A stretch of 64,000 nt of DNA, taken from Poseidonibacter lekithochrous (GTDB lineage: Bacteria > Campylobacterota > Campylobacteria > Campylobacterales > Arcobacteraceae). The translations under genes were made by a program, and so were the position numbers. The notes under the pieces are model-generated. The model saw nothing but the letters and a program-made list of their open reading frames with translations, was not told the DNA's origin and did not search any database. The stretch spans positions 1,488,001-1,552,000 of the forward strand of contig NZ_CP054052.1 in assembly GCF_013283835.1 (NCBI RefSeq), in the 5' to 3' direction. Of this stretch, positions 1-64,000 are shown piece by piece (positions within the stretch are counted from its first letter, which is position 1; every line of letters starts with the position of its first letter).

Positions 1-1343
1 CCATATATAATAACTTTATTGTCACTATTTGCTAATTCAAACTTTTTAATATCTTTTGAGTGAATTCGAAGTGTTGAACTTGAATTATAAGGATAAACTC
101 CATAAGGACCAACTTCAGTTCTAAATAATCCATATGTTGATTCATCTGGGAATTTAACACTTTCATCTTTCGATCTAATTAATGCATAAACATATTTACC
201 ATCTTTAGTGATTTTTGCATCTTCAAGTAAATGTTCCCATAATTTTTTTGTATTGTTAGGATCTGTATTTACTGTATAGTCACTTGTTGTAACAGTTTTT
301 GATTGAGCAGATACTTGTACAACTTGAGCACTAAATGAATTAACAGACATACTTCTAGCTGAGGCACTACCTCCACTTGAACCAGATGCTCCACCTCCTG
401 TATTACCGCCAGTACTTCCTCCTGCAGAACTAGAAGAATTACCTGTAGAAGGAGTAGCTGTTCCGCCTTGTCCTGCTGCATATGTTCTAAACGCAGCAAA
501 TTTTTCATATTGGTGTTGTTTATCTGATTGATTAAAATCGATTACTGTAAGTGCATTATGGTATTGACTAGCTGCTACTTGATAATTACCATTACCATGT
601 AATGAAACAATTCTTTCTCCTCCTTGTGCTTTTACTAAATCTGAATCAAAGCTATCTCTAATTTCACCTACAATATCAGAAGTAGTTTCATTTTCCCAGT
701 TAACTTCGTGAAGTTTTGTAGGATTAATCGTTGTTAATACTCTTGTTTGTTTTGAAATATCATTTGAAGAAACTGATACTTTTGTTTTTTGTTTTAAGAA
801 TTTTTCACAAACAGCAGCAATTACACTGTTTTTATTTATTAAAGGATTCGCAGCAATAGCATCTTTAATTGATTCTTCAAGATTCTTACTTTGTTCAACA
901 GTTAATAGCTCATCACTAGAAACAGCATTTTTACTTAAACTATTTAATTGTGATTTAATATAATCTTTTGCTTTAGTTTCATTATTTTCAACTAAAGGGT
1001 TATATTTCATTTCATTATATATTAGTGTTGATTCAGCAGAAACAGTTTGTGTCCCTGCAGGTCCTAATAAAAACTTCCCATCATTTTCTTTACTTGTAAC
1101 TGCAATTTCAGGGTATGAACTAGGACTTAGATTTTTTTCACCTTCTTCACAAGTTAAATTTAAATTTAAATCTACGCAAGAATCATAAGTAACACTATTC
1201 TTTGAGAAATTAACACTTTGTGATGATGTTGATGAGCCAGAAGAAGATCCTTCTCCTCCTCCACCTCCACCGCCGCATCCTGCAAGAACAGAAATAAGTA
1301 CAGTACTTAGAGATATTTTTTTGATTTTTGATATTTTATTCAT
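1..1343 (-). CDS. Surface lipoprotein, partial (3' end beyond window)
   Basis: An open frame runs from ATG 1343 leftward out of the window, about 447 codons visible. The second of two adjacent ATGs (1346, 1343) is chosen because it sits 5 nt after AGGAT and gives an MNK start like its neighbours. A lipoprotein signal peptide ends in LAGC, followed by a run of Gly and a Ser-rich linker. Further on comes a Gly/Ser-rich low-complexity stretch around residue 290-325. A Cys-containing segment (YDSCVDLNLNLTCEEGE) and the NALTVIDF segment resemble parts of the lipoprotein at 16156-17904 (ADVCFDINSNGLCDSNEP; NRLTIIDSS), so the two are probably related and may share a propeller-like body. It is the last visible gene of a four-gene lipoprotein series, 12 nt after the previous gene. 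Function unknown; cell-surface or outer-membrane-anchored by inference. Confidence 0.8.
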   Translation of the reverse strand, partial: MNKISKIKKISLSTVLISVLAGCGGGGGGGEGSSSGSSTSSQSVNFSKNSVTYDSCVDLNLNLTCEEGEKNLSPSSYPEIAVTSKENDGKFLLGPAGTQTVSAESTLIYNEMKYNPLVENNETKAKDYIKSQLNSLSKNAVSSDELLTVEQSKNLEESIKDAIAANPLINKNSVIAAVCEKFLKQKTKVSVSSNDISKQTRVLTTINPTKLHEVNWENETTSDIVGEIRDSFDSDLVKAQGGERIVSLHGNGNYQVAASQYHNALTVIDFNQSDKQHQYEKFAAFRTYAAGQGGTATPSTGNSSSSAGGSTGGNTGGGASGSSGGSASARSMSVNSFSAQVVQVSAQSKTVTTSDYTVNTDPNNTKKLWEHLLEDAKITKDGKYVYALIRSKDESVKFPDESTYGLFRTEVGPYGVYPYNSSSTLRIHSKDIKKFELANSDNKVIIY

Positions 1344-1355
1344 CATTTATCCTAA

Positions 1356-4300
1356 TTAATCTTTTTTAATACATCTAATAGCTAAACCACTATTTAATGC
1401 CTCATCTTCAATCACTGCATTTAGTGTTTGAATTTTCATTGCTTTTGCATTTCCAAAATTACTAGCTGTTGTAGTATTTGTCCAGAAATATGAATAACTA
1501 TTTCCATCCATTGAAGCATTTTTATGTTTTCTACCATTATTTGAGATTTTTAAGAAGTTATCAAATAGATTAGTTCTAGTAAATCCTTCTAATTCATTTT
1601 CTAGATCATTTGATGAAGGTACAATAAATCCAGTAGGACAAACGTTGTTAGCCCCATCAGTATTCCATAGTGTTTCATCTGTTTTTGTACTCCATCTATT
1701 ATCATTAGATGTAATAAACGAAGCATTATTTTGAACATCATCTGCTAGTTTAATATTTGATGTTATAGCATTGATTTTTTCATGACCATTAGCTTTTCTT
1801 CCCCATTGGAAGTAATCACCATTACAATTATCATTCAAGTCTTCACAAACTTTTAAAGCGCCAAGGTTTCTATCTAACCAAACTTTTCCAGTTTTAGGAG
1901 ATGTGATTTCTTTGTATATGTTTCCATATGTATCTTCAATAGCCAATGTTTCACCAGTTGTAAATGTACTTGTGATCTTTTCAGCAACTTTGATATTATT
2001 TATATCTTCAAGATTTGTTGATACTTCAATTGTATAAATAGTATTTGCATCTAATGAAGAAGTAGGGTTAATAGTAACAACTCTATTTTCATATGATTTT
2101 GTACTTGCAATTACATTTTCACCTTGTTTTAAAATAATATTTGCATCAATTGTGCTTACTTTTAATTCTTTAGAGAAAGTAACTCTTAGGTTTTCATTTC
2201 TAATGAAGCTAGTTGAATTATCTTTTGGTAGAGATTTAGAAATAGTTGCTGCCCTTAACTCAGGACTTTTTTGTGTTCTAAATGTGATAACTTTATCTTC
2301 AGCTAATGTATTCCCACTAACATCATATAAATCTTTTTTAAATACAAATTTATATTCAGTATCGTAACTTAACCCAGACCCTGCATCTCCTTGAAATTTA
2401 TCAGGAGAGATTACGAATGAGTGATTAGAAATATTTCTAAGAATATTTACAGCAATTTGTTTGTCATCTTTTAGAAGTAAAATATTGCTTCTTGATGGTG
2501 AAGAAATAAATGGTTTAGAGAATTGAACTCTAAATTCAGTATCAATAGATACATCAGTTTGATTATCTTGTGGTGTAGTTGATACAACTGTTGGAATTAC
2601 AGTATCATTATAATCTTTGATACATCTAACACCTTTACCAAAAGATCTAACTACTGGAGTTGAATAAATACCTCCTGGGAAGAATCCTAAAGAGTTAACT
2701 AATCCAACATTGTTTGTAGTACTTGACCAAATTTCACCAGAATAAGCTCTTAAATCCATATGGCCAGTTCTACTAATATAGTGTCTAAATCCATTATTTG
2801 GTAATTTTAAGAAGTTAGTTAAGTTTGTATATTGACCATCTACTTTTTGTGTAGGATGTTGAAGCTCATTTACATGTTTTGTTTCAATTAATAACTCATC
2901 AATACTTGGTACTTTATATCCTGTAGGACATACTGCATTTATTGCATTTGCACCTTTCCATAAATCATCATTTTTATTTTTTCTCCAATCATCAGCCCAA
3001 GTTGCAAACTTACCATTTGATTGAACGTCTTTTTCTAGAGGGTTTAATGATGCATCAAATACTTCACTTGAGTTCTTTTCATGGCCATTAGTTAGTCTTC
3101 CCCATTGGTAGTAATCTCCATAACATTTTTCATCTGCTTTGTCTTCACAAACTTTTGTAGCACCTAAGTTTCTATCTAACCAATGTTTACCAGTAATTGG
3201 TGATTGAATAATTTTATATTCAAAACCATTATGAGAGAAAGTGTCATTTGTAGTAAAATTAATATCTCTTGCACTATATGCATTATTATTAGCATCTGTA
3301 ACATTTGAGCTAATAGAAAGTGTATATTCTGTATTTGGTTCTAGTAAAACTGTAGGATTTATCGTCACTATTTTATTTGAATGTCTAATTTTTAAATCAA
3401 TTTTATTTGCATCATCTTTTTTTGTTAAAGTGATATTTGCACTATTGATAGTATCATCATTCATTTTCTCAGAAAATTTTAATACCATGTCATCACTAAT
3501 TTTAAAGCCTTCTTGATTTGCAGATGGTGACATTTCCCATAAGTATGGTGCTGTTGTATCTTTCGTACTCATAGTTGAGAAATTAACTACTTTTTTTGAT
3601 ACAAGAGAATTACCCGCAAAATCCTGAATGTTTTTATCTAATTCAAGAGTATATTTTGTATTTAAATTAAGGGTACTTGATGGTTTAACTACAAGTTGAT
3701 TTTTGTTTACTAATTTTGTTGTTTGTACTACATTCCCTAAAGGATCTTTAAGAACCACATTACTTTTTAATAAACTTTCTTTTGAAATATTCTCAGAAAA
3801 CTCTACAATAATATCTTCATTTGTTAATACTTCAGAAGCGTCATTTTGAGGAGATACACTTTTAATAATTGGTGCATTTGTATCTTCATTATTTTTAATA
3901 TAAGCTTTGATTGAGTTATCTAAATGTTCTTTTACATCGTCTAGTTCTTTAATTTCAATATTATTGTTCTTAAGAGCAGTTAGAACATCTAAATCTTTTA
4001 AGTCACTATTTTTATATGTATCATTATCAAATTTTTCAAAGTTTGAACCAATCTCAATACTGTCTGTACTTGGATCTGTATCCAGTGATTGTAAAAATTG
4101 CGCACTAGTTAATAGTTTAGAATCACTTTTTTCATCTCTTTGTAAATTTAGAATATCTTGTAAAAATACTCTATTATCATCTTTAAGTGAATTAATTTCA
4201 CCTATTTTAATTTGTCCAATATAGAATGATACTTTTCCACCTGTATAGTTAAATGTACCATCTTGCACAGTTTTACCTGTTGATCCATCTTCATTTACGT

Positions 4301-4454
4301 ATTTCGCGCCAATAATTGGGGCATCAATTAATTGTGCACTTTTTGATAATGAATTTGAGTTTGAAGTAGTTGAATCAGAACCACCACCTCCACCACAACC
4401 AGCTAAAATGATTGAAGCAGAAATTATTGAAATTCCTTGATATAATTTATTCAT
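1356..4454 (-). CDS. Modular surface lipoprotein with Ig-like and FISUMP-like domains
   Basis: 1032 residues. The lipoprotein signal peptide ends in LAGC with Cys20, then a Gly-rich tether. An N-terminal module (about 40-190) with the pattern DGSTGK...GTFNYTGG...FYIGQIKIGEI also starts the neighbouring 969-residue protein. Four Ig-like Big_5/SbsA-type domains follow, at roughly 190-295, 300-405, 620-725 and 728-835; each ends in an F-T-T-like strand and contains SLDANTIYTIEVS-like text. Two domains resemble the Fibrobacter succinogenes major paralogous (FISUMP) family, at about 410-615 and 840-1032, with signatures GKVWLDRNLGA, GDYFQWGR, NGHEK, VCPTGF and a C-terminal RCIK. The role is probably adhesive or surface-binding, but no ligand can be named. 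Ribosome site GGATT lies just upstream of the ATG. Confidence 0.85.
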   Translation of the reverse strand: MNKLYQGISIISASIILAGCGGGGGSDSTTSNSNSLSKSAQLIDAPIIGAKYVNEDGSTGKTVQDGTFNYTGGKVSFYIGQIKIGEINSLKDDNRVFLQDILNLQRDEKSDSKLLTSAQFLQSLDTDPSTDSIEIGSNFEKFDNDTYKNSDLKDLDVLTALKNNNIEIKELDDVKEHLDNSIKAYIKNNEDTNAPIIKSVSPQNDASEVLTNEDIIVEFSENISKESLLKSNVVLKDPLGNVVQTTKLVNKNQLVVKPSSTLNLNTKYTLELDKNIQDFAGNSLVSKKVVNFSTMSTKDTTAPYLWEMSPSANQEGFKISDDMVLKFSEKMNDDTINSANITLTKKDDANKIDLKIRHSNKIVTINPTVLLEPNTEYTLSISSNVTDANNNAYSARDINFTTNDTFSHNGFEYKIIQSPITGKHWLDRNLGATKVCEDKADEKCYGDYYQWGRLTNGHEKNSSEVFDASLNPLEKDVQSNGKFATWADDWRKNKNDDLWKGANAINAVCPTGYKVPSIDELLIETKHVNELQHPTQKVDGQYTNLTNFLKLPNNGFRHYISRTGHMDLRAYSGEIWSSTTNNVGLVNSLGFFPGGIYSTPVVRSFGKGVRCIKDYNDTVIPTVVSTTPQDNQTDVSIDTEFRVQFSKPFISSPSRSNILLLKDDKQIAVNILRNISNHSFVISPDKFQGDAGSGLSYDTEYKFVFKKDLYDVSGNTLAEDKVITFRTQKSPELRAATISKSLPKDNSTSFIRNENLRVTFSKELKVSTIDANIILKQGENVIASTKSYENRVVTINPTSSLDANTIYTIEVSTNLEDINNIKVAEKITSTFTTGETLAIEDTYGNIYKEITSPKTGKVWLDRNLGALKVCEDLNDNCNGDYFQWGRKANGHEKINAITSNIKLADDVQNNASFITSNDNRWSTKTDETLWNTDGANNVCPTGFIVPSSNDLENELEGFTRTNLFDNFLKISNNGRKHKNASMDGNSYSYFWTNTTTASNFGNAKAMKIQTLNAVIEDEALNSGLAIRCIKKD

Positions 4455-4463
4455 TTTAATCCT

Positions 4464-7373
4464 TTATTTTTTTACACAAATATATTCGTGTAAATTATCA
4501 GTATTTTCTGTAGAACTAGGACTTCCCCATGGGTTACCAAAAGAGAAAGTAGCTTTTTTAATTACATATGATTGATTTGCATTGTCATCATTTGTCCAAT
4601 AAACCTTGTCTATATTTAGGCTGATATTACTTGCAAACTCACCAACTAATGATGAATTCCATCCTCCAGAATAAAATAAAGTCTTTGGATTGATTAGTTT
4701 AGAAGAAGTAGCTTCACAAGCAGTTTTTGCATCAGCAAAGTTTTTCTTATCGTCATTGATTTTGTAACAAGCATTATTATGTTCAACATATCCAGAATCA
4801 CAATTTACTGTTGAAGCTATTAATCTGGTTTTGAAATCAATTTTATAGTCACTACCATATGAACCTTCAAACTTATTTGTAGCTAAATCTTTTACTCCAT
4901 CTTTTTTTATAAGTAAGATGTAGTTTGTATTCAGGTCTAAATCAGAAGTAGGGTTTACTGTAATAACGTTATTCAAATATGTTACTTCTGAATCTGAAAT
5001 AAGATTTGTACTTTGATTATCTTTTTTTACAAGCTGAATATTTGTGGCATTTACACTACTTGAGTCTAATGCTTCATTAAATGTAATTGCTAAGTCTTTT
5101 TTAATACTTACATTTTCAATATTATCTTGTGGAATAGAACTTAAAACTTCAGGAGCTTTTGTATCTGCTTCTTGAACTGTTTTAAATGTAACAGAAAGAT
5201 TAGAGCCTAAAGTATTATTTGCTAAATCTGATATAGAAGCTTTTAAAACAAGCGTATATGTTGTGTTATAGTTATTGTATGTAGGTTTTAAGTAGATTTT
5301 TTTGTTTTCATATTTTTCAAATAAATATCCACTAGGTATATCTAAATCTGAATTAGTAATATTTTTCAGCTCTTCATTAAATTCAACTATTATTTTTGCA
5401 TCTTTTGCAACAGTTCCTAAGTTCGTAGGGCTAACTAAAGTAGGAGCTATAGTATCACTAGGATTTGCTATTGTTGTGAAATTTATAACTTTATCATGAA
5501 GACCTGATAATCCAGACATTCCATCAAATTCATTTCCAGAGACATCAGTGATTTTACTTGTAAGTTTTAATTTGTATGAAGTAGCATATTTTAAATCAGT
5601 ATTAGAATTGATATTGATTATTTTATTTGTATAAGTTACTGTAATAGCAGTTTTATTTCCATTGATATCTTCTAATACAATACCATCATTTTGTAAAGTA
5701 TTTTCAGCAAGATTTTCATTGAAAGTAAATGAGAAATTACTATTTATTGCAACATTTTTGTCATTATCATTTAGAGTTGATTCTGAATCAACTAATACAG
5801 GTCTAGTATTATCAACTTCTTGTTCTGTTGTAAATGTATACGTTTTTTCATCGCTTAGGGAATTAGCGTAAATATCCGTAATTCCATTTAGTACAGTTAA
5901 AGTATAAGTTGCATTTTTAGACATATCTGAAACAGGATTAATTGTAACAGTGTTTCCTACTAAAGTAAGTGTTCTTGATACATCAAAATTTGTTCCATTT
6001 TTCTTTAGTTTAATATTATTTTCTAAAGTTTTAATATCCACTTCTTTTGAAAAAGTAAGTGTAATATTACTATTTATAGCTATATCATTTGCATTTGAAT
6101 CTAGCGAAGAAGAACTAATTGCAGGTGCTGTTGATTCAACTTGATTTATAGTTGTAAAATTAAAAGAGACTTCATTGTTTGATGCTGTTTCAAGGGCATT
6201 TCCAGCTAAATCAGTGATTGTATCTTTTACTTTAATTGTATATTCAGTATCAGGTTTTAAACTTGTTTTAGGAGTTATAGTAACACTATTTGTAACACTG
6301 TTGTAATCTAGTGTTGTTTCAATGTTATTATTTCCATTATCTTTTAGGATAATATTAGTACTATTAATTAAGTTATTATCTATAGCTTCTGAGAACTTAA
6401 TCTCTAAGGCTTTATTTAGTACTGCATTTGTACTTTCTGTAGTGAATGTTACAGATGGTTTTGTATCATCAGGTAAACTTAATGTTGTAAAGTTATAAGT
6501 TAATTCACTTCTTAGTGCATTATTTGAATTATCTTTTACATCTGTTTTGATAGTTAATATATACTGTTCATTGTAATCTAGATTGGCGTTTGGATTGATA
6601 CTTACAGTATTTGTTGAACTATTATAAGAAATACTTGATGATACTACAATATCAGAATTTAATTTTTTTAATTCAAAATTATTACTGGTAATTGTTTCTA
6701 CTAGTAAGTTCTCAGAGAATATAATATTAATATTACTACTTACATTTAATCTTTTTGTAGTATTTGTACTTGATACAATAGGTGCTGTTATATCAACTTG
6801 AATATTATTGTTTTTTAATTCATCTTCTAAATGTTTTTTAACTTCAAATTGACTTTTTACACTAAACCCTTTATTCGAAAGAATAGTATTTACATTTGAA
6901 GAATCATTAGATATATCATCATTTACGCTATTGAATTTTTGGAAGTTATTTCCAATTTCAATTTCATTTGTGCTTGGATCACTATCAATTGATTGTAAAA
7001 AAGTTGCAATCTTAAGAACTTTGGGATGTGAAATATTTGATCTTGAAACACCAACAATATCTTGAATAAATGTTTTCTTATCAGATGATAATTGATTTAT
7101 CTCTCCAATTTTTATTCCACCTACATAAAATCTAGTAGTTCCAGTTTTATAATCAAAGCTTCCATCAGCGTTTGTAAAACCAGTACTACCATCAGCATTA
7201 ATATACTTAACCCCTGATACAGCTGCATCAATTAAGTATCCTTTCGCACTAACTGTAGATGAACCGCTTGATGAAGATGAAGAAGATCCACCTCCACCGC
7301 CGCCACATCCAGTAAGAAGTACAGCTGTTGTTATTGCTATACACGAACTTTTAATGAATTGGTACCTATTCAT
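4464..7373 (-). CDS. Modular surface lipoprotein with six Ig-like domains and C-type-lectin-like end
   Basis: 969 residues. The lipoprotein signal peptide (lipobox LTGC) is followed by Gly and Ser runs. It shares the N-terminal module of the preceding protein (YLIDAAVSGVKYINADGST, FYVGGIKIGEI). About six Big_5/SbsA-type Ig-like domains follow, each introduced by D-x-x-x-P and ending in FTT or FKT. The last ~110 residues look like a C-type-lectin-like module: CDSGYVEHNNACYK, FADAKTACEATSSKL, VYWTND and a terminal YICVKK. This matches the three lectin-like modules of the 2183-residue neighbour. A strong ribosome site (AAGGAG) precedes the ATG by 6-7 nt. It probably sits on the cell surface in binding or adhesion; the ligand is unknown and the lectin-like call is pattern-based. 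Confidence 0.83.
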   Translation of the reverse strand: MNRYQFIKSSCIAITTAVLLTGCGGGGGGSSSSSSSGSSTVSAKGYLIDAAVSGVKYINADGSTGFTNADGSFDYKTGTTRFYVGGIKIGEINQLSSDKKTFIQDIVGVSRSNISHPKVLKIATFLQSIDSDPSTNEIEIGNNFQKFNSVNDDISNDSSNVNTILSNKGFSVKSQFEVKKHLEDELKNNNIQVDITAPIVSSTNTTKRLNVSSNINIIFSENLLVETITSNNFELKKLNSDIVVSSSISYNSSTNTVSINPNANLDYNEQYILTIKTDVKDNSNNALRSELTYNFTTLSLPDDTKPSVTFTTESTNAVLNKALEIKFSEAIDNNLINSTNIILKDNGNNNIETTLDYNSVTNSVTITPKTSLKPDTEYTIKVKDTITDLAGNALETASNNEVSFNFTTINQVESTAPAISSSSLDSNANDIAINSNITLTFSKEVDIKTLENNIKLKKNGTNFDVSRTLTLVGNTVTINPVSDMSKNATYTLTVLNGITDIYANSLSDEKTYTFTTEQEVDNTRPVLVDSESTLNDNDKNVAINSNFSFTFNENLAENTLQNDGIVLEDINGNKTAITVTYTNKIININSNTDLKYATSYKLKLTSKITDVSGNEFDGMSGLSGLHDKVINFTTIANPSDTIAPTLVSPTNLGTVAKDAKIIVEFNEELKNITNSDLDIPSGYLFEKYENKKIYLKPTYNNYNTTYTLVLKASISDLANNTLGSNLSVTFKTVQEADTKAPEVLSSIPQDNIENVSIKKDLAITFNEALDSSSVNATNIQLVKKDNQSTNLISDSEVTYLNNVITVNPTSDLDLNTNYILLIKKDGVKDLATNKFEGSYGSDYKIDFKTRLIASTVNCDSGYVEHNNACYKINDDKKNFADAKTACEATSSKLINPKTLFYSGGWNSSLVGEFASNISLNIDKVYWTNDDNANQSYVIKKATFSFGNPWGSPSSTENTDNLHEYICVKK

Positions 7374-7423
7374 TACTTGACTCCTTATTTTTTCTTATTT
7401 TGAAATTGATTATTTTTATCAAT

Positions 7424-7474
7424 AACAAAATAGACTTAAATACAAAAAGGCTTTGTACTTAAGTCTATTTTGTT
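7424..7474. terminator. Long near-perfect inverted repeat (22-23 bp stem)
   Basis: Arms AACAAAATAGACTTAA (7424-7439) plus TACAAA (7441-7446) pair with TTTGTA (7452-7457) plus TTAAGTCTATTTTGTT (7459-7474). There is one A/C mismatch and a 5-nt loop AAGGC. It lies between two lipoprotein genes read on the minus strand, just after a second hairpin, so it most likely ends or attenuates transcription from the 2183-residue gene. The stem is unusually long for a simple terminator. Confidence 0.6.
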
Positions 7475-7476
7475 TT

Positions 7477-7501
7477 AAAAGAAGAGGGGAACTCTTCTTT
7501 T
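7477..7501 (-). terminator. Hairpin after the 2183-residue lipoprotein gene
   Basis: A 10-bp stem AAAAGAAGAG / CTCTTCTTTT encloses the loop GGGAA and begins 7 nt after the minus-strand stop codon. On the minus strand the descending arm ends in TTTT, as in an intrinsic terminator, although the following tract is mixed. Confidence 0.6.
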
Positions 7502-7507
7502 AACTTT

Positions 7508-10500
7508 TTACTCTACACAAATAAATTCTTGTAGAGTACTTTTTGATTTTGATTGAAAATAAGAATCTGTGTCCCATGAACCATAAGAGTTTTTTAATGA
7601 AACTCCATCGGCTGAGCTGTGTTCTTCTTTTAACCAATAATTTTTACTTGTATCAAGACTTAAACTAGTTGCTAAATCTGACCAATTTAAACCAGAGTCT
7701 TTTGAAACTAATGTGCACTGAGCATTAGCATCTGTCCAGCTCTTCTGTGTAGATACTTTTGTATAACATTTGTCATTGATATACTCTCCTGCACAAGTTG
7801 CAGCAATTGCACTTGTAGTAAATGAAATACTAGTTTCATTTAAACTATTTTCATAAAGGTCTTTAATCCCATTATTTAGTGTAATTGTATATGATGAATT
7901 TGTTGCATAATCATTAGTATTTTTGATTGTTGCAATTTTATTGATATAAGTGATTGTTGTTTCTAGTTCAACATCACTACCATCTTTTTTTAGAATAATA
8001 TTTGAAGAATTTAAAGTGTCTTCTTTTATATCTTCATTAAAAGTAATAGTAATATTTACCTTTGTAGATATATCACTTGCATTATTGATAGGGGTAGAAG
8101 AACTTATACTAGGAGCAATTTTCTCACTTTTACAAATATAAAAAAATTGAGTACTTGAAGAATAATGACTAGATGTAGACCACCCACTATATGATTTATT
8201 TACATAGTTTAAATTCTCTTCTAACCAATACTTTTTACTTTCATCTAATTCAAGAGCTGTAGCAAATACTGTCCAATCAGAAATTGAATCTTTTGAAACT
8301 AATGTTTTATTTTCTGCTTGACAAGTATTCTTAGCAATAATATGTGTAAGTTCATCACTTGATTTTTCATAACAAATACTATTTAATTCAACGCCACTAC
8401 AAGTTGCAGCAATAGAATCACTTGTAAATGTAAATACTTTTTCTACTAAAGCATTTGCATATAAATCTGTAATTTCTGGTTTTAATGTGATTGTATATTC
8501 AGTACTTGTATTTAAATCATCATTAGGTTTTATACTTGCTATTTTGTTAGTATAAGTAACTGTTGTACTTATAACAGAATCACTAGAATCTTTAAAAATA
8601 ATAGTTGTATTAGAAATATTTTTTACTTCTTCATCAAAAGTAATTTTAAAAGTAGCTTTTGTTGATACTGAGCCTGAATCAAGTGGTTTTGTTAGTGTTG
8701 CAATTGGAGCTTGTGATTCTTTCATACAAAGAAAATATTTATCATTACTTTTACTTCCACTTGTATTTATTTTCCAAGTATCTGTTGCATAAGGGCTTGA
8801 ATAATATTCAATATAGTTTGAATAATATGAGCTTTCTTCATTTAACCAATATTCTTTATCTTGAGTTAAACTTAATGCACTTACAAATGCATCTAAATCA
8901 CTAATTAAAGATTTATTAACTAAAGTTTTATTTTGTTCCAAACAAGTAGTATTTGCATCTGCCCAATTTTTTTGAACACTTGAACTTTCATAACAAATAT
9001 TATCTATAACAGCACCTGCACAAGAAGAAGATGTTCCTGTAGAAAATGTTATTTCAATATCATTTTTTAAAGGATTATTTGAACTATCTTTTATTCCTGT
9101 ATTTAAAGTTAATTTATATGCTGTATTTTCTTCTAAATCAGTATTTGGATTAAGAGTTAATACTTTATTGTTGTATGTTAAAGTACTAGTTATAACAGTA
9201 TTATCCAAGTCTTTTTTTAGAATAACTGTAGAAGAGTCGTAATTTTTTATTTCTTCATTAAAAGTAATTGTAATATTTGATGAAATCCCAATATCGCTAT
9301 CTGCTATATTTGGATTAGAACTAAGTACTTGAGGTGCTGTTAAATCAGGAGCATCTTGTGTTGTAAAAGAGATTGATTTATCCCCAGAGTTGTTCCCCCA
9401 TGTACTTGGATTTAAAGCATTACCTGCTAAATCTTGAATATCTTGCTTTAATTCAAGAGTATATGTAGTTTCATAAGACAGATTTTCATTTAATGTTATT
9501 ATCAATTCTTTATTATTTTCTAGTTTTAAAGAATAATTAGTTGCATTATTTAATAGTATATTATTTTTATTAATTGTTGATTCGTCGATACTTTCATTGA
9601 ATACAATTTTAATTTCATTTGATACAGAAACATTACTATTTTTCAAGTTACTTGAAGAACTATCAAGTGTTGAATTAGTAAAATCTATCATAGGTAAAGT
9701 AGTATCTGGTGCAGCTTCGGTTTCAAAAGTAATTAAATGGTCTGTTTCAATATTGTTTCCACGTATATCTTTTATATTTGTTGTAATACTTAATGTATAT
9801 TCATATCCTTTTTCAAGAAGAGTATCTAAACTCCTTTTATTAAAAGTGACAATTTTATTTGCATATTCAGAGGAGATTGCTGTACTGCCATTTCTTTTTA
9901 ATATTACATTTATAGCAATATTTTCTGTTCTTATCTCTTCTGAAAATTCTATTGTGATATCATCAACAACAGAAACATTAATATCATTATTATTTAATAT
10001 TTTATTTCCACTTTTAATACTTACAAGACTTGGGTTAACTGTGTCTTCATAGTCTTTTATACATCTAAGAGGAATAGCTTTCGTAGTATGGATACTAGTA
10101 AAAGAAATTTTATCTGCAAATCTTAAAACATAAGCATCAAAAGAGATAAGAGATGATTTTGAATTACTTGTCCAAAGATATGTATCAGTATTAGACACAT
10201 TCATAGATCCATTTTCTGATCTGTACGATGATGTGGGAATTTTCAAAAATGAATCTTTTGGATTAACTGTACTATTATTTGTAAATTCTGCTTCAAGCTC
10301 ATATTTATTTGGAACTTTAAATCCACTTGGACAAACATTATTAATAGCATTAGTCCCAGTCCATAACTCATCACTACGTTGAGCATCTTCCCAATGGAAA
10401 GGAGCACTCTGAACAGTAATAAATTTTCCATCATTTGAAACATCACTTGTGATTAATTCATTTGAAGTTAATGAGTTTTTCTTTTCATGACCATTTAATT

Positions 10501-13500
10501 TTCTTCCCCATTGGAAATAATCACCTACACATAAAGCATCATTTGAACCATTACAAACTTCATTGGCACCTAGATTTCTATCTAGCCAGATTTTCCCAGT
10601 TTTAGGTGAAGTTACTTTGATATAATCTTTTCCATTAAATGAAATAAGATTTGGATTACTTGTATCAATATTTGAAATAATTATAGATTTAGGAGTTTCA
10701 TTTCCAACATCATCTTGGAATGTTACAGTTACATTTGTATTAGTTGTGAATATTTTTGTGAAATTATTACCATTTTTTGCCCATCCATTTGGAATTAAAA
10801 TATCAGAATCATTTGAAGAAAAAGTTACAATTATTGGATCTCTTGTTGTAGACTCTTCTGAATATATAGCATCACTTACTTCAGGAGCAGTTTTATCAAT
10901 ATTTGAGATTGAAATATTTTTATTTGTTTCATTTCCTAAATTATCAAGAAATGTTACAGTTTCATTTGTATTTGAATCAAAAACTTTTGTAAAATTTTTA
11001 GATGATTTTATCCATCCATTTGGAGTTTGTAAATTATTATCATCACTTGTAAAAGTAACAGTTACATTATCTTTTGTTTTTGTTGTAGTTGAGTAAGTTG
11101 CAGTACTAACAATTGGTTCAGCTTTATCAATATTTGTAATATTAACAGTAACACTTACATTATTACCAGCCAAATCAGTAAAAGTAATAGTTTCAGATTT
11201 ATTTAGACTATAAATTTTTGTAAATACATTTTCATTTTTATTCCAACCATCAACTGCATTTACATCTTCGTTTAATGTAATAGTTACAGTAACATCTTGA
11301 TTTGTTGCATCTGTAGTTGAATATTCTACTGTTGCAGTTGGGTTGTCTTTATCAATATTTGATATAGAGATGTTTTTAGAAACATTGTTTCCCACATTAT
11401 CACTGAATATTACTGATTCAGAAGTATTTTGAGAATAAGTTTTTTTGTATGTAAAAGTACCACTGTTTTCAGTTTTAAGCCAATTATTTGGAGCAGTTAA
11501 ATCTTCATTAGATGTAAAAGTAGCAGTTACATTAGAATTAGTTTTAATAATTGTTGAATATACAACCTCATTTAAAACAGGATTTGTTTTATCAATATTT
11601 GTAATATTAACAGTTGCAAGTACATTGTTACCAGCTAGATCTGTAAAAGTAATAGTTTCAGATTTATTCACACTATAAATTTTTGTAAATACATTTCCAT
11701 TTTTATTCCAACCATCAACTGCATTTACATCTTCGTTTAATGTAATAGTTACAGTAACATCTTGATTTGTTGCATCTGTAGTTGAATATTCTACTGTTGC
11801 AGTTGGATTGTCTTTATCAATATTTGAAATAGAGATATTTTTAGAAACATTGTTTCCCACATTATCACTGAATATTACTGATTCAGAAGTATTTTGAGAA
11901 TAAGTTTTTTTGTATGTAAAAGTACCACTGTTTTCAGTTTTAAGCCAATTATTTGGAGCAGTTAAATCTTCATCAGATGTAAAAGTAGCAGTTACATTAG
12001 AATTAGTTTTAATAATTGTTGAATATACAACCTCATTTAAAACAGGATTTGTTTTATCAATATTTGTAATATTAACAGTTGCAAGTACATTGTTACCAGC
12101 TAGATCTGTAAAAGTAATAGTTTCAGATTTATTCACACTATAAATTTTTGTAAATACATTTCCATTTTTATTCCAATCATCAACTGCATTTACATCTTCG
12201 TTTAATGTAATAGTTACAGTAACATCTTGATTTGTTGCATCTGTAGTTGAATATTCTACTGTAGCAATTGGATTAATTTTGTCAATATTATTAATAGCAA
12301 TATCTTGTTCAATACTATTACCCGCTGAATCACTAAAAGTAATAGTCTCAGATGTATTTACACTATAAGTTTTAGTAAATACTTTAGCATTCTTATTCCA
12401 ACCCTCAATAGTATTTACATCTTTAGAAAGAGTAATAGTTACAAGAATATCTTCTTTAGTTAATGATGTTGTAGAATAAGTAATACTAGCTATTGGTACA
12501 GTTTTATCTATATTAGAAATCACAACTTTCTTATTAGTTGTATTTCCTGCTTTATCAGAAAATACTATTGTTTCATCAACATTATTTGAATATATTTTTT
12601 TGATATTAGTATTTGTTTTTGTCCAACCATTTGGGATAAGTAAATCAATATCATTTGATATAAATGTTACTTCAACATCATTGTTAGTTAATTCTTTAAT
12701 AGAATATGATGCTCCAGATATTATTGGTGCAGTTTTATCAATATTTTCAATAAGAACATTTTTACTAGTAGAGTTCCCATGAATATCTTTAAATATAATA
12801 TTTTCATTTATATTATTTGTATAAGTTTTCGAATATGTATTATTGTTTTTTGTCCATCCTATAGGAGTTAATATATCCATATCGCTTACAAATGAAACAT
12901 TTATATTTTCATTTGTAATATCTTTTGTAGAATAAACGGGATCACTAACTATAATGTCAGTAATAACTTTTTTAGTAGTTGACACAAAATCTATAGTAAC
13001 ACCAGCAATAGTAAGTGTTGTAGTATTGTTACTATCACTTTTATTTGCACTTATATGTTTTATTTTTAGTGTCTGACCATTTGTTATAGTTGACTCACTA
13101 CTAATAAAATCATTATTATCAATTTTATAGAAACCATTTCGAATGGAAATTTTTGCATTACCTATAATTCCTGAAACAGTAATAGTATTTGACTCAATAT
13201 CTATATTTAAATTAGCATTAGATTTTTGAGTAAATTTAATATTGTGATGTAAAGTCAAAGTTCCATCAAGAACTGTATTATCTGGTGTATTATCAATATT
13301 TAGATTTGTTTCAAGGTTATTTGATATAGCATTTAAATCAATATTTTCTTCTTTGTTTTTTAACTCTTCAAATGCAATCATTGCATCACTATTAATTTCT
13401 CCATCATCTTTAATATCTTCTGATAATTTTTCTAAAGTATCTTCAGGATTATTTGTAGATAGTATTGACGCAGATATTTTTAGAAGTTGAGCATTTACTC

Positions 13501-14059
13501 TCTTTTTTGTTTGATCTTGCCCATCTGTTAAGTCTAACTCATCTAGTGAATTTTCTTCTAAATCTAAACTAAAGGCTTTTGCAACAGATTTTTCTGCACT
13601 TGCTTTAGCCTCATCAATGCCAATATTTGGCGATTGCTTTAAAGATTGTAAAATATTTCTAGATGCAATATGTGTAAGAATATTTATATTAGATTTTATT
13701 TCAACATTTGTTTTTGCATTTATAATAGAAACTAAATGACCATTTTGAATATAAGTGCCATTTACTTCATCAAAATATTCTCCCGTAATTTCTATTTGTG
13801 TAGGACCACTCCATGGAATGTCTAATTTATAGCTACCTTTGTTATCTAAAATTTTAGTCTCAATAGATTCATTAGTTTTTACACCATTTTCTAATTTATA
13901 TGCTTTAACTATAGAATCTTTTTTAAATGGTCCTTTTTGAGCATATCCACTTATATTTGAGTTATTAGAATTATTTATCTCACTATTGTTATTACACGCA
14001 ACTAAAAAAAACATCAAAAAAAATAAAAAAATTATTTTTTTAAAATAAAATACATACAT
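7508..14059 (-). CDS. Giant modular surface lipoprotein (2183 residues)
   Basis: The lipoprotein signal peptide has lipobox LVAC and an Asn/Ser-rich tether. Residues ~35-110 resemble a carboxypeptidase-regulatory-like beta domain (GYAQKGPFKKDSIVKAYKLENG). After an N-terminal region come about ten tandem Ig-like units of ~75 residues (about 375-1130), each with ...YST...VTFTS...W.KN...FTK.Y...ETV.F.D..GN and closing in ISNIDKTxP. A FISUMP-like domain follows (~1140-1335; GKIWLDRNLGA, GDYFQWGR, RCIKD). The C-terminal third alternates five Big_5-type Ig domains with three C-type-lectin-like modules (around 1680-1780, 1887-1977, 2083-2183; CYESSSVQKNWADANTTC, YWLNEE, ICVE). It is probably a long adhesin or matrix-binding fibre tethered by lipid. 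A Fur-box-like site lies 18-36 bp upstream of the start. Ribosome site AGGGG, spacing 6. Confidence 0.87.
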   Translation of the reverse strand: MYVFYFKKIIFLFFLMFFLVACNNNSEINNSNNSNISGYAQKGPFKKDSIVKAYKLENGVKTNESIETKILDNKGSYKLDIPWSGPTQIEITGEYFDEVNGTYIQNGHLVSIINAKTNVEIKSNINILTHIASRNILQSLKQSPNIGIDEAKASAEKSVAKAFSLDLEENSLDELDLTDGQDQTKKRVNAQLLKISASILSTNNPEDTLEKLSEDIKDDGEINSDAMIAFEELKNKEENIDLNAISNNLETNLNIDNTPDNTVLDGTLTLHHNIKFTQKSNANLNIDIESNTITVSGIIGNAKISIRNGFYKIDNNDFISSESTITNGQTLKIKHISANKSDSNNTTTLTIAGVTIDFVSTTKKVITDIIVSDPVYSTKDITNENINVSFVSDMDILTPIGWTKNNNTYSKTYTNNINENIIFKDIHGNSTSKNVLIENIDKTAPIISGASYSIKELTNNDVEVTFISNDIDLLIPNGWTKTNTNIKKIYSNNVDETIVFSDKAGNTTNKKVVISNIDKTVPIASITYSTTSLTKEDILVTITLSKDVNTIEGWNKNAKVFTKTYSVNTSETITFSDSAGNSIEQDIAINNIDKINPIATVEYSTTDATNQDVTVTITLNEDVNAVDDWNKNGNVFTKIYSVNKSETITFTDLAGNNVLATVNITNIDKTNPVLNEVVYSTIIKTNSNVTATFTSDEDLTAPNNWLKTENSGTFTYKKTYSQNTSESVIFSDNVGNNVSKNISISNIDKDNPTATVEYSTTDATNQDVTVTITLNEDVNAVDGWNKNGNVFTKIYSVNKSETITFTDLAGNNVLATVNITNIDKTNPVLNEVVYSTIIKTNSNVTATFTSNEDLTAPNNWLKTENSGTFTYKKTYSQNTSESVIFSDNVGNNVSKNISISNIDKDNPTATVEYSTTDATNQDVTVTITLNEDVNAVDGWNKNENVFTKIYSLNKSETITFTDLAGNNVSVTVNITNIDKAEPIVSTATYSTTTKTKDNVTVTFTSDDNNLQTPNGWIKSSKNFTKVFDSNTNETVTFLDNLGNETNKNISISNIDKTAPEVSDAIYSEESTTRDPIIVTFSSNDSDILIPNGWAKNGNNFTKIFTTNTNVTVTFQDDVGNETPKSIIISNIDTSNPNLISFNGKDYIKVTSPKTGKIWLDRNLGANEVCNGSNDALCVGDYFQWGRKLNGHEKKNSLTSNELITSDVSNDGKFITVQSAPFHWEDAQRSDELWTGTNAINNVCPSGFKVPNKYELEAEFTNNSTVNPKDSFLKIPTSSYRSENGSMNVSNTDTYLWTSNSKSSLISFDAYVLRFADKISFTSIHTTKAIPLRCIKDYEDTVNPSLVSIKSGNKILNNNDINVSVVDDITIEFSEEIRTENIAINVILKRNGSTAISSEYANKIVTFNKRSLDTLLEKGYEYTLSITTNIKDIRGNNIETDHLITFETEAAPDTTLPMIDFTNSTLDSSSSNLKNSNVSVSNEIKIVFNESIDESTINKNNILLNNATNYSLKLENNKELIITLNENLSYETTYTLELKQDIQDLAGNALNPSTWGNNSGDKSISFTTQDAPDLTAPQVLSSNPNIADSDIGISSNITITFNEEIKNYDSSTVILKKDLDNTVITSTLTYNNKVLTLNPNTDLEENTAYKLTLNTGIKDSSNNPLKNDIEITFSTGTSSSCAGAVIDNICYESSSVQKNWADANTTCLEQNKTLVNKSLISDLDAFVSALSLTQDKEYWLNEESSYYSNYIEYYSSPYATDTWKINTSGSKSNDKYFLCMKESQAPIATLTKPLDSGSVSTKATFKITFDEEVKNISNTTIIFKDSSDSVISTTVTYTNKIASIKPNDDLNTSTEYTITLKPEITDLYANALVEKVFTFTSDSIAATCSGVELNSICYEKSSDELTHIIAKNTCQAENKTLVSKDSISDWTVFATALELDESKKYWLEENLNYVNKSYSGWSTSSHYSSSTQFFYICKSEKIAPSISSSTPINNASDISTKVNITITFNEDIKEDTLNSSNIILKKDGSDVELETTITYINKIATIKNTNDYATNSSYTITLNNGIKDLYENSLNETSISFTTSAIAATCAGEYINDKCYTKVSTQKSWTDANAQCTLVSKDSGLNWSDLATSLSLDTSKNYWLKEEHSSADGVSLKNSYGSWDTDSYFQSKSKSTLQEFICVE
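11123..12262. repeat. 465-bp tandem repeat inside the giant lipoprotein gene
   Basis: The sequence repeats at an offset of 465 bp (155 codons, two Ig-like units) with very few differences. For example the segment at 11445 onward recurs at 11910, and the segment at 11222 recurs at 11687 and 12152. There are two full copies and a partial third. The protein alternates units beginning ATVEYSTTDATNQDVTVTI and VLNEVVYSTIIKTNSNVTA. The period keeps the reading frame, so copy number could change without breaking the gene. Confidence 0.9.
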
Positions 14060-14076
14060 TTAAATCCCCTTGTTTG

Positions 14077-14095
14077 ATTATTGATAATCATTATC
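14077..14095. promoter_or_regulatory. Fur-box-like operator between divergent operons
   Basis: Sixteen of 19 positions match the classical Fur consensus, including the exact core GATAATCATTATC at 14083-14095. It lies 18-36 bp upstream of the giant lipoprotein start, just past a possible minus-strand -10 (TAGAAT, 14113-14118). It is about 65-80 bp upstream of the plus-strand -10, so control of the lipoprotein operon is the more direct reading. Control of the thioredoxin/ApbE operon is possible. Confidence 0.6.
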
Positions 14096-14144
14096 GTTAA
14101 TAAAAGAGTGCAATTCTAGTTTTTTATAAATTAAAATGTGCTTA

Positions 14145-14186
14145 AATGGTAACCATTATATAATATTGATATCCATAATCAATATT
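14145..14186 (+). promoter_or_regulatory. Promoter of the thioredoxin-ApbE operon with two inverted repeats
   Basis: A TATAAT -10 element (14159-14164) is flanked upstream by the perfect palindrome AATGGTAACCATT (14145-14157). Overlapping its 3' edge and the expected start site is an inverted repeat AATATTGAT (14162-14170) / ATCAATATT (14178-14186). Placement against the -10 suggests operator sites; the regulators are unknown. Confidence 0.5.
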
Positions 14187-14244
14187 GACAAAAGAAATAA
14201 AAACAGATAATATTTCGCCTAAATTTTTAAGAATAAGGACAAAA

Positions 14245-14697
14245 ATGAAAAAAGTTATATTGGTATTTTTACTTTTGGTGGTTACATCAAATGTTACATT
14301 CGCATATGAGGTTGGGGATAAGATTGATGATAGTGTAGCTACCAAAATAGGGAGTGTTACAGGTAAAGTTACAATAGTTGATTTTTTTGCATCATGGTGC
14401 GCTTCTTGTGAAAAAGAGTTACCACTTATTAATAAAATTAATGCTGAAAAACTAGATAATGTTCAAATTATTGGAATTGATACAGATGAGGAGGTTAGTG
14501 AAGGTATTGCCTTTCAAGAGAGACTTAAAGTAAACTTTAAAGTTATAAATGATGACAAGCATATTTTGGTAAATAAATTTTCACCTTATGGTATGCCAGC
14601 ATTATATTATATAAAAGACAATAAAGTCCAAAAAATTATTTTTGGTGCGATAGATGATATAGACAAGGTGATAAAAAAAGATTTAAAAGGTATGTAA
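14245..14697 (+). CDS. Periplasmic thioredoxin-like (TlpA-type) protein
   Basis: 150 residues from ATG 14245, chosen over an in-frame ATG 60 nt upstream because AAGGA sits 5 nt before it and it opens directly into a signal peptide (KKVILVFLLLVVTSNVTFA). The thioredoxin fold shows VDFFASWCASCEKE with the redox pair Cys52/Cys55 and a cis-Pro segment GMPALYYI. It should act outside the inner membrane as a disulfide reductase or metal-site chaperone. It is the first gene of an operon; the next ATG directly abuts its stop. DUF4266 has conserved Cys residues, so that small lipoprotein is a plausible client (inference). Confidence 0.87.
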   Translation: MKKVILVFLLLVVTSNVTFAYEVGDKIDDSVATKIGSVTGKVTIVDFFASWCASCEKELPLINKINAEKLDNVQIIGIDTDEEVSEGIAFQERLKVNFKVINDDKHILVNKFSPYGMPALYYIKDNKVQKIIFGAIDDIDKVIKKDLKGM

Positions 14698-14919
14698 ATG
14701 TTGAAAAAAAGTGTAGTTTTTATGATTGTAGTTATGACTTTCTTTACTGCTTGTAGTAAAGAAGTTAAGCCATGGGAAAAAGGAATTTTAGCTGAAGACA
14801 ATATGCAATTAGGTGGTGGTGATGCAATGATAAAAAAAGTGAATGAACATATTTTTACATCAAAAGAGGGTTCTTTTGGTGGAAATGGAATTGGTGGAGG
14901 AGGTTGCGGATGCAACTAA
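14698..14919 (+). CDS. DUF4266-family small lipoprotein
   Basis: 73 residues. A lipoprotein signal peptide ends in FTAC. The mature part carries the DUF4266 signature: V-K-PWEKG-LA, a central D-A, then HIFTSKEGSFGGNGIGGGG and a terminal CGCN. The family is uncharacterised and commonly found beside DUF3570, ApbE and thioredoxin genes, as here. The terminal Gly-rich CGC sequence could bind a metal or be a thioredoxin target, which is inference. The ATG abuts the previous stop and the 3' end overlaps the next gene by 10 bp, indicating tight co-expression. Confidence 0.88.
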   Translation: MLKKSVVFMIVVMTFFTACSKEVKPWEKGILAEDNMQLGGGDAMIKKVNEHIFTSKEGSFGGNGIGGGGCGCN

Positions 14920-16145
14920 AAAAATTATCTATATTAGCAATTAGTGCAGTAACAGTTGGAATTCCTGTATTAAATGCTGCTTCTTCAGATGAAGTTAAAT
15001 TTACACAAATGAAATATGAAGAAAATAATGACAGAATGAAAATTGATTTTTCTGTTTTAGATTTCAAAAAAGATTTTGGTACTGATTATACATTAAATAT
15101 GAGTTTATCATATGATTCTATGAGTGGTGGTACTCCTGTATGGGATACTAAATCTGGGGCATCATCAAATGCAACAGGAAAGAGTAATGATACTAGATGT
15201 ACAAACAATGCAACTTTATGTCAAGATACTAGTTCTAACAAAGAGTTACTTTCTGATGGGGAATCAAGTTTAGATAACTTTTCTTATAAAAATGCACAAA
15301 TAGATGATACAAGAAAAGCAGTTTCTCTTAGTTTGATAAAAAGAACTCCCAAAAGAGATGAAATATCAAGTGGTTTAGCATATTCCAAAGAAGAAGATTT
15401 TAAGAGTATTGAGGCTTCATTAGGTTATTTATATAATATTGATGATTTAAAGAATAATTCAATTAGTACTGGCATTTCTTTTCAAAAAAACTCTGCTCTG
15501 CATAGAAGGGATAATAACCAATGGAAAGATTTTGATATGGTTAACTTTCAAATTGGCTATTCAAAAGTATTTACAAAAAACTTTGTAGCACAAGCTAACT
15601 ATTTTATTTCTAAACAATCAGGAGAATTGAGTAATCCATATCAAACAATAGTTAGATATTTTAATATCTCAACTTCTTCATTTGATCCTGTTTACAACTA
15701 TTTTATTGCAAAAGAAAAAAGACCTGATTCAAAAGTTTCAAGTGGTATTAGTTTAGATTCTGCTTATAAATTCCATAAAAACATTTCATTACATGGAGCA
15801 TATAGATTCTATAGTGATGATTGGGGAATCACATCACATACAGTAACAATAAATTCATATATTAAAGTATTACCAAAGCTTACATTTATACCTTTAATTA
15901 GATATTACACTCAAAGTGCTGCTGATTTTTATAAAGCACATGATTCAAATGATAATCATTTTTCAAAAAATTCATATGGAAGTGCTGATGAGAGATTATC
16001 TAAGTATTATGGAACAACATATAGTTTAGGTTTTGAATATGAAATTATGAAAGATTTAAAAGTTAATATTATTGCAGCGACACAAAAACAATCATTTGGA
16101 TTAAAAATGGATTGGGCAAGTGCAGGGGTTAAATATGCATTCTAA
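14910..16145 (+). CDS. DUF3570-family outer-membrane-type protein with candidate flavinylation motif
   Basis: 411 residues from ATG 14910. A TTG two codons earlier is also possible, but GGAGG with 6-nt spacing points to the ATG. A Sec signal peptide (QLKKLSILAISAVTVGIPVLNA) precedes alternating aromatic/polar strands typical of a beta-barrel, ending in KYAF with C-terminal Phe. The segment YDSMSGGTP is the DUF3570 hallmark. Ten residues on is DTKSGAS (Asp79 to Ser85), an exact fit to the ApbE flavinylation consensus D-x-x-S/T-G-A-S/T; the hallmark itself (D69-S-M-S-G-G-T75) is a near fit. With apbE two genes downstream, covalent FMN attachment is an attractive inference. Probably in the outer membrane. 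Confidence 0.85.
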   Translation: MQLKKLSILAISAVTVGIPVLNAASSDEVKFTQMKYEENNDRMKIDFSVLDFKKDFGTDYTLNMSLSYDSMSGGTPVWDTKSGASSNATGKSNDTRCTNNATLCQDTSSNKELLSDGESSLDNFSYKNAQIDDTRKAVSLSLIKRTPKRDEISSGLAYSKEEDFKSIEASLGYLYNIDDLKNNSISTGISFQKNSALHRRDNNQWKDFDMVNFQIGYSKVFTKNFVAQANYFISKQSGELSNPYQTIVRYFNISTSSFDPVYNYFIAKEKRPDSKVSSGISLDSAYKFHKNISLHGAYRFYSDDWGITSHTVTINSYIKVLPKLTFIPLIRYYTQSAADFYKAHDSNDNHFSKNSYGSADERLSKYYGTTYSLGFEYEIMKDLKVNIIAATQKQSFGLKMDWASAGVKYAF

Positions 16146-16155
16146 AGGAACTTCT

Positions 16156-17904
16156 ATGAATAAAGTATTAAAGATAACATCTTTATCGTTAACAACTGCA
16201 ATACTATTACAAGGTTGTGGTAGTGGGGGAGGTGGAAAATATGAAGCTTCCTCTAATACTGTTGTTGCCTCTAATCAAAGTAGTTTTGTTCAAAAAGATG
16301 GATTAAGCGGTACAGTTTTATCAAGTACATATATTGTTGGTGCAGATGTTTGTTTTGATATTAATTCAAATGGACTTTGTGATTCAAATGAACCAAGTGA
16401 AAAAACATATGCAAATGGAAAGTTTTCTTTTTCTTCTTATAATACAAACTTAGGAAAAGATGCAAATTTAGTAGTAAATATAAATGATGAGTATGTTTTA
16501 ACAGCAACACAAAAAAGCTCAAATCAAGTGATTTCACCATTTACTACTATTACAAATAATGAGATATTATTTAATCCATATTCTAATGCAAAAGAGAGTG
16601 ATGCTGTAAATGATTTATTATCAGAATCTACAATTTTTAATAAGAGTTATTTAGAAGGGGAAGATTATTTACAATCAAATCCAAATATCGTAAATATTGA
16701 TGCTAATAATATTGTAAACTCTTTAAAAATATCATATGATTTAGATAAAACAAAACCTTTAGATACTATTGCAACAACTGTAGATGAAGTTTTAAAAAAT
16801 AAAAACTTTTCAGTAACAGTGTCAAGTATTCCTACTCAAAAGAGATATGATAGTTCTTATTCTTTAGAGTTAGATACAAAAACTTTAGATATTGATACAC
16901 AAGATGGAAATCAAAGAGCAGTAGGTGTGAAAGCTAGCTCAAACAGAACAGTAGTTCATTCAAAATGGAATAATAGGCTAACGATTATTGATTCTTCAAA
17001 TCAAAATAAAATTGCTACTAAAAATTATTTAGATGGTGCAAATGGAGATACTCAATCTGGACCTTCAGAGAAAATTTTATCAAAGATGATTATTACTGAT
17101 AACAACTCAAATGTATATTCTTTAACTAAAAAAGATAAAGTTTCAAATACTAACGATGGTTTAGGAATTTATAATAGTACATTCTCTGCAAGTGGAATTC
17201 CAACTTTAAAATATGCTTCTTTAAGTGTAGGAAATAATAATTATTATGCTCATAACTCTTTTACTGATTTTTCATTAAGTAATGATAAATCAAAGATTAT
17301 TGCTTCATCTGATTTAAATAAGATTTTTGTTTTTAATAGCTCAGATTTTAGTTCATCTTTACTTGAATTAAATGTATCAAGTAGTGTAAAAGCTGTAGCT
17401 TATAGCAGTGATGACAATCATTTCTTCGCATCATTTAATAACTCAATAAATGTATATAATGCAAATACAAATACTTTTGTTTCATCATTTTTATTAAATA
17501 AAGAGATAAAACAAATTGTTAGTGTAAGTGCAACTGAAATTCTAGTATCATTCTCTAATAGTAATGAAGTTAATTTATTAGATATATCTAACTTAAATGC
17601 ATTAAGTGTAAAAAGAGTTTTTACAGCAGATTCTATTGTGAATAAATTTGATTTATCAAGTGGTAAAAAGAGTTTTGCAGTTACGTTAAATAATTCAAAA
17701 GTAGTAAATAGTTTCTTATTAAGTGATAATAGTGTTGTTGCAAAGACTACACTTTTAAATAATGTAAATGATTTTGTATTTACAACAGATAGTAAACTTA
17801 TGGCTTTAACAGATTTTAAAGCTTATTATTTAAATTTAAAAGGTGATGGATTAGCTCCTACAACTGCCCAAAAGCAAACATGGAGAACTTCTCACAGAAG
17901 ATAA
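16156..17904 (+). CDS. Propeller-like surface lipoprotein in the ApbE operon
   Basis: 582 residues from ATG 16156 (AAAGGA 5 nt before it); a longer in-frame start 36 nt upstream overlaps the previous gene and hides the signal peptide. Lipobox LQGC is followed by a Gly-rich tether. The N-terminal module contains ADVCFDINSNGLCDSNEP, an Asp/Asn-rich loop resembling a calcium-binding motif, and GKFSFSSY. The C-terminal ~320 residues show repeated short strands with Ser/Asn turns (RLTIIDSS, KIFVFNSS, SINVYNANTN, EVNLLDISN), suggestive of a beta-propeller. The end is basic (TWRTSHRR). It is related to the partial lipoprotein at 1-1343 across the divergent promoter, linking the two operons. Function unknown. 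Confidence 0.8.
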   Translation: MNKVLKITSLSLTTAILLQGCGSGGGGKYEASSNTVVASNQSSFVQKDGLSGTVLSSTYIVGADVCFDINSNGLCDSNEPSEKTYANGKFSFSSYNTNLGKDANLVVNINDEYVLTATQKSSNQVISPFTTITNNEILFNPYSNAKESDAVNDLLSESTIFNKSYLEGEDYLQSNPNIVNIDANNIVNSLKISYDLDKTKPLDTIATTVDEVLKNKNFSVTVSSIPTQKRYDSSYSLELDTKTLDIDTQDGNQRAVGVKASSNRTVVHSKWNNRLTIIDSSNQNKIATKNYLDGANGDTQSGPSEKILSKMIITDNNSNVYSLTKKDKVSNTNDGLGIYNSTFSASGIPTLKYASLSVGNNNYYAHNSFTDFSLSNDKSKIIASSDLNKIFVFNSSDFSSSLLELNVSSSVKAVAYSSDDNHFFASFNNSINVYNANTNTFVSSFLLNKEIKQIVSVSATEILVSFSNSNEVNLLDISNLNALSVKRVFTADSIVNKFDLSSGKKSFAVTLNNSKVVNSFLLSDNSVVAKTTLLNNVNDFVFTTDSKLMALTDFKAYYLNLKGDGLAPTTAQKQTWRTSHRR

Positions 17905-17916
17905 GGTGGAAATAAT

Positions 17917-18789
17917 ATGAAACTATTTAAATTTACTTTTCAAGCAATGACAACTCCTTGTGAGGTTCAGATTTATGATAATGATGAAATAAAAGCTGCA
18001 AATTGTTTTGAAGAAATTAAAAAACACACATATGAATTAGAGAAAAAATATAATTTCTTTGATTCAAAATCATATTTAAATAGAATAATAAATAATAGAA
18101 AGAGAAATAAAATATCAATTGATTCTCAAACATATGAGATATTATCTTTAGTAAAAGAAATATCTTTAAAAACAAGAGGTGTTTTTGATATTAGTGTAGG
18201 AACAATTAAACATTGTTATAATCAAAATAGTTTAAAAGATGTAAATAATTGTCTTTTTTCTTTGAAAGATAAAATGGGTATTGATTCATGGTATTTAAAA
18301 GATAACAAATTAAACTTTAGATTTAGAGAAACTAAACTAGATTTAGGTGGAGTTATTAAAGAATATTCTGTTGATAAAGCTGTAAGTATCACAAAAAGTT
18401 ATGGAATAAAATCTGCATTAATTAATTTTGGTGGGGATTTATTTGCGATTGGATGTAAACCTGATAATGAGCCTTTTTGTATAGGAATTAAAAATCCAGA
18501 AGATAAAGAAAATAATTTACTTTTTGTTAATATTTCTAATCAGGCTTTAACAACATCCGCAAATTATGAACGTAATAAAACTATAGAAAATGTTGAATTT
18601 TCTCATATAATATCAAAAGAAGAAAATAAAGATGAAATTATATCTTCTACAATAATTTCATCTTCAACTTTAGAAAGTGGCATTTTTTCAACTACTTTTA
18701 TGATTAATACTGAATGTGAAATTCTTGATAATATGAAAGTAGTTTTAATAGATAAAAAGCTAAATTTACATCAAAATTTAGTTGATTAA
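17917..18789 (+). CDS. apbE: ApbE-family FAD:protein FMN transferase
   Basis: 290 residues. It would transfer FMN from FAD onto Ser/Thr in D-x-x-S/T-G-A-S/T motifs. Family signatures in order: TRGVFDISVG, KLDLGGVIKEYSVDKA, SALINFGGDLFAIG, ALTTSANYER, FSHI and a C-terminal SGIFSTTFMI. Ribosome site AGGTGG precedes the ATG. The protein starts directly with the catalytic domain: no signal peptide or lipobox is present, and an in-frame stop 15 nt upstream rules out a hidden one. Most bacterial ApbE proteins are exported, so this one is either cytoplasmic or uses another route. Last gene of the operon; the likely substrate is the DUF3570 protein (inference). Confidence 0.9.
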   Translation: MKLFKFTFQAMTTPCEVQIYDNDEIKAANCFEEIKKHTYELEKKYNFFDSKSYLNRIINNRKRNKISIDSQTYEILSLVKEISLKTRGVFDISVGTIKHCYNQNSLKDVNNCLFSLKDKMGIDSWYLKDNKLNFRFRETKLDLGGVIKEYSVDKAVSITKSYGIKSALINFGGDLFAIGCKPDNEPFCIGIKNPEDKENNLLFVNISNQALTTSANYERNKTIENVEFSHIISKEENKDEIISSTIISSSTLESGIFSTTFMINTECEILDNMKVVLIDKKLNLHQNLVD

Positions 18790-18815
18790 ATAAAAAGCAT
18801 TTAAGCTTTTTATTT
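18788..18815. terminator. Bidirectional terminator between apbE and the M48 gene
   Basis: An 11-bp perfect stem AAATAAAAAGC / GCTTTTTATTT encloses the 6-nt loop ATTTAA, with T-rich arms on both strands, placed between convergent genes. Confidence 0.8.
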
Positions 18816-18822
18816 AAATTAA

Positions 18823-19647
18823 TTAGTATATTTTATTACCTAGAATTCTTTTATTTGCAGGTTTACTATTTGTTCTAATAGTTTTACCTTGGCTTTTTTC
18901 AATTTTATTTATTACTTCTGTAATTTTTCTAATTCTTGTAGTTGAACTAGGGTGAGTTGAGAAGAACTCATTTGTTTTTTTAGCACCAGCACTCATATTT
19001 TTCCAAAAGTTTAATGCTTCATGTATATTGTAACCGGCTTTTGCCATTAAATATATACCAATTTCGTCTGCTTCATTTTCTTGTAATCTTCCATAAGGTA
19101 ACATAACTCCAACTTGTGAACCAATTCCATAAGCTTGATTAAATACTCCTGCATATTCAGGTGCTGTTGAACTTAAAACTACATTCCCTAATACTTGAAT
19201 ACCTTGTTGTACCATTGAAGAACTCATTCTCTCTGCACCATGACGAGCAAGTGCATGTGCAACTTCATGAGCCATTACAGTTGCAAGTTGATCATCATTT
19301 TTTGAAACATCCAAAATACCTGTATACACTACAACTTTACCACCAGGTAAACAAAAAGCATTTTTTGCTTTATTATCAACTAGATTGAATTCCCATTTGA
19401 AATCTGGTCTATTTGCTACTTTAGCAATTCTTTGACCAATTTCTTTTACTTTTCTTGATTGTCTAGTTCCTGTAATAACTTTTGATTTTGAAAGTGCTTC
19501 TTTATAAGATTGTGCACCTAATGCTAACTCTTGTTTAGGTGACATAAAAATCATTTGAGATCTATTTGTATAGGGAGTTTTTTGTGTACAACCTACAATA
19601 ACTAATGAAATAATAGTTAATATAAATAAATTTCTTAATAACTTCAT
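18823..19647 (-). CDS. M48-family metalloprotease lipoprotein
   Basis: 274 residues. The lipoprotein signal peptide ends VGC (Cys20), placing the protein in the periplasm or at the outer membrane. The zinc motif HEVAHALARH (His127, Glu128, His131) and the third-ligand segment NEADEIG (~191-197) are both intact, as is the STHPSSTTRI segment usual in M48 peptidases. It resembles E. coli LoiP/YcaL-type envelope quality-control proteases. Monocistronic with AAGGA upstream, and convergent with apbE. Confidence 0.9.
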   Translation of the reverse strand: MKLLRNLFILTIISLVIVGCTQKTPYTNRSQMIFMSPKQELALGAQSYKEALSKSKVITGTRQSRKVKEIGQRIAKVANRPDFKWEFNLVDNKAKNAFCLPGGKVVVYTGILDVSKNDDQLATVMAHEVAHALARHGAERMSSSMVQQGIQVLGNVVLSSTAPEYAGVFNQAYGIGSQVGVMLPYGRLQENEADEIGIYLMAKAGYNIHEALNFWKNMSAGAKKTNEFFSTHPSSTTRIRKITEVINKIEKSQGKTIRTNSKPANKRILGNKIY

Positions 19648-19764
19648 ACTTTTTCCTTTGATGTATATATTTCTAATTATATCTAAAGTAAATTAGTCTT
19701 AACAAAGTTTTATAATCTAATAAATTATGATAATGCTTTTTAGTGAAAGAATCGTGTTTATGGT

Positions 19765-21873
19765 TTATTTTTTTAAGAAATCTAATATTGAATCAAATAA
19801 CTCTTCTGTATTATTGCCTTTAATTATTACATGATTAGAGGCTTCAATAATCTTAATCTCTTTTTTTTCTGATTTAATTTTGTCATATATTTCATAAGCT
19901 GAACTTGGATTTACAACTGGGTCATCTTTAGCTTGTAATATTAAAATTGGACTTGTAATATTAGGTAACTCTTTTTTTGTATTTTCCATTAATAGGTTTA
20001 ATTCTTTTATTGATTCAACATAATATTTATCATAGTTAATATCAGGGTTTTCAGCATTGTTTTCTATATAATCTTTTGCTAGTTCATCTTCATTAAAAAC
20101 TCTTACTAAATCATTCCAAAATGATACCGCAGGAAGTAGGGCTTTTACTCTAATATCATTTAGATTTAAAGCAGCATTTATACAAACAACTCCTGAGAAT
20201 TCCCTATAGCTTTTATTTGATGCAAGTAAGGCTAATAATCCACCTGTTGAGAAACCTATAATAAAAACCTTCTTATATTTTAATGTTGCTATTGTAATTG
20301 CTCTACTTACAGATTTATACCAATCAATCCAAGTTTTTGTTTTTAAATCCTCAGGACTAGTTCCATGTCCTTCTAACCTAGGTGAGTAAACAGCTAAAGT
20401 GTTTTCATGTAAAAATTGTGATAGTTGCTCAACTTCTTTTGGAGCCGAAGAAAACCCATGTAAGGTAATAATACAAGTATCAGAATCTTTATTGTCGTAA
20501 TACTTAGCTTTTCCAATATCTTCTGGTTTTGTATCTGCGTACTCAATGTATTTGTTATATGATTTATAAAAACTATCATTTTCTTCTTTTTCTAGTACTT
20601 TTAAAAGTTTTGCGTTAATTACTTTTTCTTCAACTTGTACTAGTTTTCTCACAATATCTAATACTTTTTCATTAATTAATATTTCGTTTAGTATTACTTT
20701 TAATATATTTTTTAATCGAATTGTATGGTGAGTATGATTATTTAAAAGTATTTTTTTATCTATGAAATATTCATCATTTTCAATACTTAATATTTTATCT
20801 TTGATTGCAATTTCTAAGACTTCATCAAATTGCTCGTGTGCTTCATAAGAAATAAGATAAATTAAATCTTTATCAATATCATCATCAATATAAAATTCTC
20901 TTTTTTTAATTTTATTGATTACTAAATAAATCAATCTTTTAAAGTGTTTTATATTAATGACTTTTTTTGGATATAAAAACAAAATTAATGCAAATACATG
21001 ATCAAAATTTATTGTAAGTGATTCATATATCTTATTCATAAAATTATGAGTAGCTTCATATCTGATTTTACTAATTGTTTTATTATGATTTAACTCTTTT
21101 TCATACTCTTGAATTAAAGTTTTTGTACTTATAGGTTCAAGTATTTGGATTATGATTTTTGAGTTTAGAATAATATTACTTTCAATTTCAAGCTCTTCTT
21201 TAAAGTTTTTACCCATATCTCCAAGAAATCTCTCTGCCATATCTAATAAAAAGTTCTGACCTGTTCTAATTTTAGAATATGAAATATTAATAGGAACAAT
21301 CATTGTTTCTTCTTCACTAATATCTTTACAGTCATTTACAAAATATCTTCTTTGGAATTTTTTGAAATTTTTTACTTTATTGTCTAAATAACTTTGTCTA
21401 AGCAATTGTGAATATAGAGCAAAATATGTTGCACCTGTAAAAACCCTTTGACATGTTCCATCAATTTTTACACAAAAGTGTTGATCGAATTTTTCTATAT
21501 CTTTTGCTTTTACCATACTTCCTTCTGGAAATATCATCCAATCTTTACATGAAGTAATTAAATCTCCTAGGATATGATTATCTCTTAAAGGATGAGATTT
21601 TCTCATAGCGCCTAGGTTACTTAAAAAGTTTCCAAAATAAGTTTTGAATAGTGAATCATCAGCAATTACTCCTACTTTTTTACCAGTAAGATTATACATA
21701 GTATAAGGTACAAGCATTGCTTCTGTTCTAGTAAAGTGATTAGCTACAAAAATTCTAGGATTGTTTTTAGGTATATTTTCAACACCCTTGATTTGTACAT
21801 TTGCATCAAGGATCTTTTCTATTAAACTTAAAACATAACCATTTGTATCTATTAATAAATCACTTTTTTTCAT
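19765..21873 (-). CDS. PlsC-type acyltransferase fused to alpha/beta hydrolase
   Basis: 702 residues, two enzyme domains. The N-terminal acyltransferase has VANHFTRTEA (Asn45-His46, with Glu where the usual NHx4D has Asp) and the motif FPEGSM near residue 115. A ~200-residue charged helical linker follows. The C-terminal hydrolase (~465-702) has the oxyanion segment TLHGFSSAP, nucleophile GFSTGG near 537, and the acid/His segments DDPVVNPSS and SNHVI. It is the last gene of the beta-oxidation operon, 12 nt after the FadE-like gene. The context suggests moving acyl groups between lipid esters and CoA, for example lipase-like release or remodelling; the substrate is unknown. Confidence 0.85.
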   Translation of the reverse strand: MKKSDLLIDTNGYVLSLIEKILDANVQIKGVENIPKNNPRIFVANHFTRTEAMLVPYTMYNLTGKKVGVIADDSLFKTYFGNFLSNLGAMRKSHPLRDNHILGDLITSCKDWMIFPEGSMVKAKDIEKFDQHFCVKIDGTCQRVFTGATYFALYSQLLRQSYLDNKVKNFKKFQRRYFVNDCKDISEEETMIVPINISYSKIRTGQNFLLDMAERFLGDMGKNFKEELEIESNIILNSKIIIQILEPISTKTLIQEYEKELNHNKTISKIRYEATHNFMNKIYESLTINFDHVFALILFLYPKKVINIKHFKRLIYLVINKIKKREFYIDDDIDKDLIYLISYEAHEQFDEVLEIAIKDKILSIENDEYFIDKKILLNNHTHHTIRLKNILKVILNEILINEKVLDIVRKLVQVEEKVINAKLLKVLEKEENDSFYKSYNKYIEYADTKPEDIGKAKYYDNKDSDTCIITLHGFSSAPKEVEQLSQFLHENTLAVYSPRLEGHGTSPEDLKTKTWIDWYKSVSRAITIATLKYKKVFIIGFSTGGLLALLASNKSYREFSGVVCINAALNLNDIRVKALLPAVSFWNDLVRVFNEDELAKDYIENNAENPDINYDKYYVESIKELNLLMENTKKELPNITSPILILQAKDDPVVNPSSAYEIYDKIKSEKKEIKIIEASNHVIIKGNNTEELFDSILDFLKK

Positions 21874-21885
21874 AATAAAGCCTTT

Positions 21886-24252
21886 TTATCTAGCAGCTCT
21901 GTATTGTTTGATTTTAAAAGCATCTACTGAAATAACTTCTTGTTTTAGCTCATGGGCTTCTTTCATAGAAATTGCTTCATCTTCTTTAATTAAATCTTTT
22001 GATACAAGTTGCTCTAACATAACATCAATTGAATCAAATTCAATTGTGCCATTTTTTAATGCCTCTTTTAAAGTTTTGAAACCTTTGGCATTTTGTTTAT
22101 TTAATTTAACAGCTTTTTGTAATTTAGAGAATCTATCATTTTCTCTTGAATCAACAAATACATTTTTTGTTAACTCTTCTAGTCTTTCTTCATTACTTAA
22201 ACTATTTACAATTCTTGCATTTAATTTATCTTCTGCTTTTGTTCCAAATGGATTGATTTTTGCAAGTGGTAATAAAGCAGAAATACCACCAAGATTAGAG
22301 ATTATCTCTTCTCTTGCAATTTGAATATCATTAAAACAATATTGACATACGTAATCAACTAAATCTCTGTTTTCATCTTTTGGGTTATTTTCAAACTCTC
22401 TTAATGTTGCAGTGATTAGATATAAGTTTGATAAAATATCACCAAATCTAGCACTAATATTTTCTCTTTTTTTAAGTGCAGGTCCAACAACAGCTAAAGC
22501 TACATTTGTAAGTAGAGTAAACTCAGAACTAACCCAAGTAACTTTTTGTTTGTATCTTGTAAATTCACCTTTTTGGCAAATTGTACTACCTCTTGTGATG
22601 TAATAGAATAGTGATTTACATAATGATGTATATCCTAAGTTTACATGGGCAAAAAATGCTTTATCAAAACTCTCCACATTGTTATAACGTAATGCATTTA
22701 TTTCTTTATAAATATATGGATGAGATTTAATTAAACCTTGTCCAAATTGCATTAAATTTCTTGTAAGAATATTAGCACCTTCTACTGTAATAGAGATTGG
22801 TAATGCAAAATATGCATGAGCTAATAGATTGTTTTCACCTCTAATAATTGCACTTCCACCTAAAACATCCATAGAGTCATTTATTACTTCTCTAAACTTC
22901 TCAGTTGCATGATATTTCATAACTGAGTTAACAACTCCTGGTTTTTGTCCATTATCAATTGCATCTAAAGTATAATTTCTAGCTGCATTTAACATATACG
23001 TAAAGGCTGCAATTTTTGCAATTTTTTCTTCCACACCTTCAAAGTGATTGATACTAAGACCAAACTGTTCTCTTAGTTGTGAGTAAGAACTTACTACATT
23101 TAAAGCAAATTTACTTCCACCTAATGAAACACTTGGAAGTGAAATTCCTCGTCCAATTGATAAAGATTCAACAAGCATTTGCCACCCTTTACCAATTCCA
23201 TTAAGTCCACCAATAATATCTTCTATATCAATAATTACATCTTTCCCATATAAAGGTGAGTTCACAAAAGGAATACCTAATGGGTCATGTCTATATGATG
23301 TATCAACACCTTTTTTCTTATGATTTACTAGACCAAATGTAATACCTAAGTCTTTTTGATCTCCTAATAGATTATCAGGATCTTTTAAAACAAAAGCAAG
23401 ACCAATTAGTGTTGCTATGTTTCCTAATGTAATATATCTTTTTTCAAAATTTAATCTAATTCTAGTTTTACCAGTTTTTTCATCTTTGAATAAAACACCA
23501 TTTGATTTAATAGAAGTAGCATCACTACCTGCATTTGGTTCTGTTAAACCAAAACAAGGAACTTCTCTTCCTATTGCTAAATCACTTAAGTATTTCTCTT
23601 TTTGTTCATTTGTTCCGTGTTTTTCAATTAACTCAGCAGGGCCAAGTGAATTTGGAACCATAATAGTAATTGCTAATACTTGAGATCTTGATACAAGCTT
23701 TTCAATTACTTTTGAGTGTGCAGTGGCTGAAAACCCAAGCCCTCCATACTCTTTTGGAATAATCATTCCAAAGAACTTTTTATCTTTTATGAATTGCCAA
23801 ACCTCAGGTGTAAAATCTCTTTTTTGGAAGATTTCCCAATCTGTTGTCATTTCACAAAGTTCATTTACTTCATTATCTAAAAAGGCTTGTTCCTCATCTG
23901 TTAGCTCTGTAATCTTTTCTTCATGTACATCAGTAGAGAAGTTAACTTCACCTTTAAAGTAAGAAGACTCAATCCAGTTTGTACCTGCTTGTAATGCAGC
24001 TTCTTCTGTTGCTGAAATTTTTGGCATTAAACCTTTTTTATTAATGAAATCCACAAGTTTTTGTGTAACAAATTTTATTCTTAATGGTTGAATTAAGAAA
24101 ATTGCACCTATTACTAGGTAAATAGTCCATGCTAATGCACCAAAATCAAAAAATACTAATGAATATACCCCTACGATTGCAAAATATGCATAGATAGGGA
24201 AGGCGTTAAATCCTAGGACTAAAAGTATAAGTATTAAAATTAAAGTTTCCAT
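21886..24252 (-). CDS. fadE: FadE-type acyl-CoA dehydrogenase
   Basis: 788 residues, close to the long FadE type (E. coli about 814). It performs the first oxidation of fatty acyl-CoA using FAD. Two hydrophobic N-terminal segments (about 1-60) suggest membrane attachment. The dehydrogenase core shows PKEYGGLGFSATAHS, CFGLTEPNAGSDATSI, GIGKGWQMLVESLSIGRGISLP and GGSAIIRGENN. Its start overlaps the end of the upstream hydratase/dehydrogenase gene by 13 bp. A basic C-terminus (KQYRAAR) closes the protein. Confidence 0.9.
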   Translation of the reverse strand: METLILILILLVLGFNAFPIYAYFAIVGVYSLVFFDFGALAWTIYLVIGAIFLIQPLRIKFVTQKLVDFINKKGLMPKISATEEAALQAGTNWIESSYFKGEVNFSTDVHEEKITELTDEEQAFLDNEVNELCEMTTDWEIFQKRDFTPEVWQFIKDKKFFGMIIPKEYGGLGFSATAHSKVIEKLVSRSQVLAITIMVPNSLGPAELIEKHGTNEQKEKYLSDLAIGREVPCFGLTEPNAGSDATSIKSNGVLFKDEKTGKTRIRLNFEKRYITLGNIATLIGLAFVLKDPDNLLGDQKDLGITFGLVNHKKKGVDTSYRHDPLGIPFVNSPLYGKDVIIDIEDIIGGLNGIGKGWQMLVESLSIGRGISLPSVSLGGSKFALNVVSSYSQLREQFGLSINHFEGVEEKIAKIAAFTYMLNAARNYTLDAIDNGQKPGVVNSVMKYHATEKFREVINDSMDVLGGSAIIRGENNLLAHAYFALPISITVEGANILTRNLMQFGQGLIKSHPYIYKEINALRYNNVESFDKAFFAHVNLGYTSLCKSLFYYITRGSTICQKGEFTRYKQKVTWVSSEFTLLTNVALAVVGPALKKRENISARFGDILSNLYLITATLREFENNPKDENRDLVDYVCQYCFNDIQIAREEIISNLGGISALLPLAKINPFGTKAEDKLNARIVNSLSNEERLEELTKNVFVDSRENDRFSKLQKAVKLNKQNAKGFKTLKEALKNGTIEFDSIDVMLEQLVSKDLIKEDEAISMKEAHELKQEVISVDAFKIKQYRAAR

Positions 24253-26345
24253 AATGTTTCTCCTGTGTTGAAGTCTTTGTCGTCTTCAAGTAGTTTAATC
24301 AGAAGGTTACTTGGTGTAAATCTGCTTCCATAATCTTTTTCTAATTCTTGTAGAGTTTTAACGATATTTTTTATTCCAATTTCATTAGCTAAATTACAAA
24401 GTCCACCTTTGTATGGAGGGAATCCAGTTCCTGTTACCATTGCAAAATCTATGATTGTTGGATCATCTACAATACCTTCCTCTAAACATCTTGATGCTTC
24501 ATTTATCATAATATAAATACATCTATTGATGATTTGCTCATCTGTAATTAGTTTACTACTCTTCTCTAGCATAGACGTAACATTGTTATTTACTATCTTT
24601 TCTTTTTTATTGTAAGTATAGAAGCCAGAACCAGTTTTTATACCTAGCTCTTTTTTGTTATAAATCTTTTCAATAATTGGAGAAATTGGCATTCTCTCCC
24701 CATAAGCTTCTTTTAGAATTGAAGCTACTTTATAACCAATATCAATACCAACTGTATCAGCTAGAGTAAAAGGTCCCATTGGCATACCAAAGTTTTTTAC
24801 AACTTTATCAATTCTTTTAATATCTGGAACTTCTTCTAAAATAAATGCTGCTTCATTTAAATATGGTAATAAAATTCTATTTACAATAAATCCGGCACAA
24901 TCTCCAACTAAAATAGGTGTTTTTCCACAAGATGTAAGAAGTTCAAACACTTTATTTATAGTCTCTTTAGATGTATGAGAAGAAGGAATAACTTCAACTA
25001 ATGGCATCATGTTTACTGGATTAAAGAAATGTACTCCTAAGAAGTTTTCTTTATTTTTAAGTTCACTTCCTAATTTTTCAATAGAAATAGATGAAGTATT
25101 TGTTGCAATAATTGCATCAGGTTTTAATACTTTCTCTAACTCTTTATATGCCTCTTTTTTTGCCTTTTCATCTTCAATAATAGCTTCTATTGCAAAATCA
25201 GTATTGCTTAAACCATCGAACTTTTCAGTATATGAAATATCATTTAATTTAAAACCAACTTGATTTGCTGTCATTCTTCTTGTTTTAATTAAGAAGTCAT
25301 AGATTTTAGCTACATCTTTTAGTATTCCTTGAACTTGTTCAATTTTTCTAACTTTGATTCTTACTTCTTTTAAGTATTTTGAAAATAACCAAATTATTCC
25401 TTTTCCCATAACACCATTACCTAAAATAGCACTTGAAGAGATAGGATTATCTGTTTTGTCAAAATTCTTATTTAGTTTTTGAAAAGTAAAAAATAGTTTG
25501 ATCATATTTTTTGACTCTTTAGTAACAGCTAGCCTTGAGAACTCTCTAGCTTCTACTTTAATTCCTTGCTTAAAAGATCTTGCATAAGTATCTTTGATTA
25601 CTTCAAGGGCTTTATATGGAGCTTCAAAATCTTTATTTACTTTCTTCTCTAATGTTTTAAGAGTTTTTGAAAATACTATTTCTCTTAAAGGCCAAGTTTC
25701 AAATAAATTAAATTTTCTTCTACTTTTAACTTTGTTGTAAATAACTCTTTGAATAAATGATTCTAATTTTGATTCTTTTTGTCCATCATGGAAAACTTCA
25801 TCTACTAATCTTATTCTATATGCTTTTTTAGCATCAATAGTTTTCCCTGATAAAATTAAATCAAGAGAGTTAATAAGCCCAACAACTTTAGGAGCTCGTA
25901 AACATCCTGCAAAACCTGGGAATATTCCTAATTTTACTTCTGGAAATGCTAATTTAGTTTTATCAGATGTTGTTGCAACCCTATGTGTACAAGCAAGAGC
26001 AAGCTCTAAACCTCCACCCATACAAGCGCCATTTATATATGCAATTGATGGAAACTCTAAATTCTCTAATTTATTAAAAATAGTATGTACTCTCATTAAT
26101 AAATCGTAAACTTCTTTTTCATCCTCTAATTGCTCAATCTCTTCAATATCAGCACCTGCAATGAATACATTTTTTTTAGCACTTGTAATAACTAAGGCTT
26201 TAATAGATGAATTATCTTTTATACTGTCTAATACTTCATCGAATTCTTCAAGTACTGCAATTGATAATTTATTTACTTTTTCATTTTCTAAATCTATAGT
26301 TAATCGTGCAATACCTGCTTTGATTTCTAAAAATAAATTTTTCAT
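24240..26345 (-). CDS. fadJ: Enoyl-CoA hydratase / 3-hydroxyacyl-CoA dehydrogenase
   Basis: 701 residues from ATG 26345, chosen for its GGAGGTG ribosome site; a longer in-frame start 45 nt upstream lies inside the thiolase gene. The N-terminal crotonase domain has FIAGADIEEI and NGACMGGGLELALAC with FPGFAG. The C-terminal NAD domain has AILGNGVMGKGI, ATNTSSISIEKL, GVHFFNPVNMMPLVEVI and the SGFYTYNK segment. It does steps two and three of beta-oxidation. FadJ rather than FadB is suggested by pairing with a FadI-length thiolase, but the symbol is not certain. Confidence 0.9.
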   Translation of the reverse strand: MKNLFLEIKAGIARLTIDLENEKVNKLSIAVLEEFDEVLDSIKDNSSIKALVITSAKKNVFIAGADIEEIEQLEDEKEVYDLLMRVHTIFNKLENLEFPSIAYINGACMGGGLELALACTHRVATTSDKTKLAFPEVKLGIFPGFAGCLRAPKVVGLINSLDLILSGKTIDAKKAYRIRLVDEVFHDGQKESKLESFIQRVIYNKVKSRRKFNLFETWPLREIVFSKTLKTLEKKVNKDFEAPYKALEVIKDTYARSFKQGIKVEAREFSRLAVTKESKNMIKLFFTFQKLNKNFDKTDNPISSSAILGNGVMGKGIIWLFSKYLKEVRIKVRKIEQVQGILKDVAKIYDFLIKTRRMTANQVGFKLNDISYTEKFDGLSNTDFAIEAIIEDEKAKKEAYKELEKVLKPDAIIATNTSSISIEKLGSELKNKENFLGVHFFNPVNMMPLVEVIPSSHTSKETINKVFELLTSCGKTPILVGDCAGFIVNRILLPYLNEAAFILEEVPDIKRIDKVVKNFGMPMGPFTLADTVGIDIGYKVASILKEAYGERMPISPIIEKIYNKKELGIKTGSGFYTYNKKEKIVNNNVTSMLEKSSKLITDEQIINRCIYIMINEASRCLEEGIVDDPTIIDFAMVTGTGFPPYKGGLCNLANEIGIKNIVKTLQELEKDYGSRFTPSNLLIKLLEDDKDFNTGETLWKL

Positions 26346-26346
26346 C

Positions 26347-27621
26347 TTACACCTCCAATAAGAAAGCTGCACCTTGACCACCACCAACACATAATGTTGC
26401 TAGGGCTTTTTTAGCGCCTCTTCTTCTAAGTTCTTTTAGTGCTGTTAAAACTATTCTAGAACCACTCATTCCAACTGGGTGTCCTAGGGCAATAGCTCCC
26501 CCATTAACATTTAATATTGATTTATCGATTTCCCCAATAGCATTAGAACCAAATGTTTTTTGACAAAATTCATTTGATTTAAAAGCTTCTAGATTTGCAA
26601 TTACTTGTGCTGCAAAAGCTTCATTTAATTCAATAATATCAATATCTTCTAATTTAGTATTTGTTTTATCAAAAAGTTTTTTAGTTGCATAAATAGGTCC
26701 TAGACCCATTCTATGTGCATCTAAACCAGAATAAGAGTAATCACTTATAAATCCTAAAGGTTCTAGATTTAACTCTTTTGCTTTTTGTTCAGTTGTAACT
26801 ATTAATGAACAAGCTCCATCAGAAACCTGTGATGAGTTTCCAGCTGTTACTGTTCCGCTTAATCTATCAAAAATTGGTCTTAACTTTTTTAGACTTTCCA
26901 TATTTTGTCCAAATCTAACTCCATCATCATCAATAATAGATGAATCTCTTGTCATAATTGGGTGAATTTCTTGAGCTAATACTTTTGATTGAATAGCTTT
27001 TTGAGCTTTTATGTGTGATTCAACCGCATATTTATCTTGATCTTCTCTACTAATTTTAAATTCATTAGCTAAGTTTTCTGCTGTAATTCCCATGATTCTT
27101 CCAGATATTGGATCTGTAAGTCCTGATATTAAACCAATAACAGGTTTTAGGAAACTAGGTTTAAAAGTAGATAATAGATGTAGTTTATCTCCTACATTTC
27201 TAGCATAAGTTAGTTTTGTCATAAAGTTTCTAAACTTATCACTATGAAGTAGGGGAATATTACTCATAGATTCAACTCCACCTACTAAGTATAAATCCCC
27301 TTGGTCTGAATTGATTTTTTCAATTGCAGAAGATATTGATTGCATACCTGAAGCACAATTTCTATGTACAGTATATGCAGGAGTAGTTTGAGGAAAACCC
27401 GCACGTATTGCCATAACTCTGGCAATATTGGCAGCATTTGCAGGTTGTGCTACATTTCCTATAATTACTTCATCAAATTGTTCATACTCTAGGCCATTTC
27501 TTAATATTAATTCTTTTGTAATTATTGCGCCTAAAGTATCAGCTGATACATTGTTTAATTTACCATTTGCTTTTGCTACGGGACTTCTTAGTCCATCGAT
27601 TATTGCAATTCTATTTTTCAT
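26347..27621 (-). CDS. fadI: Acetyl-CoA acyltransferase (thiolase)
   Basis: 424 residues, nearer FadI than FadA in length. It cleaves 3-ketoacyl-CoA to acetyl-CoA. Active-site signatures: HRNCASGMQS (acylated Cys), AGNSSQVSDGA, ELNEAFAAQ, NVNGGAIALGHPVGMSGSR and the C-terminal CVGGGQGAA. Only one base separates its stop from the start of the hydratase/dehydrogenase gene, so the two subunits are almost certainly made together. Confidence 0.92.
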   Translation of the reverse strand: MKNRIAIIDGLRSPVAKANGKLNNVSADTLGAIITKELILRNGLEYEQFDEVIIGNVAQPANAANIARVMAIRAGFPQTTPAYTVHRNCASGMQSISSAIEKINSDQGDLYLVGGVESMSNIPLLHSDKFRNFMTKLTYARNVGDKLHLLSTFKPSFLKPVIGLISGLTDPISGRIMGITAENLANEFKISREDQDKYAVESHIKAQKAIQSKVLAQEIHPIMTRDSSIIDDDGVRFGQNMESLKKLRPIFDRLSGTVTAGNSSQVSDGACSLIVTTEQKAKELNLEPLGFISDYSYSGLDAHRMGLGPIYATKKLFDKTNTKLEDIDIIELNEAFAAQVIANLEAFKSNEFCQKTFGSNAIGEIDKSILNVNGGAIALGHPVGMSGSRIVLTALKELRRRGAKKALATLCVGGGQGAAFLLEV

Positions 27622-27631
27622 GATGGCTCTC

Positions 27632-29365
27632 CTAATACATATCGTTTATAAAATCTTCATATTTCTGTTCAATTTTTCCCCTACAAACTTTCATTGAAGG
27701 AGTTAATTCTCCACCTTCAATAGAAATTTCATTTGTAATAATTGTATATTGAACTACTTTCTCCCATTCGTTTAAATTTGAGTTTACAAGTTCAATGTGC
27801 TTCTTAATATCACTTGTTATTTCAGTTCTATCATAATATTCTTCTATTGTTAAGCGTTTATTTAATTTTTTTGCTTCTTGAAATTTATCACGATCTATAA
27901 ATAATAATGCACTTGTGTACTTTCTATTTTCCGCAATAATAACTGCAAACTCTATATATTTATTTTTTGATAATTCTTGTTCGATTTTGATTGCAGCTAC
28001 ATATTCACCTGTTGATGTTTTAAATATCTCCTTTTTTCTACTTTTGATATATAAGTATCCTTGTCCATCAATTTCTCCCACATCACCTGTGTGTAACCAT
28101 CCATCTTTATCGATAGTTTGAGAAGTTAATTCTTCTTGGTTTAAATACCCCTTCATTAAAGAAGGTCCTTTTACTAATAGTTCATTATCAGAACTAAGTT
28201 TGATAGTTGCACTAGGAATTACTCTCCCACAAGAACCTACTTGGTTAAAGTCTGGGTAGTTTGTAGAAATTACAGGTGAAAACTCTGTAAGACCATATCC
28301 TTGATAAATAGGAACTCCAATATTCACAAAAAATTGTGCTATCTCTTTTGGAAGTGGAGCTCCACCACTGATTAGTTTTTTTAATCTTGAACCAAAAATT
28401 TCTCTGAGTTTAGAATAAACAACTTTGTCATATATAGAATAAACAAAAGAGTTTTTATTCATATTTTCATTAAGTGCATATTCAAAAGCTAAACTAGCAA
28501 TAGTTCTACTTATTAGAGGTTTCAGCAATATATTCATTTTAATTTTATTAAAAATTTTCTCTAATAGTCTAGGCACTGCTGTCATGATTGTAGGTTTTAC
28601 TACTTTTAGAAGATTACTAACATTTGTAATTTCATCTACAAAATAAATACTAACCCCACGACTTAAATAATAACTCATAACAGTTCTCTCAAAAATATGA
28701 GCTAAGGGAAGTAGGGATAAAACCACTTCTTCTTTATCTAAATTGATTAATTGATTAATATCATTTAATTGTGAGATGATATTTTTATGAGTAAGCATTA
28801 CACCTTTTGGTGTACCTGTATTTCCACTTGTATATATAATTGAAAATAAATCATCCTCATCTGGTTCATGAGGTCTAAAGCCTTTATTATCACAAATTTG
28901 CTGACCAGTTACAAGAATTTCATCATAGTTGTAAAAGTTTTTTTCTTTTATACAAAAGTTATGAGTAATAAAAACCATATCTTCATTTTGATTTTCAATA
29001 TCTGTAATTCTATCTTGAGAATCAATAAAAATATATTTTATATTTGCATCTTTAATTTCAAAGTTTAGATTTAATGTAGATATATTTGCAAAGATAGGAA
29101 CAGAAACAGCACCTACTTGATGTATCGCAAAATCAAATATCAACCAAAAAGGAGAAGAGGCTGCAAAAATTGCAACATTATCTTTTTCTTTAATACCTAA
29201 ATCTTTTAGAGCAAGACTCAAACAAACTACTTTATTTTTAAAATCTTCAACAGATATATTTTTGTATTCATTATTCTGTAAATAATTTAAAAAATAATCA
29301 TTATCGTACTTTTCTGTAATTTGTGTGAACAGTTGGCTATATGTTGTAAAGTTATAAGAATCCAT
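27632..29365 (-). CDS. Long-chain acyl-CoA ligase (AMP-binding)
   Basis: 577 residues from ATG 29365, preceded by AAGGAT; an in-frame ATG 45 nt upstream has no ribosome site. It activates fatty acids with ATP and CoA. The adenylate-forming signatures are IYTSGNTGTPKGVMLTHKN (P-loop), YQGYGLTEFSP, GWLHTGDVGEIDGQGYLYI and RKKEIFKTSTGEYV. First gene of the five-gene fatty-acid operon, which runs with gaps of 10-12 nt, one 1-nt gap and one 13-bp overlap. Confidence 0.9.
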   Translation of the reverse strand: MDSYNFTTYSQLFTQITEKYDNDYFLNYLQNNEYKNISVEDFKNKVVCLSLALKDLGIKEKDNVAIFAASSPFWLIFDFAIHQVGAVSVPIFANISTLNLNFEIKDANIKYIFIDSQDRITDIENQNEDMVFITHNFCIKEKNFYNYDEILVTGQQICDNKGFRPHEPDEDDLFSIIYTSGNTGTPKGVMLTHKNIISQLNDINQLINLDKEEVVLSLLPLAHIFERTVMSYYLSRGVSIYFVDEITNVSNLLKVVKPTIMTAVPRLLEKIFNKIKMNILLKPLISRTIASLAFEYALNENMNKNSFVYSIYDKVVYSKLREIFGSRLKKLISGGAPLPKEIAQFFVNIGVPIYQGYGLTEFSPVISTNYPDFNQVGSCGRVIPSATIKLSSDNELLVKGPSLMKGYLNQEELTSQTIDKDGWLHTGDVGEIDGQGYLYIKSRKKEIFKTSTGEYVAAIKIEQELSKNKYIEFAVIIAENRKYTSALLFIDRDKFQEAKKLNKRLTIEEYYDRTEITSDIKKHIELVNSNLNEWEKVVQYTIITNEISIEGGELTPSMKVCRGKIEQKYEDFINDMY

Positions 29366-29375
29366 AGTGTATCCT

Positions 29376-29387
29376 TTCACTAGTGAA
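29376..29387. promoter_or_regulatory. Palindrome upstream of the beta-oxidation operon
   Basis: A perfect 12-bp palindrome TTCACTAGTGAA lies 10 bp upstream of the ligase start codon, next to its ribosome site. It could be an operator for the operon, but it is short and no regulator is encoded nearby. Confidence 0.3.
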
Positions 29388-29484
29388 TATATTAATAATA
29401 ATTTTATCATTATAAGTAAAAAACTAAAAAAATAATTAAACTAATTTAAATTTTTAAGTTTAAATTAATAAACTAAGGTAATTA

Positions 29485-30381
29485 ATGCAAGCAAAACGAG
29501 GGAATATCTTTGGGGTATTCGCAATCTTACTTTGGGCTTCCTTGGCCCTTTTCTCAATATTAACAACGGAAATACCGGCTTTTCAACTAACAGCAATGTC
29601 TTTTTTTATTGCATCATTTATTGGTCTGATTTTACTAAAAAAACAAAAAGTACACTTCAAAGAATTGTTTAAAATATCACCAAAAGTTTGGTTTATTGGA
29701 ATTACTGGTCTATTTGGTTATCACTTTTTCTACTTTTTAGCCATAAAAAACGCTCCAGCAGTGGAAGCAAATCTTCTAAATTACCTATGGCCTTTATTAA
29801 TTGTAGTGTTTTCAGCATTTTTACCAAACGAAAAGTTAAGATGGTTTCATATTGTTGGAGCTTTACTTGGATTATTAGGAGCATTTTTCTTAGTATCAAA
29901 AGGTGGAAGTTTTAATTTTGAGGCTCAATATTTCTGGGGATATGTATTTGCAATAATTGCAGCATTTACTTGGTCTTCATATTCTGTAATATCTAGAACA
30001 CTAGCTCATGTACCAACTTACGCTGTTACTGGCTTTTGTGTAGCTACAGTGATATTATCTACTATTTGTCATTTAATATTTGAAGTTACAGTTATTCCAA
30101 ACTCTACAGAATTATTCGGAGCTTTAATGCTTGGACTTGGACCTGTTGGTGGGGCTTTTTATCTATGGGATTATGGAGTTAAAAATGCAGATATTAAACT
30201 GCTTGGTTCAATTTCGTATTTTACACCATTACTTTCTACTTTATTATTAGTAGGCCTAGGTTATGCAAACTTTACTTTAGCAATTACACTTGCTTGTGTA
30301 TTTATTATTATGGGATCTTTTATAAGTTCTGCACAGTATTTAAAACTCATAAAGAATTTTATATTTAATAGAAATAGATAA
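29485..30381 (+). CDS. EamA/DMT-family exporter (YddG-like)
   Basis: 298 residues with about ten hydrophobic segments in two EamA repeats (about 5-140 and 150-285), typical of the drug/metabolite transporter superfamily. The N-terminus (KRGNIFGVFAILLWASLALF) resembles YddG-type aromatic amino acid exporters, but the substrate cannot be assigned. Ribosome site AAGGT. Divergent from the fatty-acid operon. Confidence 0.87.
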   Translation: MQAKRGNIFGVFAILLWASLALFSILTTEIPAFQLTAMSFFIASFIGLILLKKQKVHFKELFKISPKVWFIGITGLFGYHFFYFLAIKNAPAVEANLLNYLWPLLIVVFSAFLPNEKLRWFHIVGALLGLLGAFFLVSKGGSFNFEAQYFWGYVFAIIAAFTWSSYSVISRTLAHVPTYAVTGFCVATVILSTICHLIFEVTVIPNSTELFGALMLGLGPVGGAFYLWDYGVKNADIKLLGSISYFTPLLSTLLLVGLGYANFTLAITLACVFIIMGSFISSAQYLKLIKNFIFNRNR

Positions 30382-30404
30382 AAAGTAATCTTACTCTTTA
30401 TCTA
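30375..30404. terminator. Possible bidirectional hairpin over converging stops
   Basis: TAGATAAAAAGTAA (30375-30388) pairs with TTACTCTTTATCTA (30391-30404) with one mismatch. It covers the stop codons of both converging genes. The tight loop and lack of a T tract make terminator function uncertain. Confidence 0.45.
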
Positions 30405-30648
30405 ATCTCATATCTTCTAATACTTCTAAGATATCTGATGCATCATCTTCTGTAAGTTTGTTGTTTTGGATATCAAAAAGTACATCATCAAAATATTTTT
30501 TCATCTCTTTCATATCTTCAAACTCTTCTTTATCTTCTTGAGTACATTTCCAAGATTGAGTTAAATTAGCAAGTTCTATTAGGCTCTCATCTAATTCAGG
30601 GATTAATTCATTTTTTAATATATTTTCTAAGTTTTCAATATTGCTCAT
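30391..30648 (-). CDS. Small acidic hypothetical protein
   Basis: 85 residues, rich in Asp/Glu and predicted helical (NIENLENILKNEL..., LTEDDASDILEVLEDM), without signal peptide or membrane segment. One Cys lies in SWKCTQED. A TAGGAT ribosome-like site precedes the ATG. I do not recognise the family; it is probably a cytoplasmic protein. Confidence 0.65.
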   Translation of the reverse strand: MSNIENLENILKNELIPELDESLIELANLTQSWKCTQEDKEEFEDMKEMKKYFDDVLFDIQNNKLTEDDASDILEVLEDMRLDKE

Positions 30649-30771
30649 TATTTATCCTAAGTTTTTTTGTGATTATAACGAAATTTTACTGTATTAAATT
30701 TATATACATATTTAATTTATTAGCATGATTACTTTAGATACAATCAAAAACCAAAAATAAGTCTTAAGGTA

Positions 30772-30777
30772 TATAAT
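30772..30777 (+). promoter_or_regulatory. -10 element of the RNA methyltransferase gene
   Basis: TATAAT sits 24 bp before the ATG at 30801, giving a leader of only about 17 nt with no clear ribosome site (weak AGAG), so translation may start from a near-leaderless mRNA. Confidence 0.5.
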
Positions 30778-30800
30778 GACAAAAAGAGTTTTATTATAAT

Positions 30801-31571
30801 ATGAATGAAATTATAGATATAAATGACCCACAAATACAAGAATTTACTTCTTTAAAACAATCTGCTTTAGATGAAAAATATGTAGTAGTTGAAAGTAAAA
30901 ATGTTTTTAAAAAACTTTTCTCAACAAATACAAAAATACATAAAGTTTTTACAACAAAAGAGAATTTAGACTTTTTAAATGAAAATTGTAAAAACATTGA
31001 TTTCCCAATTTTTACAGCATCAAATGCAATTATGAAAAAAATTGTAGGACATAAAATCCATCAAGGTATGATGGCAGTTATAGATAGACCCGAGTTTATT
31101 TCATTTGATGAAATAGAAGGGAATATTGTAGTTTTAAATGGACTTACATCTCCTGAGAATGTTGGTTCAATTGTGCGTTCTTGTGCTGCATTTAATATAA
31201 AAACTTTAATAATTGATGAGAAGACTTGCTCACCCTTTATTAGAAGATGTATTAGAGTATCTACTGGAAATCTATTTAATATTAATGTATATAAAACATC
31301 TACATTAAGAGATGATTTAATAAAACTAAAAGAAGATGATTATAAACTTTTATGTACAGCAAACTCACCAGAAGCAAAAAGTTTACATGAATTTAACTTC
31401 CCTAAAAAATCTATGGTAGTAATAGGTAGTGAAGGGCATGGGGCAGATCAAGAGATCTTTGATTTATGTGATGATATTCTAAAAATAGATATTGATGAAG
31501 AAGTTACAAGTCTAAATGCAGCAATTGCGGCATCTATTGTGCTATTTCAATTAAAAGTATCAGCTAGTTAA
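30801..31571 (+). CDS. TrmH/SpoU-family RNA 2'-O-methyltransferase
   Basis: 256 residues. The C-terminal SPOUT fold is clear: NGLTSPENVGSIVRSCAAF (motif 1, Asn and catalytic Arg), VVIGSEGHGAD (motif 2) and VTSLNAAIAASIVLFQL (motif 3). A ~100-residue N-terminal substrate-binding domain precedes it. It should methylate a ribose in tRNA or rRNA; the target cannot be told from sequence. Confidence 0.88.
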   Translation: MNEIIDINDPQIQEFTSLKQSALDEKYVVVESKNVFKKLFSTNTKIHKVFTTKENLDFLNENCKNIDFPIFTASNAIMKKIVGHKIHQGMMAVIDRPEFISFDEIEGNIVVLNGLTSPENVGSIVRSCAAFNIKTLIIDEKTCSPFIRRCIRVSTGNLFNINVYKTSTLRDDLIKLKEDDYKLLCTANSPEAKSLHEFNFPKKSMVVIGSEGHGADQEIFDLCDDILKIDIDEEVTSLNAAIAASIVLFQLKVSAS

Positions 31572-31584
31572 TAGCTGTACTTTT
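31553..31584. terminator. Bidirectional terminator between methyltransferase and def
   Basis: AAAAGTA and CAGCTA pair with TAGCTG and TACTTTT, with a single bulged T and the 5-nt loop GTTAA, between convergent stops. T-rich tails occur in both directions. Confidence 0.65.
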
Positions 31585-32110
31585 ATAATTGTTTAAAATA
31601 CATTTCTTCAGTAATAATGTCTTTATTTGTTTCAACTCTATCTATAAAAACTAGACCTATTAAATGATCATATTCATGTTGGAATATTCTTGCAATAAAA
31701 CCTTCAAAGGTTTGTGTTTTTTCATTTGCATTTTCATCTAGGTATTTGATTTTTATTTTTTCATGTCTTGGAACTAAAGCTCTAATTCCTGGGATACTGA
31801 GACATCCTTCCCAATCTTTTTTCATTTTTTTAGACTTTTTAATAATCTTAGGATTTATAAGAACTTCATTTTTCATAAGTGGAGCATTTGGATATCTCTT
31901 ATTTGGTTGTGATGAAATAATCATTATTTGTTTTGATATGAATATTTGAGGTGCTGCTAAGCCTACTCCATTGCTTTTTTTTACGCAAGTTTTCATATCT
32001 GATATTAATTGTTGTGTTTTACTACTTTTTATATCTTTTATTTTTTTAGCTTTTTTTCTTAGGACTTTTTCTCCTAGTTTTGCTATTTTTATCTCTTTGA
32101 ATAATTCCAT
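31583..32110 (-). CDS. def: Peptide deformylase
   Basis: 175 residues from ATG 32110 with AAGGGTAG upstream. An in-frame start 132 nt earlier would add an unrelated hydrophobic leader and is rejected. All three deformylase motifs are present: GVGLAAPQI, EGCLSIPG (metal Cys) and FQHEYDHLIG (metal His pair and catalytic Glu). It removes the formyl group from nascent proteins in the cytoplasm. Confidence 0.95.
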   Translation of the reverse strand: MELFKEIKIAKLGEKVLRKKAKKIKDIKSSKTQQLISDMKTCVKKSNGVGLAAPQIFISKQIMIISSQPNKRYPNAPLMKNEVLINPKIIKKSKKMKKDWEGCLSIPGIRALVPRHEKIKIKYLDENANEKTQTFEGFIARIFQHEYDHLIGLVFIDRVETNKDIITEEMYFKQL

Positions 32111-32276
32111 ATTTCTACCCTTTTTATAAATATACACTATCTTATTTTTTATATAAGTAACTTTAGAAAATAAAAATATATACAAATTTAGAAAAAAAAC
32201 AATATTTTCCTTGTTTGTGACGCTAGGTGTGACGCAAAACATTTAATGTATTAGTAAATTATTTAAAAGGTGAAAA

Positions 32277-32426
32277 ATGGAAATATTATATATATTACTT
32301 GTGAGCGTTGTTGTTATTGGTTTTATTTCTTTATCTGTGGTTATTATCCTTGATAAATATCTAAAAGCAAAAGAGATTAAAAATAAAAAAGATGATATGA
32401 ACTATAGAGAGAATAAAAGATTTTAA
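32277..32426 (+). CDS. Small single-span membrane protein (49 residues)
   Basis: ATG 32277 follows AAGGTG with 4-nt spacing and opens a 49-codon frame. One hydrophobic helix (LYILLVSVVVIGFISLSVVIIL) is followed by a strongly charged, Lys-rich cytoplasmic tail (DKYLKAKEIKNKKDDM). Its size recalls small oxidase-assembly proteins such as CcoS, but it lacks their signature residues, so I assign no function. Confidence 0.6.
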   Translation: MEILYILLVSVVVIGFISLSVVIILDKYLKAKEIKNKKDDMNYRENKRF

Positions 32427-32537
32427 AGACATATTTATATAGAAAAGATTATAGTTAATTAAGGATACGTTACATCTATGGACACAATTATAGATTAATT
32501 ATAAAAAATAAAAATAGTTTAAGTAAATTGTATTATT

Positions 32538-32556
32538 AATAATGATAATCTATATC
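32538..32556 (+). promoter_or_regulatory. Fur-box-like site upstream of fumC
   Basis: AATAATGATAATCTATATC matches the classical Fur consensus at 16 of 19 positions and ends 22 bp before the fumC start codon. FumC is the iron-free fumarase, so derepression in low iron would make sense. Confidence 0.55.
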
Positions 32557-32578
32557 AATTAATTTAAAAAGGATTAAT

Positions 32579-33976
32579 ATGGAATATAGAATTGAAAAAG
32601 ATACAATGGGAGAAATGCAAGTTCCCAATGATAAATATTGGGCAGCACAAACTCAAAGAAGTGTTGAAAACTTCCCAATTGGTGATGAAAAGATGCCAAA
32701 AGAGGTAGTTGAAGGATTTGCATATCTTAAAAAAGCCTGCGCAATAGTAAATAATAAATTAAATAGATTAGATGATACAAAAACAAATGCTATTGCAAAC
32801 GCTTGTGATGAAGTAATTGATGGTAAACTAGAAGGAAACTTTCCTTTAGTAGTTTGGCAAACAGGTTCTGGAACGCAATCAAATATGAATATGAATGAAG
32901 TAGTTGCTAATAGAGCTAGCGAAATTCTAGGAGCTGATTTTAGAGTAGAGAAAAGAATTCATCCTAATGATGATGTAAATAAAGGTCAAAGCTCAAACGA
33001 TACTTATCCAACTGCTATGAGAGTAGCTTTTGTTTTAGACTTACAAAAAAGATTAATCCCTGCAATTAATACATTAAAAGCTACATTTGAGAAAAAACAA
33101 AAAGAGTTCGAAGATATAGTAAAAATTGGACGTACTCACTTACAAGATGCAACTCCTCTAACACTAGGTCAAGAAATCTCTGCTTATGTTGATATGTTAG
33201 ATAAAGCTTTATCTCAAATTGATGATTCTATGAAATATATTATTGAGTTAGCAATTGGAGGTACAGCAGTTGGAACTGGTCTTAATTCTCATCCAGCATT
33301 TTCCCCAATGGTTGCTGATACTTTAAATGAATTAACAAAAACAAAATATGAGTTCAAATCTCATCCTAATAAATTCCATGCTTTAACTTCTCATGATGGG
33401 GAAGTGGTATTAAGTGGAGCATTAAATGCACTTGCTTCTAATCTTATGAAAATAGCAAATGATATTAGATGGTTAGCATCTGGTCCTAGATGTGGAATAG
33501 GAGAGATTAATATTCCAGAAAATGAACCAGGAAGCTCAATAATGCCTGGAAAAGTAAATCCAACACAAAGTGAAGCTATGACTATGGTTGCTGTTCAAGT
33601 AATGGGGAATCATACTTCTGTTTCAGTAGCAGCCTCTCAAGGTAACTTTGAATTAAATGTATTTAAACCTGTAATTGCTTTAAATATTATTCAATCAATT
33701 AGATTACTTTCAGATACTATGATTGCATTTAATGATAAGTGTGCAGTAGGTATTGAAGCAAACAAATCTAATATTGAAAAGTATTTAAATGACTCTTTAA
33801 TGTTAGTAACTGCTCTTAATCCATATATAGGTTATGAAAATGCAGCGCGAATAGCTAAAACTGCTCATAAAAATGGAACAACACTAAAAGAAGAAGCAAT
33901 AGCTCTTAATCTTCTGAGTGCTGAACAATTTGATGAGTATGTAAAACCTCAAGAAATGACAAGCCCAAAAGCATAA
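32579..33976 (+). CDS. fumC: Fumarate hydratase, class II
   Basis: 465 residues, the usual length. It interconverts fumarate and malate without an iron-sulfur cluster. Signatures: [57 protein letters not shown] and the family signature [17 protein letters not shown] ribosome site. Alone on its transcript, with a terminator after it and a Fur-box-like site before it. Confidence 0.95.
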
Positions 33977-33980
33977 AAAC

Positions 33981-34014
33981 AAAGAGTTAGTAATAATTTT
34001 TTTACTAACTCTTT
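33981..34014 (+). terminator. Terminator of fumC
   Basis: A 13-bp perfect stem AAAGAGTTAGTAA / TTACTAACTCTTT with a short A/T loop, followed by TT, begins 5 nt after the stop codon. Confidence 0.85.
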
Positions 34015-34131
34015 TTAATTTATGTAGAAAGAAGTAATATTTATAATATAAATTCTCATAATTATTATAATTCCTTTGACTTATGAAAAAATCATTGATA
34101 ATATACAAGCAAGTTAAAAGAAAGGATTTTT

Positions 34132-34560
34132 ATGAAAAGAATATTAGGGACAATATTACTTTTATTACTTACAACATTTAATGTTTTAAATGCGCAAGAG
34201 AACAAAAAAATACATAAAATAGTTATTCAAGTTAGTAGTTCAGATATTATCACTCAAAAAATGGCACTTAATAATGCTGTGAATTTACAAGAACATTATG
34301 GTGTTGATAATATTAAAATTGAAATTGTAGCTTATGGACCTGGTTTAAGTTTGCTAACTAGTGAGAGTTTACAATCAACGAAAGTTGAAAATTTAGTTTT
34401 TAATGATATTAAATTCTCAGCATGTTCAAATACAATAGAGATTATGGAAAAGAGATTTAATAAAGAAATTAAACTACTTGATGATGTGGCAATTGTACCA
34501 GCAGGAGCTGCACGAATTATGGAACTACAGGAACAAGGTTACGCTTACTTAAGACCTTAG
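34132..34560 (+). CDS. Secreted DsrE-like protein
   Basis: 142 residues. An N-terminal signal peptide (RILGTILLLLLTTFNVLNA) is followed by a DsrE/DsrF-like fold: HKIVIQVSSSD, ALNNAVNLQEHYG, IKIEIVAYGPGLSLL, FSACSNTIEIM (the single mature Cys, where DsrE-type sulfur carriers have theirs) and the conserved VPAGAARIMELQEQGYAYLRP. Probably periplasmic and possibly involved in sulfur-compound handling; that role is inferred from the family. AAAGGA ribosome site. Confidence 0.85.
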   Translation: MKRILGTILLLLLTTFNVLNAQENKKIHKIVIQVSSSDIITQKMALNNAVNLQEHYGVDNIKIEIVAYGPGLSLLTSESLQSTKVENLVFNDIKFSACSNTIEIMEKRFNKEIKLLDDVAIVPAGAARIMELQEQGYAYLRP

Positions 34561-34572
34561 TTTTAATTTTTA

Positions 34573-34602
34573 TGTAATTAAACTTTAATTGGTTTAATTG
34601 CA
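34573..34602 (+). terminator. Possible hairpin after the DsrE-like gene
   Basis: TGTAATTAAAC and GTTTAATTGCA can pair over 11 positions (one G-T) around an 8-nt loop, 12 nt after the stop codon. There is no T tract, so this is a weak call. Confidence 0.35.
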
Positions 34603-34700
34603 TAAAGCTACATAAATACAGACTTTAAGCTCAAACTTAAAGTTAAACTTTAAAAAATAAATATTAATTTAAACTTAATTTTACCTTTTTATTCTCTGGA

Positions 34701-34765
34701 TATAATAGATATATACATAGTATTGCTAAGACTACGATTTTAGAAATACAACATTTTGTTGTATT
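34701..34765 (+). promoter_or_regulatory. Promoter and leader palindrome of the lysine-catabolism genes
   Basis: A TATAAT -10 element lies at 34701-34706. Downstream in the leader, 15 bp before the start codon, is a perfect inverted repeat AATACAACA (34745-34753) / TGTTGTATT (34757-34765) with centre TTT. Its form resembles GntR-type operators. It could instead fold as an RNA hairpin just upstream of AGGAG. Confidence 0.45.
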
Positions 34766-34780
34766 GAAAAAGGAGATAGT

Positions 34781-35881
34781 ATGCATAAAGTTATAATATT
34801 AGGTTCAGGTAATATTGGATTTACAGTAGCTTTATTACTTCTTTCAAGTGAAGATTATGAAGTTACAGTAGTTGCAAGAAATAAAAAGAGATTAGCATAC
34901 TTAGAAAAAGTACTTAATGTAAAAACTATTCAATATGACCTAGAAAATAAAAAGAATTTTTCAAAATTACTTATAGGTTATGATTCTGTAATTTCTGCTT
35001 TACCTTATTATTTAAATGTAACAGTGGCCAAGGCTGCTTTAAAAACTGGTATTAACTATTTTGATTTTACAGAAGATGTACAAACAACTAATGAAATAAA
35101 AAAGATTTCAAAAAAAGCAAAAAAATCCCAAGTATTTATTCCCCAGTGTGGTTTAGCCCCAGGCTTTATATCTATTCTAGCTTACAGTGTATATGAACAA
35201 TTTGAACAAGTTCATAGTATTAAAATGAGAGTAGGTGCTTTACCTAAAAATCCTTCCAATAAAATTCTTTATAATCTTACTTGGTCAACTGATGGTTTAA
35301 TCAACGAGTATAGTAATGATTGTTTTGCCATTAAAAATAAAGAGTTAGTAACAATACAACCTTTAGAAGGATTAGAAAAATTCTCACTTGATGGTTTAGA
35401 GTATGAAGCTTTTAATACTTCTGGTGGATTAGGAACATTATGTGAAACGCTAGAATCAAAAGTAAAAGAGTTGAACTATAAAACTATCAGATACAAAGGT
35501 CATAGAGAATATATGGACTTTTTAATTAATGATCTGTATTTAGGTAAGAAACAAAGAAGAGGATTATTAAAACAAATATTAGAGTATGCAATACCAATTA
35601 CTAAACAAGATGTTGTTCTTATATTTTGTTCTGTAACAGGAATGATAAATGGAAAATTAGAACAAATTACAAATGTAAGAAAAATATATAATCAAAGAAT
35701 AGAAAACCAAGATTTAAGTTCGATTCAAATAACAACAGCCTCAGGATTGTGTGCTGTTTTAGATTTAAAAGTAAAAGGAAAAATAAAAAAATATGGTTTC
35801 ATAAAACAAGAAGATATAAAAATGAAAGACTTTATATCTAATCGTTTTGGTAAGGCTTATGATATTAAGGAGCTAAAATGA
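34781..35881 (+). CDS. Saccharopine dehydrogenase-family protein
   Basis: 366 residues. The N-terminal Rossmann fold has VIILGSGNIGFTVALLL and VVARNKKRLAYL; the segments SVISALPYYLN and PQCGLAPGF are typical of LYS9-type saccharopine dehydrogenases, which yield glutamate and 2-aminoadipate semialdehyde. The next gene is the semialdehyde dehydrogenase and overlaps it by 4 bp (ATGA), supporting a lysine-degradation role. No lysine-ketoglutarate reductase domain is seen here; it must lie elsewhere if the full pathway exists. AAGGAG ribosome site. Confidence 0.87.
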   Translation: MHKVIILGSGNIGFTVALLLLSSEDYEVTVVARNKKRLAYLEKVLNVKTIQYDLENKKNFSKLLIGYDSVISALPYYLNVTVAKAALKTGINYFDFTEDVQTTNEIKKISKKAKKSQVFIPQCGLAPGFISILAYSVYEQFEQVHSIKMRVGALPKNPSNKILYNLTWSTDGLINEYSNDCFAIKNKELVTIQPLEGLEKFSLDGLEYEAFNTSGGLGTLCETLESKVKELNYKTIRYKGHREYMDFLINDLYLGKKQRRGLLKQILEYAIPITKQDVVLIFCSVTGMINGKLEQITNVRKIYNQRIENQDLSSIQITTASGLCAVLDLKVKGKIKKYGFIKQEDIKMKDFISNRFGKAYDIKELK

Positions 35882-37422
35882 AACGTAATATATTAAACTT
35901 ATTAGGTTTAAAAGACTTAATAAAAGACAACCATCTACCTAGCTTATATCTTGGAAATAGTGTTGTTTATGGAAGTGGTTTATCCTTTAGATCTTTTTCT
36001 CCCATTGATGGAAGTAAAGGTATTGAGTTTAAAAGCTTAGAAAAAAGAGAAATCACTCATACTATTGATGTTTTAAAAAAAGAGTTTATTACTTGGCAAG
36101 AAGTACCAGCTCCTAAAAGAGGGGAGTTGATTCGCCATTTATCTAATATTTTAAGAGAAAATAAACACTCCCTAGCATATTTAGTAACTCTGGAGTCTGG
36201 AAAAATATTTGAAGAAGCTCTGGGAGAAGTTCAAGAGTTTATTGATGTATGTGATTTTGCTTTAGGTTTATCTAGACAATTATACGGATTAAGTATTGTA
36301 AGTGAAAGATATAGACATAAAATGATTGAACAATGGCACCCTTTAGGAGTGGTTGGAATAATCACAGCTTTTAATTTTCCAATGGCTGTTTGGGCATGGA
36401 ATGCCGTATTAGCATTAGTGTGTGGAAATACAATTATTTGGAAACCCTCATCTCAAACACCTTTATGTGCAATTGCTTGTCATATATTATTACAAAAAGC
36501 ATTAGCATTAATGCCAGAACTTCCTCAGAATATTTCATCAGTAATTATCTCAAATAGAAAAATTAGTGAAGTAATACTACGAAATAAAGATGTGAGGCTA
36601 ATTAGTGCAACTGGTTCTGTGAAAATGGGAAAAGAAATTGCTTCAAAAGTTAGTGTAAGACTGGCAAGATTATTATTAGAACTTGGTGGAAATAATGCAA
36701 TGATTGTAACACCTAGTGCTGATATTGAGCTATCAATACGAGCTATTTTATTCTCAGCAGTGGGAACAGCAGGGCAGAGATGTACAACACTTCGAAGATT
36801 GTTTGTACATAAATCTGTATTTGAAGAAGTTAAAAGAAAACTATTACTCTCTTATAATAGTATTAAAATCGGCAATCCATTTAGTAAAGATGTTTTAGTA
36901 GGTCCTTTGATTAATAAAGGCTCTTATGAAAATATGCAAAATAGTATTGAAAAAGCTATAAGCCAAGGTGGAAAATTAATTTATGGTGGAAATCGTATTA
37001 GAAAAAATGTACCAAGAGGTGGATTCTATGTAAAACCTGCAATTATAAAAATAAATCATAATGCCAAAATAGTACAAGAAGAGACTTTCTCACCTATTTT
37101 ATATTTAGTAGAATATGAAGATTTTGATGAGGTATTAAAAATGCATAATTCAGTACCTCAAGGTTTATCATCTGCAATCTTTACTCAAAATGTAAAAGAA
37201 TCAGAACTATTTATGAGTAGCATAGGAAGTGATTGTGGAATTGCAAATATTAATATAGGAACCAGTGGAGCTGAAATTGGTGGTGCTTTTGGTGGAGAAA
37301 AAGATACAGGTGGTGGAAGAGAAAGTGGAAGTGACTCTTGGAAAAATTATATGAGAAGAGTAACAAATACAATTAATTATTCAGATGATATTCCTTTATC
37401 CCAAGGTATTAAATTTGAATAG
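35878..37422 (+). CDS. ALDH7 (antiquitin)-type aminoadipate semialdehyde dehydrogenase
   Basis: 514 residues. It would oxidise 2-aminoadipate 6-semialdehyde to 2-aminoadipate with NAD(P). Signatures: EQWHPLGVVGIITAFNFPMA, WKPSSQTPL, LELGGNNAMIV (catalytic Glu), GTAGQRCTTLRR (catalytic Cys) and the antiquitin-like C-terminus GGEKDTGGGRESGSDSWKNY with MRRVTNTINYS. Translationally coupled to the saccharopine dehydrogenase. Confidence 0.9.
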   Translation: MKRNILNLLGLKDLIKDNHLPSLYLGNSVVYGSGLSFRSFSPIDGSKGIEFKSLEKREITHTIDVLKKEFITWQEVPAPKRGELIRHLSNILRENKHSLAYLVTLESGKIFEEALGEVQEFIDVCDFALGLSRQLYGLSIVSERYRHKMIEQWHPLGVVGIITAFNFPMAVWAWNAVLALVCGNTIIWKPSSQTPLCAIACHILLQKALALMPELPQNISSVIISNRKISEVILRNKDVRLISATGSVKMGKEIASKVSVRLARLLLELGGNNAMIVTPSADIELSIRAILFSAVGTAGQRCTTLRRLFVHKSVFEEVKRKLLLSYNSIKIGNPFSKDVLVGPLINKGSYENMQNSIEKAISQGGKLIYGGNRIRKNVPRGGFYVKPAIIKINHNAKIVQEETFSPILYLVEYEDFDEVLKMHNSVPQGLSSAIFTQNVKESELFMSSIGSDCGIANINIGTSGAEIGGAFGGEKDTGGGRESGSDSWKNYMRRVTNTINYSDDIPLSQGIKFE

Positions 37423-37437
37423 TATTTTGGAGTTAAT

Positions 37438-38412
37438 ATGAAAAATACATTTAAAATTCTTTTTATCAGTATTATTAGTATTTATTTTCTAGGATGTGCT
37501 ATTAGCAATCAAGTGACTGCTGAGTACTATTTACAAGAAAAAAAATTTGAAGATGGTTCTAATCATTTCAAAAATAAAATTAATAAAAATAGTAACGACC
37601 ATTTATCCCAATATTATTACGGTAGATTTTTATTAGCCAAAAATAAAAATAAAGAAGCTATTGTACATTTAAAAAAAGCAATATTATTAAACTCAAAAAA
37701 TGCAGATTACCATAGCTGGTTAGGTGTGGCTTATTCAAAAATAAAAGCTAATAAAAATGAAAGAACTCAATATCTTAAAGCTTTAAGTATAGATAAAAAC
37801 CATCTACAATCTCTAACATATTTAGCTCATAATTATTATGCAAGCAAAGAGTATAAAAGTGCATTAGCTTATTACAAAAAAGTATTGAAAATATCACCTG
37901 AAAATAAAGCTGCCTTATTTAATCGTGCAATGACATTACATAAATTAAAAAGAACAGCAGAAGAGCAGAGTGCATGGAAGATTTATTTAGAATATTATTC
38001 AAGTGGAGCTTTATCTCAAAATGCAGTTAAATATCTAAATGCAATTGGAAATTTTGAATATCATAATCATATAATTGGTATTCATACAATAGTTCTAAAA
38101 GATATAAAGTTTGAAGCTTTTACTTCTAAAATAAAATTAGAATCAAAAAGTTCCCTAGATTTATTATCAAAAGTTTTACAAAAGAATAAAAAGATTGATT
38201 TACATATAGTTTCTTATCTTGTTAGAAATAGCACTTTAGCTAAAGAAAGAGCAAAAAGTATAAAAAAATATATTTTGAAACAAAATAAAAGTATAGACTC
38301 AAAAAGAATAAAACTAAGTTGGTTTAAAAACTCAAAAAAAATAAAAGTAAATAAGAAAAAATATGAATATTATGAATTCATTGATTTTATTACTGTAACA
38401 AAAAAAAGATAA
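37438..38412 (+). CDS. TPR lipoprotein with degenerate OmpA-like C-terminus
   Basis: 324 residues. The lipoprotein signal peptide ends LGC. Residues ~40-190 form four to five TPR-like helical pairs (HLSQYYYGRFLLAKNKNKEA, ALAYYKKVLKISPENKAALF). The last ~95 residues look like a worn OmpA-type peptidoglycan-binding domain: SSLDLLSKVLQKNKKIDLHIVS... LAKERAKSIKKYILKQ. The usual T-D-x-x-G peptidoglycan contact is missing, so binding is doubtful. It follows the aldehyde dehydrogenase by 15 nt (GGAG site) and may be co-transcribed. Confidence 0.78.
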   Translation: MKNTFKILFISIISIYFLGCAISNQVTAEYYLQEKKFEDGSNHFKNKINKNSNDHLSQYYYGRFLLAKNKNKEAIVHLKKAILLNSKNADYHSWLGVAYSKIKANKNERTQYLKALSIDKNHLQSLTYLAHNYYASKEYKSALAYYKKVLKISPENKAALFNRAMTLHKLKRTAEEQSAWKIYLEYYSSGALSQNAVKYLNAIGNFEYHNHIIGIHTIVLKDIKFEAFTSKIKLESKSSLDLLSKVLQKNKKIDLHIVSYLVRNSTLAKERAKSIKKYILKQNKSIDSKRIKLSWFKNSKKIKVNKKKYEYYEFIDFITVTKKR

Positions 38413-38425
38413 ATAGGAGAATATT

Positions 38426-39142
38426 ATGAAAAAGTTACTATATATAATGTTTAGTGCAGTTCTCGTATTATTTGCTTATCCTTTATTAGCAGAAGAACAA
38501 GATGAAATATCAACATTTAGTAATGAAGCACAAGTTGCAAAAGCAGAAACTTTATCTGAAATATCTCAGGAAAAAGCACAAGAGGAGGCTTTAGAAACAC
38601 AAGCTAATATTGAAGCTGCAGAGGAGTCACTTGCAAATGCTCAAGATAATCTAGCAACACTAGAACAAGATCCTAACGCAAGTCTTGATGAAATTAATGC
38701 TGCAAACCTTGCAGTTGAAGAAGCATTTGCTGAATTAGATAGAGAAACAAAAAATTTAGCAGATATCTCAAGTGTATCTGTTGAAGAAATTGCACAAATG
38801 AGAGAAGATGGTTTAGGCTGGGGAGATATATCCCATGAATTAGGAATTCATCCTAGTAATTTAGGTTTAGGACATGGTAAAAAAGATGCAAGAGAACGTA
38901 GCTCTAAATCCTTTGACAAAGATAATTCTTATACTAGTAATTCAAATAAGGGGAATGCTTTTGGTTTAGTAGGAAAAGCATCATCTAATAAAGGAAATAA
39001 AGGTGGTGGTATTTCAAATTCTAGTAGAGGTAATTCATTTAGAGGAAAAGGAAATGGTCAAGGAAATAATGGAAATGGCAATGCCGGAGGTAATGGTAAC
39101 GGTAATGGCAATGGAGGTGGAAATGGCAATGGTAAAAATTAA
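38426..39142 (+). CDS. Secreted coiled-coil protein with Gly/Asn-rich tail
   Basis: 238 residues. A signal peptide (KKLLYIMFSAVLVLFAYPLLA) is followed by an Ala/Glu-rich coiled coil (about 25-120). A short segment, SVEEIAQMREDGLGWGDISHELGIHPSNLGLG, recurs in other secreted proteins with Gly-rich tails. The Ser/Lys linker leads to a low-complexity C-terminus of N-G and G-K repeats. No known family can be named; an extracellular or periplasmic structural role is likely. AGGAG-type ribosome site, 13 nt after the TPR lipoprotein. Confidence 0.75.
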   Translation: MKKLLYIMFSAVLVLFAYPLLAEEQDEISTFSNEAQVAKAETLSEISQEKAQEEALETQANIEAAEESLANAQDNLATLEQDPNASLDEINAANLAVEEAFAELDRETKNLADISSVSVEEIAQMREDGLGWGDISHELGIHPSNLGLGHGKKDARERSSKSFDKDNSYTSNSNKGNAFGLVGKASSNKGNKGGGISNSSRGNSFRGKGNGQGNNGNGNAGGNGNGNGNGGGNGNGKN

Positions 39143-39198
39143 TAATTAAGATGCTTTTTTATAGAATACAAATTCAAAAAATTATTAGAGGAAAAAAA

Positions 39199-39633
39199 AT
39201 GGCAGAAATATTTTTTAGATATTTGCATTTTATAGGAATAATGAGTTTAGCGTCAACATTAGTTATGCAACATCTAATTTTATCATCACAGGTAACAAAA
39301 GAGCAATTAAAAAAAATAGCTTTTATTGATATTATCTATGCTATTAGTGCAGGGCTTACATTAATAGCTGGATTATCACTTTGGTTATGGGTTGGAAAAG
39401 ATGCAAGTTTTTATTCAACAAACTGGGTTTTTCATTTAAAATTATCTATTTTTGTTTTAATTGCACTACTTTCTATTTATCCAACAATCTTTTTTATTAA
39501 AAGTAAAAATAGTAATGAAGAGAATGTTAAAATTCCAAAAGTAATTATTATGTTAATTAGAATGGAATTGGCACTAGTGTTCTTAGTACCAATTTTAGGA
39601 GCATTAATAGCTCAAGGTTCAGGTTTAAAATAA
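39199..39633 (+). CDS. DUF2214-family membrane protein
   Basis: 144 residues from ATG 39199, which has AGAGGA upstream; an in-frame ATG 48 nt earlier lacks one. Four hydrophobic helices with the DUF2214 pattern FFRYLHFIGIMSLASTLVMQH, DIIYAISAGLTLIAG and FHLKLSIFVLIALLSIYPTI. His residues in helices 1 and 3 could bind haem, but function is unknown. Inner membrane. Confidence 0.8.
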   Translation: MAEIFFRYLHFIGIMSLASTLVMQHLILSSQVTKEQLKKIAFIDIIYAISAGLTLIAGLSLWLWVGKDASFYSTNWVFHLKLSIFVLIALLSIYPTIFFIKSKNSNEENVKIPKVIIMLIRMELALVFLVPILGALIAQGSGLK

Positions 39634-39641
39634 GTATTAAT

Positions 39642-40082
39642 TTATAATTTTATTACATACGTTCCTACAAAATCCACACACGTTTCATCATCTTCGATGA
39701 TTTGTGAGTGGATTCCAATTGAAGCACTTCCCTTTTTTTCAAGTTTACTTTTAAGAGTTTCTATTTGTTCTTTATTTGGTTTTCTTGTATAACAAACTAA
39801 ATCTTTTGTTACAGGCCTTTTATAAGAATTTTCATTTTTGATAACTACAATATTTTTACTATCGTATCCTAACTCTTTAGAGATTAACCAACACATACTC
39901 CATGCTGAAATAATGGTCATGGTACTTAAGCTTCCACCAAATGCAGTGCCTTTATCATTAATATTTATTTCCAGTGGTGCTGTAGTAATTAAAGATTCAT
40001 TAGTATAGTCTGTGATTTGAATATCCATCATTTTTGTTAGCGGTATTTCATTGTGTAGTTTATTAAGTAAGTCATTTATCAA
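39642..40082 (-). CDS. YiiD C-terminal-type thioesterase
   Basis: 146 residues, a single hot-dog fold. The segments IPLTKMMDIQITDY, TAPLEININDKGTAFGGSLSTM and SAWSMCWLISKELGY match the YiiD_C putative thioesterase family. Substrate unknown; probably a cytoplasmic acyl-CoA or acyl-ACP thioesterase. Confidence 0.82.
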   Translation of the reverse strand: MINDLLNKLHNEIPLTKMMDIQITDYTNESLITTAPLEININDKGTAFGGSLSTMTIISAWSMCWLISKELGYDSKNIVVIKNENSYKRPVTKDLVCYTRKPNKEQIETLKSKLEKKGSASIGIHSQIIEDDETCVDFVGTYVIKL

Positions 40083-40163
40083 AGTAGATTCCTTGTAATA
40101 TATTTGATATAAAATTATAGTAAAGAAAACTTATAGTTAAACATAAATTTGCCTTAATCAAAA

Positions 40164-40195
40164 ATTGTACAGTAGGGGCACAATAATTGTACAAT
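40164..40195. promoter_or_regulatory. Distal pair of TTGTACA-type sites
   Basis: ATTGTACAGT (40164-40173) and the perfect palindrome ATTGTACAAT (40186-40195) lie with centres 22 bp apart, about two helical turns. The same motif recurs nearer acnB. Confidence 0.45.
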
Positions 40196-40251
40196 AAAAG
40201 AAAAAAATGAAAAAGTAGTACATATTAAATAACATTTGTGTATAAAAGTAG

Positions 40252-40306
40252 CGTATTTGTCAAAATATCAAAAAGCCCTAAAAAACTTAAAGAAGTAGGG
40301 TTTTTT
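40252..40306 (+). ncRNA. Candidate short RNA ending at an orphan terminator
   Basis: A TATAAA box (40241-40246) lies 6 bp upstream and a good terminator follows at 40270-40306, with no open frame between. A transcript of about 55 nt is possible. The terminator may instead serve to stop read-through, so this is speculative. Confidence 0.2.
40270..40306. terminator. Orphan bidirectional terminator
   Basis: AAAAAGCCCTA (40270-40280) pairs with TAGGGTTTTTT (40296-40306), one G-T pair, 15-nt loop, with T runs on both strands. No gene ends here; it insulates acnB from the thioesterase region. Confidence 0.7.
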
Positions 40307-40363
40307 AATTAAAAAGAGCTTAAGAAACTAATATAGTGTAACTTTTATTTACATTAATTAAAA

Positions 40364-40419
40364 CTTGTACAATCCTTTACAATTTTTGTACATACTTATT
40401 TTTTCCTTTATGGTACAAT
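40364..40419 (+). promoter_or_regulatory. acnB promoter with three TTGTACA-type sites
   Basis: CTTGTACAAT (40364-40373), TTTGTACATA (40385-40394) and ATGGTACAAT (40410-40419) have centres 21 and 25 bp apart. The last contains an extended -10 element TGGTACAAT at 40411-40419, so a protein bound there would cover the promoter. A repressor of acnB is the simplest reading. Confidence 0.55.
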
Positions 40420-40455
40420 ATCCTCAATACTTTTAAATCAAATAGGAGATAATAT

Positions 40456-43029
40456 ATGAGTTTATTAGCTAATTATAAAGCACATACACAAGAAAGACAA
40501 AATGAAGGTGGATTACCTCCATTAGCATTAACTGCTGAGCAAACTGCTGAGTTAGTTGAGTTATTAAAAGCAAGTACTGTTGAAGAAGCAGATTACTGTT
40601 TAGATTTATTCAATAATAAAATCAACCCAGGTGTTGATGACGCTGCTTACGTTAAAGCTGCATTTTTAAACGACGTTGTTCAAGGTAACGTTGCATGTTC
40701 AGTAATTTCAAAAGCACAAGCAATTGAAATTTTAGGAACAATGATGGGTGGATTTAATGTTTCTCCATTAATTGACGCACTTAAAATTGATGAAGTAGCT
40801 GAAGCTGCTGCAACTCAATTAAAAAATACTATTTTAGTATATGATGCATTCAATGACGTTAAAGATTTAATGGATGCTGGAAATGCTAAAGCAAAAGAAG
40901 TTATCGAATCTTGGGCAAATGCAGAATGGTTTACTAACAAGCCTGCATTAGAAGAAGAAATCACTTTAACTGTTTACAAAATTCCTGGTGAAACAAATAC
41001 AGATGATTTATCTCCTGCAACTGTTGCATTTACTAGATCTGATATTCCATTACACGCAACTGCAATGTTACAATCAAGAATGGAAAATCCATTAGATACA
41101 ATGAAAGAACTTAAAGCTAAAGGTAACCCATTAGCATACGTTGGTGATGTTGTTGGTACTGGTTCTTCTAGAAAATCTGGAATCAACTCTGTACAATGGC
41201 ACATGGGTAGAGATATCCCTGGTGTTCCTAATAAAAGAACTGGTGGTGTTGTAATTGGTTCTATTATTGCTCCAATTTTCTTCAATACTGCAGAAGATTC
41301 AGGATGTTTACCAATTCAAGCTCCAGTTGACGCATTAGAAACTGGTGATGTTATTACTTTAAAACCATACGCTGGTGTAATTGAGAAAAATGGTTCAGTT
41401 GTTTCTGAATTCGATTTAGCTCCAAATACATTAACTGACGAAATGAGAGCTGGTGGAAGAATTCCATTAATCATTGGTAAAGGTTTAACTGTTAAAGCTA
41501 GAGAAGTATTAGGATTATCTGCTACTGAAGCATTTGTTGCTCCAACTCAACCATCTGATAATGGTAAAGGGTTTACTCAAGCACAAAAAATGGTTGGTAG
41601 AGCTTGTGGTATCGAAGGTGTTAAACCTGGTATGTACGTTGAGCCAATCGCTACTACTGTTGGATCTCAAGATACAACTGGACCAATGACTAGAGATGAG
41701 ATTAAAGAACTTGCAGCATTATCTTTTGGTGCTGATATGGTTATGCAATCATTCTGTCACACTGCTGCTTACCCAAAACCAGCAGATATTAAATTAAGAC
41801 ATACTTTACCTGATTTCATCAACTCTAGAGGTGGTGTTACATTAAGACCAGGTGATGGTGTTATTCACTCTTGGTTAAATAGATTATGTTTACCAGATAC
41901 AGTAGGTACTGGTGGAGATTCTCATACTAGATTCCCTATTGGTATTTCTTTCCCTGCAGGTTCTGGTCTTATTGCATTCGCTGGTGTTACTGGTGCTATG
42001 CCTTTAACTATGCCTGAGTCTGTACTTGTTAAATTCTCTGGTGAAATGCAACCTGGAATTACTTTAAGAGATTTAGTTAACGCTATTCCTTACCAAGCAA
42101 TTCAAGATGGTTTATTAACTGTTGATAAAAAAGGTAAGAAAAACGTATTCGCTGGAACAATTATTGAGATTGCTGGTTTACCAGATCTTAAAGTTGAGCA
42201 AGCATTCGAATTATCTGATTCAGCAGCAGAGAGATCAGCAGCAGCTTGTTCTGTTCAATTAGATAAAGAACCAATCATTGAGTACTTATCTTCAAACATC
42301 GCTTTAATTGAAAAGATGATCGAAGAAGGTTACGAAGATGCTAGAACTCTTCAAAGAAGAGCAGATAAAATGAAAGAATGGTTAGCTAATCCAGAATTAA
42401 TTCAACCAGATGCAGATGCAGAATATGCAGCTACAATCGAAATTGATTTAAATACAATTACTGAACCAATCTTAGCTTGTCCTAATGATCCAGATGATGT
42501 TGATACATTAACTAATATTTTAGCTGACGATAAAAGAATTAAGAACATTGACGAAGTATTCGTAGGTTCTTGTATGACTAATATCGGATTATTCAGAGCT
42601 TTAGGTGAAGTACTTAAAGGTGAAGGTGAAGTTCCAACTAAATTATGGGTTGCACCACCAACAAAAATGGATAAAGAACAATTAACTGAAGAAGGTTACT
42701 ACTCAGTATTTGCAGCTGCGGGTGCAAGATTAGAAATCCCTGGTTGTTCATTATGTATGGGTAACCAAGCGCAAGTTTCTGAGGGTGCAGCAGTATTCTC
42801 TACATCTACAAGAAACTTCGATAATAGATTAGGTAAAGGTTCTCAAGTTTACTTAGGATCTGCAGAAGTTGCAGCAGTAGCAGCACTTCTAGGAAGACTT
42901 CCATCTAAAGAAGAATATATGGAAATCGTACCTAAGAAAATTACAGCAGAAAACCAAGAGGGTGTTTATAAATACTTAAACTTCCACCAAGTTACAGCTG
43001 ATCAATTAACAAACTTAGTTCACTCTTAA
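40456..43029 (+). CDS. acnB: Aconitate hydratase B
   Basis: 857 residues, full length for AcnB. It converts citrate to isocitrate through a [4Fe-4S] cluster. The N-terminal HEAT-like domain begins [14 protein letters not shown]; the cluster Cys segments are VGSCMTNIG (near residue 705) and [10 protein letters not shown] (near 763-766). Substrate segments [20 protein letters not shown] and SRKSGINS are present. Codon use is richer in C-ending codons (AAC, TTC, TAC) than in its neighbours, as expected of a highly expressed gene. AGGAG ribosome site. Confidence 0.97.
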
Positions 43030-43044
43030 GAACTATTTTAAAAG

Positions 43045-43076
43045 ATAAGTTGGGTTTTCCCAACTTATTCTTTTTT
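43045..43076 (+). terminator. Terminator of acnB
   Basis: Stem ATAAGTTGGG / CCCAACTTAT with a TTTT loop is followed by TCTTTTTTT, a classic intrinsic terminator 15 nt after the stop codon. Confidence 0.9.
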
Positions 43077-43146
43077 TCTTATTTTTTAACTCCCCAAAAA
43101 TTACATTTCTCATTTACTTATAAGTCTTTATCTACTATATTAATGC

Positions 43147-44118
43147 ATGACAACTAAAAAATTTACTCCTGCTTTTGGCCTAAGCAATAGGCATTTGCAA
43201 ACTATATATTCATCTTTTTTTAGAAAAGATATAACACTAGATTACGAAATTCAAGAATTTACTCTTAAAGATAATGATTTTATTGAATGTTATTGGTTAA
43301 ATAAAAATAGAGCCAATAAAAATATCTTTGTAATATTTCACGGTTTAGAAGGCTCTTATAAATCACCTTATATTAAAGGTATTATGAAAGCTTTAAAGGA
43401 TAAAAACCAAGCTGTAGTTCTTGTTCATTTCAGATCATGTGGAAAGAAAGATAATATTAAAGCAAAATCTTATCATAGTGGAGATACCGCTGATGCTATT
43501 GAGTATTTAAAGTATTTGCATGAAAATTATGCTCAAGCTAATATTTTTACAATTGGGTATTCTGTTGGTGGAAATATGTTACTTAAACTTTTAGGTAATG
43601 ACTTTGTTGATAACTTTATAAAAAAATCGATTTGTATAGGAGTTCCTCTTGATTTAAGTATTTGTGCAAAAGTTCTTAATTCTGGATTTGCTAGAGTTTA
43701 TGAAAAACATTTATTAAAACTTCTAAAAGAGAATTTATTTGAAAAGTTTGATAAACATGATTATAAAAAACTAATAAATTTGGATAAACAAAGAGTAGAT
43801 AAAATATCATCAATAAAAGAGTTTGATGATTTATATACTTCTAAAATTAATGGTTTTAAAACAGCTGAGAATTATTATAAAATCAACTCTTCAAAACAAT
43901 TTTTGAAGAATATTAAAACTAAAACCTTAATTATTCAAGCTTTAGATGATCCCTTTATGAATAAAGATGTAATTCCTAAAAAAGATGAATTATCAAATAA
44001 CTGTACTTTAGAACTGTATGAAAATGGCGGACATTTAGGTTTTATTGAAGGAAGTATTTTTAATCCTAAATATATGTTAGAAAAAAGAATTATTGAGTAT
44101 TTCAAGGAATATTTTTAA
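43147..44118 (+). CDS. YheT-family alpha/beta hydrolase
   Basis: 323 residues. Features of the YheT (UPF0017) family: GLSNRHLQTIYSSFFRK at the N-terminus, FHGLEGSYKSPYIKG, the nucleophile elbow GYSVGGNMLLK, and the C-terminal acid and His in DDPFMNKDVIP and NGGHLGF. Probably a cytoplasmic esterase; natural substrate unknown. Confidence 0.87.
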   Translation: MTTKKFTPAFGLSNRHLQTIYSSFFRKDITLDYEIQEFTLKDNDFIECYWLNKNRANKNIFVIFHGLEGSYKSPYIKGIMKALKDKNQAVVLVHFRSCGKKDNIKAKSYHSGDTADAIEYLKYLHENYAQANIFTIGYSVGGNMLLKLLGNDFVDNFIKKSICIGVPLDLSICAKVLNSGFARVYEKHLLKLLKENLFEKFDKHDYKKLINLDKQRVDKISSIKEFDDLYTSKINGFKTAENYYKINSSKQFLKNIKTKTLIIQALDDPFMNKDVIPKKDELSNNCTLELYENGGHLGFIEGSIFNPKYMLEKRIIEYFKEYF

Positions 44119-44163
44119 TATTTACTAGTGTATAATTCTCAAAAATAAGCCCAAGGATTTTAA

Positions 44164-45042
44164 TTGCCATATATACTAAAAAAGTTTGATATTACTAGTT
44201 CTGTAAAAATAGAAGATTTTTTATTAAATACTGTAGAACTAGATTCTAAAACTGCAAATTCTTTATTATCAAAAGGCAAAATTCTTGACCATAAAAATAG
44301 ACGTTTACAAAAAAATCAAACAATTAAAAATGGATATATCCAAGTTAATGTATATGAAGCTATTACAAAAGGTTTAAAACCTCTTTTTGATTCTTTTCAT
44401 TTTGCTATTTTTGATAAACCATCAGGACTAAAAGTACATCCAAGTAATATTGATGATGAATATACTCTTCTTGATGAAATACAGTTCCAATTTGGAAAAG
44501 AAGCTTCTTTAGTACATAGAATTGATGCTGAAACTTCTGGTTTAGTTTTAGTATCAAAAAATCCATACTCACAAATGGTTTTAAAAAATATGTTTGAAGA
44601 AAAGAAGTATAAAAAAACATATCTAGCTTATGTAGAAAATGAGATAAAAGAAGAAATACAAATAGATTCTCCTATTGCTAGTTCAAATGGTTTAATCAAA
44701 TTGAAAATGCAAATTAGTGAAGAGGGAAAAAAATCTCTTACAAATATAAAACCAATTTCTTTTGATAAAAAAACAAATCTTACTTTAGTTCAAGCCTCAC
44801 CAATTACTGGAAGACAACACCAAATCAGAGTTCATTTAGACTCTATTGGTCATAGAATTATTGGTGACCCAATATATGGAATAGATGAAAAATTATGTGA
44901 TATGTTTTTGAAGAAAAAAATGTCAGAGGAACAAAGAATAGAAGTAAGTGGAAAAGATAGATTAATGCTTCATGCTTACTCTTTAGAATTTACTTTTTTA
45001 AATACTAAATATAGTATTGTCTCAAAGCAAGAGTTTAAATAG
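44164..45042 (+). CDS. RluA-family pseudouridine synthase
   Basis: 292 residues. The start is TTG 44164, placed 7 nt after AAGGA, and the S4-like N-terminal domain follows at once, so a TTG start is well supported. Catalytic motif LVHRIDAETSGLVLVSKN carries the essential Asp; GRQHQIRVHLDSIGH and GDPIYG complete the family pattern. It isomerises uridines in rRNA or tRNA; the target is not defined. Confidence 0.9.
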   Translation: MPYILKKFDITSSVKIEDFLLNTVELDSKTANSLLSKGKILDHKNRRLQKNQTIKNGYIQVNVYEAITKGLKPLFDSFHFAIFDKPSGLKVHPSNIDDEYTLLDEIQFQFGKEASLVHRIDAETSGLVLVSKNPYSQMVLKNMFEEKKYKKTYLAYVENEIKEEIQIDSPIASSNGLIKLKMQISEEGKKSLTNIKPISFDKKTNLTLVQASPITGRQHQIRVHLDSIGHRIIGDPIYGIDEKLCDMFLKKKMSEEQRIEVSGKDRLMLHAYSLEFTFLNTKYSIVSKQEFK

Positions 45043-45067
45043 TAAAAGCTTTAACTTTTACTATTTA
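45036..45067. terminator. Bidirectional terminator between RluA-like and DraG-like genes
   Basis: A 13-bp perfect stem TAAATAGTAAAAG / CTTTTACTATTTA, loop CTTTAA, overlaps the TAG stop of the pseudouridine synthase and lies 5 nt beyond the end of the converging gene. Confidence 0.8.
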
Positions 45068-45071
45068 ATAG

Positions 45072-46154
45072 TTATTTACTTTTATTAATTAAAGGTAGTT
45101 TATTTAATAAATCATCACAATATTGCCATTGATCTAAGGTATCTTTCCACTCTTGTGGAATTGCGTCAACACCTTTATAAGCTCCAAGAACCATTCCAAT
45201 TGCAATTGCTCTTGAGGCATTATCTCCCCCAACCATTGCATTTGCTTGAAGAGCTTCTTTTAATCCATTTTCTTTTTGTGCATATTTCAAAATAAAATAA
45301 ACACTTCCAGGAAGAGTGCCCTCTGTAGGACTTGCTTTTCCAACTTTGATTGGTTCACTTCTTCCTATATCCCATAATCTTGCCATACTAGTAATTGCTA
45401 AATCATCTGAAAACTTCTCTTTTGAAAGAGCTGAATTAGGGTCATTTTCTTCTTCATATTTCGCTATTGCTTGTTTTACTTTCTCTTCAAAGAATCCACC
45501 CATTAAAATTGCAACATCTTCTATGGCACTTCTTGGGTCTTCACCTCTTAAAACTCTATGTGTAACTCTAGCAAAAAACTCACCACCACCTAGGGCATGA
45601 ACATCTTTATGTGTGAACATAGCTTTTCGTGCTACATCAACTAATTCATCTTCTGTTTCATAATAAGCATGAGCAGCTACGTGACGAATAGCCATTGCAT
45701 TTGATATTCCACCTAAATATTGTACTTTTGTACCATGTTTTACTTGTGAGTAAGTCTCTTTTGTCATAGTACAAATCCATGAACCCCAACCGTTTTCTAA
45801 TCTATTCATCCAATGAGGTAATAGTTTTGATACTTCAAACTCTCTTGGAGGATTTGAAATCATTGCTAGATGTTCCAAAATTAAAACATTATAATCTCCA
45901 TAATCAGTAGTTCCACCAGCTTTTTTCCCTGGGTGATAGTTTCTTTGACCCCAACCAATTCCATGAGTTTCTCCACCCATCTTCTCCCCAGGACTCATAA
46001 ATTTTTCAATAGCTTTTTCACCATAAGCTAAATGAATCTTTTGTGCATCATATTCATAATGTGAGCCTAAACATAAAGCATCACCAACTAATGCACCAAA
46101 AAATGCACCCTTAATATTTTCTTCTTTTACTGTATCGTTTAATAATTCATTCAT
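45072..46154 (-). CDS. ADP-ribosylglycohydrolase (DraG-like)
   Basis: 360 residues. The fold's metal-binding segments are visible: GAFFGALVGDALCLGSHYEYD, GTTDYGDYNV and the C-terminal GGDNASRAIAIGMVLGAYKG. The family hydrolyses ADP-ribose from proteins or small molecules using two metal ions. No DraT-like transferase or nitrogenase gene is in the window, so the substrate is open. Confidence 0.87.
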   Translation of the reverse strand: MNELLNDTVKEENIKGAFFGALVGDALCLGSHYEYDAQKIHLAYGEKAIEKFMSPGEKMGGETHGIGWGQRNYHPGKKAGGTTDYGDYNVLILEHLAMISNPPREFEVSKLLPHWMNRLENGWGSWICTMTKETYSQVKHGTKVQYLGGISNAMAIRHVAAHAYYETEDELVDVARKAMFTHKDVHALGGGEFFARVTHRVLRGEDPRSAIEDVAILMGGFFEEKVKQAIAKYEEENDPNSALSKEKFSDDLAITSMARLWDIGRSEPIKVGKASPTEGTLPGSVYFILKYAQKENGLKEALQANAMVGGDNASRAIAIGMVLGAYKGVDAIPQEWKDTLDQWQYCDDLLNKLPLINKSK

Positions 46155-46342
46155 AATTTATAACCTATTAATATTTTCATAGATTATATCTTAGGAAAAC
46201 TTATACTAATAGAAAAAATTTATTAAATGGCTGGGTGAAATTCCTCATCCTTGTTTCTTTTTTTACTAAATAAATAACAATTCACTTTTTATTAATCATA
46301 AATGTAATATTATTAAACAAATTATATTCCTAAGGATGCAAC

Positions 46343-46936
46343 ATTTCTACTGCAAAAGAAACTAAAAAAAATTCTATTATAGAAAATTCATTAAAACTTT
46401 TTTCACAAAAAGGTTTTTATAATACTACAATTCCAGACATAGCTAAATCTATGAAAATGAGTGTAGGGAATATGTATAACTATTTTTCTTCAAAAGAAGA
46501 ACTTGCAAAATATGCAATCAAATATTCAACAAATATATTAGCATCTCAATTAAGAGAAATTAACCATATGGAAATTTCTTCAAAAGAAAAAATATTCTTA
46601 TTTGCAAAGATGTATTTTGAAAATGTAAAAAACTCACCTGAAGTAATTGAATACTTTTTAAGAGTATATTTATCAAATAGAGAAGTTTTCAAACAAGGTT
46701 GTGAAGGTTTCTTATGTGTAGGAGAATTCGTAACAGAAGTTATGCTTTTACTTGATGAAGGTGCACAAAATAAAGAGTTCAGAGATCAAGAATTTTTTCC
46801 AGCATTTTCAATGATTATGGGAAGTCTTGGTGGCTTTGCTTTCCTTTCGGGAGAAGCTGTATTAGATAAAGATATTATGGAATACTCAGATGCTATTGCT
46901 GATAATATCTATAGAGCACTAAAGTATGACGAATAA
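46343..46936 (+). CDS. TetR-family regulator with apparent ATT start
   Basis: 197 residues if translation starts at ATT 46343, which is 6 nt after AAGGA (46332-46336). The first in-frame ATG (46451) would remove most of the DNA-binding domain. Upstream codons read TKKNSIIENSLKLFSQKGFY then TTIPDIAKSMKMSVGNMYNYFSSKEEL, a complete TetR helix-turn-helix, and no ATG, GTG, TTG or CTG lies between the in-frame stop at 46331 and 46451. The C-terminal ~140 residues are the ligand/dimer domain. Its end overlaps a hydrogenase sensor-like subunit by 11 bp, so it is translationally linked to it. It probably binds the ATGAATANTCATTCAT sites before both hydrogenase operons (inference). Confidence 0.8.
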   Translation: MSTAKETKKNSIIENSLKLFSQKGFYNTTIPDIAKSMKMSVGNMYNYFSSKEELAKYAIKYSTNILASQLREINHMEISSKEKIFLFAKMYFENVKNSPEVIEYFLRVYLSNREVFKQGCEGFLCVGEFVTEVMLLLDEGAQNKEFRDQEFFPAFSMIMGSLGGFAFLSGEAVLDKDIMEYSDAIADNIYRALKYDE

Positions 46937-47819
46937 TAAAAAACCTACAGTTGTATGGTTTCAGGCAATTACATGTAATGGAAATACTCATTCATTATTA
47001 AGTGCCAACTCTTCAAGATTGGAGCTATTTCTAAATAGCTTTGATCTTATCTATCACCCTTCATTAACTATTGATAAATCCCTAAATGAAATTCTAGAAT
47101 CAAAAGATGAAATAGATTTTTTATTAGTTGAGGGTGCTATTAGTAAAAATAGTGATTTTTTCACCATCTCTGATGAAACAACAAATGTCTTATTAAATAA
47201 ACTTACTTCAAAAGCAAAATATTTAGTAGCTGTTGGTTCATGTGCTTCTTATGGTGGAGTTCATGCTAAGTTTGAACAAAATGATAATGTTGTTGGATTA
47301 GAAGAATCACTAGATAAAAAAAGTACAAAAAATTTAAAACATGAAATTATAAATTTAACGGGTTGTCCAGTACATCCAGAATGGATAATTCAAACTCTTT
47401 TTACTCTTAATAATTTTGGAAAAATGGCTATTGATGAAGAGGGTAGACCAAAAGAATTATATAGTACTCTTGCACATCATGGTTGTACTAGAAATGAATA
47501 CTTTGAATGGAAAATCGAAGGAGCATGGGGAGAAAAAGAGGGCTGTTTATTTTACGACCAAGGCTGTCGTGGTCCTATGACTCATAGTTCTTGTAATAAG
47601 ATATTGTGGAATGATGTAAACTCTAAAACAAGAGCTGGAATGCCTTGTATTGGTTGTACTGAAACAGACTTTCCAAGAGATAATATGTTAGAGACAAAAA
47701 AGAATATTGGTATTCCTTTTGAAGTGCCAACTGGTATATCAAAACGAGCATATTTATCAATTACAGGTGTTGCTAAAACATTTACAATTGATAGACTAAA
47801 TAAGAAATTAATGGATTAA
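46926..47819 (+). CDS. Sensor-type NiFe hydrogenase small subunit
   Basis: 297 residues with no Tat signal or membrane anchor, therefore cytoplasmic. Proximal-cluster motif CNGNTHS has Asn in place of the usual second Cys; the other ligands lie in AVGSCASYGG and TGCPVHPEW. Further cluster ligands: HHGCTRNEYFEW, YDQGCRGPMTHSSCNKILW and PCIGCTETDFP. The CxGN pattern is known from group 2 (cyanobacterial HupS-type) hydrogenases. Between a TetR regulator and a large subunit lacking the maturation tail, it is best read as an H2-sensing HupU/HoxB-like protein; a group 2d soluble enzyme is the alternative. Confidence 0.85.
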   Translation: MTNNKKPTVVWFQAITCNGNTHSLLSANSSRLELFLNSFDLIYHPSLTIDKSLNEILESKDEIDFLLVEGAISKNSDFFTISDETTNVLLNKLTSKAKYLVAVGSCASYGGVHAKFEQNDNVVGLEESLDKKSTKNLKHEIINLTGCPVHPEWIIQTLFTLNNFGKMAIDEEGRPKELYSTLAHHGCTRNEYFEWKIEGAWGEKEGCLFYDQGCRGPMTHSSCNKILWNDVNSKTRAGMPCIGCTETDFPRDNMLETKKNIGIPFEVPTGISKRAYLSITGVAKTFTIDRLNKKLMD

Positions 47820-47821
47820 AA

Positions 47822-49174
47822 TTGAAAACAGTTGAAATAGTAGAAAGAATCGAAGGGGAAGCAAAACTAAATTGCTCTTGGGATAATAATGTAATTAGTG
47901 ATGCTAGAATTGATTTTCTTAATTTCAGAGGTTTTGAATTTATACTAGAAGGAAAAGCTCCTTTAGATGCTTTGGTTTATACTCCAAGAATCTGTGGTAT
48001 TTGTGGGCAAGCTCATCTTAAAGCTACTGTTGATGCATTAGAGAATATATATGAAAACATCAATGAAAAACTAGAAGTAACTCCTAAAGCAAAACTGCTT
48101 CGAGAAATAGGTCTAAATATTGAAATAATTGATTCTCATATCAAATGGTTTTATATGTTTATTCTTCCTGATATTATAAAACTAAAGCAGAATGATTTAG
48201 GTATTTATCAACCGCTAAAGGGAAGTAGATGGCTTGGAGCTTCAAAGACTGCAAGTGAAACTATTAAGTCTTTAGCGATTTTAGGAGGACAATGGCCTCA
48301 TACTTCATATATGATTCCAGGTGGTGTTGTAACTGATCCTACTTTATTAGACTTATCTTCTATGATGAATTATATTGATACTGCTGTAATGTTCTTTGAA
48401 AAAAGTGTAGCAGGTGTTTCTTTTGATAAGTATCTAGACTTTGATAGTAGGGATGATTTGAATATCCTAAGTGGTGATATGAAGTATTTTACTAACTTAG
48501 CATTTGAAAACTCTTTCCAAAAAATAGGAACTAGCCATAATAGATTTATTGCTTTAGGGGAATCTTCTTTATTTAAAACTGGAAAAATAAGACAAAGAGC
48601 AATTAACAAACTTGATTTATCAAAGGTAAGAGAGTTTACTGAACAAACATTTACTATTGAAGATAGGGCAAATCCAAAAAAACATACTTGGTCAAAAGCT
48701 GTTTGTTATGATAATAATTTCTATGAAACAGGTCCACTAGCTAGAGCTATGATTGGAAATAAACCTTTTATAAAAGAGTTACATAAGTCATTTAAAGACT
48801 CAGTTTTCACAAGAGTTATGGCTAGAATGGACGAATTAGCTCATTTATTAGATAATACAAAATCACTAATAAAACAAGTAGATATCTCAGAAGAATCATA
48901 TATTAAACCCAAAATAAATCTAAAAGATATTGATTCAGCTAAAGCTACATCAGTTGTAGAGGCCTGTAGAGGCTCACTTTATCATGATATAGAGATTGAA
49001 AAAGGTAAAATCAAAAAATACGATGTAATCACTCCAACTGTTTGGAATCTAGGACCTTCACATAAAGAACAAAAAGGAATTGCTCAAAAAGCTATTATTG
49101 GATCAAAATCACTTGATATTGCAAAAATAGTACTGAGAAGTTTTGATGTATGTTCTGTTTGTACCACTCACTAA
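47822..49174 (+). CDS. Sensor-type NiFe hydrogenase large subunit
   Basis: 450 residues from a TTG start (47822); GGA lies 7 nt upstream, a weak site. NiFe-ligand motifs are RICGICGQAH near the N-terminus and DVCSVCTTH at the very end. The protein stops at that His, so the C-terminal peptide that maturation proteases remove from catalytic large subunits is absent. That is characteristic of H2-sensing hydrogenases (HupV, HoxC). RIEGEAK replaces the catalytic-type TRIEGH sequence. Three bases separate it from the small subunit gene. It probably forms a cytoplasmic heterodimer with it. Confidence 0.87.
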   Translation: MKTVEIVERIEGEAKLNCSWDNNVISDARIDFLNFRGFEFILEGKAPLDALVYTPRICGICGQAHLKATVDALENIYENINEKLEVTPKAKLLREIGLNIEIIDSHIKWFYMFILPDIIKLKQNDLGIYQPLKGSRWLGASKTASETIKSLAILGGQWPHTSYMIPGGVVTDPTLLDLSSMMNYIDTAVMFFEKSVAGVSFDKYLDFDSRDDLNILSGDMKYFTNLAFENSFQKIGTSHNRFIALGESSLFKTGKIRQRAINKLDLSKVREFTEQTFTIEDRANPKKHTWSKAVCYDNNFYETGPLARAMIGNKPFIKELHKSFKDSVFTRVMARMDELAHLLDNTKSLIKQVDISEESYIKPKINLKDIDSAKATSVVEACRGSLYHDIEIEKGKIKKYDVITPTVWNLGPSHKEQKGIAQKAIIGSKSLDIAKIVLRSFDVCSVCTTH

Positions 49175-49201
49175 TTAACAAAAACTGTTACTTTTTTAAA
49201 C

Positions 49202-49256
49202 ACTAAGCAAAATTAACTTAAATAATTATATTGTTATATCTTTAATTTTGCTTAGT
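49202..49256. repeat. Inverted repeat after the sensor hydrogenase genes
   Basis: ACTAAGCAAAATTAA (49202-49216) and TTAATTTTGCTTAGT (49242-49256) are perfect 15-bp arms around a 25-nt A/T-rich centre. It may end the sensor transcript, but there is no T tract after it, and the large loop suggests a DNA site instead. Confidence 0.5.
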
Positions 49257-49263
49257 CTGATAT

Positions 49264-49281
49264 ATGAATATTCATTCGTAA
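49264..49281. promoter_or_regulatory. Distal hydrogenase operator A
   Basis: ATGAATATTCATTCGTAA fits the inverted-repeat pattern ATGAAT-N4-ATTCAT with two changes in the right arm. It lies about 160-180 bp before hydA1. The same element occurs upstream of hydA2. Confidence 0.55.
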
Positions 49282-49325
49282 AATACCATCGTTTCGAAAC
49301 TCCTTTTCTTAATAACAAAAAACCT

Positions 49326-49376
49326 CATTCTTAAAGCTATTTTAATGCTATTTAAGCTTAAAGATATTTAAGAATG
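49326..49376. repeat. Nested inverted repeats in the hydA1 upstream region
   Basis: CATTCTTAAA (49326-49335) and TTTAAGAATG (49367-49376) are perfect arms. Between them lies the 12-bp palindrome TTTAAGCTTAAA (49351-49362). Another palindrome, GTTTCGAAAC, is at 49291-49300. Their role is unknown. Confidence 0.4.
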
Positions 49377-49400
49377 GCGTAAGTTTACACTTGTTAAGTT

Positions 49401-49428
49401 ACGAATGAGTAAATGAATATTCATTTTT
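49401..49428. promoter_or_regulatory. Proximal hydrogenase operator B
   Basis: The palindrome AAATGAATATTCATTT (49411-49426) lies between a half-site ACGAATGAG (49401-49409) and the hydA1 ribosome site, 16 bp before the start codon. A protein bound here would block transcription or ribosome access. Confidence 0.6.
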
Positions 49429-49442
49429 TAAAGGGAGAGTGT

Positions 49443-50675
49443 ATGATTGATTCTGCGGAAATGGTAAAAAAAGTTTTTACCCAAAAATCTGGAAGAGTTG
49501 AAACAAATAAGGGTGATGAGTATTACAACGAATTATTTGATTCAGCAAAAGAGCGACTGTCGTCTTTAAGAGCACAAGAGCCACTTAAAGATATTGATTT
49601 AATGGACGTTATTGATAGTGAAGGTGTAAATAGAAGAGATTTCATGAAGTGGGTTAGTGCTACAACTGCCACACTTATGTTACCTCCTATGTTTGCTCCT
49701 TTAGTTGCAGAAGCAACTGAGCTTATGAATAGAGTACCTGTAATTTGGATTGAGTTACAAGATTGTGCTGGTAACTCAGAAGCATTATTAAGATCAGCTG
49801 CTCCAACAGTTGATGATTTATTATTTGATGTTTTATCTTTAGAGTTCCATGAAGCTCTACAAGCAGCAGCGGGACACGATGCTGATAGACAACTTGAAGA
49901 AGCTGTTCATCATTTCAAAGGAGATTACTTATTATTTGTTGAGGGTGCAATTCCTATGGCAAATGAGGGTAGATACGGAACTATTGGTGCATCTGGTGAA
50001 ACATTCCATGATCACTTACAAAGAATGGCTAAAGATTCTGCTGCTGTTGTTGCAGTTGGAACATGTGCTACATTTGGTGGAGTTCCAGCAGCCGCTCCAA
50101 ACCCAACTGGTGCAGTTGGAGTTATGGATTTAGTAAAAGGGAAACCAATTATTAATATTCCTGCCTGTCCTGCAAACCCAGCTAATATGGTTGGAGTTGT
50201 ATTACATTATGTATTAACTGGTCAAGTTCCTGAATTAGATTCACTTCTTAGACCTAAGTTTGCATTTGGATATAGAATCCATGATAACTGTGAAAGAAGA
50301 GCTCACTTTGATGCTGGTGAATTTGTAGAAGAGTGGGGAGATATTGGAGCTGAAAATAACTGGTGTTTATACAAAGTTGGTTGTAAAGGACCAATGACGT
50401 TTAATAACTGTTCAATTGTACGATATAACGAAGGAACAAACTGGCCTGTTGGTGTTGGTCGTGGTTGTATTGGTTGTTCTGAACCAGACTTCTGGGATAA
50501 ATATGCTTATGAGAGACCAATGGCAAATGCAAATATAAAAGCACCTACTGGTGGAGTTGAAAAAACTGTTGATGAATTCGGTCTTGGATTGTTAACTGCA
50601 ACAACTGTAGGTATTGGTGTTCATGCAATTGGTAGTGCAATTGCTGGTAAAAAATCAGATGAGGGAGAAGAGTAA
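49443..50675 (+). CDS. hydA: NiFe hydrogenase small subunit HydA1 (variant proximal cluster)
   Basis: 410 residues from ATG 49443 (site AAGGGAGAG); an in-frame ATG at 49413 lies within the operator and lacks a site. A long N-region precedes the Tat motif NRRDFMKW and hydrophobic stretch, so the protein is exported folded. The proximal motif is QDCAGNSEALL: Asn replaces the second Cys of the canonical CTGC seen in HydA2. Other ligands are normal: GTCATFGG, PACPANP, HDNCERRAHFD, WCLYKVGCKGPMTFNNC and GCIGCSEPDFW. A C-terminal hydrophobic helix (LLTATTVGIGVHAIGSAIA) anchors it in the membrane next to the cytochrome b subunit. It passes electrons from the NiFe site to HydC1. Confidence 0.93.
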   Translation: MIDSAEMVKKVFTQKSGRVETNKGDEYYNELFDSAKERLSSLRAQEPLKDIDLMDVIDSEGVNRRDFMKWVSATTATLMLPPMFAPLVAEATELMNRVPVIWIELQDCAGNSEALLRSAAPTVDDLLFDVLSLEFHEALQAAAGHDADRQLEEAVHHFKGDYLLFVEGAIPMANEGRYGTIGASGETFHDHLQRMAKDSAAVVAVGTCATFGGVPAAAPNPTGAVGVMDLVKGKPIINIPACPANPANMVGVVLHYVLTGQVPELDSLLRPKFAFGYRIHDNCERRAHFDAGEFVEEWGDIGAENNWCLYKVGCKGPMTFNNCSIVRYNEGTNWPVGVGRGCIGCSEPDFWDKYAYERPMANANIKAPTGGVEKTVDEFGLGLLTATTVGIGVHAIGSAIAGKKSDEGEE

Positions 50676-50677
50676 TA

Positions 50678-52420
50678 ATGGCAAAAAAACACTTAGTAAT
50701 TGATCCAATTACAAGAATTGAAGGACATCTTAGAATTGAGGCAATCATAGATGAAAACAATGTTGTAACTGATGCTTATTCATCTTCTACTATGTTTAGA
50801 GGAATTGAAGAAATTTTAAAAGGAAGAGACCCTAGAGATTGTGGTTTACTTGCTATGAGAATTTGTGGAGTTTGTACAGGTACTCACTACCAAAGATCAA
50901 TCGAAGCAGTTGAACATGCGTTTAATGTAACTATTCCAAAGAATGCTAGACTTGTTAGAAACTTAGTACAAGGGGCATTATATTTACATGACCATATTGT
51001 ACATTTCTACCATTTACATGCGCTTGACTGGGTTGATATTACAGAAGCTTTAAAAGCAGATCCCAAGAAAACAGTATCAGAAGCACAAAAATGGGCTGGA
51101 TTATCTGGAAATAGACCTTGGAATGCAAGTGAAGATGTATATGCCACAGTTCAAGAGAGAGTTACAAGATATGTAAAACAAGGAAGACTTGGAATTTTTG
51201 GTAATGCTTACTGGGGTTCAAAAGGTTTTAAACTTACTCCTGAGCAAAACTTAATTGGTTTATCTCACTATTTAGATGCCTTAGAAATCCAAAGAGAACT
51301 TGGAAAAATGATGGCAATCTTTGGTGGTAAAAATCCACATCCACAATCATTTGTTGTTGGTGGTGTAACTTGTGTTCAAGATATTAAAAACCCTGCAAGA
51401 ATTGCTGAGTTTAAACAAATTCTTAAAAAAGGTAGAGAGTTTACTAAAATGGCTTATTTACCTGATGTTTACATGGCTGGTACTATGTATGCTGATGAAG
51501 CATTAGAAGGAATTGGTGGAGGTTTAGGTAACTTCATGACTTTTGGTGACTTTAACCAAGATGATTTACCATTCTATGAATCTTCAAAATTATTCCCTTC
51601 TGGAATTGTTATGAACAAAGATTTATCTAAAGTTTACGAAGTTGACCAAACAAAAATTACAGAAGATGTAACTCATGCTTGGTACGAAGGTGAAACTAAT
51701 CTACATCCATACGAAGGTGAAACAAAACCTAACTATACTGGATTTGGTAAAAATGAAAATAATATCGCTTACTTAGATACTGAAAACAAATACTCTTGGA
51801 TTAAATCACCATTATATGATGATGAAAGAATGGAAGTTGGACCACTTGCAAGAATGATTGTTGGAGTTGCAAAAGGAGATGAAAGAATCTCTAAATATGT
51901 AACTACATTCTTAAAACAAGGTAACTTACCAACAAAAGTATTATTCTCAACAGTAGGTAGAACTGCAGCACGTGCAATTGAAACTGAACTTATGGCTGAT
52001 GTTATGATGGAATGGGTAGATGAATTAGCAGCAAATGTTGCAAATGGTGATTTATCAACTTGGACTGAATTTGACTTTGATACAGTATCTGCTGATGCTG
52101 AAGGTTTTGGTATGGCTGAAGCACCAAGAGGTGGATTAGGTCACTGGATTAAAATCAAAGACGGAAAAGTAGCAAACTATCAAGCAGTTGTTCCATCAAC
52201 ATGGAATGCGGCACCTAGAGATTATAAAGGAAGATTAGGAGCTTATGAAGCTTCATTAGTTGGAACAAAAGTTGCAAATCCTGATCAACCACTTGAAATT
52301 TTAAGAACAGTACATAGTTTTGATCCTTGTATTGCTTGTGCGGTACATATTATTGATACAAATGGTAAAGAATTAGGTGTTTACAAAGTAGACCCTATTG
52401 GAGGAACTAGCCGTGCCTAA
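50678..52420 (+). CDS. hydB: NiFe hydrogenase large subunit HydB1
   Basis: 580 residues. It holds the NiFe site that oxidises H2. Signatures: IDPITRIEGHLRIEA, RICGVCTGTHY (first Cys pair) and DPCIACAVH (second pair), followed by a C-terminal tail IIDTNGKELGVYKVDPIGG that the HydD protease should remove after His. Exported together with HydA1. Its ATG follows the hydA1 stop by 3 nt. Confidence 0.96.
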   Translation: MAKKHLVIDPITRIEGHLRIEAIIDENNVVTDAYSSSTMFRGIEEILKGRDPRDCGLLAMRICGVCTGTHYQRSIEAVEHAFNVTIPKNARLVRNLVQGALYLHDHIVHFYHLHALDWVDITEALKADPKKTVSEAQKWAGLSGNRPWNASEDVYATVQERVTRYVKQGRLGIFGNAYWGSKGFKLTPEQNLIGLSHYLDALEIQRELGKMMAIFGGKNPHPQSFVVGGVTCVQDIKNPARIAEFKQILKKGREFTKMAYLPDVYMAGTMYADEALEGIGGGLGNFMTFGDFNQDDLPFYESSKLFPSGIVMNKDLSKVYEVDQTKITEDVTHAWYEGETNLHPYEGETKPNYTGFGKNENNIAYLDTENKYSWIKSPLYDDERMEVGPLARMIVGVAKGDERISKYVTTFLKQGNLPTKVLFSTVGRTAARAIETELMADVMMEWVDELAANVANGDLSTWTEFDFDTVSADAEGFGMAEAPRGGLGHWIKIKDGKVANYQAVVPSTWNAAPRDYKGRLGAYEASLVGTKVANPDQPLEILRTVHSFDPCIACAVHIIDTNGKELGVYKVDPIGGTSRA

Positions 52421-53141
52421 TATGAAACGGGTTGAGAGAATGACTCCAATCATGCGAACGATTCACTGGATGAATGCGCTTTGTATGATTGTTGCAGTTG
52501 CAACCGGTTTATATATTGGTTATCCATATTACCAAACTCTTATTGCTGATCCTGCTGTGGATAAGTATGTAATGGCTTGGAATAGATGGGGACATTTTAT
52601 TGCTGCGATTATTTTTGATGTTACAGCAATTTTAATTGGTTATTTATATCTTTTCTCTAGATTTGAAAAACCATATAAAAAAGTTTTACCAACTAAGAAA
52701 AACTTCATTGAGTTTTGTGAAGTTTTCTTTAACTTAGTTACGTTTAACAGAAGAAAGAAATTTGATTCGACGCATAGTGATAGTTATAATGTAATGTTTT
52801 TTACATTGTTTCATATTCTATTAATATTTATGCTTTTAACTGGATTACAATTATATGTTCATGGATTAGCTTCTGGACACAGTTCAATTGGTGCTTGGTG
52901 GCCATGGATGTTGCATTTTGCAACTGACTGGACATTATATGTATTTGGTGGAAATATGGGTGTTAGAATTGCCCATCATACTGCTATGTACTTAATCTTA
53001 ATGTGGGTTATGTCTCATATTTATTACCAAATCTGGAGAACAATTTTCTGGAGAGAAGGTGATATTGGTATTGTATTTAGTGGACATAAGTTTGTTAAAG
53101 ACGAAAACAAAGATAAAGAAAAAGACGAAGAAAATAAATAA
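52413..53141 (+). CDS. hydC: Hydrogenase cytochrome b subunit HydC1
   Basis: 242 residues from GTG 52413, 8 nt after GGAGG and overlapping the hydB1 stop by 8 bp; ATG 52422 is the alternative but is too far from the site. Four membrane helices with His residues placed for two b haems: RTIHWMNALCM, WGHFIAAIIFDV, FTLFHILLIFMLLTGLQLYVHG and AHHTAMYLILMWVMSHIYYQ. It takes electrons from HydA1 to the quinone pool. The C-terminus is highly charged (KDENKDKEKDEE). Confidence 0.92.
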   Translation: MPNMKRVERMTPIMRTIHWMNALCMIVAVATGLYIGYPYYQTLIADPAVDKYVMAWNRWGHFIAAIIFDVTAILIGYLYLFSRFEKPYKKVLPTKKNFIEFCEVFFNLVTFNRRKKFDSTHSDSYNVMFFTLFHILLIFMLLTGLQLYVHGLASGHSSIGAWWPWMLHFATDWTLYVFGGNMGVRIAHHTAMYLILMWVMSHIYYQIWRTIFWREGDIGIVFSGHKFVKDENKDKEKDEENK

Positions 53142-53183
53142 TATCAACAGAGGCTTTATGCCTCTTTGATTTTGGAGTGGATT

Positions 53184-53774
53184 ATGAAAAAGAAAAATAT
53201 TGTTATTGGTGTAGGAAACATGTTATTTAAAGACGAAGGTATAGGAATCTATGCATCTGAGTATTTAAGCCAAAACTATGAATTCGAAGGTGATTTAGAA
53301 GTTATAGATGGTGGAACATTAGGATTTAAATTAATGTCATATTTTCAAGAATATGAAAACGTAGTTATTTTAGACACAGTATCAATAGAAGATAATCCAG
53401 GTGAGATTTTTCGATTGCCATCAGATGTATTATTAGGTTTAGGAAACTATAGAAAAACTGCTCATGAAGTAGAAATAGTTGAAATGCTTGAAATCTGTTC
53501 TGTGTTAGATTCTCATGCAAATGTAACAATCTTAGGAATTATTCCTGAAGATATTGTAAGTGTGGGTATTGGTCTAACTGATACTATGGAGAATAGATTT
53601 GAAGAATTTATACTACATGCAATAAAAGAGATAGATAGTCTTGGTGTTAAATCTAAAAAGGTAAATAATATCTTGATCCCTGACATTGTAAAAAGTATGA
53701 TTGGTAGTTATAATGGCGAACATTTAACAAGAATCCCAAATGAAGAAGACATTAGACATGCAGTTAATTTATAA
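53184..53774 (+). CDS. hydD: Hydrogenase maturation protease HydD1
   Basis: 196 residues from ATG 53184 (GGAGTG site); the earlier in-frame ATG is not supported. HybD/HyaD fold with nickel-sensing residues Glu18 in GVGNMLFKDEGIG, Asp64 in VVILDTVS and His94 in TAHEVEI; DGGTLGFKL is the family signature. It should cut the C-terminal tail of HydB1 after nickel insertion. Its last 17 nt overlap hydE1. Confidence 0.92.
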   Translation: MKKKNIVIGVGNMLFKDEGIGIYASEYLSQNYEFEGDLEVIDGGTLGFKLMSYFQEYENVVILDTVSIEDNPGEIFRLPSDVLLGLGNYRKTAHEVEIVEMLEICSVLDSHANVTILGIIPEDIVSVGIGLTDTMENRFEEFILHAIKEIDSLGVKSKKVNNILIPDIVKSMIGSYNGEHLTRIPNEEDIRHAVNL

Positions 53775-55290
53775 AATAGAATTTAATACAACAAATTCGT
53801 ATTTCAAATATATTATTGATACATTAATCACTGAAACAAAAGTAAATGCTCAATGTAAACAATATAAAGGTTTTATACTTTTAATTTTTGAAGAAGAATC
53901 AAAGAAAATAGAAGATTTCTTTGGCTTTTTAGAAAAGAAATTACCAGTATCAATTTTCTTAAGTAAATCATATGTAGTTGAATCAATCTCAGATGATTTC
54001 GAAGAGTTAGAAGATAAAAAAGTAAAACAAAATATTTCTTTATTGACAAATGATGCAATCAAAAATATTATCGATACACATGATATTGATTTTTTAAATG
54101 ATATTGTAAAAATCACAAAAGGTGAAATATCAAGATTTGAAACTCATAATGGTTTAAAAGATCTATTTTTACCAAGTAGAGAAATAAGAGAAGATTTTGA
54201 GAGTAGAGGATATGAAGTAAAACTTCTAATCACTAATATTAATAAAATCTCTGAATTATTCGATGTAAGTCCTAAAGATTTACAACTATTATGTTCAATA
54301 GAGAGACCTTTGGTAAAACTAAAGTTCAAGCTATTACAAAATAAGAATAAAGAGTATGCCTCTACAAACTTTGTATATGCGAAAATTCCAGATGATAAAG
54401 AAACAGTTCTTTTCTCACAAGCTTTAATGGAAAAAGGAATTGACTTTTTACTTTATGTAAATGACGAAGTTTATCAAGATGGATTAAAAACTACATATTT
54501 CCAAGACCAAAATCTAATAGTAAGTGGTGATAAAGGACTATTCCCAAAATATGACTATATTGCAAATGCTAAGTTTAATTCTTCAAAAGATTTCTTTGAT
54601 GATAATGGGGGAGTTTATAAAGCAACTATTGGTCAGATTGGAAAAAGATTAGTACCTAGTGCTGGAGTATATTTTTCTCAGAACTCAAATAAAAGTTCTC
54701 TTCTTATGAATCTTCCTTCAAAGGGATTAAAAGAAGTAATTGCTATTCCAAATATTCATAATAGTTTGGATAATTGTATTGAAGAAATATCTGAAATTGA
54801 TGAACATTGTGAGAGATTAGTAAACAACTATAAAAAGAAATTCCCTCAATATTTTGAAAGTGAAGTACCTCAAAATGTACATGGTTTTGAATCTATTATA
54901 AATATGTGTGCAAAAGTAATTGGTATGGATAATGCTAAAGAGTTTGAAGATATGGCTTTGAGTGTAACAGCAAAAGGTGGTATTCAAATAGATATGAAAC
55001 TTGTGAATCTTGATGGTGTAAATTATCTAGATTATAGAAGAACTGTACAATCTATAATGTCTTATAAAATGGCAGATGTAGATAACGGAACTTTAACATA
55101 TTCATTCTATGAAAGTCTTAGTGAATTTATCTGTAATTATGTAGATGAAGTAGCAAAAGAGATAAAAGCAAAAGATGTAGTAATGACTGGGAATATGTTC
55201 TCAAACTCAATTCTATTATCAAAAACTCATAAGAATTTGAGTAAAAATTATAACTTTATTCTTCCAAAAGAGTATCCTTTAGATTACTAA
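53758..55290 (+). CDS. hydE: HydE1, HypF-related hydrogenase accessory protein
   Basis: 510 residues from ATG 53758, chosen because the resulting 17-bp overlap with hydD1 is identical in the paralogous operon (hydD2/hydE2); ATG 53740 is in frame but less likely. HydE of Wolinella and Helicobacter is needed for hydrogenase activity. The C-terminal part (LTYSFYESLSEFI... VVMTGNMFSNSILL) resembles the end of HypF carbamoyltransferases (LAEA...LSGGVFQN). Unlike HydE2 it has lost the HypF-like zinc-finger Cys pairs. Exact reaction unknown. Confidence 0.82.
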   Translation: MQLIYKIEFNTTNSYFKYIIDTLITETKVNAQCKQYKGFILLIFEEESKKIEDFFGFLEKKLPVSIFLSKSYVVESISDDFEELEDKKVKQNISLLTNDAIKNIIDTHDIDFLNDIVKITKGEISRFETHNGLKDLFLPSREIREDFESRGYEVKLLITNINKISELFDVSPKDLQLLCSIERPLVKLKFKLLQNKNKEYASTNFVYAKIPDDKETVLFSQALMEKGIDFLLYVNDEVYQDGLKTTYFQDQNLIVSGDKGLFPKYDYIANAKFNSSKDFFDDNGGVYKATIGQIGKRLVPSAGVYFSQNSNKSSLLMNLPSKGLKEVIAIPNIHNSLDNCIEEISEIDEHCERLVNNYKKKFPQYFESEVPQNVHGFESIINMCAKVIGMDNAKEFEDMALSVTAKGGIQIDMKLVNLDGVNYLDYRRTVQSIMSYKMADVDNGTLTYSFYESLSEFICNYVDEVAKEIKAKDVVMTGNMFSNSILLSKTHKNLSKNYNFILPKEYPLDY

Positions 55291-55320
55291 ATCTAAGTAA
55301 TTTAATTACTCTTTTTTAAG

Positions 55321-55346
55321 GCCAAGTTTTATGACTTGGCTTTTTA
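55321..55346 (+). terminator. Terminator of the first hydABCDE operon
   Basis: Stem GCCAAGT / ACTTGGC, loop TTTATG, followed by TTTTTATA, 30 nt after the hydE1 stop. Confidence 0.85.
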
Positions 55347-55436
55347 TATTCTTAAAAATTCAATTGTCTTGAGAAATAAGATCATTTAACATTTGTAACT
55401 TTTAGCTTATTTCTCTACGGATTTGTTATTATTTTA

Positions 55437-55988
55437 CTATTTAATTAAATCTCTAAATTGTGGATTTTTAATAATTTTACTTATTAACTCTTTAACAGTA
55501 GGTTGAAATGAACCTGGCATATCTTGACCACAAGCAATCCCACCTAAGAAACTTGAACTATATTCTCTTTTATGTTTGACTCTAAAGCTTTTTCCATTAT
55601 TTGAAGAAACTGTAATATCAAATGTCCAATGGGCATCAGTCATTCCAGAACTAACATCAACCATATTTAAATGACCTGAGATTGTTATTTTTGATGATTC
55701 AGAATACATTCCTGCCATTTTTAATTCTTCAACAAAAGCATTTTCAATATATGTTTCAAATGGTTCTTTGTTAGGTGTTGTAACATCATTAGCTAATCTA
55801 CACATAAATTTATAATTTGATTTTGTTGCTGTAAAATCATTAACGTTTATTTTTATATTTAATTCTTTTAATTCTGTTACATTATCTGCAGATGCATGAT
55901 AATTAGCTACCTTAACACCACATCCTGTAAATCCAACACTTAATATTGCTACTACCGCTAAGCTTATTCCAAAAGACTTTATCTTCAT
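55437..55988 (-). CDS. Lipoprotein of unknown function
   Basis: 183 residues from ATG 55988 (GGAG site); an earlier in-frame ATG is not supported. The signal peptide ends in a lipobox FTGC. The mature protein (GVKVANYHASADNVTELKEL, then strands such as KITISGHLNMVDVSSGMTDAHWTFDITV) looks like a beta-rich envelope lipoprotein. Three further Cys occur. I do not recognise the family. It stands between the two hydrogenase operons on the opposite strand. Confidence 0.75.
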   Translation of the reverse strand: MKIKSFGISLAVVAILSVGFTGCGVKVANYHASADNVTELKELNIKINVNDFTATKSNYKFMCRLANDVTTPNKEPFETYIENAFVEELKMAGMYSESSKITISGHLNMVDVSSGMTDAHWTFDITVSSNNGKSFRVKHKREYSSSFLGGIACGQDMPGSFQPTVKELISKIIKNPQFRDLIK

Positions 55989-56196
55989 TTTTTCTCCAAG
56001 TTTCTGATTAAATAACAAGTCAAATTAATATTATATTATTTAAACTATTTATTAGTAAGGCATTATAAAATAATATAACTTAAAAAATATTATTTAATAA
56101 TTTTAAACTACAACTTTATTTAATAGCTAAAAAACTATCAATATTTACTTTGGGTTTACTTTCACATTGTATTATTTTTTTAACAAAGGATTAATC

Positions 56197-57078
56197 ATGA
56201 TAGATACTACTAATATGAGTTTTATAGCAAATTTAATACAACCAACTTCAAGTACTATATCTACTAATATGATTTCGAAAAAAGATAGTGATTCAGATTC
56301 TTCTCTTAGTATTGAGGAAATGGGTGTTAGCTCAGAACTATTCTCTTCTTATGATTTGGATTCAGATAGTTTAGTTAGTCAATCAGAGCTTGCTTCGGCA
56401 ATTGACACTGCTATGAATAAATTCAATGGTAATATGCCTACAAAAGAAGAGTTTCAATCTGTACTTTCTGATTTTGGTTTTGAAGTACCAAATAACCCTA
56501 ACTCTAATAATCTAACATCATCTCAAAGCGATACAATAGCTTCAGTATTAGAAAACTATGATGCTAATAATCTAAGTAAAAGTGATGCCTTAGAAATTGT
56601 AGCAGCTTTCAAAGAAGCAGGAATTCAACCCTCTGCTGAACTAGCAAGTGCAATGTCAGAAGCAGGTTTTGACGCTCATGAAGTAGGAACTCTTGCTGGT
56701 GTTGCTGGAGGTCAAGGTGGTGGACCATCTGGTGGAGGAGGCCCCTCTGGCGGTGGAGGTTCAGGTGGTGGAAACTCATCTGAAGAAGAATATGATGTTA
56801 TGGATACTAATGAAGATGGCGTTGTATCATCTGCTGAAATGGAAGCATATTATGGTACGGGCGATGATTCAAGTACAGACCTATCTGCAAATCAACAAAA
56901 TACTTTAGATAATCTGCAAGTTCTTATGCAGGCATTAAAATCAAATAGTGAAAATGGAAGTGTCGATAAGAATAGTTTTGATGGATTATTAAAAGCTATA
57001 AATAATCAAAATAACAACAGTGAAATTAATACATACTTACAAAACAATAATACAAGTACAATGTTTGACTATGCTTAA
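56197..57078 (+). CDS. EF-hand calcium-binding protein, Gly-rich linker
   Basis: 293 residues from ATG 56197 (AAAGGA site). No signal peptide. EF-hand-like loops: DSDSDSSLSIEE (near residue 30), DLDSDSLVSQSE (near 50) and DTNEDGVVSSAE (near 210), each with Asp at positions 1, 3 and 5 (Glu or Asp variants) and Glu at 12. A GGGPSGGGGPSGGGGSGGG linker lies around 180-200. The Ser/Asn-rich tail suggests secretion or surface exposure by a route I cannot identify. Confidence 0.8.
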   Translation: MIDTTNMSFIANLIQPTSSTISTNMISKKDSDSDSSLSIEEMGVSSELFSSYDLDSDSLVSQSELASAIDTAMNKFNGNMPTKEEFQSVLSDFGFEVPNNPNSNNLTSSQSDTIASVLENYDANNLSKSDALEIVAAFKEAGIQPSAELASAMSEAGFDAHEVGTLAGVAGGQGGGPSGGGGPSGGGGSGGGNSSEEEYDVMDTNEDGVVSSAEMEAYYGTGDDSSTDLSANQQNTLDNLQVLMQALKSNSENGSVDKNSFDGLLKAINNQNNNSEINTYLQNNNTSTMFDYA

Positions 57079-57176
57079 TTAGTGTAGGCAAACATTATTT
57101 AGACTTAACTCAAATTCTCACTTATCTTTTTATACTTTCTACACATAAAAAATGTATATTCAAATAAAGGATATAT

Positions 57177-58067
57177 ATGAAAGTTATTTTTTTAGTTTTA
57201 TTATTTGTTTCAGGTGTTTTTTCAAAAGGGTTTAATGATGAAGGAAGTACTTACAATCCTTTTACTTTTGTAAAAGCAATTAAAACTGCTAATAATGCAT
57301 ATACTTTAGAATTTAGAAATGATGAAGAATCATATTTTACAAATTTTTATATCACTTCAAAAGGAGTGATAGCTTTTGACCCACTATCAGATATTGCAGC
57401 ATATGAATATGTAAAACAGATAAAAAAGTATGCTCCTAATAAACCTTTACTTGCAATAGTTTATTCCCATTTACATACAGATCATATTGCAGGTGCAAGG
57501 GTTTTAAGAGAAGAGTTCGGGAAAAATGTTCCTATTATTGCCCATGAAAGAGTTGAAAAGTATTTAGACTATTATAATCTTTCTTATATTGACAAGCCAA
57601 ATATTTTAATTCCATACTCAGGTAAAACTATGAAGTTTGGTAATACAACAATAGAGTTTAAGTATTTAGGTTCAGCTCATACAGACTCAATTATAGTTGC
57701 AATTATCAAAGAAATAAAACAAGCTTACATTTGTGATTTTGCAAATAATGATGTTGTAGGTTGGACAAATCTTCCTGGAATAAATTTAGATGAATTAATA
57801 AAAATGAAAAAAGAAGTTTTAAAACTAGATATTGATGTAATTACTTTTTGTCATGGAAAACCAGGAACAAAAGAAGCAATAAAAAGACAAGTTAAATATT
57901 ATGATACTCTATTTAAAGAGGTTTCTTTTTCTATATCAAAAGGTATGAGTTTAGAAGAGACACAAAATTCTATTGAATTAGAAGAGTTTAAATATTTTAA
58001 GAATTATGATGATTGGTTTAAAGGAAATATTGAGGCTGTATATTTATGGCTTAAAAGAACTAAATAA
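57177..58067 (+). CDS. Secreted metallo-beta-lactamase-fold hydrolase
   Basis: 296 residues. A signal peptide (KVIFLVLLFVSGVFS) is followed by the MBL fold with the zinc motif SHLHTDHIAGA (HxHxDH), GSAHTDS and FCHGKPG supplying further ligands. It would be a periplasmic zinc hydrolase. The substrate is unknown, and classic beta-lactamase activity cannot be inferred. It precedes the second hydrogenase operon by 258 bp. Confidence 0.87.
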   Translation: MKVIFLVLLFVSGVFSKGFNDEGSTYNPFTFVKAIKTANNAYTLEFRNDEESYFTNFYITSKGVIAFDPLSDIAAYEYVKQIKKYAPNKPLLAIVYSHLHTDHIAGARVLREEFGKNVPIIAHERVEKYLDYYNLSYIDKPNILIPYSGKTMKFGNTTIEFKYLGSAHTDSIIVAIIKEIKQAYICDFANNDVVGWTNLPGINLDELIKMKKEVLKLDIDVITFCHGKPGTKEAIKRQVKYYDTLFKEVSFSISKGMSLEETQNSIELEEFKYFKNYDDWFKGNIEAVYLWLKRTK

Positions 58068-58086
58068 AACCTAAAGAAGCTTAGAT

Positions 58087-58119
58087 TTATTGTCTTTTGT
58101 AAAATAAGAAAGACAATAA
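58087..58119. terminator. Hairpin after the MBL-fold gene
   Basis: An 11-bp perfect stem TTATTGTCTTT / AAAGACAATAA with an 11-nt loop lies 20 nt after the stop. No T run follows, so intrinsic termination is uncertain. Confidence 0.45.
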
Positions 58120-58213
58120 CTCTATTTATTAGATATAAAATCACAAACTAAATTTTTAAAATATCACAAAAATGTTACGAAAATGACCTATAAATAGTAA
58201 GTTTTTAAATTTT

Positions 58214-58229
58214 ATGAATAATCATTCAT
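58214..58229. promoter_or_regulatory. Distal hydrogenase operator C
   Basis: ATGAATAATCATTCAT is a full ATGAAT-N4-ATTCAT inverted repeat, 97 bp before the hydA2 start. It differs from operator D only at one base in the spacer. Confidence 0.65.
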
Positions 58230-58290
58230 TTTATTGATTCCAGTCAAGAAGTTTTAATCTTCTTTTGTATAAAATTCTTTAAATTAATAA

Positions 58291-58306
58291 ATGAATAGTC
58301 ATTCAT
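58291..58306. promoter_or_regulatory. Proximal hydrogenase operator D
   Basis: ATGAATAGTCATTCAT, a full inverted repeat, ends 7 bp before AAAGGA and 19 bp before the hydA2 start codon. Its position mirrors operator B of the first operon. Confidence 0.65.
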
Positions 58307-58325
58307 AATATTTAAAGGATATACT

Positions 58326-59486
58326 TTGGATACCAAAAAACTATATGAAAAACTTTCTAATAGATTGTTAGACTTAGAAAAACTACCAAAACTAAAAGAA
58401 GAAAAATCAATCTCTAAACACCTAGATGAAAAAGGTGTATCAAGAAGAGATTTTATGAAATGGGCAACTGCTATTACTGCGATGTTAGCTCTTCCTGCTT
58501 CGTTTACTCCACTTGTTGCAAAAGCTGCTAAATTATCAGATAGATTACCAATCATTTGGCTACACATGGCAGAATGTACTGGATGTTCAGAATCACTTCT
58601 TCGATCTGATGCTCCTACTATTGACTCACTAATCTTTGATTATATTTCACTTGAATACCACGAAACTTTAATGGCAGCTGCTGGTTGGCAAGCTGAACAC
58701 AATCTTGAATCAGCAATTGAAAAATACAAAGGTCAATATATTTTAATGGTTGAAGGTGGAATTCCATCAGGAGATAGTGCTTCATTTTTAACTATTGGTG
58801 GACATGGTAAAACTGGTGAGCAAAGTGCAATTGAAGCATCTAATAACGCTGCTGCAATTTTTGCTATTGGAACTTGTTCTTCTTATGGTGGTGTTCAAGC
58901 TGCTATTCCAAATCCTACGGGAGCTGTTGGTTTATCAAAAGTTACAGATAAAACAGTGATTAATGTACCTGGTTGTCCTCCTAGTGAGAAAAATATTGTA
59001 GGAACTTTACTTCATTATATTTTATATGGAACACTTCCTGCTCTTGATGCTTACAATAGACCAAAATGGGCTTATGGACAAAGAATCCATGATTTATGTG
59101 AAAGAAGAGGTCACTTTGATGCAGGTGAATTTGTAGAAGAGTTCGGTGATGAGGGTGCAAAAAAAGGTTATTGTCTTTACAAAGTAGGATGTAAAGGTCC
59201 TTATACTTTTAATAACTGTTCAAAAAATAAGTTCAATTCTCATATGTCATGGCCTATCCAAGCAGGTCACGGTTGTATTGGATGTTCTGAGCCTGATTTC
59301 TGGGATACTATGGGACCATTTGAAGAGCCTGTTGCAAACAGATTATATGACACAGTATTCAAAGGATTAGGAGCTGATGCAACTGCTGATAAAGTTGGAG
59401 TTGGATTATTAACAGTGACTGGTATTGGTATAGCAGCACACGCGGCAATCTCGAAGTTTAAAAATCCAAAAGAGGGTGAGGAATAA
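58326..59486 (+). CDS. hydA: NiFe hydrogenase small subunit HydA2
   Basis: 386 residues from TTG 58326, 6 nt after AAAGGA, with no closer ATG before the Tat motif. SRRDFMKW and the following hydrophobic stretch mark a Tat signal. The proximal motif is canonical, AECTGCSESLL; other cluster motifs (GTCSSYGG, PGCPPSE, HDLCERRGHFD, GYCLYKVGCKGPYTFNNC, GCIGCSEPDFW) are intact. No extra Cys of the O2-tolerant 1d type is seen. A C-terminal hydrophobic helix anchors it. This is the standard Campylobacterota group 1b-like uptake subunit. Confidence 0.94.
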   Translation: MDTKKLYEKLSNRLLDLEKLPKLKEEKSISKHLDEKGVSRRDFMKWATAITAMLALPASFTPLVAKAAKLSDRLPIIWLHMAECTGCSESLLRSDAPTIDSLIFDYISLEYHETLMAAAGWQAEHNLESAIEKYKGQYILMVEGGIPSGDSASFLTIGGHGKTGEQSAIEASNNAAAIFAIGTCSSYGGVQAAIPNPTGAVGLSKVTDKTVINVPGCPPSEKNIVGTLLHYILYGTLPALDAYNRPKWAYGQRIHDLCERRGHFDAGEFVEEFGDEGAKKGYCLYKVGCKGPYTFNNCSKNKFNSHMSWPIQAGHGCIGCSEPDFWDTMGPFEEPVANRLYDTVFKGLGADATADKVGVGLLTVTGIGIAAHAAISKFKNPKEGEE

Positions 59487-59489
59487 AAA

Positions 59490-61220
59490 ATGGCAAATAA
59501 AAGAGTAATAGTAGACCCAATTACAAGAATCGAAGGACACTTAAGAATTGAGGTTGAAATAGATGACAATAATGTAATCCAAAAAGCCTATTCTTCATCA
59601 ACTTTATGGAGAGGCTTAGAGACTATTGTAAAAAATAGAGACCCAAGAGATGCTGGTTTTTTAATGCAAAGAATTTGTGGTGTTTGTACATTCTCACACT
59701 ACAGAGCAGGAATTGAAGCAGTTGAAGATGCACTTGGAATTGTTCCACCTTTAAATGCGAAGTTAACTAGGTCTTTAATGAATATGTCTTTATTTATGCA
59801 TGACCATGTTGTTCATTTCTATCATTTACATGGACTAGATTGGGTAGATGTAGTAGCTGCTTTAGATGCAGACCCAGAAAAAGCCGCAAAAGAAGCATTC
59901 AAATATTCAGAAGCACCAATAGCAACTGGAGAAAATGACTTAATCAAAGTTAAAAAAAGAGTTAAAGAGTTCGTAGATAGAGGTCAATTAGGACCATTTG
60001 CCAACGCATACTGGGGACATAAAACATATAGATTTACTCCTGAGCAAAACTTAATTTTATTAGCTCATTATCTTAAAGCTTTAGAAGTTCAAAGAGATTT
60101 AGCAAAACTAATGGCAATGTTCGGTGGAAAACAACCACACCCACAAAGTCTTACAGTTGGTGGAGTTACTTGTATTATGGATTTACTTGATCCTTCAAGA
60201 ATGGGTGAGTATCTGACACTATTTAAAAAAGGTGTTGATTTTGTAGAAAATGCATATCAAGCTGATGTTATTATGGCTGGAAAAATATTCAAAGATGAAC
60301 CATCTGTTACTCAACAAGCTGGTGTTATGAACTTTATGGCACACAAAGAAATGCAGTTAAATAGAAGTGAATTCTTATTTGATTCTGGAATTATTTATGA
60401 GGGTGATTTATCAAAAGTATTTGATATTAATGAAGATTTAATTACAGAAGAAGCTACGCATTCATGGTATGCAGATGATGAAGCACTTCATCCTTATGAT
60501 GGAAAAACAAATCCAGAATATACTGGCTTTAGAGATATGGATACAATCGGTGCAGATGGCACTGAAGTACACTCAAAAGTTATTGATGAAAAAGGAAAAT
60601 ACTCTTGGATCAAATCTCCAAGATATGATAATAAACCAATGGAAGTAGGTCCACTTGCTTGTATTTTAATTTCTTATGCAAAAGGAAATGAAAGAATCGT
60701 TCCTTTAGTAGATGATTTCTTAGCAAAAACTGGATTACCAAAAGCTGCACTATTTACAGCACTTGGAAGAACGGCTGCTAGAATGATTCAAGCAAGAGCA
60801 ATTGCAAAATATGGATTAGAAGCTTTTAATACTTTAATTGAGAATCTAAAAGTAGACCAAGATACATATACTTCATATAAAATTGATAAAAACCTTGAAT
60901 ACAAAGGTAGATTTATTGGTGATGTTCCAAGAGGTATGTTATCTCACTGGATTAGAATCAAAAATGGAGTAGTTGAAAACTACCAAGCAGTAGTTCCATC
61001 AACTTGGAATGCAGGTCCAATAGATGCTCTTGGTCAAGTAGGACCATATGAAGCGAATCTAATTGGTCTAAAAGTTGCAGATGTTTCTCAACCTTTAGAG
61101 ATTATTAGAATTATTCATAGTTTTGATCCTTGTATTGCTTGTGCTGTACATGTGATGGATAAAAAAGGAACTGACTTAGGAACATACAGAGTTGACCCTA
61201 ATTATGGTACGTCTTGTTAA
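59490..61220 (+). CDS. hydB: NiFe hydrogenase large subunit HydB2
   Basis: 576 residues, paralogous to HydB1. Motifs: VDPITRIEGHLRIEVE, RICGVCTFSHY and DPCIACAVH, then a tail VMDKKGTDLGTYRVDP for cleavage by HydD2. The start lies 3 nt after the hydA2 stop, as in the first operon. Confidence 0.96.
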   Translation: MANKRVIVDPITRIEGHLRIEVEIDDNNVIQKAYSSSTLWRGLETIVKNRDPRDAGFLMQRICGVCTFSHYRAGIEAVEDALGIVPPLNAKLTRSLMNMSLFMHDHVVHFYHLHGLDWVDVVAALDADPEKAAKEAFKYSEAPIATGENDLIKVKKRVKEFVDRGQLGPFANAYWGHKTYRFTPEQNLILLAHYLKALEVQRDLAKLMAMFGGKQPHPQSLTVGGVTCIMDLLDPSRMGEYLTLFKKGVDFVENAYQADVIMAGKIFKDEPSVTQQAGVMNFMAHKEMQLNRSEFLFDSGIIYEGDLSKVFDINEDLITEEATHSWYADDEALHPYDGKTNPEYTGFRDMDTIGADGTEVHSKVIDEKGKYSWIKSPRYDNKPMEVGPLACILISYAKGNERIVPLVDDFLAKTGLPKAALFTALGRTAARMIQARAIAKYGLEAFNTLIENLKVDQDTYTSYKIDKNLEYKGRFIGDVPRGMLSHWIRIKNGVVENYQAVVPSTWNAGPIDALGQVGPYEANLIGLKVADVSQPLEIIRIIHSFDPCIACAVHVMDKKGTDLGTYRVDPNYGTSC

Positions 61221-61230
61221 GGAGTAGGTC

Positions 61231-61896
61231 ATGATAAAAAAACATTATGAGTTTTCATCTTGGCTTAGAGTAACTCACTGGATTAGAGTTGTTGCTATTA
61301 TTATTCTTACTTTTACAGGATTTTATATAGCTGTACCTTTTATAAGTGCTGCACTTAATCAAGGTGAACCAAATAACTATTTATATGCCTTAATGAGATC
61401 TTGGCATATTATTTTTGGTTTTGTATTAATTGCTGTAACTATTGGTAAGTTTTATTTGTTTATTTTTGATAAGCAAAGTAGTATCGAGAGAGTTTCTTTT
61501 TGGGATTTTATTAGCCCAAAGATTTGGGTTAAACAAATTAAATATTATATGTTAATTGGAAAACATGCCCATTTAAAGGGTGTTTATAATCCATTACAAT
61601 TCTTAGCATATATGGGAATATATGTGGCTATTATTGCTATTTGTATTACTGGATTGATTTTACATATTCATGTATATCATGAGGGATTAGGTGGGTTTTT
61701 ATATGACTTCCTAAGACCTTTAGAAGTGATGTTAGGTGGATTAGCGGTAGTTAGAGAACTGCACCATATTTTTATGTGGGTATTTATTGTTTTCTTACCA
61801 GTTCATATTTATCTAGCAGTATTCAATTCAATCTATGGGCAAACAGGTGCAATGGATTCTATTGTTTCTGGATACAAATGGGAAGATGAAAAATGA
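61231..61896 (+). CDS. hydC: Hydrogenase cytochrome b subunit HydC2
   Basis: 221 residues, four membrane helices. Haem-type His residues lie in RVTHWIRVVAI, RSWHIIFGFVL, ITGLILHIHVYHEG and ELHHIFMWVFIVFLPVHIYL. It lacks the long charged C-terminus of HydC1. AAGGAG ribosome site; 4-bp ATGA overlap with hydD2. Confidence 0.93.
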   Translation: MIKKHYEFSSWLRVTHWIRVVAIIILTFTGFYIAVPFISAALNQGEPNNYLYALMRSWHIIFGFVLIAVTIGKFYLFIFDKQSSIERVSFWDFISPKIWVKQIKYYMLIGKHAHLKGVYNPLQFLAYMGIYVAIIAICITGLILHIHVYHEGLGGFLYDFLRPLEVMLGGLAVVRELHHIFMWVFIVFLPVHIYLAVFNSIYGQTGAMDSIVSGYKWEDEK

Positions 61897-62456
61897 ATAT
61901 CTTAATACTAGGAATAGGAAATATCCTATTCCAAGATGAAGGAATCGGTGCTCATTTTGTACACTATTTAGATGAAAAATATGAGTTTATCTCAGAAGAA
62001 TCTACTGTAAGTATTGTAGATGGTGGAACACTTGCACAAAGACTGATACCAGAGATTGTTAAATATGATGAAGTTATTGTAGTTGATTGTGTTGATGCTT
62101 TGGATTCTAAAGCTGGAGATGTTTATTTCTTCGATTATAAAAAAACACCTTCACATATTAATTGGCAAGGTAGTGCCCATGAAATTGAGATGTTACAAAC
62201 ACTTAATATGATAGATATGAACCATGACTTGCCTACAACTAATGTATTAGGAGTTATCCCAAAAAGAGTAGCTGATGATACTACTTTTGATTTAAGTGCT
62301 GAGATTATAAGTGCTGTAAATCTAATGGAAAAAGTTACTGTTAATTATCTAGAAAAAATAGGTGTTAAATCAAACATCATAAATGCAGAGACAAATATAG
62401 AATTAATAAGTGAAGTTTCTTTTAAAAGGGAGATACAAAATGGTCCTAGAGTTTAG
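61893..62456 (+). CDS. hydD: Hydrogenase maturation protease HydD2
   Basis: 187 residues. Nickel-sensing residues sit in GIGNILFQDEGIG (Glu), VIVVDCVDA (Asp) and SAHEIEML (His); DGGTLAQRL is the family signature. It should process HydB2. The final 17 nt overlap hydE2. Confidence 0.93.
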   Translation: MNILILGIGNILFQDEGIGAHFVHYLDEKYEFISEESTVSIVDGGTLAQRLIPEIVKYDEVIVVDCVDALDSKAGDVYFFDYKKTPSHINWQGSAHEIEMLQTLNMIDMNHDLPTTNVLGVIPKRVADDTTFDLSAEIISAVNLMEKVTVNYLEKIGVKSNIINAETNIELISEVSFKREIQNGPRV

Positions 62457-64000
62457 ATTCAAATATTTATCCAAAAACAAAACCTTAGGTAAATTTTTGG
62501 ATTTTGCAGCAAAAAAAAGTGACTGCGAATACAAAATCATCCAAAAGCTTGATTTTGTGCATTTATATGTAAAATGTTCAGAAAAGTCCTTGGGTGAGTT
62601 TTCTGAATCACTTTCTACATATCTTCCTATGTCAATCTTCTATTATGACATTGTTATTAATACTCTTCCAGATTTTCCAAATGTTCAAACGATGTCTTTA
62701 GAACAAGATAATCTAATTTCATTTTGTCCTACTTGTTTAAGAGAAGTAGAGGATGAAGAAAATAAGAATTATTATAATGCTTTTAAATCTTGTGAAGTTT
62801 GTGATTCTTTTGAAGAAGCAAATTTTGTATTAGATAACCAAAAAGTAAATTCATCAAAAGAGCTTTTTGAAAACCTAGCACAAAAAATAAATGAAAATCA
62901 AAAAATCAAAATCAAAACTCTTAGTGGAACTTTTGTTTTCTCAAAAGTAAATGATTTAGATTCTAGTACAAATTTACTAGCTACAAATTTATTAAATATG
63001 TCATCATTAGTAGTTGAGAATAAAACAGATATTGTCTCACTTGCTAGTATAGAAAAACCCTCAGTTGATTTCAAAATAAATGAAATTTATAAACTAAATA
63101 ATGGGATAAAAAAAGATTTTATTAATATTAGATTTGCAAATGATTTGACTTTATATTTTTTATCTCTAGAATTATCTAAATTAAATATAAACTTTTTAAA
63201 CATAGAAAATAATAAAAATGAATTTGATGTATTTTTAGATGTAGAAGAAAAAATAATAAAAAATAAGATTTTAGATATTCCTCATATTAAATGCTTTGAT
63301 AATAAGAAATTCTTTTTAGACTCAAAATCTTATGATAAAAGTCTTGATGTAATCTATAGTAAATTTGAAGAAAAAAACAAATCTCATTTTATGACAGTAT
63401 TAGCAGAAAATGAACTTTTTGATAAAGCAATTGTTAATTTTTATATTAGTACAAAAGATGATGATGGTCTATCTTTTTATAGTGAGAAGTTTGATGGACT
63501 TATAGATATTGTAAAACCTTTTAATATTCCAAGTAGTGTAGAGCAGTTTTTTGAAACTATGAAAAAAGATGAAACAAGTAATAGATTATTGCAAAACTAT
63601 AAAGAAAAGTTTGAAGATGATTATAACAAAGCTCTAAATACTGATATTTCTACATATAAAACAAAATCTTTTTATAACTACTGGCAAATAGCAAAACAAA
63701 TATTATGTTTTGAAGAAGATATCTTAGAAAATGCCAATAAATGTATGTTAGAGAAGGGACCTAGAATTGATTATAAACTAGTTGAAGATGAAAAGCTTTA
63801 TAATAGAGAATTTGACTATGTAAAACTTATCAAATCAGCTATGAGTTTTAAATTAGCAGGAGTAGAAGAAGAGACTATTTCTCTAGGGTTTATGGAGAGT
63901 TTAGCACATTTTATTGGATATGAATTAGATAATATTAACAGCTCTTATGATTTAGATGGAGTTAGTTTATGTGGTGATATGTTTAGATATGATATATTTA
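62440..64000 (+). CDS. hydE: HydE2, HypF-related accessory protein (partial, runs off window)
   Basis: 520 codons are visible from ATG 62440 (AAGGGAG site) without a stop. Overall arrangement matches HydE1, but residues 96-121 hold FCPTCLREVEDEENKNYY and then FKSCEVC, a C-x2-C-x18-C-x2-C pattern like one HypF acylphosphatase-region zinc finger. The last visible part, GFMESLAHFIGYEL and SLCGDMFRYDIF, matches the HypF-like C-terminus. It is a second, less degenerate HydE. Confidence 0.85.
   Translation, partial: MVLEFRFKYLSKNKTLGKFLDFAAKKSDCEYKIIQKLDFVHLYVKCSEKSLGEFSESLSTYLPMSIFYYDIVINTLPDFPNVQTMSLEQDNLISFCPTCLREVEDEENKNYYNAFKSCEVCDSFEEANFVLDNQKVNSSKELFENLAQKINENQKIKIKTLSGTFVFSKVNDLDSSTNLLATNLLNMSSLVVENKTDIVSLASIEKPSVDFKINEIYKLNNGIKKDFINIRFANDLTLYFLSLELSKLNINFLNIENNKNEFDVFLDVEEKIIKNKILDIPHIKCFDNKKFFLDSKSYDKSLDVIYSKFEEKNKSHFMTVLAENELFDKAIVNFYISTKDDDGLSFYSEKFDGLIDIVKPFNIPSSVEQFFETMKKDETSNRLLQNYKEKFEDDYNKALNTDISTYKTKSFYNYWQIAKQILCFEEDILENANKCMLEKGPRIDYKLVEDEKLYNREFDYVKLIKSAMSFKLAGVEEETISLGFMESLAHFIGYELDNINSSYDLDGVSLCGDMFRYDIF

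Follow-up and report, generated by a model that had tools for sequence, protein, structure and literature searches.

A five-gene operon in the window (the 64,000-nt stretch of the Poseidonibacter lekithochrous genome analysed here) is, we judge with moderate confidence, best explained as a whole as an outer-membrane flavin electron-transfer unit, a variant of the published DUF3570/DUF4266/thioredoxin/ApbE kind. Sequence, a structural model and analogy with a characterized member support well the view that its DUF3570 protein is a flavin-bearing outer-membrane protein; its ApbE appears, from its sequence, to be cytosolic with an altered active site. The core idea of an earlier note on this DNA, which proposed covalent flavin redox chemistry at the outer membrane, is correct but not new, since both the DUF3570/DUF4266/thioredoxin/ApbE gene set and ApbE-dependent flavinylation of DUF3570 are in print (PMC8238504), a publication that the note had missed. 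The exchange in the ApbE active site, the loss of the ApbE signal, the placing of the flavin sites in the model and the propeller lipoprotein as a probable substrate go beyond the literature searched; the part of PMC8238504 consulted holds no account of an altered ApbE or of the side on which the flavin sites lie.

Organization and recurrence of the operon

All five open reading frames are present on the plus strand at 14245–18789, as the earlier note had it (Table 1). Its description of their ends as abutting or overlapping was nearly right: genes 1 and 2 abut and genes 2 and 3 overlap by 10 nt, but genes 3/4 and 4/5 lie 10 and 12 nt apart. The overlap places the DUF3570 start within the end of DUF4266, an arrangement also seen in 46 of 87 loci.

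Table 1. Positions of the features within the window
Feature	Position	Strand	Basis or remark
Fur-box-like palindrome ATTATTGATAATCATTATC	14077–14095	.	16/19 to the consensus that we take to be that of Fur; divergent intergenic region
Sigma-70-like promoter TTGACA-17-TAATAT	14185–14213	+	upstream of operon; regional matches 40 found versus 37.9 expected
Thioredoxin-like gene	14245–14697	+	Thioredoxin 1.9e-10; signal peptide, WCASC; exported dithiol protein of TlpA/ResA type
DUF4266 small lipoprotein	14698–14919	+	PF14086 5.7e-18; lipobox FFTAC; C-terminal end GGGGCGCN
Codons of C-terminal Cys-Gly-Cys-Asn of DUF4266	14905–14916	+	DUF3570 start codon (14910) inside them
DUF3570 outer-membrane beta-barrel, predicted flavinylation substrate	14910–16145	+	PF12094 4.1e-53; AlphaFold model, 16 strands, pLDDT 87.8, pTM 0.84
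Flavin site 1, D69-S-M-S-G-G-T75 (Gly in place of Ala)	15114–15134	+	alignment; inside strand beta3
Flavin site 2, D79-T-K-S-G-A-S85 (full consensus)	15144–15164	+	end of beta3 and start of long loop L2
Cysteine pair C97/C104	15198–15221	+	same loop as site 2; only two Cys in frame
Lipoprotein with C-terminal WD40-type beta-propeller	16156–17904	+	LLQGC; structure model and fold match
D298-T-Q-S-G-P-S304, degenerate flavin-type motif	17047–17067	+	DAITGAS and DSVSGAS in L022/L024 relatives
ApbE-family FMN transferase, E/G active-site type	17917–18789	+	PF02424 3e-46; no signal peptide (cytosolic)
Lys148-Glu149 of ApbE (family consensus Lys-Gly)	18358–18363	+	alignment columns
Gly255 to Thr259 of ApbE	18679–18693	+	Gly255 replaces Mg-ligand Asp

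The window was compared with 8 loci from other tools and 80 gathered by DUF3570 similarity. Among these 89 loci, some of which are on contigs that stop inside the cluster and which were collected through DUF3570 itself, DUF4266 is found in 87 and a thioredoxin-like gene in 82; ApbE, whose absence from most DUF4266/DUF3570 loci the earlier note had named as counting against its proposal, stands beside DUF3570 in 71. The gene set thus recurs in other bacteria, as had been stated, and its co-occurrence is not due to chance. One lone below-cutoff DUF3570 match (L018, genome G210), whose surroundings contain none of the other genes of the set, was set aside as a chance match. No defence families were found. 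Within the genus, DUF3570 occurs in 1 of 10 genomes, and the system is therefore dispensable.

The operon shares with the 'DsbD systems' of Meheust et al. 2021, as far as these are described in the part of PMC8238504 consulted, the four families, the SGAS sites on DUF3570, the C-terminal CxC of DUF4266 and the thioredoxin partner; a DUF3570 with an [S/T]GA[S/T] site (DTKSGAS) and an adjacent ApbE are present. It differs in its extra propeller lipoprotein and in having no adjoining DsbD: none lies within 14245–18789, the single copy being elsewhere in the genome. DsbD is not a required feature of the published system, for which hundreds of clusters of these four genes are reported, some including DsbD and 316 lacking it (PMC8238504, in part).

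The DUF3570 barrel and its flavin sites

There is good support for covalent flavin chemistry on a protein of outer-membrane type. In C. luteolum (Chlorobium luteolum), ApbE has been shown to flavinylate the DUF3570 protein at two [S/T]GA[S/T] motifs (PMC8238504, in part), a demonstration made by others on a different member of the family. In the six frames of the 64-kb window, the only full match to D-x-x-[ST]-G-A-[ST] is the DTKSGAS of DUF3570, and the predicted structure of this protein is the 16-stranded barrel of Table 1. Matches to the motif outside DUF3570 and the propeller proteins, namely in a glutamate-synthase-like ORF (L042), another ORF (L091), a short ORF (L052) and an ApbE (L017), were judged to be chance occurrences. 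The strict motif, with its starting D or E, is missing from 20 of the 89 DUF3570 frames; Bacteroidota members retain [ST]GA[ST].

In the model, loops L2, L5 and L7 (43, 35 and 30 residues) project from one side, the turns opposite having at most 6 residues, and every flavin site lies on the long-loop side. Conserved polar and aromatic residues are likewise concentrated there, with 24 of 28 in the long-loop half (Fisher P = 0.008). By general rules for such barrels, and not from the model, the long-loop side would be extracellular; the position of the sites is then consistent with flavin loading before export.

A DUF4266 with C-terminal CxC and a thioredoxin-like partner are both present in the window. 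DUF4266 frames end in CGC[N/R/K] in 86 of 87 cases. The frames of many DUF3570 proteins contain no Cys or a single one, and in many Campylobacterota members a Cys directly precedes the third site (CDxxSGAS).

A signal-less ApbE with an altered active site

The window ApbE matches 1vrm (E 5.8e-18) and 2o18 (E 4.7e-12) and shares with canonical ApbE/Ftp/FmnB proteins (E. coli 4XGV, L. monocytogenes 7ESA, T. maritima 1VRM) both its family and the Ser/His/Thr positions, including Ser214 and His230 of the canonical active site. Unlike them, it has Gly255 at the position of E. coli D280 and Glu149 after the lysine of Lys-Gly, where the family has Gly. The canonical Mg-ligand Asp, described as one of only three conserved active-site residues, is not present in the window protein, which is of the ApbE family but not of the canonical active-site type; its equivalents are E. 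coli D280 (PMC4767422), L. monocytogenes D301 (PMC8906456, in part) and V. cholerae D285 (PMC12052999, in part). No export signal or lipoprotein anchor was found in the window ApbE, whose ATG is preceded by 4 codons of open frame and whose Pfam domain runs from residue 11, whereas the ApbE tested in PMC8238504 (in part) had a signal peptide, cut for the assay. Neither the apparent cytosolic location nor the altered active site had been remarked upon in the earlier note. Export is not a universal feature of the family: Klebsiella has a cytosolic ApbE, also without signal peptide, that flavinylates a soluble fumarate reductase (PMC12052999, in part), but the apparent substrate in the window is an exported barrel. 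Flavinylation by the window ApbE is a prediction.

Residue types were read from alignment columns. Among the 71 DUF3570-linked ApbEs, 58 have Glu149/Gly255 (E/G), 11 have Gly/Asp and 2 are incomplete; none is mixed. Ser214, His230 and Thr259 are kept in 57 of the 58, the exception (L098) deviating at its C-terminal end. In the tree, the E/G proteins form one clade of 64 rows (support 100/97) in which the paired swap is invariant and which spans Campylobacterota, Pseudomonadota and two candidate phyla. The clade arose once, and its paired swap therefore counts as one event and not as many independent ones. The active site is canonical in all 40 tree rows that are neither DUF3570-linked nor in the E/G clade, and a signal-like stretch precedes the ApbE domain in 39 of these 40 rows but in 1 of 64 E/G rows. 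(Tree and signal count both exclude 17 rows: L020, L067 and L098, for being split, cut or misaligned; 13 duplicates of rows in the set; and L156, a second E/G copy, also DUF3570-linked, in the genome of L028.) Two Gly/Asp copies found elsewhere in the tree, L016 and L017, are also without signal; Bacteroidota DUF3570 clusters have a canonical exported ApbE.

In 12 named genomes, every ApbE retrieved that has no DUF3570 next to it is canonical, and 9 genomes with the altered type keep the E/G ApbE in the DUF3570 operon despite having canonical exported copies as well. The window genome itself has a second ApbE (L003), which shows the canonical Gly/Asp residues and begins with a signal-like stretch, adjoining a NosR-like membrane protein and the only FMN_bind match of the genome.

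The propeller lipoprotein

The fourth gene has only weak WD40-like Pfam matches. The C-terminal half of its model matches WD40 propellers, which bears out the guess of a propeller, within a whole model of pLDDT only 56.5. Its relatives are confined, among the 89 loci, to L022 and L024, both of which carry DxxTGAS/DxxSGAS motifs corresponding to the DTQSGPS of the window, and the protein is probably a second flavin substrate, a role overlooked earlier. No second full-length copy was found in 397 Campylobacterota genomes; in 5 genomes other proteins match it, but solely across its N-terminal domain, so the case for a second substrate rests on the three in-operon relatives.

Alternative explanations

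Could the system be a ferric reductase at the cell surface that serves iron uptake under Fur control? The Fur-like site reported in the promoter region does exist, and its score was reached in 1 of 60 shuffles. However, it is not conserved: over 81 loci (the window and 80 others), the mean best upstream score was 11.58/19 versus 11.37 in shuffles. Nor is there a genome-wide excess, with 9 sites versus 21 for the reversed control pattern, and the site is closer to where the minus-strand gene starts (14059) than to where the operon does (14245). Promoter and terminator scans of the region were at chance level. One of the 9 genomic matches precedes a Fur-family gene (assigned by eye from sequence), as a true Fur site might, and 25 DUF3570 clusters carry VIT1 iron transporters (PMC8238504, in part). 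Clustering of locus neighbours (7 near-copies of the 89 loci left out) brought out two-component systems and neither a metabolic partner nor any prominent iron gene; the response regulators, where a locus has them, are nearest to metal or PmrA/QseB types, all below cut-offs. The iron or metal role suggested earlier is thus weak: a Fur or iron regulon was rejected as the main explanation and, as a rival, is rather unlikely.

The absence of an Asp that FmnB needs (Ala substitution of Mg ligands greatly cut or abolished activity; PMC8906456, in part) raises the question of whether the E/G ApbE has lost its activity or taken on another role, DUF3570 being flavinylated by the other exported ApbE of the genome, for which L003 is a candidate, or not at all. 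We regard this as unlikely: the active-site Ser, His and Thr are conserved across the clade, unlike in most dead enzymes, the surroundings of L003 point to a substrate of its own, and the 9 genomes retain the altered enzyme in the operon. It is more doubtful still that this is an ordinary DUF3570 cluster with ApbE exported by an unrecognised route and the E/G change a neutral drift. The gene set is indeed a published one (PMC8238504, in part) and Bacteroidota members use a canonical exported enzyme, but invariance over 64 rows and several phyla is not what one would expect of a neutral change, and signal loss is common to the separate L016 and L017. Equally improbable, in our estimation, is that the thioredoxin and the CGC lipoprotein tend loop disulfides of DUF3570 in assembly or repair, the flavin being an oxidant or structural group and not a step in outward electron flow; the Cys pair beside site 2 and the Cys before the third site would fit, yet DUF4266 retains its CGC end where DUF3570 has 0 or 1 Cys.

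Proposed mechanism and implications

In the outer-membrane electron-transfer unit that we favour, the cytosolic ApbE, with a rearranged metal site, would attach FMN before export to the DUF3570 precursor, at Ser85 and perhaps at Thr75 too; the propeller lipoprotein may be a further target. We know of no precedent for Sec export of an FMN-bearing barrel precursor. DUF3570 would then fold into its barrel with the flavins on the extracellular rim. Electrons would probably pass from membrane DsbD to the periplasmic thioredoxin, and thence, again probably, through the Cys-Gly-Cys tail of lipid-anchored DUF4266 to the barrel mouth and the flavins, which would reduce something outside the cell. The analysis itself shows how the operon is built, that the ApbE signal peptide is lost, the Asp-to-Gly/Gly-to-Glu exchange and, in the model, the side of the barrel that bears the flavin sites; we infer the cytosolic timing, the activity of this ApbE, and the path, direction and final acceptor of the electrons, path and acceptor being read from gene neighbourhood only.

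In porin-cytochrome conduits of the MtrCAB type, electrons cross the outer membrane through a barrel. The window operon may work like these without being a member; it has flavin and dithiol carriers and no haem proteins. A wider reading, possible but tentative as a whole, is that in the E/G clade the carboxylate that binds the metal has shifted from the Asp of ADxxxT to the Glu after the Lys-Gly lysine; that the clade stays cytosolic and loads FMN on unfolded, later exported barrel precursors; that a Gly-rich dithiol arm tethered to lipid (DUF4266) feeds the resulting flavin wire at the cell surface, making it the haem-free equivalent of those conduits; that the clade tolerates replacement of the Ala of the sites by Gly, Ser or Pro; and that it takes other substrates, namely the propeller lipoprotein and, in Campylobacterota without a nearby DUF3570, a cytosolic EF-hand protein.

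ApbE is described as typically periplasmic, with three conserved active-site residues. If a widespread clade lacks one of these, remains in the cytosol and goes with an outer-membrane barrel, ideas on the place and manner of covalent flavin attachment would have to change, and the function of DUF3570 would become addressable by one co-expression gel and a few point mutants.

Operon anatomy and comparative set

The five genes were placed as the earlier note had described them. Pfam named the thioredoxin-like, DUF4266, DUF3570 and ApbE (FMN transferase) products with E-values of 1.9e-10 to 4.1e-53; the fourth gene matched weak WD40 models only. Genes 1 and 2 abut, genes 2 and 3 share ten bases, which places the DUF3570 start codon among the final codons of DUF4266, and gaps of 10 and 12 bases separate genes 3 and 4 and genes 4 and 5.

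Features of the window
Feature	Coordinates	Strand	Remarks
Five-gene operon	14245-18789	+	thioredoxin-like, DUF4266 lipoprotein, DUF3570 barrel, propeller lipoprotein, ApbE
Fur-like site	14077-14095		between the operon and the divergent gene
Divergent lipoprotein gene	7508-14059	-	2183 residues, Big_5 repeats

The comparative set (n = 89) consists of the window, 8 loci found by other searches and 80 out of the 406 loci in named genomes that a profile built from five DUF3570 proteins confirmed. DUF4266 is present in 87 loci, a thioredoxin-like gene in 82, ApbE in 71 and DsbD in 23, and DUF3570 starts within the end of DUF4266 in 46 of 87. Several loci lacking ApbE stop early; three (L025, L030 and L045) continue for more than 4 kb, still without it, and the genome of locus L015/L040 encodes a same-type ApbE (L104) on a different contig.

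The central inference of the earlier note, covalent flavin chemistry at the outer membrane, is already in print for the family, since PMC8238504 reports both the gene set and DUF3570 flavinylation: two motifs of the Chlorobium luteolum protein are flavinylated by its ApbE. The same source counts DUF3570 in 227 and DUF4266 in 221 DsbD clusters, 316 additional clusters with ApbE, DUF3570, thioredoxin and DUF4266 without DsbD, and the VIT1 iron transporter in 25 clusters, and describes a CxC motif at the DUF4266 end. It was the only paper found when the literature was searched for DUF3570 and DUF4266 by name and Pfam number; a 2024 study of flavinylated structures (PMC11334425) does not name DUF3570, as judged from the search on that term.

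An ApbE with an altered active site and no signal peptide

Alignment with relatives and solved structures shows two departures of the window ApbE from its family: the Lys-Gly pair has become Lys148-Glu149, and an Asp has become Gly255. In the E. coli enzyme Asp280 is reported to ligate metal 1 with both its side chain and its backbone, alongside Thr284 and the Thr166 carbonyl, and Glu169 to bind metal 2 (PMC4767422); Asp301 of the L. monocytogenes enzyme is described as a ligand of both magnesium ions, and alanine replacement of metal-contacting residues there greatly reduced or abolished activity (PMC8906456). In our alignment D280, T284, T166 and E169 of E. coli correspond to Gly255, Thr259, Gly145 and Lys148, and Glu149 therefore adjoins a metal-binding position. 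According to a 2025 review, conservation of key residues in the catalytic centre is limited to Ser241, His257 and Asp285 (PMC12052999).

The two exchanges go together: 58 of the 71 DUF3570-linked ApbEs are Glu/Gly, 11 are Gly/Asp (9 from Bacteroidota plus Campylobacterota L016 and L017), 2 are incomplete and no copy is mixed. Active-site Ser, His and Thr persist in 57 of the 58, the exception (L098) being deviant at its C-terminal end. For 12 named genomes, of which 9 have the altered type and 3 are Bacteroidota, the ApbEs retrieved that lie away from DUF3570 were all Gly/Asp. The Moritella genome G298, which holds locus L028, also carries a second, different DUF3570-linked altered ApbE (L156). 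In a tree of 115 rows all 64 Glu/Gly rows fall in one clade (support 100/97), so the exchange had a single origin and has been invariant since; DUF3570-partnered copies occupy three separate places.

The window ApbE leaves no room for a signal peptide. By a simple hydropathy count, a hydrophobic stretch precedes the domain in 39 of 40 canonical rows unlinked to DUF3570, in 9 of 11 canonical DUF3570 rows (absent in L016 and L017) and in 1 of 64 Glu/Gly rows. L016 and L017 form a second Campylobacterota DUF3570 class, with a canonical ApbE lacking a signal, two upstream lipoproteins (with cytochrome-like matches in L016) and VGAS/AGAS in place of SGAS. Cytosolic ApbEs are acknowledged in the 2025 review (PMC12052999); the search phrase 'cytoplasmic ApbE' gave no literature match.

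Flavin sites and candidate substrates

The AlphaFold model of DUF3570 (49 aligned sequences; pLDDT 87.8, pTM 0.84) has 16 strands. Connections after odd strands include three long loops of 43, 35 and 30 residues; no connection after an even strand exceeds 6. FadL, OmpG and other general barrels were the structure matches, most of them at query TM-scores of 0.3-0.5. In outer-membrane barrels the long-loop side is usually extracellular, and by this rule the modelled flavin sites would face outwards: site 1 (residues 69-75) is part of strand 3, site 2 (79-85) spans its end and loop L2, and a third site, present in other Campylobacterota members, maps to loop L4, all on the long-loop side, the half that also holds 24 of 28 conserved polar and aromatic residues (Fisher p 0.008).

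Strict sites (D-x-x-[ST]-G-A-[ST], here with D or E first) number three in 20 of the 89 DUF3570 frames, two in 4, one in 45 and none in 20. Bacteroidota members mostly miss the leading acid and retain [ST]GA[ST]. In several partners of altered ApbE, Gly, Ser or Pro replaces the motif Ala; L053, L057, L061, L066 and L069 lack the strict motif, and L053 and L057 have TGSS at site 1, so the altered ApbE may not require this Ala. At ten loci (L027, L029, L030, L034, L038, L039, L040, L045, L046 and L049) a Cys directly precedes a flavin site, mostly the third, as CDxxSGAS or CDxxTGAS.

Relatives of the fourth gene were found in L022 and L024 only, directly after DUF3570; in L024 ApbE follows, and in L022 the contig ends within the gene. 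Each carries a full motif (DAITGAS in one, DSVSGAS in the other) aligned with DTQSGPS of the window. The neighbouring ORFs, 674 with 222,092 residues in all, contained two strict motifs, so 0.004 would be expected in 450 residues. The C-terminal half of the model matched WD40 propellers (TM at most 0.79 on target), the whole being of low confidence (pLDDT 56.5, three sequences). Six other Campylobacterota loci (L029, L030, L038, L039, L045 and L049) share a recurrent upstream gene; the single member scanned gave a weak Kelch match, and no copy contains the strict motif.

Five Campylobacterota altered-type ApbEs (L106-L110; the L106 match is listed with an in-frame stop) have no adjacent DUF3570. 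In the four neighbourhoods examined (L162-L165; genomes G272, G229, G206 and G289) a small protein without obvious signal adjoins the cytosolic ApbE; two of these proteins have SQSGAS in their N-terminal stretch and the other two SQSSAS, and the two Pfam-scanned were EF-hand proteins. This small protein is a possible further flavinylation substrate.

Proposed electron path, regulation and spread

The present analysis establishes the anatomy, the lost signal and the active-site exchange, and others have demonstrated flavinylation for a relative; we infer the timing of flavin loading and the path, direction and acceptor of electrons. The altered ApbE would load flavin in the cytosol, with export afterwards, and electrons would pass from thioredoxin to the DUF4266 dithiol and on to flavins at the outer rim. 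The Gly-rich DUF4266 tail might, as a guess from its shape and the near-invariant CGC end (86 of 87), act as a swinging arm. A single DsbD is encoded in the genome, beyond the window.

A Fur-like site is indeed present upstream of the operon, as noted earlier, but fails conservation and genome-wide controls; one of nine such genome matches precedes a Fur-family gene. It lies 17 bases upstream of the divergent lipoprotein start codon and may belong to that gene. Among 82 clustered loci, 32 have response regulators and 31 histidine kinases (L013, L014, L030, L045, L053, L060, L065 and L074 are among the two-component loci); the regulators tested came closest to metal-response or PmrA/QseB families, and no match reached its cut-off. 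No such pair was found within the ORFs listed around the window operon.

Of 298 Campylobacterota genomes, 6 gave a DUF3570 match at E 0.001, one of which was judged chance, and within the genus DUF3570 is present in 1 of 10 genomes; the operon is therefore an accessory trait, perhaps an acquired one.

Follow-up and report, generated by a model that had tools for sequence, protein, structure and literature searches.

The hydA1 gene of Poseidonibacter lekithochrous raises the question of how an exported [NiFe] hydrogenase small subunit works with asparagine where a cysteine would hold the proximal iron-sulfur cluster, and whether this residue is an accident of one gene or a property of a class of enzymes. 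The window referred to below is the whole 64,000-nucleotide stretch of DNA that was analysed, and coordinates are counted from its first letter. The features that bear on the question are:

46451-46936, forward strand: possible regulator of the TetR type, first gene of the cluster, proposed from position only, with no Pfam match here
46926-47819, forward strand: sensor-type (group 2) small subunit with a CNGN motif and without a Tat signal; closest solved relative Huc (7utd/7uur)
47822-49174, forward strand: sensor-type large subunit (PF00374)
49443-50675, forward strand: hydA1, Tat-exported, C-terminally anchored [NiFe] hydrogenase small subunit of 410 aa with a CAGN proximal motif
49764-49775, forward strand: C108-A-G-N111 of HydA1 (TGT GCT GGT AAC), the first proximal Cys and the Asn at the place of the fourth ligand; the Asn111 codon, AAC, is at 49773-49775
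50064-50066, forward strand: C208 of HydA1, a proximal ligand that is kept
50166-50174, forward strand: C242-P-A244 of HydA1, a kept proximal Cys followed by Ala at the place of the Pro of CxGC enzymes
50678-52420, forward strand: hydB1, large, catalytic subunit in which the nickel-binding motifs RICGVC and DPCIAC are intact (PF00374, 726 bits)
52398-53141, forward strand: hydC1, cytochrome b subunit, the quinone link (PF01292)
53166-53774, forward strand: hydD1, hydrogenase maturation endopeptidase (PF01750, TIGR00072)
53740-55290, forward strand: hydE-like gene for an accessory protein resembling the HypF C-terminus (PF22521, partial TIGR00143)
58326-59486, forward strand: hydA2, the other exported-type small subunit, whose motif is the standard CTGC, used as internal control

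A group 1 small subunit with asparagine at the fourth proximal place

The hydA1 gene starts at ATG 49443, with the ribosome-binding-like sequence AAGGGAGAG upstream, and its product has the Tat motif RRDFMKW, a hydrophobic C-terminal helix, the Pfam domains Oxidored_q6 and NiFe_hyd_SSU_C, and a match to NCBIfam TIGR00391 at 441 bits (cut-off 179.5). When HydA1 is aligned with solved [NiFe] enzymes, Asn111 occupies the column of the second Cys in the proximal CxxC motif and the 11 other cluster ligands are all kept, including C208 and C242 of the proximal set, H280/C283/C308/C314 of the distal set, and C323/C342/C345 of the medial set together with the medial Pro. An earlier reading of the sequence alone had claimed that Asn replaces a proximal [4Fe-4S] cysteine while all remaining ligands are intact; alignment and DNA bear out both parts, and the codon, read again, is AAC and not a Cys codon. 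An AlphaFold2 model was set aside, as it is cofactor-free and has a mean pLDDT of 61.5, with values below 50 across most of the C-terminal FeS domain. That the gene is damaged or misread, as the missing ligand alone could suggest, is close to impossible: the frame is open, both the catalytic motifs and the genes for accessory proteins are intact, and the agreement of 141 distinct homologues rules out a sequencing error or pseudogene as the source of Asn111.

The Tat signal, the C-terminal anchor and the TIGR00391 score above cut-off, together with the RxCGxC and DPCxxC motifs of HydB1 and the cytochrome b partner, place the enzyme among the exported uptake hydrogenases of group 1, and enzymes of Arcobacter and Sulfurimonas have been put in group 1b with both of the clades described below lumped (PMC5037454, PMC10066037). 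Yet HydA1 is not of the prototypical four-Cys proximal type (D. gigas, Wolinella), having Asn111 at the second CxxC position, nor of the O2-tolerant group 1d [4Fe-3S] type, in which HoxK reads ECTCC where HydA1 has Gly at both supernumerary-Cys places. It also lies outside group 1h, whose representative AH has Asp and is distant in the tree, and outside group 2a and the HupS and Huc enzymes: it scores 302 bits to D. vulgaris versus 108 to Huc and is placed in group 1 by the tree. The Asn at the fourth proximal position that it has in common with group 2a is a likeness in one column, not membership.

Fixation of the asparagine in a clade of its own

We surveyed 397 Campylobacterota genomes, taking as HydA1-type any gene of at least 67% identity and reading every one. 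Asn is present in all 94 orthologues, which are spread over 91 genomes, and likewise in two further divergent HydA1-type sequences (57-65% identity); a 92nd genome, G004, has a divergent copy only. CAGN as an oddity of a single Arcobacter is ruled out by this survey, and about a quarter of the sampled Campylobacterota species carry a CAGN-type hydrogenase, often as their only uptake enzyme. To look for members outside the phylum, we scanned GTDB genomes and drew 121 from Aquificota: all 20 readable HydA1-clade loci of Aquificota have C[A/D]GN (64-69% identity), and the motif is CAGN in three MAGs of Actinomycetota. Among 368 further Gammaproteobacteria there was no gene of the HydA1 type, the one match being the already known CTGC enzyme of the sample's centre genome. 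Of the 141 distinct DCAGN proteins, 91 encode the Asn as AAC and 50 as AAT, so that it is the amino acid that is kept, not the codon.

The idea that CxGN forms a separate clade is confirmed, with support of 100/99 in one tree and 100/100 in another for a monophyletic HydA1 clade, which a long branch separates from the CTGC enzymes found in Campylobacterota, Shewanella and Ferrimonas. HydA2-type genes of Campylobacterota, in turn, have CTGC in 17 of 17 sampled. The sequence-only reading had allowed that its case would fall if Asn proved ordinary across HydA orthologues, and this is true of the HydA1 orthologues and untrue of HydA2. Its proposal of two uptake enzymes in one genome holds, in the form of a deeply separate HydA1 and HydA2. 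The latter is the HydABC type of Wolinella, Helicobacter and Campylobacter (group 1b), with which HydA1 has in common the Tat signal, the C-terminal anchor, the cytochrome b, the [NiFe] catalytic motifs, the medial and distal ligands and about 50% identity. The two types differ in that HydA2 has CTGC, HxxE before the motif and Pro two residues after C242 (hereafter C242+2), whereas HydA1 has CAGN, ExxD and Ala, and they form separate clades.

Several sequences stood out in the survey. Arcobacter sp. LC1 has a tandem second HydA between hydA1 and hydB1 (L047:1788-2897, and L110) that lies on a long branch and reads CAGE; this Glu is the sole non-Asn residue in the clade, and the Tat motif of the duplicate is degraded and without arginines. 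One genome (G163) encodes two identical HydA1 proteins at distant places on one chromosome (L040 and L041). A small subunit from Aquificota (L279, G505) reads ECSGP, with Pro where the fourth proximal ligand would be. In G004, the gene that follows hydB of the divergent CAGN hydrogenase (L076:2733-6644) is like a multi-CxxCH cytochrome, instead of cytochrome b.

Exported group 1 enzymes outside the clade can likewise have a residue other than cysteine at this position. A plasmid-borne group 1 enzyme of Sulfobacillus has Asn (CDGN), and those of Geobacterales/Desulfuromonadales, probably group 1f, have Asp or Asn. The latter resemble HydA1 in the pattern [E/N]xxDCxG[D/N], the Tat signal and the group 1 fold, but they mostly have Asp, with one Asn, and form a separate clade with a Chloroflexota relative that keeps Cys. 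The view that one would not expect Asn in an enzyme that is Tat-exported and cytochrome-b-linked finds no support: the residue is fixed in a clade that extends over three phyla, and the exported enzymes of Sulfobacillus and Geobacterales have Asn or Asp too. Inside HydA1, Asn is the ordinary residue; it surprises only when HydA1 is set beside textbook members of group 1.

A third group 1-like enzyme of Campylobacterota, with DCSGN and without a Tat signal, was seen at L270:3115-5538 (reverse strand) and at L219 and L232 (G129, G333); its small subunit, of about 810 aa, is fused behind a pyridine-nucleotide oxidoreductase and a BFD [2Fe-2S] domain. In one genome, which we take to be that of S. 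autotrophica, this fused enzyme is the only [NiFe] hydrogenase found. It matches the XCL-2-like hydrogenase, whose Fe-S sites have been termed unconserved (PMC4744846).

A second sequence feature accompanies the Asn. At C242+2, 55 of 56 Cys-type sequences have Pro and none of the 148 Asn/Asp/Glu-type sequences does; within HydA1 the residue is almost always Ala. Cys goes with Pro in HoxK, HybO, D. vulgaris and Allochromatium, and non-Cys with non-Pro in AH, the Huc-type enzymes and the sensor subunit; exceptions are C. necator HoxB and the haloarchaeal Natrarchaeobaculum, which combine Cys with Thr/Val, and one Aquificota sequence with Pro at both places. A tree-based linkage test yielded only five well-supported independent pairs, with the expected direction in one to three and the opposite in none, and its sign test is not significant. 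The association suggests that a non-Cys residue at the fourth proximal place is linked to loss of the Pro at C242+2, and we regard it as a lead.

Four of the five Asp-type sequences (L148, L153, L159 and L171, from Desulfuromonadia) have a new Cys at C242+2 (GCPCN), a possible ligand swap. If such swaps can occur, another residue of HydA1 or HydB1 might give a fourth thiolate and thereby an all-Cys cluster. The HydA1 alignment has no conserved Cys that is missing from HydA2, and HydB1 was viewed for its nickel motifs only; we consider this explanation very improbable.

A working enzyme and its likely proximal cluster

The clearest view of function comes from Sulfurimonas paralvinellae GO25, in which the whole HydA1 cluster is on a 49.8-kb plasmid (L173, NZ_CP041407.1, 16165-22808). 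It comprises TetR, the sensor pair, HydA1, HydB1, cytochrome b and Hyp genes, and the gene at the place matching window positions 46451-46936 is annotated TetR/AcrR. We found no group 1 hydrogenase in this genome besides the CAGN enzyme of the plasmid, and the only other [NiFe] large subunit by PF00374 is that of the sensor, on the same plasmid. S. paralvinellae lives on H2 as energy source with nitrate or O2 as acceptor (PMC7952632, table 1), and its H2-uptake activity has been measured (PMC4584964). The same compilation lists the species as without a group 1 enzyme (PMC7952632, table 3), apparently because the plasmid copy was missed. Since CAGN is the sole group 1 enzyme in this H2-oxidising species, a catalytically dead subunit is very unlikely, and the enzyme is evidently functional. 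Two genomes that we take to be those of Nitratiruptor sp. SB155-2 and Persephonella marina EX-H1 have one group 1 enzyme each, and in both it is CAGN. Another plasmid, of 395 kb, carries a HydA1-type enzyme in Sulfurovum mangrovi.

Our preferred reading, to which we give a probability of roughly 0.6, is that HydA1B1C1 is a working group 1 uptake enzyme from an old clade with a retuned, three-Cys proximal cluster. It would carry out periplasm-facing, quinone-linked H2 uptake, with the proximal cluster held by three cysteines either as [3Fe-4S], as in Huc, or as [4Fe-4S] capped weakly by Asn (or water), as reported for HupS. A group-2-like precedent for Asn had been proposed from the sequence, and the alignment agrees, with CNGN in the sensor and CSGN in Huc-type enzymes in the same column. 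The precedents nevertheless differ from HydA1 in other ways. Huc of M. smegmatis (group 2a, PDB 7utd/7uur) resembles HydA1 in the Asn and in menaquinone-linked H2 oxidation, and Huc's plasmid-borne relatives resemble it in the Ala at C242+2; unlike HydA1, Huc is without a Tat signal, is only weakly akin (the 108 bits given above) and has three [3Fe-4S] clusters and the HucM stalk (PMC10017518). Cyanobacterial HupS (Nostoc punctiforme) also has Asn at the fourth proximal place, but is cytoplasmic-side and has distal Gln and medial Lys changes that are absent from HydA1. Its Asn-bearing proximal cluster is reported as [4Fe-4S] in PMC6616624, which cites Raleiras 2016, and in PMC4070099. C. necator AH (group 1h, PDB 5aa5) is like HydA1 in having non-Cys in this column and non-Pro at C242+2, and unlike it in the Asp, which has been described as completing the ligand set of a [4Fe-4S] cluster in fourth place (PMC5364354), in being without a Tat signal and in its distance in the tree. 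Because these precedents disagree on the cluster, our reading specifies a three-Cys cluster, and within it we would slightly favour [3Fe-4S] over an Asn-capped [4Fe-4S].

With either cluster type, potential and lability beside the NiFe site would differ from those of the all-Cys cluster of HydA2. Most likely the proximal potential would be raised and the enzyme biased, in micro-oxic surroundings, towards oxidising H2 and passing the electrons to the quinone pool; HydA2 would be the standard anaerobic-type enzyme. It is plausible that the two form a differently tuned uptake pair, as had been suggested.

Asn could instead be a neutral, historical variant that caps a normal [4Fe-4S] cluster, so that HydA1 behaves like HydA2 and its clade differs by ancestry and regulation. 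The [4Fe-4S] cluster reported for Asn-bearing HupS (PMC6616624) fits this view, as does a mutagenesis survey of an Alteromonas hydrogenase in which each substitution seen in databases, Asn included, left the enzyme active (PMC4070099); the HydA1 clade also differs elsewhere, in both subunits. Against it, Asn is fixed in three phyla with no return to Cys in 141 distinct proteins and is accompanied by the linked loss of Pro at C242+2, which argues that the local surroundings have adapted to Asn. We think a neutral origin unlikely, albeit far from negligible.

Oxygen, and what the CAGN clade may mean for Campylobacterota

Campylobacterota have been described as without O2-tolerant [NiFe] enzymes (PMC5357620, PMC10066037), and in an aerobic Sulfurimonas the enzyme of group 1b was classed as oxygen-sensitive by homology (PMC10066037). 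We found no spectroscopy or O2-inactivation results for any CAGN-clade enzyme in the literature. In the genomes, a haem-copper oxidase is present in 36 of 36 HydA1-only genomes tested and absent from 10 of 27 with HydA2-type enzymes, the type of some of these 27 being assigned by score rather than read. Nine of the ten oxidase-less genomes belong to one family, and one of the ten, G004, also has the divergent CAGN enzyme. These data agree with a micro-oxic role for HydA1 and are no proof of it.

A stronger proposal is that Asn is an O2-tolerance device, by which activity in air would be preserved through a three-Cys cluster of high potential, making the oxygen-sensitive 1b label wrong. Huc and C. 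necator AH, with Asn and Asp in this column, are O2-insensitive types (PMC10017518; PMC5364354), every HydA1-only genome tested has the oxidase, and Hydrogenothermaceae (Persephonella) carry the CAGN clade. The O2 insensitivity of Huc, however, has been put down mainly to narrow gas channels and not to the cluster (PMC10017518), Asn-bearing cyanobacterial HupSL is described as O2-sensitive (PMC6616624), and the link with the oxidase is weak, G004 speaking partly against it. A role in O2 tolerance is a tentative and somewhat doubtful idea, and the retuned three-Cys cluster in a working uptake enzyme is the reading that we retain.

The presence of Asn here in group 1 enzymes has been noted before. 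Groups 1b, 1f and 1g have been noted to have three proximal cysteines only, and one proximal cysteine to be replaced by Asn in mesophilic verrucomicrobial HupS and by Asn or Asp in group 1f (PMC5364354, 2016). What our analysis adds is that, in Campylobacterota, Asn marks one of two deeply separate enzymes, that it is fixed there and in two more phyla, that the CAGN enzyme is frequently the sole uptake hydrogenase, and, as a lead, that the Asn goes together with a change at C242+2. Since Campylobacterota carry the CAGN type beside the CTGC type, the label of a prototypical, oxygen-sensitive group 1b enzyme lumps two cluster designs. Genomes with CAGN only, with CTGC only and with both enzymes are natural controls for the role of a three-Cys proximal cluster.

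At vents, in redoxclines and in plumes that contain oxygen, these bacteria are among the main organisms that oxidise H2. It is conceivable, if rather unlikely, that the CAGN clade is a distinct respiratory class, an independent three-Cys, high-potential solution for H2 oxidation with O2 present. If this were true, many vent Campylobacterota, and Persephonella too, would take up H2 mainly by the CAGN enzyme, although these organisms are now presumed to have oxygen-sensitive group 1b enzymes only.
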